A stretch of 38,272 nucleotides of DNA from an uncultured Pseudomonadota bacterium. GTDB taxonomy: Bacteria; Pseudomonadota; Gammaproteobacteria; Xanthomonadales; Wenzhouxiangellaceae. The stretch is from positions 1 to 38,272 of the forward strand of contig CAKZPB010000090.1 of assembly GCA_937138395.1 (NCBI GenBank). The letters run 5' to 3'. The notes under the pieces are model-generated. The model did no database searches and was not told the DNA's origin. It saw only the letters and a program-made list of their open reading frames with translations. Every line of letters begins with the position of its first letter. Position 1 is the stretch's first letter. Below are positions 1 to 38,272 of this stretch, piece by piece. The position numbers were made by a program, and so were the translations under genes.

Positions 1-141
1 TCAGTTGAGCTGGGTGCGTGATTGATAGTCGGGCTCTCCGGTGCTCGAAATCCTCATGTACCAGCATGTACACTGCGGTTTCTGCGCTCCGGGGAACCCA
101 GCCACAGCCTCGCTCACGACGCCCTCAAGCGATTTTTCCCT
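1..141. repeat. 141-bp direct-repeat unit, first copy (cut by window edge)
   Basis: Bases 1-55 recur without mismatch at 142-196, so the spacing is 141 bp. The rest of the unit (56-141) contains the short direct repeat CATGTAC-cag-CATGTAC (about 55-71) and is not repeated in this window. Since the first copy begins exactly at base 1, the true left boundary and copy number are unknown and an array may continue to the left. I do not recognise a named repeat family. Confidence 0.8.
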
Positions 142-196
142 TCAGTTGAGCTGGGTGCGTGATTGATAGTCGGGCTCTCCGGTGCTCGAAATCCTC
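142..196. repeat. Second, truncated copy of the left-edge repeat
   Basis: This is identical to bases 1-55 and then diverges abruptly after 196. It may be the terminal partial copy of a tandem array, or one of two insertions of a dispersed repeat. No open reading frame accounts for the identity. Confidence 0.85.
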
Positions 197-227
197 CCAT
201 TCGTCATTGCATATACACCCCGTCGTC

Positions 228-259
228 ATTCCGGACGCAGCGAAGCGGAGATCCGGAAT
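228..259. repeat. REP-like imperfect palindrome
   Basis: ATTCCGGA (228-235) and TCCGGAAT (252-259) form an 8-bp inverted repeat, with inner CGC/GCG arms around a short loop. Two further related motifs follow: GATTCCGGA near 305-313 and the small hairpin CGGC-GAT-GCCG at 316-326. This resembles the dispersed GTCATTCCGG...CCGGAAT type repeats common between proteobacterial genes. It could form an mRNA hairpin but has no T-tract, so I do not call it a terminator. Confidence 0.6.
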
Positions 260-511
260 CTGGTCATCGAATGACACGCTCAAGAAACCACGACTACCAG
301 GCTTGATTCCGGATTCGGCGATGCCGGCCCAGGAAGGATCGAGCGTTGCTGTCAATAAAAAATGTCGTACTCGACTTGCGAGCAATGTTCATGGTCGAGC
401 ATGTTGATGTCGAGTCGTCCGATTGCTCACCTGCTCAGGTTCTTATTCAATAACATGGCAAGCGATGCATTCAGCCACTGCATTTGCAAATCAGTAGCAA
501 TCGATTGATTA

Positions 512-529
512 ATCTGCGTAATCTGCGGT
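512..529 (-). repeat. Single end of the 9-nt-iteron element (half copy)
   Basis: On the minus strand this reads ACCGCAGATTACGCAGAT, two adjoining units of CGCAGATTA. It matches the outer ends of the three complete elements at 14597-14752, 16246-16429 and 29358-29508. The opposite end cannot be found to the left, so this is a solo or decayed copy. It lies 49 bp beyond the gdhA stop codon. Confidence 0.7.
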
Positions 530-578
530 TCAAGCTGCTGTAAAAGGCGATTGATAAGGTTACAAAAAAGACCGCAAC

Positions 579-1958
579 TCAGACCGTGCCCTGCGACAGC
601 ATGGCGTCGGCCAACTTCAGGAATCCAGCGACGTTTGCGCCTTTCCGGTAGTTCACGGAGGTACCGTCGGAATCACTACCATGTTCGACGCAGCGCTGAT
701 GAATGTCGGCCATGATGCCTCTCAGCTCTTTATCAACGCGTTCCATGCTCCAGTAACGATGCTCGGCATTCTGCGAGCGCTCGAGGCCCGACACGGCCAC
801 GCCACCGGCGTTGGCTGCTTTGCCCGGGGCATATAAAAGCTTCTTGCAATCCTGGAATTGCGCTACGGCTTCGGCCGTACTGGGCATATTGGCGCCCTCG
901 GCGACAATGCGGCAGCCGTTCTTGATCAGTGTCTTGGCATCGTTTCCGTCCAGTTCATTCTGGGTAGCACAGGGCAGGGCAATGTCGCATTCAGCAGACC
1001 AGGGATTCTTGCCTTTGCTGTACGCCCAGTCGATGGCGTCGGCGACTTCTTCGATCGTGCCGCGTTGTTCGGTCTTGATCTTGAAGACCTGCGCCAGATC
1101 GTCCTCTGAAAGGCCCTTGCTGGAATGCATGGTTCCGCCCGAGTCCGACAAGGTGATGACTTTGGCGCCGAGCTCGATGCATTTCTGGGCTGCGTGATTC
1201 GCCACGTTGCCAGATCCGGAAATTGCGACCTTGAGTCCTTCGATATCAGCATCGATCCGGTCCAGCATGTGGCGGACAAAATAGACCACGCCAAAGCCCG
1301 TTGCTTCAATTCGGAGTTCTGAACCGCCAAAGCTGACGCCTTTTCCGGTCAAGGCGCCGACGAATTCATGCGTCAGTCTTCGATACTGACCAAACAGATA
1401 GCCGATCTCACGCGCACCGACGCCGATATCGCCCGCCGGGATATCCCGATTCTGGCCAATGTAGTGCACCAATGAGTTCATCAGTGCCTGGCAAAAGCGC
1501 ATGACTTCCTTGTCGCTTCGGCCTTTCGGGTTGAAGTTGGCGCCGCCCTTGGCACCGCCGATCGGTAAACCGGTCAGCGCGTTCTTGAAACACTGTTCGA
1601 AGCCGAGAAATTTCAGAATTGACTCGTTCAGATCAGGATCGAACCGCAGTCCACCCTTGTAGGGGCCAATCGCATTATTGAACTGTGCGCGCCAGGCGCG
1701 GTTGACGTGCGTATTGCCGTCATCGTCGACCCAGGACACCCGAAACGATACGATCTGGTCCGGCTCGGTCATTCGTTCCAGCAGCATTTCTGACTGGTAG
1801 CGTTGGTTGTCGGCGACAAACGGGATGACATCTTCGGCTACTTCATGCACGGCCTGGTGAAATTCGTCCTGATGCGGATTACGCCGGATCAGACCCTGCA
1901 TAAAGCAGTCCAGATTATTCGTGTCGGCGCTTGAGAAGCAGTTTTGGCTTTCGTTCAT
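579..1958 (-). CDS. gdhA: NADP-type glutamate dehydrogenase
   Basis: This 459-residue enzyme of the hexameric (about 450 residue) class interconverts 2-oxoglutarate plus ammonium and glutamate in the cytosol. Substrate motifs GPYKGGLRF (residues 98-106) and LPIGGAKGG (131-139, catalytic Lys137) are intact. IPAGDIGVGAREIG follows, and the Rossmann stretch VAISGSGNVANHAAQK lies in the second half. NADP preference is inferred from overall similarity to the biosynthetic enzymes, not from a diagnostic residue. The start at 1958 is chosen because family homology begins there and GAGAA lies just upstream; the frame stays open further but overlaps divergent miaB. It is monocistronic, with a half iteron element 49 bp past its stop. 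Confidence 0.96.
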   Translation of the reverse strand: MNESQNCFSSADTNNLDCFMQGLIRRNPHQDEFHQAVHEVAEDVIPFVADNQRYQSEMLLERMTEPDQIVSFRVSWVDDDGNTHVNRAWRAQFNNAIGPYKGGLRFDPDLNESILKFLGFEQCFKNALTGLPIGGAKGGANFNPKGRSDKEVMRFCQALMNSLVHYIGQNRDIPAGDIGVGAREIGYLFGQYRRLTHEFVGALTGKGVSFGGSELRIEATGFGVVYFVRHMLDRIDADIEGLKVAISGSGNVANHAAQKCIELGAKVITLSDSGGTMHSSKGLSEDDLAQVFKIKTEQRGTIEEVADAIDWAYSKGKNPWSAECDIALPCATQNELDGNDAKTLIKNGCRIVAEGANMPSTAEAVAQFQDCKKLLYAPGKAANAGGVAVSGLERSQNAEHRYWSMERVDKELRGIMADIHQRCVEHGSDSDGTSVNYRKGANVAGFLKLADAMLSQGTV

Positions 1959-2054
1959 GGTGTTCTCGATTATTTTTTTTGAACATATCATTGTAGCGGT
2001 GAACAGGAGTCGCTCAGAACGGGCCGTGTGGCCGCACAATATTCCGGCCGGGCG

Positions 2055-2083
2055 TTGGGCTTGATTGCTGCATCTGGTAAGAT
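2055..2083 (+). promoter_or_regulatory. Putative sigma-70 promoter of miaB operon
   Basis: TTGGGC (2055-2060) and TAAGAT (2078-2083) are separated by exactly 17 bp, about 28 bp before the miaB ATG. The hexamers are only partial matches to consensus, so this is a prediction from spacing and position in the gdhA-miaB divergent gap. Confidence 0.4.
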
Positions 2084-2111
2084 ATTCCACCCTTTTGAAC
2101 GGAATAGCGCT

Positions 2112-3452
2112 ATGGCCGGCAAGCTGTTTATCAAGACCCACGGCTGCCAGATGAATGAATACGATTCCGACCGCATGGCTGAAGTGCTGGCGGCTTCGCA
2201 TCGGCTTGAGCTGACCGAGGATGAATCTGAAGCCGATGTCATCCTGATCAACACCTGTTCGATACGGGAGAAGGCGCAGGAAAAGGTGTTTTCGCAGTTG
2301 GGCCGCTGGCGTCCGTTGAAGGAAAAAAACCCTGATGTTGTTATCGGCGTGGCCGGCTGCGTGGCCAGCCAGGAAGGCGAGGGCATTATCAAGCGCGCGC
2401 CATTTGTCGATATGGTGTTTGGACCGCAGACCATTCATCGTCTGCCAACAATGCTCGATACAGTGCGCGACGAAGGCAGGTCGGCCATTGATATCAGCTT
2501 TCCGGAGATCGAAAAGTTCGATCATCTGCCGTCACCGGGCGCCAAGGGGCCGACGGCGTTTGTCTCGATCATGGAGGGCTGCTCGAAATATTGTACGTTC
2601 TGCGTCGTGCCCTACACCCGGGGTGAAGAAGTCAGCCGGCCGCTGGACGATGTGATTGCCGAAGTAGCCACATTGGAAGCACAGGGCGTTCGTGAAATCA
2701 ATTTACTGGGCCAGAATGTCAACGCCTATCGCGGCCCGATGCACGACGGCGGCACTGCCGATCTGGCGTTATTGATACGCTATGTTGCGGCGTTTGAAGG
2801 CATTGGCCGCATTCGGTTTACCACCTCGCATCCGGTCGAGTTTTCCGATCGGCTCATTGATGCGTTTGCCGATACGCCGAAGCTGGCTAACTATCTGCAC
2901 CTGCCGGTGCAGGCCGGTTCCGATCGCGTGCTGGCACTGATGAAGCGCGGTCATACAGTGCTGGAATACAAGGACAAGATTCGGCGTCTGCGCCAGGCGC
3001 GACCCGATATTTCGTTGTCATCGGATTTTATTGTCGGCTTTCCCGGCGAAACCGAAACTGATTTCGAGCAGACCATGAAGCTGATCCGGGACCTGAACTA
3101 CGATCAAAGTTTCTCGTTCATCTACTCGGCGCGGCCCGGCACGCCGGCAGCGAGCCTGCCCGATAATGTGCCAATGGAAGAGAAAAAAGCGCGGCTGCAC
3201 CGCCTGCAGGCGCAGATCAACAGCCAGGCTACGGCGATTGCCGAGGCCATGGTTGGCACAACGCAGCGCATTCTGGTCGAACGACCCAGCAAGCGCGATG
3301 CCAGCGAACTGGCCGGACGCACGGAAAATAATCGGGTGGTCAATTTTGTTGGGCCCGAGGATCTGATTGGCCGGTTCATTGATGTGCAGATTACTGCGGC
3401 CATGGCCAATTCACTGCGCGGCCGTGTCAGTCAAGCGCGATCGGCCGCCTGA
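2112..3452 (+). CDS. miaB: tRNA-2-methylthio-N6-dimethylallyladenosine synthase MiaB
   Basis: This radical-SAM methylthiotransferase adds the 2-methylthio group to N6-isopentenyl-A37 of tRNAs reading UNN codons. The 446-residue protein has three N-terminal cysteines for the auxiliary cluster (Cys12, Cys49, Cys83). The radical-SAM CxxxCxxC is at Cys157, Cys161 and Cys164 in [13 protein letters not shown]-terminal TRAM-type RNA-binding domain covers about the last 65 residues. The start at 2112 places [12 protein letters not shown] where MiaB proteins normally begin; 28 more upstream codons are open but lack family similarity. It heads the conserved order miaB-ybeZ-ybeY-corC, and its stop codon directly abuts the next ATG. 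Confidence 0.97.
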
Positions 3453-4448
3453 ATGAGCGAATCCACTGCTGCCACCCGGCCGATGGTGACCATCGAACTC
3501 GAACCCAACGATAACCAGCGACTGGCAAATCTGGCCGGGCCGTTTGATGAGCATATCCGGCTGATTGAAAAACGCCTGGGCGTGGATATCAACGCGCGCG
3601 GCAATATCTTTGCGATCGAGGGCGATCCGGACGGGCGTGTCGTTGCGCGGAAATTACTGCGCAAGCTGTATCGCCAGACCGAGCGCGAAGTGCTGACTGC
3701 CGCGCTGGTCAACCTGAGTTTGCAGGCCTCCGGCCTGGACGACGATGACGCGGTTGCTGAAATTGCCATCCGCACGCGCCGCGGCATGATTCGCGCGCGC
3801 GGGCCGAATCAGCGCCGCTACCTAGAACGGATTGCGAAAAACGACATCAATTTCGGCGTTGGCCCGGCAGGAACCGGCAAAACCTATCTCGCCGTGGCCT
3901 GTGCAGTCGAAGCGCTCGAAGCCGATCGCGTACAGCGTATTTTATTGGTTCGCCCGGCGGTCGAAGCGGGCGAACGGCTCGGCTTCCTACCCGGCGATCT
4001 GGCCCAGAAGGTCGATCCGTATCTGCGCCCGCTGTACGATGCGCTGTATGAAATGATGGGCTTCGAGCAGGTTGGACGTTTGATGGAGCGCAACGTCATT
4101 GAAGTGGCTCCGCTGGCCTACATGCGCGGACGCACCCTCAACGACGCCTACGTCATTCTGGACGAGGCCCAAAATACAACGCCGGAACAGATGAAGATGT
4201 TCCTGACTCGAATCGGCTTCGGCTCCCGGGCCGTGATTACCGGTGATCTGACCCAGATCGACCTGCCGCCGCGTTCGCTGTCGGGCCTGAAACAGGCGCT
4301 TGGCATCCTGCGAGACACCGAAGGGATCAGCCAGACATTCTTTGATGCACGCGATGTAGTTCGTCATCCAATTGTCAGGCGCATCGTCGAGGCCTACGAC
4401 GCTGCCGAAAAAGATGACCAAGCACCCACCGACCATCGTGCGCGCTGA
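3453..4448 (+). CDS. ybeZ: PhoH-like ATPase YbeZ
   Basis: This 331-residue cytosolic P-loop protein of the PhoH/YbeZ family is linked by genetics and conserved context to the RNase YbeY and to ribosomal RNA maturation. The Walker A motif GPAGTGKT is at residues 137-144 and the Walker B segment YVILDEAQN at about 233-241. An N-terminal region of about 110 residues resembles the usual KH-like extension. The ATG follows the miaB stop with no gap, implying translational coupling, and ybeY begins 17 bp after its stop. Its exact substrate is not established. Confidence 0.95.
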   Translation: MSESTAATRPMVTIELEPNDNQRLANLAGPFDEHIRLIEKRLGVDINARGNIFAIEGDPDGRVVARKLLRKLYRQTEREVLTAALVNLSLQASGLDDDDAVAEIAIRTRRGMIRARGPNQRRYLERIAKNDINFGVGPAGTGKTYLAVACAVEALEADRVQRILLVRPAVEAGERLGFLPGDLAQKVDPYLRPLYDALYEMMGFEQVGRLMERNVIEVAPLAYMRGRTLNDAYVILDEAQNTTPEQMKMFLTRIGFGSRAVITGDLTQIDLPPRSLSGLKQALGILRDTEGISQTFFDARDVVRHPIVRRIVEAYDAAEKDDQAPTDHRAR

Positions 4449-4465
4449 GCACCCCGGGGAACCAC

Positions 4466-4960
4466 ATGGCCATTGACATTGAGCGACTCGTCGAGCTGGA
4501 TGGCATTCCTTCGGATGATCAACTACGGCGATTTGCGATGGCAGCGCTTGAGGACGGTCATGTGACGAGCGCTGGGTCTGACGATGCTGCAGCTGTCCAG
4601 GTTCATCTTCGCATCGTCGATGAGGCGGAGGGCCGTGCGCTGAACTATCGTTGGCGCGGCAAGGATTCCGCTACCAATGTGCTGAGTTTTCCGTCCAGTT
4701 TGCCCGATGAATTGCCTGATGGAACCGCGCTGACGCTGCTTGGTGACGTCGTACTGTGCGCGCCGGTCATTGCGCGTGAAGCTGCAGTTCAGAATAAACC
4801 ATTGAGCCATCACTGGGCGCATCTGGTCATTCACGGGGTCTTGCATTTGCGCGGCTATGACCATACAACGTCAGGACCGGCTGAAACAATGGAGCAGCTT
4901 GAGCGTCAATTGCTTGAACCGCTGGGCATACCGGACCCTTACCAAACACAAGCTGGCTGA
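4466..4960 (+). CDS. ybeY: Endoribonuclease / rRNA maturation factor YbeY
   Basis: This 164-residue zinc-dependent RNase acts in 16S rRNA 3'-end processing and ribosome quality control. The metal-binding signature HGVLHLRGYDH is intact, with His123, His127 and His133. The conserved segment NVLSFP occurs near residues 71-76. A GGGGAA Shine-Dalgarno sequence lies just upstream of the ATG. It is third in the miaB-ybeZ-ybeY-corC operon, the usual gammaproteobacterial arrangement. Confidence 0.95.
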   Translation: MAIDIERLVELDGIPSDDQLRRFAMAALEDGHVTSAGSDDAAAVQVHLRIVDEAEGRALNYRWRGKDSATNVLSFPSSLPDELPDGTALTLLGDVVLCAPVIAREAAVQNKPLSHHWAHLVIHGVLHLRGYDHTTSGPAETMEQLERQLLEPLGIPDPYQTQAG

Positions 4961-5001
4961 TCCAGCACATCCTTTTGATGACATGAGTATCCTTTCACTA
5001 C

Positions 5002-5850
5002 ATGAACGACGACAACTCGAACAGTAGCAACGGTTCCGGGAAGCAATCCTGGCTCGAAAAGCTCGGACGGGCTTTTGGCTCAGACCCCCGGAACCGCGAC
5101 GAAGTCCTGGAGCAGCTACAGGCTGTAACCGAACGTGGCCTGATCGAAGCTGAAACCCTGAAAATGATTGAAGGTGCACTCGAAGTGGATGAGCTTCAGG
5201 TGCGTGACGTCATGATTCCACGTTCGCATATGGTGGTGATACAGGAGGGCAGTTCGTTGGATGACATTCTGCCGATCATTATCGAAACCGGCCATTCCCG
5301 TTTTCCAGTGGTCGGCGAAGACAAGGACGAAGTCCACGGCATTCTGCTGGCCAAGGATTTGCTGCAGCTGGTCGGTCGCGATGCGAAGGGCATCATCGCC
5401 GACCTGGTGCGCGAGCCGGTCATTATTCCGGAATCCAAGCGCCTGAACGTATTGCTGCGCGAATTCCGCGTCAACAAGAACCACATGGCGATTGTCGTGG
5501 ACGAATATGGCGGTGTATCCGGCCTGATCACGATCGAAGACGTACTCGAAGAAATCGTTGGAGATATCGATGACGAGCATGACTCCGAAACCGTCGAAGA
5601 TATCCAGTCGATCAGCGATGATCGCTATCTGGTGCAGGCGCTGACCCCGATCGATGATTTCAATGAGAGCCTGGGCAGCGATTTCAGCGACGATGACTTC
5701 GATACGATCGGTGGCCTGGTGGTTTCGGAGTTCGGACGGCTACCGAAGTCGGGTGAATCGATTGATATCGATGGCTGGACGTTCAAGGTCAGCGCTGCCG
5801 ATGACCGCAGGCTTCAGGCCATGGAAGTGAATGTCACTGAATCTGCATGA
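5002..5850 (+). CDS. corC: CorC/YbeX-family CBS-domain protein
   Basis: This 282-residue soluble protein has two CBS repeats (about residues 65-190) and a C-terminal CorC/HlyC transporter-associated domain (about 200-280). The hallmark VVDEYGGVSGLITIEDVLEE lies in the second CBS repeat. No membrane helix is present, unlike the longer HlyC/CNNM relatives. The family is associated with Mg2+/Co2+ efflux and, by operon linkage to ybeY, with ribosome metabolism; the molecular activity is unsettled. It is the last gene of its operon. The lnt gene that often follows is absent, and convergent gcvP comes next. Confidence 0.93.
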   Translation: MNDDNSNSSNGSGKQSWLEKLGRAFGSDPRNRDEVLEQLQAVTERGLIEAETLKMIEGALEVDELQVRDVMIPRSHMVVIQEGSSLDDILPIIIETGHSRFPVVGEDKDEVHGILLAKDLLQLVGRDAKGIIADLVREPVIIPESKRLNVLLREFRVNKNHMAIVVDEYGGVSGLITIEDVLEEIVGDIDDEHDSETVEDIQSISDDRYLVQALTPIDDFNESLGSDFSDDDFDTIGGLVVSEFGRLPKSGESIDIDGWTFKVSAADDRRLQAMEVNVTESA

Positions 5851-5923
5851 GCGTCACAGTCAAACCAAAACTTCCAGTCTGGCGACCCCTGGGTTGAAGC
5901 CCTTGGGCCGGCCGGCTTGATGG

Positions 5924-8830
5924 TCAGCTCGCCTCGGCCCAGACGTCGAGCGGGGGACACGAGCAAACCAGGTTCCGGTCGCCATACACGTTGTCGACCC
6001 GGGCAACCGAAGCAAAAAACTTGTTTTGCCGCAATTCGTGAACGGGCCAACCGGCCTGTTGGCGGGTGTAGCTGTGGTTCCATTCGTCTGCAGCCAGTTC
6101 CAGCAAGGTATGCGGGGCATTCTTGAGCGGGTTGTCTTCTTGATCCAGGGCGCCCGATGCGACGGCGTCGATTTCCTTGCGGATGGAAATCATGGCCTGA
6201 ATGAATCGATCCAGCTCTTGTTTTGATTCACTTTCTGTCGGCTCGATCATCAGCGTGCCGGGCACCGGCCAGGACATGGTCGGTGCATGGAAGCCGTAAT
6301 CGATCAATCGTTTAGCCACATCCTCTTCGCTGATACCGGATGCTGTCTTGAATGGCCTTAAATCAACGATACATTCGTGTGCGATGCGACCATTGAGCCC
6401 CGTGTAGAGAATATCGAAATGACCCTCGAGGCCTTGAGCGATATAGTTGGCGTTCAAAATAGCGACCTCACTGGCCCGGCGTAGACCCTTGGCACCCATC
6501 ATTGCTATATAGGCCCATGAGATCGGCAAAATCAATGAAGACCCCCAGGGCGCTGCCGCCACTGCCGGGTTCTGACCGTATGCGCCCTGCATCAGCCCGC
6601 TGGCGTGTCCGGGCAGGTGTTCAATCAAGTGTTCGCGCACGCCGATCGGCCCCACCCCCGGACCGCCGCCGCCGTGCGGAATACAGAAGGTCTTGTGCAG
6701 ATTCAGGTGGCAGACATCGGCATAATCTGCGACCTGCGAAATGCCGACCAGCGCATTCATATTGGCACCGTCAAGGTATACCTGGCCGCCCGCGTCATGC
6801 ACATCGGCGCAGATGTCGACGATTTCAGTTTCAAACACGCCATGCGTGGATGGGTAGGTGATCATCAGAGCCGCAAGTTCATCGCGGTGTCGTTCGATTT
6901 TTTCGTTCAGGTCATTGCGGTCGATATTGCCGCTCTGGTCACAGCCAACGACCACGATCTTGTAGCCCACCATCTGCGCGCTGGCTGGGTTGGTGCCGTG
7001 CGCGGACGATGGAATCAGGCAGACATCGCGATGGCCTTGGCCGCGCGCCTGCTGCCAGCGATGGATCGTCAACAGGCCGGCATATTCGCCCTGAGAGCCG
7101 GCATTCGGCTGCAGCGATACTCCGGAAAAACCGGTGATTTCGGACAGCATGCTTTCCAGCTGGTCAATCAACTGGTGATAGCCATGCGCCTGATGTGCAG
7201 GGCAGAATGGATGCAGCTGCGAAAACTCGGGCCAGCTCAATGCCATCATCTCGGCCGTGGCATTGAGCTTCATCGTGCAGGAACCGAGCGGGATCATGGC
7301 GTGGGTCAGGCTCAAGTCCCGATTTTCCAGGCGCTTGAGATAGCGCAGCATCTCGGTTTCGGAACGATACTGATTGAACACCTCGTGCGTCAAGAAACTG
7401 CTCTGACGCCGTAAGTGCTGCGGAATGCTGGACGTCGCTGCGGGCAGGGTATGGTCCAACTTGCCGAGATCAACGGGAGCGCCGGTCAAGACTTCGACCA
7501 GCGCTTCGGCTTGTTCCAGTCGGGTCACCTCGTTGAAACTGAAGGCCAATCGACCCGCCAGGTCGGTACGAAGATTCAAACCCCGTTCTTCACACTGTTC
7601 CAGCAGCGTGGCTTTTCGATGATCATCGACTTCAATCATCAGCGTATCGAAGCAGGCCTGGTGCATCGGCTTGAGCCCCGATTCTTCGAGCGCTTTCGCC
7701 ACCAGCTGGGTAATACGATGAACACGCCTGGCAATCGTCGTGAGTCCGGCCGCACCGTGCCATACCGCGTAGAAGCCTGCCATGACTGCAAGCAGGGCCT
7801 GCGCCGTGCAGATGTTGCTCATGGCTTTCTCACGACGAATATGTTGCTCACGCGTCTGCAGCGCCATGCGCAGCGCCGGTTGCCCGTGGCGGTCGCGAGA
7901 GACGCCGATGATTCGGCCTGGAATGCTGCGACGATGAGCTTCGCGCGTAGCCAGGAACGCGGCATGTGGGCCGCCATAACCCATCGGCACACCAAAGCGC
8001 TGGGATGAGCCCAATACGATATCCGCGCCCATTTCGCCGGGTGGCTTGAGCAGTACGAGGCTGAGCAGATCTACCGCAACGGCGCTCAGAGCGTCGTGCT
8101 GATTGGCTGCATTGATCGTCGCTTCAATATCGTTGATGCGCCCACTAGAGCCCGGATATTGCACGATCAATCCAAAATAGTCGCCGGCCTCGGCTGCCTG
8201 TTGAATCGATTCAACCACCACAACCTCGATGTCCATCGGTGCGGCGCGAGTCTGGATGACATCGATGGTTTGCGGCAGACAATCCGCATCAACCAGAAAA
8301 CGGTTCGATGGATTCTTGCGCGTTACCCGCCGCATCATGGTCATGGCCTCGGCCGCTGCCGTGGCTTCGTCCAGCAATGAGGCATTGGCGATTTCCATGC
8401 CGGTCAAGTCCATGACCATCTGCTGAAAATTCAACAGGCCTTCAAGACGGCCCTGTGAGATTTCGGCCTGGTAGGGCGTGTAGGCTGTGTACCAACCGGG
8501 ATTCTCCATTACGTTGCGCAGGATGACCGGCGGCGTATGAGTCGGGTGATAGCCGAGTCCGATCAGGCTGTGCTGAAGCGTATTCTGATCAGCCATGGCG
8601 CGCAGTTGGGCCAGCGCATCGGCTTCAGTCTGAGGTTCGTTCAGTCGTAGACTCTGTTTTGAACGAATACTCGATGGCGTCGCTTCATCCACCAGTGCAT
8701 CAAGTGAGTCCAATCCGAGGGCGTCCAGCATCGAAGCAATGTCATGCTCGCGTGGACCAATATGACGGTCGATGAATTCCGAACGGTTTTCAAGCCCCTG
8801 CATGGGATTGATCGATGATTCGCTTGACAT
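5924..8830 (-). CDS. gcvP: Glycine dehydrogenase (decarboxylating), P protein
   Basis: This is the pyridoxal-phosphate P protein of the glycine cleavage system. It decarboxylates glycine and passes the aminomethyl group to the lipoyl H protein. At 968 residues it is the single-chain form with fused alpha and beta halves. The PLP lysine is Lys713 in LHKTFCIPHGGGGPG. The glycine-rich segment PNAGSQGEYAGLL and the start of the first half (SEFIDRHIGP) are also present. The start at 8830 is preferred over 8875 because the longer form would overlap the end of cyoE and adds an unrelated sequence. Only 10 bp separate it from the cyoE stop, so co-transcription is likely. gcvT and gcvH are not in the window. 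Confidence 0.96.
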   Translation of the reverse strand: MSSESSINPMQGLENRSEFIDRHIGPREHDIASMLDALGLDSLDALVDEATPSSIRSKQSLRLNEPQTEADALAQLRAMADQNTLQHSLIGLGYHPTHTPPVILRNVMENPGWYTAYTPYQAEISQGRLEGLLNFQQMVMDLTGMEIANASLLDEATAAAEAMTMMRRVTRKNPSNRFLVDADCLPQTIDVIQTRAAPMDIEVVVVESIQQAAEAGDYFGLIVQYPGSSGRINDIEATINAANQHDALSAVAVDLLSLVLLKPPGEMGADIVLGSSQRFGVPMGYGGPHAAFLATREAHRRSIPGRIIGVSRDRHGQPALRMALQTREQHIRREKAMSNICTAQALLAVMAGFYAVWHGAAGLTTIARRVHRITQLVAKALEESGLKPMHQACFDTLMIEVDDHRKATLLEQCEERGLNLRTDLAGRLAFSFNEVTRLEQAEALVEVLTGAPVDLGKLDHTLPAATSSIPQHLRRQSSFLTHEVFNQYRSETEMLRYLKRLENRDLSLTHAMIPLGSCTMKLNATAEMMALSWPEFSQLHPFCPAHQAHGYHQLIDQLESMLSEITGFSGVSLQPNAGSQGEYAGLLTIHRWQQARGQGHRDVCLIPSSAHGTNPASAQMVGYKIVVVGCDQSGNIDRNDLNEKIERHRDELAALMITYPSTHGVFETEIVDICADVHDAGGQVYLDGANMNALVGISQVADYADVCHLNLHKTFCIPHGGGGPGVGPIGVREHLIEHLPGHASGLMQGAYGQNPAVAAAPWGSSLILPISWAYIAMMGAKGLRRASEVAILNANYIAQGLEGHFDILYTGLNGRIAHECIVDLRPFKTASGISEEDVAKRLIDYGFHAPTMSWPVPGTLMIEPTESESKQELDRFIQAMISIRKEIDAVASGALDQEDNPLKNAPHTLLELAADEWNHSYTRQQAGWPVHELRQNKFFASVARVDNVYGDRNLVCSCPPLDVWAEAS

Positions 8831-8840
8831 GGCTCTGTTC

Positions 8841-9722
8841 TCAGTGAATGTAGTGATCGACCAGCAGGAAGGCAAACAGCGCCATCAGATAGATCACCGA
8901 ATAGTTGAAGAAATCCATGGCCAATCGTTCATTACGGCTGAAAAACAGCGCAATTGAATAACCCAGAAAGCCCATGTTTAATATGCTGGCGCCGGACAGA
9001 TAGATCAAACCGCTCATGCCCGTCAGATACGGCAACAGCGTGACGAGAAACAGGATGATCGAATAAAACAGAATCTGCCAGCGTGTAAATTCAACGCCGT
9101 GGGTGACCGGCAGCATCGGCAACCCGACGCCTGCATAATCATCACGCCGATAGATTGCCAGCGCCCAGAAGTGCGGTGGAGTCCAGACGAAAATGATCAG
9201 AAACAGAATCAGTGCGTAGGCATGGACCTCGCCCGTAACGGCAACCCAGCCCAATACGGGTGGTGCCGCACCGGCTGCACCGCCGATCACGATGTTCTGG
9301 GGCGTGGCCCGTTTCAGCCATACGGTGTAGATGAAGGCATAGCCGATCAGGCTGACAAACGTCAGGATGGCGGTCAGTGGATTGACCAACACGGTCAGCA
9401 TGATCATCGACGCTGCACCCAACAGCAGCGCGAACACCGCCGCCTGTGTTTCCGTCAATTCACCTGTGGGCAAAGGGCGGTTCCGCGTCCGCGTCATGCG
9501 TTCATCGATGCGTTGGTCAAGAATGTGGTTCATGGCAGCCGCGCTGGAAGCGGCCAGGCCAATGCCGAGCGTGCCCCAGATCAATGCGCTCATTGGAATC
9601 ATGCCGGGTGTCGCCAGCGCCATGCCAACCACGGCCGTAAACACGATCAGAGAAACCACGCGCAGCTTGCACAAGCCCAAAAAGGCCGAAATTCTGCTTG
9701 GTTGGGCGATGGCGATGTTCAT
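8841..9722 (-). CDS. cyoE: Protoheme IX farnesyltransferase (haem O synthase)
   Basis: This integral-membrane prenyltransferase converts haem B to haem O using farnesyl diphosphate. The 293-residue protein has about nine hydrophobic segments. The Mg2+/diphosphate-binding motif NHILDQRID (Asn65, Asp69, Asp73) is followed by RTRNRPLPTG, and the second loop motif is DDYAGVGLPML. The start at 9722 overlaps the ctaA stop in an ATGA, indicating translational coupling; longer upstream frames lie inside ctaA. It supplies haem O to CtaA, its operon neighbour. CtaB is an equivalent name. Confidence 0.96.
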   Translation of the reverse strand: MNIAIAQPSRISAFLGLCKLRVVSLIVFTAVVGMALATPGMIPMSALIWGTLGIGLAASSAAAMNHILDQRIDERMTRTRNRPLPTGELTETQAAVFALLLGAASMIMLTVLVNPLTAILTFVSLIGYAFIYTVWLKRATPQNIVIGGAAGAAPPVLGWVAVTGEVHAYALILFLIIFVWTPPHFWALAIYRRDDYAGVGLPMLPVTHGVEFTRWQILFYSIILFLVTLLPYLTGMSGLIYLSGASILNMGFLGYSIALFFSRNERLAMDFFNYSVIYLMALFAFLLVDHYIH

Positions 9723-10714
9723 TCGGCGCGGCGAAGTCGGGTTTTGTCGAGAATCCAGATCATGGTGCCCAGCAGCAAAGCGGCCACACCATTGTGCGCG
9801 ACTGCATTGGCCAACGGCAGGCCACCAACAATGTTGTAGATGCCGATCAGGACCTGAGCGGTCAAGACCAGCATCATCAGCAGGGCCGGTTTGCGCAGGT
9901 CCTCCACTTTCCAAAGCCTCAGAAACAGCCAGATAAACGTAGCCACGACAACCATGGCCCAGATTCGGTGGGTGAAGTGAATGGCCGCGCGCGCGGATTG
10001 ATCCAGTACGCCGCCCTGGTAGTCATAGCCAATCCCTCGCCAGAGCTGAAAACCTTCGCGGAAATCCATTTGTGGCCAATATTCACCCAGACAGGTCGGA
10101 AAATCCGGGCAGGCCAGGGCCGCGTAATTGGTGCTCACCCAGCCGCCGAGCACGATTTGTGAGACCAATACTGCCATGGCCAGCAACACTGCTGAAAATT
10201 GCGTGCGCGCCGGAAGCGTCGGTTTGTGTGCGCGGGCAGGCATACTGCGCAGCGCCAGCCACAGCAACAGCGAAAACGTCGTCATGCCGCCGATCAGATG
10301 CGTGGTCACAATGGCGGGCTTCAACAGCAGCGTGACGGTCAGTGCACCGAAGATGCCTTGAACGATCACAAGCGCTAGAATTGCTGTCGGGAACCAGACC
10401 ATTTGATCAGGGTCAGATCGATTCTTCCAGGCCAGCGCGGTCAGCACGATCAGAATCAGACCCAGGAAAGTGGCGGCATAGCGGTGCACCATTTCGCGGA
10501 TCGCTTTGCCCACCTCGACCGGTCGTTCATGTCCCCACGTTGCGTTGGCGCTTTCAATTTCGCCCGGCGAATTGGGCCAGGTCACCATGCCGTAACATCC
10601 TGGCCAATCCGGACAGCCCAGGCCAGCACCGGTCAGACGCACCCATGCGCCCAACACAATCACGATCAGGGTGATACCGACAGCCGTCCAGGCCAGCTTT
10701 TGAAACCACGTCAT
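9719..10714 (-). CDS. ctaA: Haem A synthase (CtaA/Cox15)
   Basis: This membrane monooxygenase oxidises the C8 methyl of haem O to the formyl group of haem A. The 331-residue protein has about eight transmembrane segments. The expected histidines are seen in WGHERPVEVG, MVHRYAA, TTHLIGG, AIHFTHR and VAHNG. A cysteine pair occurs in GLGCPDWPGC (Cys34, Cys40). The ATG at 10714 is chosen; an in-frame TTG at 10729 would add five residues but has no visible ribosome-binding site. The gene is 19 bp after the Sco-like gene and overlaps cyoE by 4 bp. Confidence 0.95.
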   Translation of the reverse strand: MTWFQKLAWTAVGITLIVIVLGAWVRLTGAGLGCPDWPGCYGMVTWPNSPGEIESANATWGHERPVEVGKAIREMVHRYAATFLGLILIVLTALAWKNRSDPDQMVWFPTAILALVIVQGIFGALTVTLLLKPAIVTTHLIGGMTTFSLLLWLALRSMPARAHKPTLPARTQFSAVLLAMAVLVSQIVLGGWVSTNYAALACPDFPTCLGEYWPQMDFREGFQLWRGIGYDYQGGVLDQSARAAIHFTHRIWAMVVVATFIWLFLRLWKVEDLRKPALLMMLVLTAQVLIGIYNIVGGLPLANAVAHNGVAALLLGTMIWILDKTRLRRAE

Positions 10715-10733
10715 AGCAGAAATACTCAAGAAT

Positions 10734-11309
10734 TTATTCGCGAACCGTCCAGGTCATCAATCGATGTAGATCCTTACGGATACCGGTCGGGTCGGCAGTG
10801 TTATCGAACATTTCTATTATATTTCCTGAAGGGTCAAGGATGTAGAAAAAGCCCTGGTTGTTGGCTGGAAATCGGGCGCTGAGCGTCTGCCCTGCCTGAT
10901 CATCAAACACGAGGAAGCTCGCGTCGAGAGACTCGATGCGTTCGATCAATTCAGGCGCCAATGGCTGGTCAGCCAGCAGCAGCAGGCCTACGTCGGGGAT
11001 GAAGCGGTCTTGAGCGGCACGAATTTGCCGTATCAATACGATGTTTTCTTCACAGGCCTGGTCGCACGCGCCAACAATTTCATGCACCAACTGCCAGCGC
11101 CCGGTCAGATCGGGTAGGGACCGCGCCGTTCCCGAAGCATCGTTCAACTCGAATTCACCCAGTGGCTGAACCGGCTCAACCAGTTGCCCGTGGCTGCGAT
11201 CCGGACTGGCACGCCAGTCGACCCATTGCGAATTCAGCACGACCGCAATCAGGATGGGCGCCAGAAAAAGGCCGAACAGGACGATTATGGTGAATTTGGC
11301 TTTCATCAT
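10734..11309 (-). CDS. Sco-like membrane-anchored thioredoxin-fold protein, oxidase assembly cluster
   Basis: This 191-residue protein has one N-terminal hydrophobic anchor (about residues 5-26) and a periplasmic domain with a thioredoxin-like pattern. Cys82 and Cys86 form a CxxxC motif (ACDQACEEN), the spacing used for copper or disulfide chemistry in Sco proteins. The distal segment NNQGFFYILDPSGN aligns by eye with the Sco VDHS...LIDPDG region but lacks the copper-ligand histidine. Position between SURF1 and ctaA is typical for aa3-oxidase loci in this group. Role inferred: redox or copper assembly factor for cytochrome c oxidase. Two adjacent ATGs (11309, 11306) follow an AGGA site. Confidence 0.8.
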   Translation of the reverse strand: MMKAKFTIIVLFGLFLAPILIAVVLNSQWVDWRASPDRSHGQLVEPVQPLGEFELNDASGTARSLPDLTGRWQLVHEIVGACDQACEENIVLIRQIRAAQDRFIPDVGLLLLADQPLAPELIERIESLDASFLVFDDQAGQTLSARFPANNQGFFYILDPSGNIIEMFDNTADPTGIRKDLHRLMTWTVRE

Positions 11310-11351
11310 GTATTCCTAGGTTGAAGTCGATTTGATCGCCGATGAGCCGGA

Positions 11352-12065
11352 TCATTTCCGACGATATTGGCGGATGCTGAGCACGACCCAGATCAGGAAC
11401 ACGACCAGCGCAATCGCGGCCCACTGGATGGCATAGCCGATATGCCGCTCAGGACCGAACGTAACAACGGTCCATTCATCGCCGGTCAAGTGTTCTGGAT
11501 GGGATGGTTCTAGTTGGATGACATACGATGCAAGCTGGGGACCAAACACTTGCCGCAAAGGCTCTACATCAAAATAAGTCATCAGGTTAGGCCATTGGTC
11601 CTGCTGCAGCGGGACAGCCTGGCCTAGTTGTATGCCAACGCCGGGTGGTCGATTCAGCACGCCCCGAATCTGTGCGTTGATTGCGCTCATTGGCTGCATC
11701 AGCCCTGGATCCGGCAGTGGATCGGTCCGATTACCCCATGCGGCCCAGCCGCGATTGACCAGCACAATCCGATCCTCAGCAATCAGCGGAGTAAATACGT
11801 GGACTCCGGTTTGAAAATCCCGAACCTGGTTGTCCAGAAGCACCTGGCGGGTAAAATCCAGTTGTCCTTCGGCCGTGACGTGCTGTGGCAGTGCCGGTTG
11901 ATCGCCCAGTGTGCTGAGTGCGGTTACCCGCTCTGAATTCCAGTCCTGCATCAATTCAGTCTTGAATTCTGCCCGTTCAAGCTGCCAGGCCATGAGCGCG
12001 AGACTGCCCATGATCACCGCAAGTGCGGCACTGTGCGGGACGATGCGTTTGATCCAGCGGTTCAT
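11352..12065 (-). CDS. SURF1-family cytochrome oxidase biogenesis protein
   Basis: This 237-residue inner-membrane protein has helices at about 8-27 and 208-230 flanking a periplasmic domain, the standard SURF1 topology. Family signatures seen are VLVNRGWAAWG and, before the second helix, GPERHIGYAIQWAAIA. SURF1 proteins help insert haem A into subunit I of aa3-type oxidases. The start at 12065 gives a basic N-terminus (MNRWIKR) directly before the first helix; the frame extends 17 codons further without similarity. It is the first gene of SURF1 - Sco-like - ctaA - cyoE - gcvP. Confidence 0.92.
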   Translation of the reverse strand: MNRWIKRIVPHSAALAVIMGSLALMAWQLERAEFKTELMQDWNSERVTALSTLGDQPALPQHVTAEGQLDFTRQVLLDNQVRDFQTGVHVFTPLIAEDRIVLVNRGWAAWGNRTDPLPDPGLMQPMSAINAQIRGVLNRPPGVGIQLGQAVPLQQDQWPNLMTYFDVEPLRQVFGPQLASYVIQLEPSHPEHLTGDEWTVVTFGPERHIGYAIQWAAIALVVFLIWVVLSIRQYRRK

Positions 12066-12185
12066 AGCGGGCCCGGATGAAATGAGGTTGGACGAGTACT
12101 TCGGCCCAACAGGCAAAAGCTGCGTGACGAAGCGCTATGGAAGAATGGTTTACCATGGCTTCCTTTACCAAATTCGGACACAGTT

Positions 12186-12413
12186 GTGATTGGAAAAATC
12201 ATCATTATTGCGTTTTTGCTGGGCATTGTTTACAGCCTGGCATCCAGTTTTTATTTTCTTGTCCACGACAAGGGCGAGGGCGACCGGGCCGTTCGCAGAT
12301 TGATGTGGCGTGTGGGTTTATCGCTGCTGCTGATCACCGGGCTTTTCATCAGTTTTCAGCAGGGCTGGATCGAGCCCCAGGGCGTGAATCCAGTGCGCTA
12401 CGGTAACGACTAG
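12186..12413 (+). CDS. Small twin-transmembrane protein (DUF2909 type)
   Basis: This 75-residue protein has two hydrophobic segments (about residues 3-25 and 43-60) joined by the polar loop HDKGEGDRAVRRLMWRVG. This resembles the DUF2909 twin-transmembrane proteins that sit next to surf1 in many gammaproteobacterial cytochrome-oxidase loci. The start is GTG, with no strong Shine-Dalgarno sequence. It is divergent from SURF1 with a 120-bp gap and ends 47 bp before a hairpin terminator. Function unknown; a role in oxidase assembly is inferred only from context. Confidence 0.8.
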   Translation: MIGKIIIIAFLLGIVYSLASSFYFLVHDKGEGDRAVRRLMWRVGLSLLLITGLFISFQQGWIEPQGVNPVRYGND

Positions 12414-12460
12414 CCATTGCAAGCTTCGGCCCGGCAAACATCACCGGCCCCTACAACTGA

Positions 12461-12484
12461 AAACACCCGGCGTGCCGGGTGTTT
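12461..12484. terminator. Perfect 11-bp hairpin between convergent genes
   Basis: AAACACCCGGC (12461-12471) and GCCGGGTGTTT (12474-12484) are exact inverted repeats around a GT loop. A/T tracts at both sides suit bidirectional rho-independent termination. It lies between the DUF2909 gene (+, ending 12413) and the peroxiredoxin gene (-, ending 12509). Confidence 0.85.
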
Positions 12485-12508
12485 GAATTCAAGAAATAAC
12501 CAGGCGAC

Positions 12509-13003
12509 TCAGTTCAGTCTTGAAAGGACATAGTCTGCGCTGGACACTCGAAACTCACCACCGGATTCAACCAATAGTTCATCAATCTGTCCGTCCCGGA
12601 TAATCATAGCGAAACGCTGTGATCGCATCCCCATGCCGAACCCCCGGCCATCCATCTCGAGGCCCAGTGCCTGGGCGAAGTCGCCGTTTCCGTCGGCGGC
12701 CATGATGACTTTTTCCTGTGCGTCGCAGGATTTGCCCCAGGCGTCCATCACAAAAATATCGTTGACCGCCATACAGACAATGCGATCGACACCCTTGGCC
12801 AGGATCTCGTCCGCCTGCTCGATGAAGCCAGGCAGATGTTTGGCAGAACAGGTTGGTGTGAAAGCACCCGGTACGGCAAACAGCACCGTCGTACCCACGC
12901 CCATCAACTCAGCTGAATCCACGGGTGTCGGGCCGTTTTCAGACATCAGCGTCAGCTGGGCTTGTGGCAGCTTGTCGCCGACTGAAACCTTCTGTTCAGA
13001 CAT
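12509..13003 (-). CDS. Peroxiredoxin, Prx5/hybrid type
   Basis: This 164-residue thiol peroxidase reduces H2O2 and alkyl hydroperoxides. The peroxidatic cysteine is Cys52 in VPGAFTPTCSAKHLPGF, the classical PxxxTxxC context. Further cysteines are Cys77 and Cys93. No glutaredoxin domain is fused at the C-terminus, so an external thiol or a bound partner must reduce it. The gene starts 1 bp after the pilH-like stop, so the two are almost certainly co-transcribed. The pair ends at the hairpin terminator at 12461-12484. Confidence 0.92.
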   Translation of the reverse strand: MSEQKVSVGDKLPQAQLTLMSENGPTPVDSAELMGVGTTVLFAVPGAFTPTCSAKHLPGFIEQADEILAKGVDRIVCMAVNDIFVMDAWGKSCDAQEKVIMAADGNGDFAQALGLEMDGRGFGMGMRSQRFAMIIRDGQIDELLVESGGEFRVSSADYVLSRLN

Positions 13004-13004
13004 T

Positions 13005-13373
13005 TCAGTGGTCTCCCAGCGCGGTATTCATTGCAGAAATGAGTTCTTTCTTGTCGACCGGTTTGGTCAGGTAGGCTGTAGCACCTTGCCGCAGGCCCCA
13101 GACCCGATCGGTTTCCTGGTTTTTGGTGGTGACGAAAATGACCGGAATTTTGGCGGTTTCGGCATTTTTGGCGATCTTGCGGGTCGCCTGAAAGCCATTC
13201 AGGCCGGGCATTACAACATCCATCAGGATCAGATCCGGTTGGTTGCTGAGTGCAGCCTCGATGCCGGCTTCGCCATCCTCCGCAGTTACTACTTCATGGC
13301 CCTGCTGTTCAACAATTTTAGAAAGGGTAAAGCGCTGGGTTTCGGAGTCATCAACGATGAGCACTGTTGCCAT
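13005..13373 (-). CDS. pilH: PilH-like single-domain response regulator
   Basis: This 122-residue CheY-type receiver has no output domain. The phosphoacceptor is Asp52 (LMDVVMPGLNGFQATRK), with acidic pair Asp8-Asp9, switch Thr82 and Lys104 in YLTKPVD. The stretch MPGLNGFQATRK and the segment TTKNQETDRVWGLRQGA closely match PilH of the type IV pilus Pil-Chp system. The rest of that system (pilG, pilI, pilJ, chpA) is not adjacent, so the symbol is by similarity only. A GGGA Shine-Dalgarno sequence precedes the ATG. It is separated from yhdH by 73 bp and followed at once by the peroxiredoxin gene. Confidence 0.85.
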   Translation of the reverse strand: MATVLIVDDSETQRFTLSKIVEQQGHEVVTAEDGEAGIEAALSNQPDLILMDVVMPGLNGFQATRKIAKNAETAKIPVIFVTTKNQETDRVWGLRQGATAYLTKPVDKKELISAMNTALGDH

Positions 13374-13408
13374 CTGAGTTCCCTTTTGATTGATCTGATT
13401 GGTCGAAT

Positions 13409-13414
13409 ACTATA
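13409..13414 (-). promoter_or_regulatory. Putative -10 box upstream of pilH-peroxiredoxin
   Basis: On the minus strand TATAGT lies 35 bp before the pilH-like ATG, inside the 73-bp gap after the reductase gene. No good -35 box is present at the right spacing, so this is a weak call that the pair has its own promoter. Confidence 0.3.
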
Positions 13415-13446
13415 CTACAAATCACTGGCCTGAACGATTGATGCGG

Positions 13447-14472
13447 TCAGGCTTGCTCGACTTCTGGCGGATGAATTCTGACCAGTATTCTGCCGACGGA
13501 ATGGCCTGCCAGTGCATTCTGGAAATGCTCCGGCAACTGCTCCAGCGCAATTTCTCCCTGCTCGATCCTGTCCAGATGACCTGGCTTCCAGCGGCCGGCA
13601 AGCAAATCCCAGATTTGTTCCCTGATCGAGTAGGCGCACCCCGATGAATTGATTCCGATCAGGCTGATGCCGCGGATAATGAAGGGCATCACGGAGCTGT
13701 TCAGGCCAATACCACCAGCCATGCCACAGGATGCAATCGAACCCCAGGGCTTGATGACTCGCGTCAGTCCCGAAAGCATATCGCCGCCCACGGTATCAAT
13801 AGCTCCAGCGAAACGGGCGCTGTCCAGCGGATTCTCGCTCCAGTAGAGCTCGTGCCGGCTGATGCATTGACTTGCCCCCAGTGAACGCAGCCAGTCGAAA
13901 TGGTCGACCTTGCCCGATATGGCATGAACTTCATAACCTGCGCCGGTCAAAACATCGATGGCCAGCGAGCCGACGCCGCCCGAAGCACCGGTTACCACGA
14001 TTGGTCCCATATCCGGCTGTTGACCGTTCGCTTGCATTCGCCACAGGCTGAGCGCGGCCGTAAAGCCGGCAGTGCCAATCAGCATGCATTCGCGCAGGCT
14101 CAACCCCTGCGGTTTGGGAATCAGCCATTGTCCGGGTACGCGAAGATATTCGCTGTAGCCACCATCACGTGTTTCGGACAGATTGCAGCCCGTGATCAAT
14201 ACTTCATCATCGGGCAGGAATTCATCGTGGCTGGATTGCACGACGACGCCGGCAGCATCAATTCCGCCATTCAGCGGAAAGCTTCGCAAGATTTTTCCTT
14301 TTCCGGTGCCGGCCAGCGCATCCTTGTAGTTGATGCTCGAGTAGTGAACCCGGATGGTGACGTCGCCGTCGGTCTGGTCATCAATGCTTTGCTGCTCGAT
14401 GCCTGCGCGATAGCCGTTTTCGTCGTTATGAATGCGAAAAACACGGAACGTGTCGGGGATGGCATCGGTCAT
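13447..14472 (-). CDS. AcuI/YhdH-family NADPH quinone oxidoreductase (acrylyl-CoA reductase type)
   Basis: This 341-residue medium-chain dehydrogenase/reductase belongs to the YhdH/AcuI branch. The N-terminal catalytic fold contains VHYSSINYKDALAGTGKGK, typical of the branch. The nucleotide-binding motif VVTGASGGVGSLA lies near the middle. Family members reduce acryloyl-CoA to propionyl-CoA with NADPH; the substrate here cannot be read from sequence. No zinc-site cysteine cluster is seen, as expected for quinone-oxidoreductase-like members. It lies 292 bp beyond lpd, with an iteron element between them, so it may or may not belong to the same transcript. Confidence 0.88.
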   Translation of the reverse strand: MTDAIPDTFRVFRIHNDENGYRAGIEQQSIDDQTDGDVTIRVHYSSINYKDALAGTGKGKILRSFPLNGGIDAAGVVVQSSHDEFLPDDEVLITGCNLSETRDGGYSEYLRVPGQWLIPKPQGLSLRECMLIGTAGFTAALSLWRMQANGQQPDMGPIVVTGASGGVGSLAIDVLTGAGYEVHAISGKVDHFDWLRSLGASQCISRHELYWSENPLDSARFAGAIDTVGGDMLSGLTRVIKPWGSIASCGMAGGIGLNSSVMPFIIRGISLIGINSSGCAYSIREQIWDLLAGRWKPGHLDRIEQGEIALEQLPEHFQNALAGHSVGRILVRIHPPEVEQA

Positions 14473-14596
14473 GGTATTAAGTGTCGGTTCGAGGTGATGT
14501 CCAGTGTAGTTGGTTTGATTTAACTTCGTGAATCGGGAATCGAATCTTACGATGACGATACGACAATCGGTAGCCAGTCGACATCAAAAAGCTGAA

Positions 14597-14752
14597 ACCG
14601 CAGATTGCGCCGATTTCGCAGATGTCAAAAAACCTCCAATCTGATGTTTGATTGAATCTGAACTATCAAACGGCTGTTTAATGTTCTTACGATCAATCTT
14701 TGTATCTTCAATGCCCTATCTTTTAATCTGCGGAATCGGTGTACTCTGCGGT
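14597..14752. repeat. 156-bp element with inverted 9-nt-iteron ends (copy A)
   Basis: The left end 14597-14623 and the reverse complement of the right end 14726-14752 share the pattern ACCGCAGAnTnCnCCGATTn followed by CGCAGAT. Each end is three 9-nt units related to CGCAGATTN. The interior is A/T-rich with no open reading frame. The right end lies 12 bp after the lpd stop codon. Together with flanks it fills most of the 292-bp lpd-yhdH gap; the remainder holds nothing recognisable. Confidence 0.8.
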
Positions 14753-14764
14753 ACCAAAATGTCG

Positions 14765-16192
14765 TCAGTTCGCCTTGTGTATTGCGCGTTTGTCGACCGA
14801 AAGGGCAGCCTCGTGGACGGCCTCGGACAGCGTTGGGTGTGCATGCACGATACGCGCAAGGTCTTCGGCCGATCCGTGAAATTCCATCGTTACCACGATT
14901 TCGCTGATCAGCTCCGACGCGTTGGCGCCGATAATCTGGCAGCCCAGTAGCTCATCGGTCTCGGCATCGGCCAGCATTTTGACCTGGCCGGATGCGTTAC
15001 CCATGGCCAGACCGCGGCCCGTGGCTGCAAATGGAAAGCTGCCTGCGTTGTACTCGATACCGGCTTGTTGGAGTTCGGCTTCATTTCTGCCGACCCAGGC
15101 AATTTCGGGGTCGGTATAGATGACCCATGGAATGGTTTCGAGGTTGATATGCCCGGCCTGTCCGGCAATGGTCTCGGCCACGGCAATGCCTTCCTCCGAT
15201 GCTTTATGGGCCAGCATGGGGCCGCGAACGAGGTCGCCAATTGCCCAGACACCCTTGGTACCGGTTCGGCAATGATCATCGATGTCAACCTGTCCGCGCT
15301 CGGTCAGCTTGACGCCGGAATCATCCGACAGCAGGTCATCGCTGGCTGCCCGTCGGCCGACCGCTACCAGCAGCTTGTCGAATACTTCGGTATGTTCGTC
15401 ATCGCCGCCTGAATAGTGCACGTGCACCTGGTCGTCCTTGATCTCGGCCCCGGACACTTTGCAGCTCATGCGGATATCAAGGCCCTGTTTCTTGAATTCG
15501 CGCTGTGCTACCCGGGCCATGTCGCGGTCGATGACCGGCAGGAATTCATCAGCTGCTTCCAGCAAAATGACCTCGCTGCCCAGACGACTCCAGACACTGC
15601 CCATCTCCAGCCCGATGACGCCGGCCCCAATCACGCCGAGCCGTTTCGGGACGTCTGGAATTTCAAGCGCACCGACATTATCAAGGATCATCTTGTTGTC
15701 GATCTCGACATTCGGAATCGTGAACGGAACCGAACCGGCGGCCAGGATGACATGTGCTCCGGATGCGGTGTACTTCTCACCCTCATGCGGGGACACTTCG
15801 ACCTGTCGGTCAGCAAATAATTTCCCGCGGCCGTTTACGAACGTAATCTTGTTGGCCTTGAACAGCTGGATCAAACCGGTGTTCAGCTGTTTGACGACGC
15901 CGCGCTTGCGCTCCAGCATTTTGCTGATATCCATGCTGATGTCGGAGACTTGAATGCCGTGGTCTTGATAGTCGTGCTGAATATGGTGAAAGTGCTTGGA
16001 AGAATCCAGCAATGCCTTGGACGGGATACACCCGACGTTCAGACAGGTGCCGCCAGGGGCTGGTTTGCCGTCCTCGCCCTGGCGGTCGTCGATCAACAGC
16101 GTGTTCAGATCAAGCTGAGCCGCTCGAATTGCCGCAGCGTACCCACCCGGGCCGCCTCCGATAACGATAAGATCAAATTGCTGTTCTGACAT
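14765..16192 (-). CDS. lpd: Dihydrolipoyl dehydrogenase (E3)
   Basis: This FAD-dependent E3 enzyme reoxidises dihydrolipoyl groups with NAD+. The 475-residue protein begins with the FAD motif GGGPGGYAAAIRAAQ. The redox-active disulfide is Cys50 and Cys55 in GGTCLNVGCIPSK. The NAD motif GVIGAGVIGLEMGS and the C-terminal catalytic HPTLSE histidine are present. It serves the 2-oxoglutarate dehydrogenase complex encoded upstream, and probably also the glycine cleavage system, since gcvP is nearby. It is separated from sucB by 258 bp containing iteron element B, which would lie in its mRNA leader. Confidence 0.97.
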   Translation of the reverse strand: MSEQQFDLIVIGGGPGGYAAAIRAAQLDLNTLLIDDRQGEDGKPAPGGTCLNVGCIPSKALLDSSKHFHHIQHDYQDHGIQVSDISMDISKMLERKRGVVKQLNTGLIQLFKANKITFVNGRGKLFADRQVEVSPHEGEKYTASGAHVILAAGSVPFTIPNVEIDNKMILDNVGALEIPDVPKRLGVIGAGVIGLEMGSVWSRLGSEVILLEAADEFLPVIDRDMARVAQREFKKQGLDIRMSCKVSGAEIKDDQVHVHYSGGDDEHTEVFDKLLVAVGRRAASDDLLSDDSGVKLTERGQVDIDDHCRTGTKGVWAIGDLVRGPMLAHKASEEGIAVAETIAGQAGHINLETIPWVIYTDPEIAWVGRNEAELQQAGIEYNAGSFPFAATGRGLAMGNASGQVKMLADAETDELLGCQIIGANASELISEIVVTMEFHGSAEDLARIVHAHPTLSEAVHEAALSVDKRAIHKAN

Positions 16193-16245
16193 AAAAGATT
16201 CGCTGGTAAGTTTGGATTGGTTGTCTGGTGCCTAAAAAAACAGTG

Positions 16246-16429
16246 ACCGCAGATTTCGCCGATTACGCAGAGTTGAAATGCTGCGAACGGATTTCGGATC
16301 ACATGATGCTAGTTTTGCTTAACGATTATTAGATAGCGTTTTCAGGCTTTAAAGCCAGGATCACGCAAAACGTCGTTGACTTTATCGCTGTCCTTTTTCA
16401 AATCTGCGTATATCTGCGTAATCTGCGGT
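16246..16429. repeat. 184-bp element with inverted 9-nt-iteron ends (copy B), inside suc operon
   Basis: The left end 16246-16272 starts ACCGCAGATTTCGCCGATTA. The right end 16402-16429 is, on the minus strand, ACCGCAGATTACGCAGATAT followed by ACGCAGAT. The right end starts 21 bp after the sucB stop and the left end is 53 bp before the lpd ATG. The interior has no open reading frame. As RNA, the two ends could pair into a long imperfect stem. Confidence 0.8.
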
Positions 16430-16450
16430 TCAAAAGCCTTTGATTAACAT

Positions 16451-17650
16451 TCAGAGCCCAAGCAGCATGCGGGCCGGGTCTTCGAGCGATTCCTTGACGG
16501 CAACCAGGAACTGGACCGCATCCTTGCCGTCGATGATGCGATGGTCATAGGACAGCGCGATGTACATCATCGGCCGAACGACAATATCGCCATTTACAAC
16601 CACGGGGCGTTCCTTGATGGTATGCATGCCCAGAATGGCGCTTTGCGGCGGGTTCAACAAGGGTGTCGACAACAATGAGCCGAATACACCGCCGTTGGTA
16701 ATTGAAAACGTGCCGCCCTGAAGGTCTTCAAGCTGAATCTTTCCAGCCCGTGCCTGCTCGGCATACTCCATGATCTGGGTTTCGATCTGGGCCAGGTTCA
16801 TATGGCCGGCGTTGCGCAGGATCGGCACCATCAGGCCACGGTCCGTCGAAACGGCAATGCCGATATCCTGATAGCCGTGATAGATGATTTCTTCGCCATC
16901 GACGGAAGCATTGACCACCGGATGCTTATCCAGCGCTTCGCAACAGGCCTTGACAAAAAATGACATGAAGCCCAGCTTGACGCCGTGTGCTTTCTGGAAA
17001 TCGTCCTTGTAGCGGGCACGAAGATCCATTACCGCTTTCAGATCGACTTCGTTGAATGAGGTCAGAATGGCTGCCGTGTTCTGTGCTTCTTTCATGCGCT
17101 CGGCAATGCGTTGGCGCAGGCGGGATAGCTTGACCCGCTCTTCGGGCCGTGCACCGCCTCCACTCATGTGCTTGAGCACATCGCCCTTGGTGATCCGACC
17201 GGCGCGCCCGGTGCCCTCGAGCGAGGCCGGATCGATCTGATTTTCAGTCACCATCTTGCGCACGGATGGGGCCAGCTTGTCGGTATCCCCGGTGCCGGGT
17301 GTCTCTTCGGCCGCGTCATTGCTTTCTGCTGCCTGTGGTTGAGATGCTTCCGATGACTTCGTCGTCTTCGCATCATCATCCGGCTGTTCAGCGGGTTCGT
17401 CTTGTTCGACTTCGCCTTCCTGGACGGCGCCCAGTAGCTGATCGGCAGTCACCGTTTCTCCTTCTTCGGCGCTGATGCTTTCCAGGGTACCGTCGACCGG
17501 CGATGGCACCTCCAATACGACCTTGTCGGTTTCCAGGTCTACCAGGTTTTCATCGCGCCGGATGCTGTCACCGGGTTTCTTGTGCCATTTGGCGACAATG
17601 GCGTCGGAAACCGATTCGGGCAGCGTGGGAACCTTGACTTCAGTACTCAT
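16451..17650 (-). CDS. sucB: 2-oxoglutarate dehydrogenase E2, dihydrolipoyl succinyltransferase
   Basis: This is the core acyltransferase of the 2-oxoglutarate dehydrogenase complex. The 399-residue protein has one N-terminal lipoyl domain with lipoyl-lysine Lys43 in [10 protein letters not shown]. An acidic Ala/Glu/Asp-rich linker spans about residues 80-125, and a peripheral-subunit-binding domain with SVRKMVTEN and [12 protein letters not shown] spans about 128-165. The C-terminal catalytic domain holds the active histidine in [18 protein letters not shown] lies seven bases before the ATG. It follows sucA after 43 bp. sucCD, often next in this operon, are absent; element B and lpd come instead. 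Confidence 0.97.
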
Positions 17651-17693
17651 GAATAAATCCTTGAACTACATGTAATAAGCTGTTGATAAATAA

Positions 17694-20528
17694 CTATTCG
17701 TTTTGATCTGTTTTCGATTCATCCAGTTTCAGCGCCTGTCGAACGAGACGCTGTTGTTGTTCCGCATGAACTTGCCCATAGCCGGTGGCAGGCGATGCAG
17801 AACCGGCTCGTCCTACATAGTCGAGCGTCTGATCATCGCGTATGCAGGCTTGCAGGTGGTGACGAATCTGATACCACGCGCCCTGATTCAGTGGCTCTTC
17901 CTGACACCAGATGATCTCGCGTGCACTCGCGTACCGGCGGGCCATTGCCGACACCTCCTTGCGCGGAAATGGATACAGCTGTTCGACGCGCACAATGGCA
18001 ATGTTGGAAAGATCTTCTTCCGCCTCGGCGCGCGCCTTGGACAGATCGAAGAACACCTTGCCGGAGCAGAATACGATGCGCTCGACCTGTTCCTGGCTGG
18101 GCTGTGCCGGGTCATCAATCAGCAGCTGAAAGCCTCCGCTGGTCAAATCCTCCAGGCTGGATACCGATTCGCGATGACGCAGCAGGCTTTTTGGCGTCAT
18201 GACAATCAATGGCTTGCGATAGGGCCTCAGCATTTGACGTCGAATCATGTGGAACATCTGTGATGGAAGCGACGGAACGCAGACCTGGATATTGTTCAGC
18301 GAGCACAGCTGCATGAAGCGTTCCAGTCGAGCTGATGAATGCTCCGGTCCCTGGCCTTCGTAGCCATGCGGCAAGAACATGACCAGGCCGGACAGACGAC
18401 CCCATTTGGCCTCGCCGGAAGTAATGAACTGGTCGATGACCACCTGGGCGCCATTGACGAAATCGCCGAACTGCGCTTCCCAGATGACCAGCGTTCTCGG
18501 ATCAGCAGTGGCGTAGCCGTATTCGAAGGCCAGCACAGCTTCTTCGCTGAGCAATGAATCAATGACTTCAACACGACCTGAATCGCCGCCGAATTCGGCC
18601 AGCGGCACGCGGTAGCTGCCGTCCTGCTGATTGAACAGCGCGGCATGGCGATGAAAGAAGGTGCCGCGACGTGAATCCTGACCTACCAGGCGAAGATTCA
18701 ACCCCTCGGTGACCAGCCCTGCGTACGCCATGGTCTCGGCAAATCCCCAGTCCAGTGGTTGTTCGCCTGCGGCCATCTTCCGACGTTGGTCGATGATGCG
18801 CTGGACCTGCTTGTGCAGTTCAAACCCATCGGGCAGCGTGGTCATCTGTTCCGACAATTCGCGGATCCGCTCCAGCGGCAAGCTGGTATCGACCGGTTTG
18901 CGCCAGTCGGACTCCAGATAGGGCGTCCAGTCGACGGTCATGACGGCATCGTCGGCATCGACCAGATCAACCACAGCCTGGCCCGCGTCGAGCTTGTCAC
19001 GGTAGTCCTGCAGCTGCTGATCCAGCGTGGCCTGATCAGTCAATTGCTCTTCAATCAGGCGCTTGGCGTACTGCTTATAGACTGAATCCTGACTGCGAAT
19101 CACCTCGTACATGCGCGGTTGTGTCGCAGCTGGCTCATCGGCTTCGTTGTGGCCCAGCCTGCGGTAGCAGACGAGATCGACGATCACGTCCTTTTCGAAC
19201 TCGCGTCGGAAATCGGCCGCCAGCTGAGTCACGAATACGCAGGCTTCGGGATCGTCGGAATTGACGTGAAAGATCGGTGCTTGCACCATCTTGGCGACTT
19301 CAGTGCAGTACAGCGTGGAGCGCGCGTCGATCGGGTTGGACGTCGTGAAGCCGATCTGGTTGTTGACCACCAGATGAACCGTGCCGCCGACCTTGAAGCC
19401 GCGCGCCTGCGACATATTGAACAGCTCCATGTTCACGCCCTGGCCAGCCAGCGCTGCATCGCCGTGGACCAGTACTGGAACGACTAGATCATGCTCTTCA
19501 TCGTCGAGGCGATCCTGACGGGCGCGTGCCGAGCCGGAAACCACCGGGTTGACGATCTCCAGATGAGACGGATTGAAGGCCAGCGACAGATGCACCACAC
19601 CGCCCGGTGTATAGACGTCGGAGCTGTAGCCCATGTGGTACTTGACATCGCCGGACCGGTTCGGGTCGTCGCGCTCAATCTTGCCTTCGAATTCCGCGAA
19701 CAGGTCACCCGGGCTCTTGCCAAGCACGTTGACCAGCACATTCAGGCGGCCCCGATGGGCCATGCCGATGACCATTTCGCGCACGCCCTGTTCGCCGCTA
19801 TGCCGGATCAGGCGGTCGAACATCGGGATCAGGCTTTCGCTGCCTTCCAGCGAAAAGCGCTTCTGACCAACGTAGCGCGAGTGCAGGTATTTTTCCATGC
19901 CTTCGGCGGCCGACAGCTTGCTGAGCAGTCGCAGTCGATCCTGTTCCGAGGGCCGGTATTGGCCGGCCGTGCCTTCCAGCCGCTGCTGAAGCCAGCGGCG
20001 CTGGTTGGTATCGGTGATGTGCATGTATTCGGCACCGATCGTGCCGCAATAAGTCTGCTGACAAAGCTGCACGATGTCGCGCAGTTTCATCCGGTCTGGT
20101 GCCGCCAGGCTGCCGGTATGAAATTCAGTATCCAGATCGGCTTCGGATAGATTGTGGAAGTCCAGATGCAGATCCGGAACGTCCGGTCGTTCGCTCAAGT
20201 CCAGCGGGTCGAGGCGCGCGCGCTGATGGCCGCGCACACGAAACGCGTTGATCATGCGCAGGACGCCGGCTTGCTTGAAGTCTTCGGCATTCGAGGTGGT
20301 GGCGCCGCCGTTAGCGCGCGCCAGGCCCTGGAACTGCTCGGCGATGGCAATGTGCCGGGTGTCGGTCGACTCACCGGTTTCATCCAGCAGTTGCTGGAGC
20401 ACCGGATGCCACTGAGCCGGAACCGAATCGGGATCGTCGAGCCAGGCTTCGTATAGTTGTTCGATAAACGAGGCGTTCAGTCCGGATAAGTGCGATATCC
20501 GATATTCGTGATCAAGATTATTCGTCAT
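17694..20528 (-). CDS. sucA: 2-oxoglutarate dehydrogenase E1 component
   Basis: This thiamine-diphosphate enzyme decarboxylates 2-oxoglutarate and transfers succinyl to lipoyl-E2. At 944 residues it has the usual OdhA/SucA length. It opens with the E2-binding N-terminal motif (SGLNASFIEQLYEAWLDDP). Active-site segments EGMAHRGRLNVL-type (IGMAHRGRLNVLVNVLGK), YRRLGHNEADEPAATQP and, in the C-terminal half, WEAQFGDFVNGAQVVIDQF are intact. It ends in TAG. The gene begins 88 bp after roxA and is the first of sucA-sucB-lpd; no sdh genes are adjacent. Confidence 0.97.
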   Translation of the reverse strand: MTNNLDHEYRISHLSGLNASFIEQLYEAWLDDPDSVPAQWHPVLQQLLDETGESTDTRHIAIAEQFQGLARANGGATTSNAEDFKQAGVLRMINAFRVRGHQRARLDPLDLSERPDVPDLHLDFHNLSEADLDTEFHTGSLAAPDRMKLRDIVQLCQQTYCGTIGAEYMHITDTNQRRWLQQRLEGTAGQYRPSEQDRLRLLSKLSAAEGMEKYLHSRYVGQKRFSLEGSESLIPMFDRLIRHSGEQGVREMVIGMAHRGRLNVLVNVLGKSPGDLFAEFEGKIERDDPNRSGDVKYHMGYSSDVYTPGGVVHLSLAFNPSHLEIVNPVVSGSARARQDRLDDEEHDLVVPVLVHGDAALAGQGVNMELFNMSQARGFKVGGTVHLVVNNQIGFTTSNPIDARSTLYCTEVAKMVQAPIFHVNSDDPEACVFVTQLAADFRREFEKDVIVDLVCYRRLGHNEADEPAATQPRMYEVIRSQDSVYKQYAKRLIEEQLTDQATLDQQLQDYRDKLDAGQAVVDLVDADDAVMTVDWTPYLESDWRKPVDTSLPLERIRELSEQMTTLPDGFELHKQVQRIIDQRRKMAAGEQPLDWGFAETMAYAGLVTEGLNLRLVGQDSRRGTFFHRHAALFNQQDGSYRVPLAEFGGDSGRVEVIDSLLSEEAVLAFEYGYATADPRTLVIWEAQFGDFVNGAQVVIDQFITSGEAKWGRLSGLVMFLPHGYEGQGPEHSSARLERFMQLCSLNNIQVCVPSLPSQMFHMIRRQMLRPYRKPLIVMTPKSLLRHRESVSSLEDLTSGGFQLLIDDPAQPSQEQVERIVFCSGKVFFDLSKARAEAEEDLSNIAIVRVEQLYPFPRKEVSAMARRYASAREIIWCQEEPLNQGAWYQIRHHLQACIRDDQTLDYVGRAGSASPATGYGQVHAEQQQRLVRQALKLDESKTDQNE

Positions 20529-20616
20529 TCGCTTTGCGAGGTGCGCAGGAAAGTGAGGATTGATTACAGGTTGGAAATTATACCGTCAAGCCGGTGCCGC
20601 TTGTCCCGTTCCAAGC

Positions 20617-21786
20617 TTATTCATCCTGATCGGAATCAAATACCGACAGGCTCCGGCTGGAGACCAGTTGGCCCTGCTCAATCAGATGCTCGATCAGTGC
20701 CAGTGCGGTCGGGTCCGGCGGCCATTCTTCGAGACGACCGGCGCTACACAACTGCCGGGCAAACTCCGGCGGGCAGGGCAGATCGTCGCCATTGACAAAT
20801 AGCTGGCCGTTTTCACTCCAGGCCAGGCGAGTGCCCGGAAGAAAAACCAGCGGCAGCTCCAGCTCGGAGAACTCCTCGCCGGGATCAAAATCCACTTCGG
20901 GATTCCACTGTCGGTAGGCGGTCAACGTGCGTCCCAGCCAGATTGTCAACTCGTCGTCGTCCATCTGCAGGGCCTGGGTCATGATTCGCCGCGTCTGCTG
21001 CAGCAGTTTCTGGTCAATACGCTCGGAGCGGTCCGGATCGTACTGCTCCGGATTCAAGCGCGGCAGCCTGCTGTTATTTTCGTCAAGGTATGCAGCGAGT
21101 TCGGCCACCAGTTCGGCTGAGGACGGCGCGCGCAGGCCGACCGACCAGGTCTGGCTTTTTTGCTGCGCAATGCCATGGTGAGCGATGCCGGCAGGTACGT
21201 ACAGCACATCGCCGGGATCCACCACGCAACTGACCTCGGATTTGAAATTGCGCAGCACGGCCAGCTCGAAATCCTCGTTCAGGTCCGGCTGAAAGGTGTC
21301 GGCCAGTTCCCAGCGCCGCTGTCCGGAGGCTTGAATCAGGAACACATCGTAGGCGTCGACGTGCGGCCCGACCGAACCGCCAGGCCCTGCTTGCGAGATC
21401 ATGATGTCATCGATCAGCCAGTTCGGCAGAAAACGGAAGGCCTCCAGGAGACGTGCGACCTGGCTATGTTTCTTGTCCATGTCCTGGATCAGCAGCGATT
21501 GATAGGGCTGATCCAGTCGCGGTAATTCAGTGGGATCGAATGGACCGTATTCCAGCTTCCAATCGAGCTTTTCGAATTCACCCGTAACCAGTCGTGAACC
21601 CAGTTCTTCGTCGGTAGCGGCCGCGGCCATTTGCTCCATATCGAGCGTTTCAGGCTGCAGCCAGCTACGAATCAACAGCGGCTTGCGCTGCCAGCATTGG
21701 CTGAGAAATCGTTGCGCATCGAAATCCTGCCACACGACCAATTCCATGGGGCTGCTGCCGGCTTGATCACTGGTTGATGCTGTCAT
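20617..21786 (-). CDS. roxA: Ribosomal protein uL16 arginine 3-hydroxylase (JmjC/cupin, RoxA/YcfD)
   Basis: This Fe(II)/2-oxoglutarate-dependent oxygenase of the YcfD family hydroxylates an arginine of ribosomal protein uL16. At 389 residues it is the expected length. The iron ligands are His142 and Asp144 (GPHVDAYDVFLIQ) and the distal histidine in YVPAGIAHHG (about His203). The C-terminal region matches the winged-helix dimerisation part of the family. It begins 9 bp after purB, a linkage known from pseudomonads, and is followed by sucA, whose product consumes the same co-substrate. The ATG at 21786 has a GAG-type ribosome-binding site; an alternative Met14 exists. Confidence 0.93.
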   Translation of the reverse strand: MTASTSDQAGSSPMELVVWQDFDAQRFLSQCWQRKPLLIRSWLQPETLDMEQMAAAATDEELGSRLVTGEFEKLDWKLEYGPFDPTELPRLDQPYQSLLIQDMDKKHSQVARLLEAFRFLPNWLIDDIMISQAGPGGSVGPHVDAYDVFLIQASGQRRWELADTFQPDLNEDFELAVLRNFKSEVSCVVDPGDVLYVPAGIAHHGIAQQKSQTWSVGLRAPSSAELVAELAAYLDENNSRLPRLNPEQYDPDRSERIDQKLLQQTRRIMTQALQMDDDELTIWLGRTLTAYRQWNPEVDFDPGEEFSELELPLVFLPGTRLAWSENGQLFVNGDDLPCPPEFARQLCSAGRLEEWPPDPTALALIEHLIEQGQLVSSRSLSVFDSDQDE

Positions 21787-21795
21787 GGGCTCAGC

Positions 21796-23175
21796 CTACA
21801 CATAACGAACGATGGCTGCCGCCATGTCCGATGCATTGCCGGTGTAGTCCGAAGGCTTGAGCGCTTTCAGGCGCGCACGAACCGGTTCGGGCAAATCAAG
21901 CCCGTCGACAAACGTGGCGATAGTCTGCTGATCAATATGCTGGCCGCGCGTCAGTGCTTTCAGTTTTTCGTAGGGTTCATCGATGCCGTGGATACGCATG
22001 GCGGTCTGAATCGGTTCGGCAAGCACTTCCCAGGCCTGATCCAGGTCGCGGGCGATTGCGGCAGCATCCGGCGTAATCCGATCCAGGCCCCGAGCAATCG
22101 ATTGCCAAGCAAGTGAACAATAGCCGAACGCCGAGCCGATCGATCGCTGCACCGTTGAATCGGTCAGATCACGTTGCCAGCGAGAGACCGGTAACTTGGC
22201 CGCCAGATGTTCGAGCAGGGCATTGGCCAGGCCGAGATTGCCCTCACCGTTCTCGAAATCGATCGGGTTGATCTTGTGCGGCATTGTCGATGAGCCCACT
22301 TCGCCCTCGACCGCTTTCTGGGCAAAGTAGCCGATCGAGATATAGGCCCAGGTGTCACGCGCAAAATCGAGCAGCACGGTGTTGATCCGGACCAGCGCAT
22401 GCGCCAGCTCGGCCACCATGTCATGAGGCTCGATTTGTGTGGTGTAGGGATTCCAGACCAGGCCCAGGCCTTCAACGGTTTCGCGGCCAAGCCTTGGCCA
22501 ATCCAGTTCGGGCCAGGCCGTCAGATGGGCATTGAAGTTGCCAACGGCGCCGTTGATTTTTCCGGTGATATCGACCTGGTTCAGCAATCGACGCTGACGA
22601 CGCAGCCGGAAAACGACGTTGGCCATTTCCTTGCCGAGCGTTGTCGGGGTTGCGCTTTGACCGTGGGTGCGCGACAGCATGGCAAGATCGGCATGTTCAG
22701 TGGCCAGTGCTTCAAGCTTGCGATCCAGATCGGCCAGCAGTGGATCCAGATGATCGCGAATGGCGGCCTGCAGCATCAGGCCCCAGGCCAGATTGTTGAT
22801 GTCTTCGGAGGTGCAGGCAAAATGAACCAATTCTGCATGCTGATTCAGATTCGGTCGCGTGCTGAGCTGCTGTTTGATCCAGTATTCGACGGCCTTGACA
22901 TCATGGTTGGTCGTGCGTTCGATGTTTTTGACCGCCTCGGCATCGGTCAGCGAGAATTTCTGGTGCAGGCTGTGCAGAAAGGCCCGATCGTCGGGGGAGG
23001 GGGGGTCGATCGGGCTGAAGTCAGGGTGATCGGCCAGTCGCAGCAACCATTCGACCTCGACCCGGACGCGATGATGAATCAGGCCGGCCTCGGAAAACAA
23101 CGCAGCAAGATCGGTTAGGCGAGCTGCATAGCGACCATCCAGCGGCGACAACGCGCTTAAATTGTTGATCGTCAT
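21796..23175 (-). CDS. purB: Adenylosuccinate lyase
   Basis: This fumarase/aspartase-superfamily enzyme cleaves SAICAR and adenylosuccinate in purine synthesis, releasing fumarate. The 459-residue length fits the Escherichia coli-type PurB. The superfamily signature SSTMPHKINP spans residues 295-304 and contains the catalytic serine loop. The general acid/base histidine is His171 in SRTHGQSATPTTLGKE, and TSEDINN (122-128) is the conserved second motif. hflD and mnmA, which accompany purB in enterics, are absent; roxA follows after 9 bp and csiV lies 63 bp upstream. Confidence 0.97.
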   Translation of the reverse strand: MTINNLSALSPLDGRYAARLTDLAALFSEAGLIHHRVRVEVEWLLRLADHPDFSPIDPPSPDDRAFLHSLHQKFSLTDAEAVKNIERTTNHDVKAVEYWIKQQLSTRPNLNQHAELVHFACTSEDINNLAWGLMLQAAIRDHLDPLLADLDRKLEALATEHADLAMLSRTHGQSATPTTLGKEMANVVFRLRRQRRLLNQVDITGKINGAVGNFNAHLTAWPELDWPRLGRETVEGLGLVWNPYTTQIEPHDMVAELAHALVRINTVLLDFARDTWAYISIGYFAQKAVEGEVGSSTMPHKINPIDFENGEGNLGLANALLEHLAAKLPVSRWQRDLTDSTVQRSIGSAFGYCSLAWQSIARGLDRITPDAAAIARDLDQAWEVLAEPIQTAMRIHGIDEPYEKLKALTRGQHIDQQTIATFVDGLDLPEPVRARLKALKPSDYTGNASDMAAAIVRYV

Positions 23176-23238
23176 TCGGGCGGGGATTCCTTGTTGCCGG
23201 GAGCGACATGATAACGGCTGAAACTGTTTTTCGGGAAG

Positions 23239-24272
23239 TCAGTCATCCATTTCCTCAGTCGTGTCCTGGCTTGCGGCAGGTCCAATGGTATTGTCCGAGG
23301 TCGGTACCGGGGTTGGCAATTCCTCACGGCGAATCAATACGATCGCGCCCAGCCAGGCGGAATCGAAATACTCGATCCGTTCCGGACGAACGATTCGCGA
23401 TTGTTCGAAGCGGTGGACCAGCCATTCGCTCGGTGCCGAGCCGTGCAGCGGACGCAGGTCATTTTCGGATGGTTGGGACTGCAATAACGGCGCGGGCCGT
23501 CCGGCAGCTTGTCGCCACTCGAGATCGAAATACACGTGCATGAACTGCCGCTGGCGAACACGGATCTGGCCGTCCAGCTCGTACTGGAAACGGTCCGCTT
23601 CGAGCGCTTCGTCGACGCGGCTGGTTGGGTCGGTGTTATCGGGCTCGAGCGCAGCCCTTGCATCAAGTTCCTGGCCGACCATCGAAGCTTCCGGACCATC
23701 CCCAAGCTGCAAGCGCCGTTCATTGTGTAAACGAACCCAGCGCGTGGATTCACCGCGTTCCAGGGTTTGCAGCCAGGAGCGCCAGGTCAGCGGCTGATAG
23801 CGGTCCGATCGCTCCAGGCGGTCAAGAATGGCCTGCATCGGCTCACTCAATTGGGCTTCAGCCAGGTATTGTCGAAGCTCGCGTTCGGAGTTGGACTGTT
23901 GACCATTGGCAGCCTCCGGATTGCGGCCTGGTTGAACGCCGGCACTGAGCTGATTGAATCGATCCTGGGAGGCCTGCGCTTCAGCCAGCGCCTCGGCCAG
24001 GTCCAGCGGGTCCAATGCATCACTGAAGTCATTCAGTCGGTCGGTACGAAGCGCGTCGGAGCGGCCACCGGTGTGGTTGAAGAGGATTACTTCGACGCGG
24101 TAGATCGGATCCGCCGCTGATGCGTCTGCGGTCGGTGTCTGGGCGGCGAGTGGCGGCAGCCCGGCGGCACTCATCATCAGCAGCAAACCAACGGCCGGGA
24201 AACGAAGCAGTTTGACGATCAAGGTCATGCGTCCGAGTGTAACGAAAATGTGCAGTGCAAACCGATGATTCA

Positions 24273-24273
<1 letters not shown>
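23239..24273 (-). CDS. csiV: CsiV-family periplasmic protein
   Basis: This 344-residue exported protein contains the family's opening motif YRVEVILFNH directly after the signal sequence, which ends near PPLAAQT. CsiV is known in Vibrio as a peptidoglycan-synthesis factor acting with the LpoA/PBP1a pathway; in other gammaproteobacteria the family sits beside mfd, as here. The middle is Gln/Glu/Arg-rich and the C-terminal segment (QFMHVYFDLEW, SRIVRPERIEYFD) is the conserved part. The ATG at 24273 shares one base with the mfd stop (TGATG); an alternative ATG at 24228 gives a more compact signal peptide and may be the true start. Function here is inferred. Confidence 0.8.
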
Positions 24274-27707
<3,434 letters not shown>

Positions 27708-27931
27708 CGGAGGCGTGTTCAAGATCAAACCGCCTAGTGTATCGGGCCCGGGGCTGTCATGGCGTCATGGTGGCAGTTCAGGGCTGTTTCCAACGTCATC
27801 AGAATCAGACCGCAGTAGCATGTCATCACGATACAGAATCGATACTGCTTGCATTGCCGGCAAACAATCGGACCCACCCCAAAGTCGCTCAGGGCTCATA
27901 CTATTAGTCGTTCTCGCTTTAGGCCAATGAT

Positions 27932-29347
27932 ATGACTGAAGAAACCCATTCAACTGCGACGGAGTCGACCAAAGCCGTATTCAAAATGCCGCACACGCTG
28001 GTGTTGATGTTTGCCCTGATGATTCTGGCGTTGGTCATGACCTGGGTTTTACCGGCCGGCGAGTTTCAAACCGAAGTCAACGAAGCGGGTCGTGAGGTGG
28101 TGATCGCCAATACCTATGCGGTGATCGAGGACCATCCGAAGATGTCGCCGGTGTCGTTGTTTACGGCCGTGCCGCGCGCGTTGGGTCAGGCGCAGGACAT
28201 TATCTTCTTCGTATTGCTGATCGGTGGTGCGCTGGCCGTCATTCGTGACACCGGCGCAATTGACGCGCTGCTCGGGCGCGTAATCGTGCGCTTTGGATCG
28301 ATGCCGGGACTGCTGATCTTTATCGGTATTTTCATGTTTGCGTTTGGCGCGGCCACGATCGGCATGGCGGTCGAATACATACCGCTGGCCGGCGTGTTGA
28401 TAGCACTCTGTGTGGCGATGCGGATGGATACCATGACCGCCATCGGCATGATTGTGGTTGGTTATGGCATCGGCTATGGCGCGGCACTGACCAATCCGTT
28501 TACGCTCGTCATTGCTCAGAACGTAGCCGAGCTTCAGCCCATTTCGGGCTGGGAATATCGTGTGCTCTGGTATCTGCCGTTTGTGCTCATTGGCGTTCAT
28601 CACGTCTGGAGCTATGCCAAAAAAGTGCAGGCCGACCCGACGTGCAGCCTGGTCTACGGCGTGGATGAAGCGCAACCTCCGGAGCACGTTGAACCACCCT
28701 CCATGACGGCCACCCACTTGCTGGTGCTGATCAGCGCGTTTGCGTCGCTGTTGATTCTGGTATGGGGCATCACCCAGCAGGGTTGGTACCTGACGGAACT
28801 CAGTGCTTTATTTGTTGCGCTGGCCATTCTCGTTGGTTTGATTGCCCGGCTCAAGTTCGACCGCGTGGCCATTGTTTTCAGCAAGGGGGCCGCCGAACTG
28901 GCCGGCACGGCGCTGTTGATCGGTTTTGCGCGCGCCATCTCGCTGCTGCTCGAGGACGGCATGGTGCTGCACACCATTGTCAATGCCATGGCTACACCGC
29001 TGCAGGGACTGCCCGCTCAGGTGGCTGCAGTCGGCATGCTGGGTATCCAGAGCATCATGAATATCTTCGTCGCATCGGGCAGCGGCCAGGCGTACCTGAC
29101 CATGCCGCTGATGGCCCCGATCGGTGACATCCTGGGTATCGAACGTCAGGTCACGGTCCTGGCATTTTTATATGGCGATGGCTTCATGAACATGATCGTG
29201 CCGACCAACGCCGTCCTGATGGGCATCATCGGCCTGGCCGGTATTCCCTATACGCGCTGGTTCCGGTTTATCTTTCCGCTGATCATCAAGCTGCTGATTG
29301 CAGGATCGATTGCGCTGATCATCGCGGTTCAGATCGGGTACAGCTAA
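27932..29347 (+). CDS. YfcC-family membrane transporter (DcuC/AbgT-like superfamily)
   Basis: This 471-residue integral-membrane protein has about twelve hydrophobic segments. It begins with HTLVLMFALMILALVMTWVLPAGEF, the characteristic start of the YfcC family, and contains GYGIGYGAALTNPFTLVIAQ and NIFVASGSGQAYLTMPLMAPI. Relatives are annotated as basic amino-acid, dipeptide or C4-dicarboxylate carriers; the substrate cannot be decided here. It stands alone, divergent from mfd and convergent with prs. An AGG lies nine bases before the ATG. Iteron element C begins 10 bp after its stop. Confidence 0.87.
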   Translation: MTEETHSTATESTKAVFKMPHTLVLMFALMILALVMTWVLPAGEFQTEVNEAGREVVIANTYAVIEDHPKMSPVSLFTAVPRALGQAQDIIFFVLLIGGALAVIRDTGAIDALLGRVIVRFGSMPGLLIFIGIFMFAFGAATIGMAVEYIPLAGVLIALCVAMRMDTMTAIGMIVVGYGIGYGAALTNPFTLVIAQNVAELQPISGWEYRVLWYLPFVLIGVHHVWSYAKKVQADPTCSLVYGVDEAQPPEHVEPPSMTATHLLVLISAFASLLILVWGITQQGWYLTELSALFVALAILVGLIARLKFDRVAIVFSKGAAELAGTALLIGFARAISLLLEDGMVLHTIVNAMATPLQGLPAQVAAVGMLGIQSIMNIFVASGSGQAYLTMPLMAPIGDILGIERQVTVLAFLYGDGFMNMIVPTNAVLMGIIGLAGIPYTRWFRFIFPLIIKLLIAGSIALIIAVQIGYS

Positions 29348-29357
29348 CCCAATTGAA

Positions 29358-29508
29358 ATCGCAGATTGCGCGGATTTCGCAGATAAAAAGCAAATGGTTC
29401 CCTGGTAGCAATGACCAAGTTTGTTTTATTGCAAGGGGAATATTGGTCGATCCTAAGTAACGACTTGTGTTTGTTTTTTAATCTTCGTACATCTGCGTGA
29501 TCTGCGGC
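29358..29508. repeat. 151-bp element with inverted 9-nt-iteron ends (copy C)
   Basis: The left end 29358-29384 reads ATCGCAGATTGCGCGGATTT followed by CGCAGAT. The right end 29481-29508 is, on the minus strand, GCCGCAGATCACGCAGATGT followed by ACGAAGAT. It fills the gap between the convergent yfcC-like gene (ends 29347) and prs (ends 29541). The ends could pair as a terminator-like stem in both transcripts, and a T-run lies at about 29471-29479. Confidence 0.8.
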
Positions 29509-29540
29509 TGCAGATCGTTAGCGGTTCCCGCTGTTCGCAG

Positions 29541-30494
29541 TTAATCCACGTAAAGCGAACTGACCGATTCGCCTTCAGCCATGCGGCGAATGGTTTCGGC
29601 CAGCATTTGCGCGACCGATAATTGGCGAACGCGACCGCATTCCAACGCTTCCGGTTTGAGCGGAATGGTGTCCGTGCAGACGATTTCATCCAGCTCCGAA
29701 CTTGCAATATTCTTGATCGCCGGGCCCGACAGAACCGGATGCACGCAGTAGGCCACAACGCGGATTGCACCGGCTTCCTTGAGTGCGGCCGCGGCCGAAC
29801 ACAGGGTGCCTGCAGTGTCGATCATGTCGTCGATCAGAACACAGATCTTGCCGTCGACATCACCGATCAGGTTCATGACCGTGGATTCGTTCGCTCTGGG
29901 TCGGCGCTTGTCGATGATGGCCAGTTCGGTATCGAGTCGACGGGCAATGGCCCGAGCCCTGGCCACACCGCCGACATCCGGCGAGACCACGATCATTTCG
30001 TTGCCGCCGTAATGCTTCCAGATATCGGCCAGCGTCAGCGGGGAGGCGTATACGTTGTCGACCGGAATATCGAAAAAACCCTGAATCTGATCGGAATGCA
30101 GATCGACCGTTACAACCCGATCCGTGCCAACAGTACCAATCATCTTGGCTGCGACCTTGGCCGTGATCGGCACCCGGGCCGACCGCGGTCGACGGTCCTG
30201 CCGCGCATAGCCGAAATAGGGAATGACAGCCGTTACGCGTGTTGCCGAGGCCCGTTTCAGGGCATCAACCATGACCAGCAATTCCATGGTGTTTTCGGCA
30301 ACCGGCTGACAGGTGGGCTGAATGATGAAAATGTCGCGCCCGCGAACGTTTTCGTCAATTTCAACCATGACTTCGCCGTCACTGAAACGCCCCACGTTGG
30401 CCTTGCCCATGGGAACGCCGAGATGACCGGCGATGGCGTGCGCCAATTCAGGATTGGCATTGCCGGAAAAAATCATCAGCGATGGTGTGCTCAC
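29541..30494 (-). CDS. prs: Ribose-phosphate pyrophosphokinase (PRPP synthetase)
   Basis: This enzyme makes PRPP from ribose-5-phosphate and ATP for nucleotide, His and Trp synthesis. The 317-residue protein has ATP/metal motif [11 protein letters not shown] (131-141), the flexible-loop segment [15 protein letters not shown] and the PRPP-binding loop [11 protein letters not shown] (221-231). The start codon is GTG at 30494, giving [18 protein letters not shown], which matches the family N-terminus. It lies 66 bp downstream of tRNA-Gln on the same strand, so the tRNA and prs may share a transcript. rplY and pth, often downstream, are absent. Confidence 0.97.
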
Positions 30495-30560
30495 GAGGGC
30501 TTCCCTTGCATTCAGACGTGAGATTCAGTAGCAGCCGTGATGCGAATCAGACAATTGAAA

Positions 30561-30637
30561 TGGCTGGGACGGCAGGATTCGAACCTGCGAATGCGGGGAT
30601 CAAAACCCCGTGCCTTAACCAACTTGGCGACGTCCCA
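30561..30637 (-). tRNA. tRNA-Gln (anticodon UUG)
   Basis: On the minus strand the sequence folds as a cloverleaf. The acceptor stem is TGGGACG/CGTCCCA with discriminator G and an encoded CCA (30561-30563). The anticodon stem CGGGG/CCCCG encloses loop TTTTGAT, which gives anticodon TTG, and the T arm is GCAGGTTCGAATCCTGC. The unpaired-looking U1-A72 terminus is typical of bacterial tRNA-Gln. It sits between lolB and prs, where a glutamine tRNA is found in several gammaproteobacteria. Confidence 0.95.
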
Positions 30638-30678
30638 GTTGTCAATCGAAATTCATCGTTGATCGCAACAAGGTCAAA

Positions 30679-30684
30679 ATTATA
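30679..30684 (-). promoter_or_regulatory. Consensus -10 box for tRNA-Gln/prs
   Basis: On the minus strand an exact TATAAT lies 41 bp before the 5' end of tRNA-Gln. No clear -35 hexamer is present 16-18 bp upstream, so the promoter assignment rests on the perfect -10 and its position in a non-coding gap. Confidence 0.45.
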
Positions 30685-30809
30685 GCGACTCGGGCAAAGC
30701 ATTGCGTCATCGAATAGTAATTTTCTTGATAATTTTCCGGGTAATCTGGTGTCAAGCAAGAGATCGTCCTGCCACAAGGCGTATTGCAGCCCTCAGGTTG
30801 ACGCTGACA

Positions 30810-31430
30810 TCAGTCCAGCTCCGTCTTAAACCGCCAGTTCGACATTGCAGCCCTGACCCGGTGTGGTGGGTCGCGCGCTTCGATGCGGGTCGGTAGCAGC
30901 ACGCCGTTGCGCCCATCGGTCCAGCGCGAGAAATCAATCGACCAGCTGCTGTGTCTCAATTGGGTCAGTGTGCCGTCTTCAGCAAAAGCCATCCGCGCCT
31001 CGGATGGCGCCGGCAGCCCCCGCAGCCATTGACTGAGCCATTGAACCGGGATTGGCCAACCAACCGCCTGTTCAACCAAAGGGTCCGGATCGGATCCCTC
31101 CAGCCGGTCGATATCGCTGCCTTCCAGCAGAGCATATTCGGGGCCGAATTGTAGGCGCCACTGTTTGCCACCGGCAATCGTCCGCAGCTGGACGGTGTGC
31201 TGGTCGCCCTGTGCTTGCCAGTCAAAACTCAGGCTGCCACCCCGTTGACCGTTTGATAGTCCCAGACGTCCCTGTACCGTCCAGTCGGGGTGCTTGTGAA
31301 ACCATCGCTCGCGATCCTGCAGCCAGGCGCCTTCGGGTCGGGGCTCGCGGATCGCGCAGCCTGACACCAGCAATACCGCAATCATCAGTCCACACAGCGG
31401 CAGCGGCAACTGAAAGACGCGCATCCGCAT
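30810..31430 (-). CDS. lolB: Outer-membrane lipoprotein receptor LolB
   Basis: LolB accepts lipoproteins from the periplasmic carrier LolA and inserts them in the outer membrane. The 206-residue protein has a lipoprotein signal with lipobox LVSGC (Cys25). Ala follows the cysteine rather than Asp, consistent with outer-membrane sorting. The family pattern W(x)VQGRLGLSNGQRGGSLSFDWQ and later LLEGSDIDRLE...GWPIPV is clear. Its ATG overlaps the stop of the TPR gene by one base (TAATG), so the two are translationally coupled. ispE, the usual next gene, is not present in the 172 bp before tRNA-Gln. Confidence 0.93.
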   Translation of the reverse strand: MRMRVFQLPLPLCGLMIAVLLVSGCAIREPRPEGAWLQDRERWFHKHPDWTVQGRLGLSNGQRGGSLSFDWQAQGDQHTVQLRTIAGGKQWRLQFGPEYALLEGSDIDRLEGSDPDPLVEQAVGWPIPVQWLSQWLRGLPAPSEARMAFAEDGTLTQLRHSSWSIDFSRWTDGRNGVLLPTRIEARDPPHRVRAAMSNWRFKTELD

Positions 31431-33247
31431 TAATTGCCCAGGCCGGTGCGTTCCAGCATATCGACAAACACAGCGTCGGCGAGGAATTCAGGCTCGGCTC
31501 GTGCCAGCAATGCCTGTGCTTCCTGCTCCCGGCCAAGGGTCCACAGCACTTCCATCAGGTGCGAGACGATTTCCGGATGGAAATCACCCGCCGCGGCCCG
31601 TTCCAGGTAGGGCAGGGCCTGTTCGGCCTGACCAAGCCTGAACAATACCCAGCCCATCGAGTCCAGGATGGCCGGATTGTCCGGGTCGAGGGCCAGCGCG
31701 CGCTCGATCAGGCGCAGGGCCTCGCCCTGGCGATCCGTGCGGTCGGCCAACGTGTAGCCAAGTGCATTCAATGCAATGGCGTTCTGGCTATCACGCTGAA
31801 TGATCACGCGTAAGTCCTGTTCGGCCAGTTCAAGCCGATCAGCCTGCACGGCTGCCATGGCTCGTCCGTACAGCAAGTCAAGACTGCCGGGTTGGTTGGC
31901 GACGGCCTCAATCAAGAGATCAAGCGCTTGCTCATGCCGGCCTTGCTCCATCAGCATCTGGCTCTCGACCAGGTAGGATTGCTCGCTCATCTGGGTATTC
32001 GTGCCATCCCGAAGCGAGGCCAGCAGCCTGCGTGCGTCGTCAATCTGATTGTTTCTGGCCAAAAGCCCGGCTTGCCGCAGCTGCGCTTCTGCGCGGCGTT
32101 CTCCATCGATGCGTTGATACCAGGCGATGGCCTCGCCCTCTTGTTCAAGCACTTCGGCCAGGACTGCAACCAGCCAATATGCGCGTTGCTGCGCTGGCGG
32201 TTCAACGGTTTCTGCCAGCAACGCCAGCTGTTGCCAGTGCTGTAAGGCGGATGAATCACGTTCCTGTTCAAGATCCAGTAAAGCCCTCGCATACACGGTA
32301 TCCAGCGTATCGGGAAGGCTGGTCAGCAGGGCCATGGCCTGATCGGGCTGCCCGATCTGGTTCAGGGCTTCGGCTTCGGCCAGTGCCGCTTGAACGGCGC
32401 GCGCTGATGCCGGGTCTGACTGCAGCATTCGGGCCTGCTGATAGAGTGGCTGAGCACGGTCGTGCTGATTGAGCTGAACGGCCAGACCTGCAGCCCACAT
32501 CAGTTGGATGTAGTCCGGTTGGAGCCGGCTGGCCTCGAGCGCCAGCGCCAGTCCCTGTTCAACCTCACCCAGCTGCCAGGCCAGGCGGCTTTGCTGGTAG
32601 TTACTGAAGCCGGAATCCGCTGCATGTCCTGTCCGATCAAGCAGCTGACGCAGTAGCGCCATACTCTGTTCTCTGGCCTCAGTCGTTTCACGCTCTTCGC
32701 TCGGTGCAACGGTTAACAGGGCCAGCGCCATTTGCCATTGACCTTGCGATTGACCGGATTCATCCAGCTGTTCGGCAAGCTGATCAATCGCCGCGCCGGT
32801 CCGTCCTGTTCTGAAGCGAGCGATGATATTCATCTGTTGGGCTGGCGTTGAAGCAGGATCGAGTTCGGCCCAGGTTGATGATGCACTGAGCGCAACACCC
32901 CAGCGGTTGGTTTCGGCGGCAATCCGGCTGACCCGCTCGGCGACCCGTGGATCCGGTCGAATGGTCAACAGTTCCTGGTAAAGCGGTAGTGCGCCTTCGA
33001 AGTCGCCGATTCGATCGGCTTGCAATGCCTGGGCCAGGAGCGCGTCGGCCTGGAGCGTTTCCTGTTGCGTCAGCTGGTCCAAGTCCGAAGCGGCGTCACG
33101 ACTGTTGTTATCCTGGGAAGGGCTGGCACACGCGGTCATGAGAAAAGCCGATAACAGTACAACAAGACGCAGTTCAGTTAAAACTGGCTTGATTTGTGTA
33201 CGATATCCGCGGAAAATGGAATGTTTGCCTACACCTGAATTTCGCAT
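31430..33247 (-). CDS. Tetratricopeptide-repeat lipoprotein
   Basis: This 605-residue predicted lipoprotein has a signal segment ending in the lipobox LMTAC (Cys40), followed by a Gln/Asp-rich linker and many TPR-like helical pairs to the C-terminus. Clear TPR units occur near GDFEGALPLYQELLTIRPD, NAIALNALGYTLADRT and PAILDSMGWVLFRLGQAEQA. A TPR protein upstream of lolB and divergent from hemA is conserved in pseudomonads; the role is unknown, perhaps a periplasmic scaffold. The only plausible start is the ATG at 33247, which overlaps the hemA start on the other strand. No in-frame alternative precedes the hydrophobic signal. Confidence 0.88.
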   Translation of the reverse strand: MRNSGVGKHSIFRGYRTQIKPVLTELRLVVLLSAFLMTACASPSQDNNSRDAASDLDQLTQQETLQADALLAQALQADRIGDFEGALPLYQELLTIRPDPRVAERVSRIAAETNRWGVALSASSTWAELDPASTPAQQMNIIARFRTGRTGAAIDQLAEQLDESGQSQGQWQMALALLTVAPSEERETTEAREQSMALLRQLLDRTGHAADSGFSNYQQSRLAWQLGEVEQGLALALEASRLQPDYIQLMWAAGLAVQLNQHDRAQPLYQQARMLQSDPASARAVQAALAEAEALNQIGQPDQAMALLTSLPDTLDTVYARALLDLEQERDSSALQHWQQLALLAETVEPPAQQRAYWLVAVLAEVLEQEGEAIAWYQRIDGERRAEAQLRQAGLLARNNQIDDARRLLASLRDGTNTQMSEQSYLVESQMLMEQGRHEQALDLLIEAVANQPGSLDLLYGRAMAAVQADRLELAEQDLRVIIQRDSQNAIALNALGYTLADRTDRQGEALRLIERALALDPDNPAILDSMGWVLFRLGQAEQALPYLERAAAGDFHPEIVSHLMEVLWTLGREQEAQALLARAEPEFLADAVFVDMLERTGLGN

Positions 33248-34517
33248 GTCGTTAGTTGCCTTGGGGCTCAGTCATCAAACCGCACCGGTCGCGATACGCG
33301 AGCGGCTTGCGTTCGCCCCCGAATCGCTTTCGGAGGCGTTGGTATCTGCTCATTCGCTGCAGGGGGTTCAGGAAGTTGCCATCATCAGCACCTGCAACAG
33401 AACCGAGCTGTATCTTGCTGCCAGCGAGACTACCACAGCGCCATGGATCGACTGGTTGCATCAATGGCACCGCGAGCCTGCGGGCCAGTATCGCGAATAC
33501 CTCTATCAGTTGCATGACCAGGCTGCTGTGGTCCATCTCCTGAAAGTGACTGCAGGGGTGGACTCCATGATTCTGGGTGAACCGCAAATTGCCGGCCAGG
33601 TCAAGACGGCCTGGAGCAGTGCTCAAGAGGCCAACACCATGGGCACTGTGCTCGATCGATTGTTCCAGCACGCTTTTCAGACGTCCAAGCAGGTCCGGAG
33701 TCAGACTGGTATTGGCCACAACCCTGTGACCTTGCCCTTTGCTGCATTGAAATTGGTGCATCAGATTTTCGGTGACCTTGCGCCGTTGAACGGTCTGATG
33801 ATTGGCGCGGGTGAAATGATTGAAGAGGTCAGTCAGCATTTTGTTTCTCACCAGTTAACCCGGCTGACTATTGCCAACCGGAGTGCGAACCGCGCGGATC
33901 GATTGGTGAGCAGGCTGAAAACCACCAATGCCGATGCTCGTTCGATGCCGTTGGAGCGGATAGAGCAGGACCTTGCTGACTTCGATGTGGTGGTCGCATC
34001 GACCGGCAGCACGGACCCGATCGTGACAACGGATATGCTGCAGCGTGCCCTTCGTCAACGCCGCTACAAGCCGATGTTTGTGCTTGATCTATCTGTCCCG
34101 AGAAATATCGATCCCGAGGCGGGCAGTCTCGAGGATGTGTATCTCTACTCGATTGATGACTTGCGCGACATTGCCCGGCGCGGCTATGAGCAACGCAGCG
34201 AAGCGCTGGCTGAAGCCAACCAGATCATCGACCAACAGGCAGCGCAATTCATTCGCTGGATGAACCTGAATGCATCCAGCCAAACGCTCAAGGCGTTGCG
34301 CCAGCGTGCCTTCGTCGAACGCGATCGGCTGCTTGAGCAGGCGCTCAGGGAGATTCGTGCCGGTCGTGATCCCGAAGACGTGCTGCGCAGGCTGGGGCAT
34401 CGCCTGACCAATCGGCTACTGCATGCGCCGAGCATCCAGCTGCGCCAGGCGGCTGAAGCGATGGATGAGGATCTGCTCAAGGCGGCCCGACTGTTGCTGC
34501 TGGATGAATTGCCATGA
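33246..34517 (+). CDS. hemA: Glutamyl-tRNA reductase
   Basis: This enzyme reduces glutamyl-tRNA(Glu) to glutamate-1-semialdehyde, the first step of C5-pathway tetrapyrrole synthesis. The 423-residue protein has the catalytic cysteine Cys50 in [24 protein letters not shown] and the NADPH-binding stretch [14 protein letters not shown] follow, then a C-terminal helical dimerisation region. The start at 33246 ([15 protein letters not shown]) coincides with the family N-terminus; upstream in-frame codons lie inside the divergent TPR gene. There is no good Shine-Dalgarno sequence, so initiation may be leaderless or weak. It overlaps prfA by 4 bp (ATGA). Confidence 0.97.
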
Positions 34518-35602
34518 CGATGTCTGAGGGCATGGAAATGCGGCTCCAACAAACCAGGGATCGCTTCGAGGAACTGGAGCGCTTGCTGGCTGAACCGGAC
34601 CTGGCCAATAATCCTAATGAATTCACGGCCCTGTCGCGCGAGTATGCTGATTTGCAGTCCATCGTCAGCACCTGGGCTGAGCTGCAGCAGCTCGATCAGC
34701 GTGAACAGGATGCGCGTGCAATGCTGGAAGAAGATGATGCAGAACTGCGTTCGCTGGCTAATGAGGAGCTGGCCAGCCTGGAACCCGAACGCCAAGGTCT
34801 GCAGCAAACACTTCAGAAATTGATCGTACCCAGGGACCCGAACGACGACGGCAATATCTTTCTTGAAATACGCGCCGGTACGGGTGGCCAGGAAGCGGCC
34901 TTGTTTGCCGGTGATCTGTTTCGAATGTACAGCCGCTATGCCGAGCGCGCAGGATGGAGCATCGAGATACTGGACGCTCAGCCGGGCGAGGTTGGTGGCT
35001 ACCGTGAACTCGTGGCGCGACTGGCGGGCAAAGGTGCGTATTCGAGACTGAAATTCGAATCGGGTGCGCATCGCGTCCAGCGCGTGCCGGCTACCGAGTC
35101 ACAGGGCCGTATTCACACATCGGCCTGCACCGTTGCGATTCTGCCCGAGGTCAGCGAAGTGGATGCGGTCAAGATCGACCCGAACGATCTGCGCATCGAC
35201 ACCTACCGATCATCGGGCGCCGGCGGTCAGCACGTCAATACAACCGATTCTGCAATTCGCATCACGCACATCCCAACCGGTGTTGTGGTCGAGTGTCAGG
35301 ACGAGCGATCACAACACAAGAACAAGGCCCGCGCCATGAGCTTGTTGAATGCCAAGTTGCTCGAAGCCGAACGCGAGCAGATACGCAGTCAGGTGGCGGC
35401 AGACCGCAAGCTCCAGGTTGGCTCGGGTGATCGTTCCGAGCGTATCCGAACGTACAATTTTCCCCAGGGGCGCGTGACGGATCACCGTATTGGTGTCACC
35501 CTTTACGACCTGGACAATATTCTTGATGGTGCCCTGAATGATCTGCTTGATCCACTGTCCGAAGCGCATCAGGCGGAACTGCTGGCCGAGATGGGTGCCT
35601 GA
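34514..35602 (+). CDS. prfA: Peptide chain release factor 1
   Basis: RF1 terminates translation at UAA and UAG. The 362-residue protein has the stop-codon-reading tripeptide PAT (192-194 in [10 protein letters not shown]) and the catalytic GGQ at 237-239 ([12 protein letters not shown]). The ATG at 34514 overlaps the hemA stop; an ATG two codons later is an alternative. The normal hemA-prfA-prmC order is broken: prmC, whose product methylates the GGQ glutamine, is absent, and a convergent SDR gene starts 60 bp further on. Confidence 0.97.
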
Positions 35603-35662
35603 ACCATGCTGCTGAACTGGCCGATGCACCTTGCCAATCGCTGACAGGCGTTCAGGAAATAT

Positions 35663-36463
35663 CTAGAGCCCCATCTTGGCCATCTGGCGCATCAGCATCT
35701 TGAAGTAGAGTCCGGGAAACCAGCGCTTGATGCGATACTGCCAGCGCGTTTCTGGATGAGTCAGTAGCAGGAACTCCGGCTTCTTGACTGCGTTCAGCAC
35801 TATATCGGCCACATCGTCTGCCGAAATGCCTGATTTTTCCATCCACCGCTGCACGCGTTGAGCATAGCCGTCGTCCGGCGCACGCATTGTCGATGTCAGG
35901 TCGGTCTTGACGAATGCCGGGCACAGCACCGATACCTCGACGCCGGCATTGTGCAGCTCCGCTCGAAGCATCTCGGAAAACGACACCACGGCGGCCTTGG
36001 CGGTTCCATACGATGCGATGCCCGGTGCTGCGGCCAGGCCGGCCCAGGACGCGACGTTGATGATATGGCCGGCGGCTTGCGACCGGAAGTGATCGACAAA
36101 ATAATGGCAGCCCATCACGACACCCATGACGTTAATGTCCATCACCCAGCGCCAGTCGTCGAGCGGCGTTTCCCCAGTCAAGCCGCCCGTCGCTACGCCC
36201 GCGTTGTTGATCAATAGCTGCAGGGACTCACCGCGTTCATCTATATCCTGACGAAGCGCCTGCCACTGCGATTCATCGGTCACGTTCAGGGCATAACTGC
36301 GATGACCCTCGCCAGCAAGCTGCTGCACGGTCTGCTCGGCGCGATCAGCGTCCAGATCCGTTACCAGGATGAGCCAGTCTTGACCGGCTAGTTTGTGCGC
36401 CATGGCAGCCCCCAGTCCGGAACCTGCACCGGTGATCAATGCTGTTTTTCTTGTTTGTTGCAC
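35663..36463 (-). CDS. Short-chain dehydrogenase/reductase (classical SDR)
   Basis: This 266-residue NAD(P)-dependent oxidoreductase has cofactor motif TGAGSGLG (11-18), NNAG (86-89) and the catalytic residues Ser139, Tyr152 and Lys156 (NVASWAG, SYGTAKAA). The C-terminal about 40 residues extend past the core fold and are basic and hydrophobic (YRIKRWFPGLYFKMLMRQMAKM), which suggests membrane association. Substrate unknown. It is monocistronic, convergent with prfA and divergent from the membrane-protein gene at 36556. Confidence 0.9.
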   Translation of the reverse strand: MQQTRKTALITGAGSGLGAAMAHKLAGQDWLILVTDLDADRAEQTVQQLAGEGHRSYALNVTDESQWQALRQDIDERGESLQLLINNAGVATGGLTGETPLDDWRWVMDINVMGVVMGCHYFVDHFRSQAAGHIINVASWAGLAAAPGIASYGTAKAAVVSFSEMLRAELHNAGVEVSVLCPAFVKTDLTSTMRAPDDGYAQRVQRWMEKSGISADDVADIVLNAVKKPEFLLLTHPETRWQYRIKRWFPGLYFKMLMRQMAKMGL

Positions 36464-36555
36464 GGTATCGTTGTCCTCGAAAGCTCGCCTTAGGATAGCG
36501 GATTGATGCGTTTACGCATCAAGAGAATCGCAAAAAAGAAAACAACAGGTTGTCA

Positions 36556-37203
36556 ATGATTGACATGTCCTTGATCGAAAATAAACCCGATCGTGAACGA
36601 TTGTCGATTACGCTGGGCGCCAAATTCGCGTTTACAGCCTGGATGGTGATCTGGACCGTCGTTGTCTGGCAGGCTCAAGGGCCACAGAATTTCTGGTGGT
36701 TATGCAATGTAGCCCAGTTTGTGCTGTTGATCGGGTTATGGGCCAACAGCCGGCTGCTGATCTCGAGCCAGGCCAGCACGGTCGTGGTGGTCGGGGCGGT
36801 GTGGGCACCTGATGTTCTGTTGGGCTTGGTGCTTGGCGACAGCCCGACGGGCATGACCGCCTATATGTTTGATCCACGATTTTCATTGACTCAGCGCGCG
36901 GCCTCGCTGTATCACATGGCAGTACCAATTTTCGTTGTATGGCTGTGCTGGCGCTACGGCTATGACCGGAGAGGCGTCAGGCTGCAGTGGCTGATTGGCA
37001 CTGCAGCAGTGATTGGCGGTTGGCTTGTTGGTGATGAAGGCCGCAATCTGAATTATGTTCATGCACCGTTCGGTATCGAGCAGGTCTGGTTACCGGACTG
37101 GGCCTGGCTGCCGCTGCTGTGTCTTCTGAGCGGCCTGCTGATTTATGTGCCCGGCCATCTTTTCTTGCGTTCAAGATTATTCGGAGGTTTGGCCCGACAA
37201 TAA
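36556..37203 (+). CDS. Unidentified six-helix membrane protein
   Basis: I do not recognise this 215-residue protein. It has about six hydrophobic segments: roughly residues 22-38, 47-70, 75-95, 115-135, 148-165 and 182-205. It is rich in Trp (WMVIWTVVVW, FWWLCN, WLPDWAWLPLLC). Polar charged residues lie in the loops (DPRFSLTQR, GDEGRNLNYVHAP). ATG at 36556 is chosen because AGG lies six bases before it; a TTG at 36550 is too close to that site. Its last 27 bp overlap the convergent YeeE/YedE gene, and it is divergent from the SDR gene. No function is proposed. Confidence 0.8.
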   Translation: MIDMSLIENKPDRERLSITLGAKFAFTAWMVIWTVVVWQAQGPQNFWWLCNVAQFVLLIGLWANSRLLISSQASTVVVVGAVWAPDVLLGLVLGDSPTGMTAYMFDPRFSLTQRAASLYHMAVPIFVVWLCWRYGYDRRGVRLQWLIGTAAVIGGWLVGDEGRNLNYVHAPFGIEQVWLPDWAWLPLLCLLSGLLIYVPGHLFLRSRLFGGLARQ

Positions 37204-37596
37204 ATCTACCAGCCCCATCCCGATCAACATTGAAAGCACAAACAAGCCGGCTTGCCAGTCCAGATAGGCCAATGCGGCGATGGCTGGTCCCGGGCAATAG
37301 CCATACAGCCCCCAGCCAACGCCAAACAGCACGCCGCCGATAATCAGCCGACGATCAATTTGATTGGCCGTCGGTAATTCGAATCGATCGGCAAACACCG
37401 GCGAAGAGCTTGGTTTTACCATGCGGAACCCGATCAGCGTAACCAGGACCGCGCCGCCCATGACAAAGGCCAGATCGGGCACCCAATGTCCAAATAAATC
37501 GAGAAAGCCCTGCACTTTGGCGGTATCAGTCATGCCGGAGAGCGCAAGACCCGCGCCAAAGATCAATCCGCAGAGAAGGCTTATCAACGTTTTCAT
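37177..37596 (-). CDS. YeeE/YedE-type sulfur transporter, second half-protein
   Basis: This 139-residue membrane protein has about four helices and resembles the C-terminal half of YeeE/YedE thiosulfate transporters, as in PmpB-like two-gene versions. The conserved cysteine is in GLYGYCPGPAIAAL, a signature of this half. The N-terminal [21 protein letters not shown] is also typical. Its ATG overlaps the stop of the upstream half-gene (ATGA, 37593-37596), so the halves are probably made together and pair in the membrane. Its 3' end overlaps the convergent membrane-protein gene by 27 bp. Confidence 0.88.
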   Translation of the reverse strand: MKTLISLLCGLIFGAGLALSGMTDTAKVQGFLDLFGHWVPDLAFVMGGAVLVTLIGFRMVKPSSSPVFADRFELPTANQIDRRLIIGGVLFGVGWGLYGYCPGPAIAALAYLDWQAGLFVLSMLIGMGLVDLLSGQTSE

Positions 37597-38012
37597 TGAT
37601 AGCCCCCGATCAGATGTCGGAGAATGAATACCGTGACGATGCCGCTGGACATGAACGTCAATGTGGCGACCAGCGAGCGCTTGGACAAACGACCCAGGCC
37701 ACAGACACCATGGCCGCTGGTGCAGCCACTGCCCAATCGAGTGCCGAATCCAACCAGCAGGCCGGCAGTGACGATCCAGACCCATGCAGCGGGATTTGGC
37801 TCAGGCGTTGCCTGTCCTGATAACCAGTGAAACAAGCCGGCTCCCAGCACAATCCCGACAAGAAAACACCAGCGCCAGGCACGATCTGCAGCGAGTGAAA
37901 CCGCAGACCAGGTGATTCCGCTGATTCCCATGATCCGACCAGTCCCGGCCAGCATCAGCAGTGCCGCGATACCGATCATCAGGCCGCCCAACAGAGGCTG
38001 TATGAAATTCAA
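37593..38012 (-). CDS. YeeE/YedE-type sulfur transporter, first half-protein
   Basis: This 139-residue membrane protein has about four helices and corresponds to the N-terminal half of YeeE/YedE (PmpA-like). The hallmark [19 protein letters not shown], with two cysteines expected to pass the sulfur substrate, is intact. GRIMGISGI near residues 25-33 is also family-typical. The start codon appears to be TTG at 38012, with a GAG seven bases upstream; the next ATG (37979) would remove the first conserved residues. No ArsR-type regulator or rhodanese, sometimes found with pmpAB, is present nearby. Confidence 0.87.
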
Positions 38013-38217
38013 TTGAAGACTCGCATGGCTTGTGACTGAATCGAATCATAGAGGAATGTCGGCCAAAAGAAGGAGGCTTGCAATCGGTTTCCACGCAAAA
38101 AGTTACTTTGCCCGCGAATAATCCGGTTATCGGTAATCAGTTTGTTTCACTGCTTTATGGTGAAAATTCAGGGCGTCATTTCATTGGAAGTCAGCTGATT
38201 CGCTTGCCGCCAGAAAT

Positions 38218-38240
38218 AAACCGGCACAATGGCCGGCTTT
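38218..38240. terminator. Putative hairpin terminator at right edge
   Basis: AAACCGGC and GCCGGCTTT form an imperfect inverted repeat (CCGGC/GCCGG with flanking A and T tracts and one bulge). Read on the minus strand it would follow a TAA at 38245-38247 and run into T-rich sequence, suiting termination of a gene entering from the right. Confidence 0.45.
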
Positions 38241-38244
38241 CTGC

Positions 38245-38272
38245 TTAGGAGGTGGTGGAGGCGGCGGGGCGT
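38245..38272 (-). CDS. Possible 3' end of a minus-strand gene running off the window
   Basis: A minus-strand TAA at 38245-38247 closes an open frame reading ...R-P-A-A-S-T-T-S. Only eight codons are inside the window. Support comes from the hairpin just downstream and the strong G/C bias. On the plus strand the same bases contain AGGAGGTG, a near-perfect Shine-Dalgarno sequence, so a plus-strand gene starting beyond the edge is an alternative. The preceding gap 38013-38217 shows nothing I can identify. Confidence 0.25.

Follow-up and report, generated by a model that had tools for sequence, protein, structure and literature searches.

Why do the repeat elements of this locus lie directly behind stop codons? 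The window, meaning the whole 38,272-nt stretch of DNA that was analyzed, contains three complete elements (copies A, B, and C) and one half copy. The initial annotation measured stop-to-element distances of 12 bp (lpd), 21 bp (sucB), 10 bp (yfcC-like), 32 bp (prs), and 49 bp (gdhA), all of which proved exact. The elements and their neighboring genes are as follows.

511..529, no strand: half copy consisting of a single two-iteron right arm, separated from the gdhA stop by 49 nt
579..1958, minus strand: gdhA, NADP-specific glutamate dehydrogenase (NCBIfam NF006929, above cut-off)
14597..14624, no strand: copy A left arm, three iterons CGCAGATT / CGCCGATT / CGCAGATG
14625..14724, no strand: copy A interior, unique to copy A, with no interior common to other copies
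14725..14752, no strand: copy A right arm (iterons inverted), separated from the lpd stop codon by 12 nt
14753..14764, no strand: 12-nt spacer between copy A and the lpd stop, the coordinates of the original observation
14765..16192, minus strand: lpd, dihydrolipoyl dehydrogenase (NCBIfam TIGR01350, 516.6 bits, cut-off 408.8), stop codon at 14765-14767
16246..16273, no strand: copy B left arm
16274..16400, no strand: copy B interior
16401..16429, no strand: copy B right arm, separated from the sucB stop by 21 nt
16451..17650, minus strand: sucB (NCBIfam TIGR01347, above cut-off)
27932..29347, plus strand: yfcC-like transporter gene (best match NF008611 [YfcC], 327.9 bits, below the cut-off of 500)
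29358..29385, no strand: copy C left arm, separated from the yfcC-like stop by 10 nt
29386..29479, no strand: copy C interior
29480..29508, no strand: copy C right arm, separated from the prs stop by 32 nt, in a convergent gap
29541..30476, minus strand: prs, ribose-phosphate diphosphokinase (NCBIfam NF003428, above cut-off)

In the same protein profile search of the window, sucA was also above its NCBIfam cut-off. A left partner for the half copy was looked for and not found. At the Rfam gathering threshold, tRNA was the sole match in the window, and the elements matched no known Rfam family. An exact 55-nt direct repeat at the contig start (1-55 and 142-196) is possibly an assembly-end artifact.

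Each element is an inverted pair of arms around a filler, and each arm carries, from the outside in, up to three 8-bp iterons of the CGCAGATT type. Read in that direction, an arm follows the pattern (A)CCGCAGATT-N-CGCAGATT-N(N)-CGCAGATT, subject to some variation, and its partner mirrors it. Spacing between iterons 1 and 2 was 9 nt in all 142 filtered arms (sets of 42, 64, and 36 arms). Iterons 2 and 3 were 10 nt apart in 64 of 64 arms of the relative G018, 9 or 10 nt apart in 32 arms of the window genome, and 9, 10, or once 11 nt apart in 36 arms of a second relative, G015. The linker letters, compared arm against arm, matched at about the rate expected by chance (9/21 versus 10.1, 10/32 versus 11.8, and 11/18 versus 7.9; 4/10 versus 3.6 in G015 once tandem arrays were collapsed), and the outer flanks of the two arms had no covariation above expectation. 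A perfect stem was therefore rejected as the selected object. Variants of the iterons themselves were mirrored between arms slightly more often than in shuffled pairs, in the window genome only (9 versus 5.0, P = 0.039), which leaves room for selection on pairing; the corresponding values were 2 versus 0.6 in G018 (P = 0.10) and 1 versus 1.3 in G015. We infer that rigid spacing alongside freely varying linkers is better explained by a protein that recognizes each 8-mer than by selection for a perfect stem.

The interiors were unrelated from copy to copy, except in local tandem duplicates (22, 25, and 17 interiors compared). Outside the G015 tandem arrays, only five interior matches were seen, all 11 to 17 nt long and chance-like, and the longest interiors reached 415 nt. 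Further inverted repeats occurred within 3 of 20 interiors in one set (a GTAG-like repeat pair, a terminator, and a 10-bp repeat) and in 0 of 21 in the other. A GTAG-type palindromic repeat pair, so labeled by reading the sequence, lies inside the interior of a CGCAGATT element (L059, 7453-7525), and another CGCAGATT pair (L092, 6778-7006) contains an apparent decayed arm of a CCACAGATG-type family. Elsewhere, two near-identical single arms, set in the opposite polarity and 2.5 kb apart (L074, 6603-6619 and 9097-9113), flank an HMG-CoA reductase-like gene and a umuD/lexA-like gene.

The elements are numerous in the window genome and patchy among its relatives. The 17-letter right end, allowing up to 3 mismatches, occurred 80 times in the 2.84-Mb window genome, compared to 2 occurrences of a reversed control. 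The 28 stretches studied (the window plus 27 fetched), which contain every hit with up to 2 mismatches and leave aside eight hits with 3 mismatches only, held 24 inverted pairs and 12 single ends. At up to 1 mismatch, the end pattern was present in 13 of 31 genomes (the organism's own plus 30 relatives), in the sparsest case as a single end; copy number of ends among related genomes ranged from 0 to 63, with the maximum in G018 and with several genomes of the same family having none. Fetched stretches yielded 32 pairs in G018 and 18 in G015; one 2-mismatch end of G018 (C17:875502) and three such ends of G015 lie outside them. Some G015 pairs formed tandem arrays of 3 or 4 similar copies (L096, 6152-6754; L097, 6164-7220; L099, 6440-7534), and flanking DNA must have been duplicated with them, because the start-to-start distances were 173, 344-369, and 322-335 nt.

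Beyond these relatives, at least 119 stretches of named genomes carry the three-iteron motif. They represent many phyla of bacteria and a Methanoperedens archaeon, and 79 viral-contig stretches carry the motif as well. Among the trans-phylum matches listed, 149 ends had a partner facing inward only in 64 cases, outward only in 9, and on both sides in 20, and 56 had none. G018 also carries several more inverted iteron families (ACGGAA, GCGCAAAGG, TTGGCTGG, CAAGCACC, and CGCAGAGA), in stretches L090, L093, L108, L110, L113, L115, L116, and L123. A literature text search, with most subscription papers outside its scope, found no paper containing any of six 15- to 17-letter forms of the motif, and a text search with strings of six other iterons likewise found none.

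To place elements relative to genes, coding regions were called with a purpose-built hexamer model, in which stops are exact and starts approximate, and observed positions were compared with 5,000 runs in which elements were placed at random within the gaps of those stretches. Judged inside the window alone, where about 25% of gap bases are divergent, all four elements would miss such gaps by chance with a probability of about 0.3, and the absence of elements from divergent gaps is weak evidence; the divergent gaps at 1958/2112, 27707/27932, and 36439/36556 are free of elements. Across the window genome, 0 of 23 element gaps were divergent, compared to a mean of 5.8 by random placement (P = 0.0008), and the element edge was within 30 nt of a stop in 20 of 23 gaps (mean 4.3 by random placement, with the observed count reached in 0 of 5,000 runs). 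In G018, 3 of 30 gaps were divergent (mean 7.6, P = 0.033) and 25 of 30 elements lay within 30 nt of a stop (mean 6.1); in G015 the values were 0 of 11 (mean 2.3, P = 0.073) and 8 of 11 (mean 1.9). Elements in tandem gaps lay closer to the stop upstream than to the following start in 11 of 13 cases in the window genome, 19 of 21 in G018, and 5 of 7 in G015. These counts exclude 1 of 24 window-genome pairs and 2 of 32 G018 pairs in which a called gene overlaps the element, and all three have a called stop codon inside the element. The window genome's 12 single ends comprised 7 tandem, 2 convergent, 1 divergent, and 1 intragenic, with the remaining 1 (the half copy) at the contig edge.

The proposal that elements sit just past stop codons and avoid divergent gaps thus extends from four cases to the whole genome. 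Given the random-placement results, the caution that four cases might reflect chance can be dropped for the window genome and the two relatives, and an equal spread over divergent, tandem, and convergent gaps is not what was found. The initial annotation offered either a 3'-UTR role or an insertion preference for gene ends; the data favor neither over the other. The bias is not tied to the motif everywhere. Among the trans-phylum matches listed (119 stretches), crude gene calls put 15 in divergent, 57 in tandem, and 14 in convergent gaps, 13 within genes, and 31 at edges, against gap bases that were 24% divergent, 62% tandem, and 14% convergent. Tandem copies in this set were nearer the stop in 31 of 57 cases, and across phyla the gene-end bias is weak or absent by these crude calls.

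Once transcribed, the elements could fold. As RNA, copies A, B, and C form a hairpin closed by both arms (z of -4.7, -4.2, and -4.4), and four short copies reached z of -7.5 to -11.2; one-armed pieces of copies A and C folded no better than shuffles (z of -0.2 and -0.9). In the window genome, TTTT occurred within 20 nt outside 17 of 48 arms, compared to 10 of 142 control 3' flanks (P = 7e-6), and positions 9 to 12 nt outside the arms were T rich. None of the 64 arm flanks in G018 had TTTT. Tandem gaps of G018 that hold a pair had fewer ordinary terminator-like hairpins (6 of 41) than those without a pair (25 of 70, P = 0.018), and the same comparison in convergent gaps (2 of 9 versus 4 of 10) was not significant. 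Within interiors, terminator-like structures were counted in 7 of 20 in the window genome (4 in shuffled sequence) and 9 of 21 in G018 (2 in shuffled sequence), with one clear terminator (L069). This is suggestive, though short of decisive, for interiors being a native terminator region bracketed by two arms, and that reading was set aside.

A role in termination or at mRNA ends is predicted from these features as a possible one. The sucB and lpd genes usually form one operon, and copy B sits between them; a readthrough transcript from sucB would meet the copy B hairpin followed by a run of six U. The hairpins, the T-tracts of the window genome, and the scarcity of ordinary terminator-like hairpins in pair-holding tandem gaps of G018 speak for a transcript-end role; the lack of T-tracts in G018, the large loops, and the site of copy B speak against a simple terminator.

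Comparison of orthologous gaps provided a second view of gene ends. Seven of the 31 stretches of G018, each selected for the element it contains, were queried against the relative G014, and 62 gaps could be mapped from six of them (unmapped pair-bearing gaps were three in L113 and two in L116; two L084 elements whose ends overlap called genes are counted). G014 had an inverted pair in 10 of 14 gaps where G018 has a pair, compared to 1 of 48 gaps where G018 has none (Fisher P = 1e-7). The difference persisted when only G014 gaps of at least 60 nt were considered (10/12 versus 1/29) and when only nondivergent G018 gaps of at least 100 nt were considered (10/13 versus 0/7, P = 0.003). In nine of the ten shared slots, the arms of G018 and G014 had no 8-letter word in common. 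By eye, eight of the ten differ in iteron family, one is the same, and one is unclear and not visibly built of iterons; among the eight, one swap is between the related families CGCAGATT and ACACAGATGA. Of the CGCAGATT elements that could be mapped to G014, 5 of 9 face a pair.

A similar pattern was seen in other comparisons. In species of the same genus as the window organism, the copy A and copy B gaps both hold inverted pairs of related CCACAGATT- or CCGCAGATGA-like iterons, and the copy B gap also holds unrelated GGTTTTA-like inverted pairs. Using an inverted-repeat threshold, pairs were detected at element sites in 4 of the 6 gaps mapped in relatives and at other sites in 0 of 11, a comparison that covers copies A and B, as the copy C gap could not be mapped. 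For L112 across ten relatives of G018, 10 of the 24 gaps mapped at pair sites contained a pair, compared to 1 of 44 elsewhere. Families observed in slots include CGCAGATT, ACACAGATGA, ACGGAA, GTGTGAAG, AAATAGT, GGTTTCA, TTGGCTGG, and others. Shared slots are equally compatible with a slot that has a function and with a landing site that is permissive or targeted. We tentatively consider, while holding it somewhat doubtful, that certain gene ends are long-lived slots in which the iteron family is swapped wholesale, with both arms and the interior changing together, so that selection, or the machinery of insertion, would act on position and architecture rather than on sequence.

Individual sites also vary among relatives. 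Element 2 of L112 corresponds to an empty site, with no pair in 7 of 7 mapped relatives, and element 2 of L084 to an empty site with gaps of 21 to 32 nt in 3 of 3 relatives; these empty-site relatives are too diverged for an insertion junction or target-site duplication to be read. Element 1 of L084 has decayed in place and is damaged or halved in G045, G010, and G039. Three elements common to G018 and G045 have similar ends, with 209 of 240 positions identical (87%), compared to 683 of 1,096 four-fold sites (62%), and interiors that do not align beyond chance. Purifying selection on the ends was set aside as an explanation for this difference, because an end pattern had been used to find the copies and one decayed ortholog is present.

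A search for a mobilizing gene gave little. The Y1_Tnp profile, used to detect RAYT transposases, had no match in the element-rich genomes G000 and G018 (22 of 31 genomes were positive), and the element-rich G002 and G015 had one weak match each. An all-against-all comparison of proteins beside the repeats in the 119 trans-phylum stretches listed revealed no recurring protein beyond apparent common families; the largest groups spanned 10, 7, and 6 stretches and appeared by eye to be an ABC-type ATPase and other common families. A linked transposase or dedicated protein was rejected on this basis. Matches occurred in four plasmid and 23 phage records, none covering 80% of the arm, and the idea that these sequences delimit some larger annotated element of a plasmid or phage was rejected.

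Several known repeat systems share parts of this layout. MITEs are short, have terminal inverted repeats and no obvious gene, and are patchy among relatives, as are the elements here; unlike MITEs, the elements have no interior common to their copies (outside G015 tandem arrays), and no parent transposon was found in a transposase search covering the Y1_Tnp profile and the neighbor-protein scan. Intrinsic terminators and the uptake-sequence pairs at gene ends resemble the elements in being inverted repeats behind a stop, with a T-tract in the window genome, and differ from them in that the elements have large loops, sequence-specific iterons, and, in G018, no T-tract. Rehm et al. 2015 (PMC4692102) describe G-rich heptamer arrays in Xanthomonas, often as opposed pairs, that lie most often within 50 nt of a stop on the coding strand and rarely between divergent genes, with a function that the authors describe as still to be found. 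Inverted pairs close behind a stop and rare in divergent gaps are also what was found here. However, GGGAATC or GGGGA(C/T)T repeats of Xanthomonas and Nostoc are described as head-to-tail heptamers of 2 to 26 units with G-tracts and quadruplex folding, whereas these elements have up to three 8-mers at 9- or 10-nt spacing. GGG or CCC was found in 4 of 48 element ends in the window genome and 1 of 64 in G018, and because there is hardly any G-tract, a quadruplex cannot explain the element layout.

The architecture also resembles that of REPs, and spread as a REPIN by a RAYT transposase was weighed. REPINs are defined as inverted doublets by Bertels and Rainey 2011 (PMC3116915), and Di Nocera et al. 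2013 (PMC3733652) describe REPs that lie downstream of coding regions, chiefly in gaps of the uni- and convergent types, and tail-tail REP dimers with variable spacers. The elements share the inverted doublet, the variable spacer, the extragenic position in such gaps, and foldable hairpins. They differ in having no palindrome within the arm (six single arms folded as DNA had z of -1.8 to +0.8), no GTAG tag (GTAG or CTAC in 1 of 48 ends in the window genome and 0 of 64 in G018), and no RAYT match in two element-rich genomes. CGTC or GACG was present in 3 of 48 and 16 of 64 ends, respectively, and reads as GACGCAG across the linker rather than as a terminal tag. With no Y1_Tnp match in G000 or G018, we set RAYT-driven spread aside as extremely improbable.

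Two other explanations for the position bias were weighed. The elements might insert at random, with hits in promoters and genes lost and the remainder surviving behind stop codons. Depletion from divergent gaps is what such loss would leave, and the same bias is reported for REPs (PMC3733652) and GGGAATC repeats (PMC4692102). The DNA left around the elements fits survival alone less well. Median outer flanks in the window genome were 78 nt in tandem and 31.5 nt in convergent gaps, compared to about 263 and 303 nt for insertion proportional to gap length; since unweighted medians of ordinary gaps were 41 and 52 nt, this argument rests on the weighting. Tandem copies in G018 likewise leave only 21 to 77 nt before the next start. 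We regard pure survival bias as quite unlikely. Alternatively, the pair may be a bidirectional terminator or stabilizing 3' stem selected at particular gene ends, with its family replaceable. Orthologous slots that keep a pair while the family changes, in G014, at L112, and in the window genus, are what this would produce, as are the T-tracts outside window-genome arms, the scarcity of ordinary terminator-like hairpins in pair-holding tandem gaps of G018, and the conserved ends shared by G018 and G045. Other observations weigh against it: permissive gaps that are hit repeatedly would also yield shared slots, 4 of 14 slots were not kept, G018 has no T-tract, the way in which copies were found biases the end conservation, linker letters show no covariation between arms, and copy B separates sucB from lpd. 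We consider a selected 3' element unlikely.

The explanation we prefer, and to which we give about an even chance, is that these are REPIN-like mobile inverted pairs without a RAYT, which insert at the 3' ends of genes or persist there and become part of the transcript. Sites empty in relatives and the short outer flanks argue for an insertion preference. Against mobility, copies of a normal mobile element have a common interior and copies of these elements do not; the three divergent copies in G018, the neighbor-protein scan that found no mobilizing gene, and the weak Y1_Tnp matches in G002 and G015 also weigh against a RAYT-less mobile pair. As we envisage it, the family would consist of small, probably mobile, nonautonomous elements. 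A protein would recognize the iterons one by one, because their spacing is rigid while linker letters vary freely and independently in each arm, and the same protein, rather than the RAYT transposase of REPs, would spread the arms. Insertions behind a stop would be tolerated, and perhaps favored by the enzyme, while those in shared promoter gaps would be removed. At a gene end the hairpin would join the 3' region of the mRNA and might there terminate transcription or shield the message upstream of it. Several iteron families would use the same gene-end slots, and a slot could therefore outlive its sequence.

The position bias behind stop codons is already known for REP and GGGAATC repeats. As far as the literature searches show, what is new is an iteron pair that lacks both a RAYT and G-tracts, together with the swapping of families in shared slots.

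Repeats behind stop codons have been described family by family, with RAYT and REP, quadruplex heptamers, and uptake sequences each treated separately. Here, the same layout occurs with G-tract-poor iterons, no detectable RAYT, and different families at orthologous gene ends. Similarly built elements of different sequence at the same gene ends hint at reusable slots rather than one special sequence. This points to a common cause behind several repeat families and allows a test of whether the 3' ends of genes serve as insertion targets or require a hairpin. If the slots are real, bacteria would have a general, sequence-free 3'-end device or landing site.
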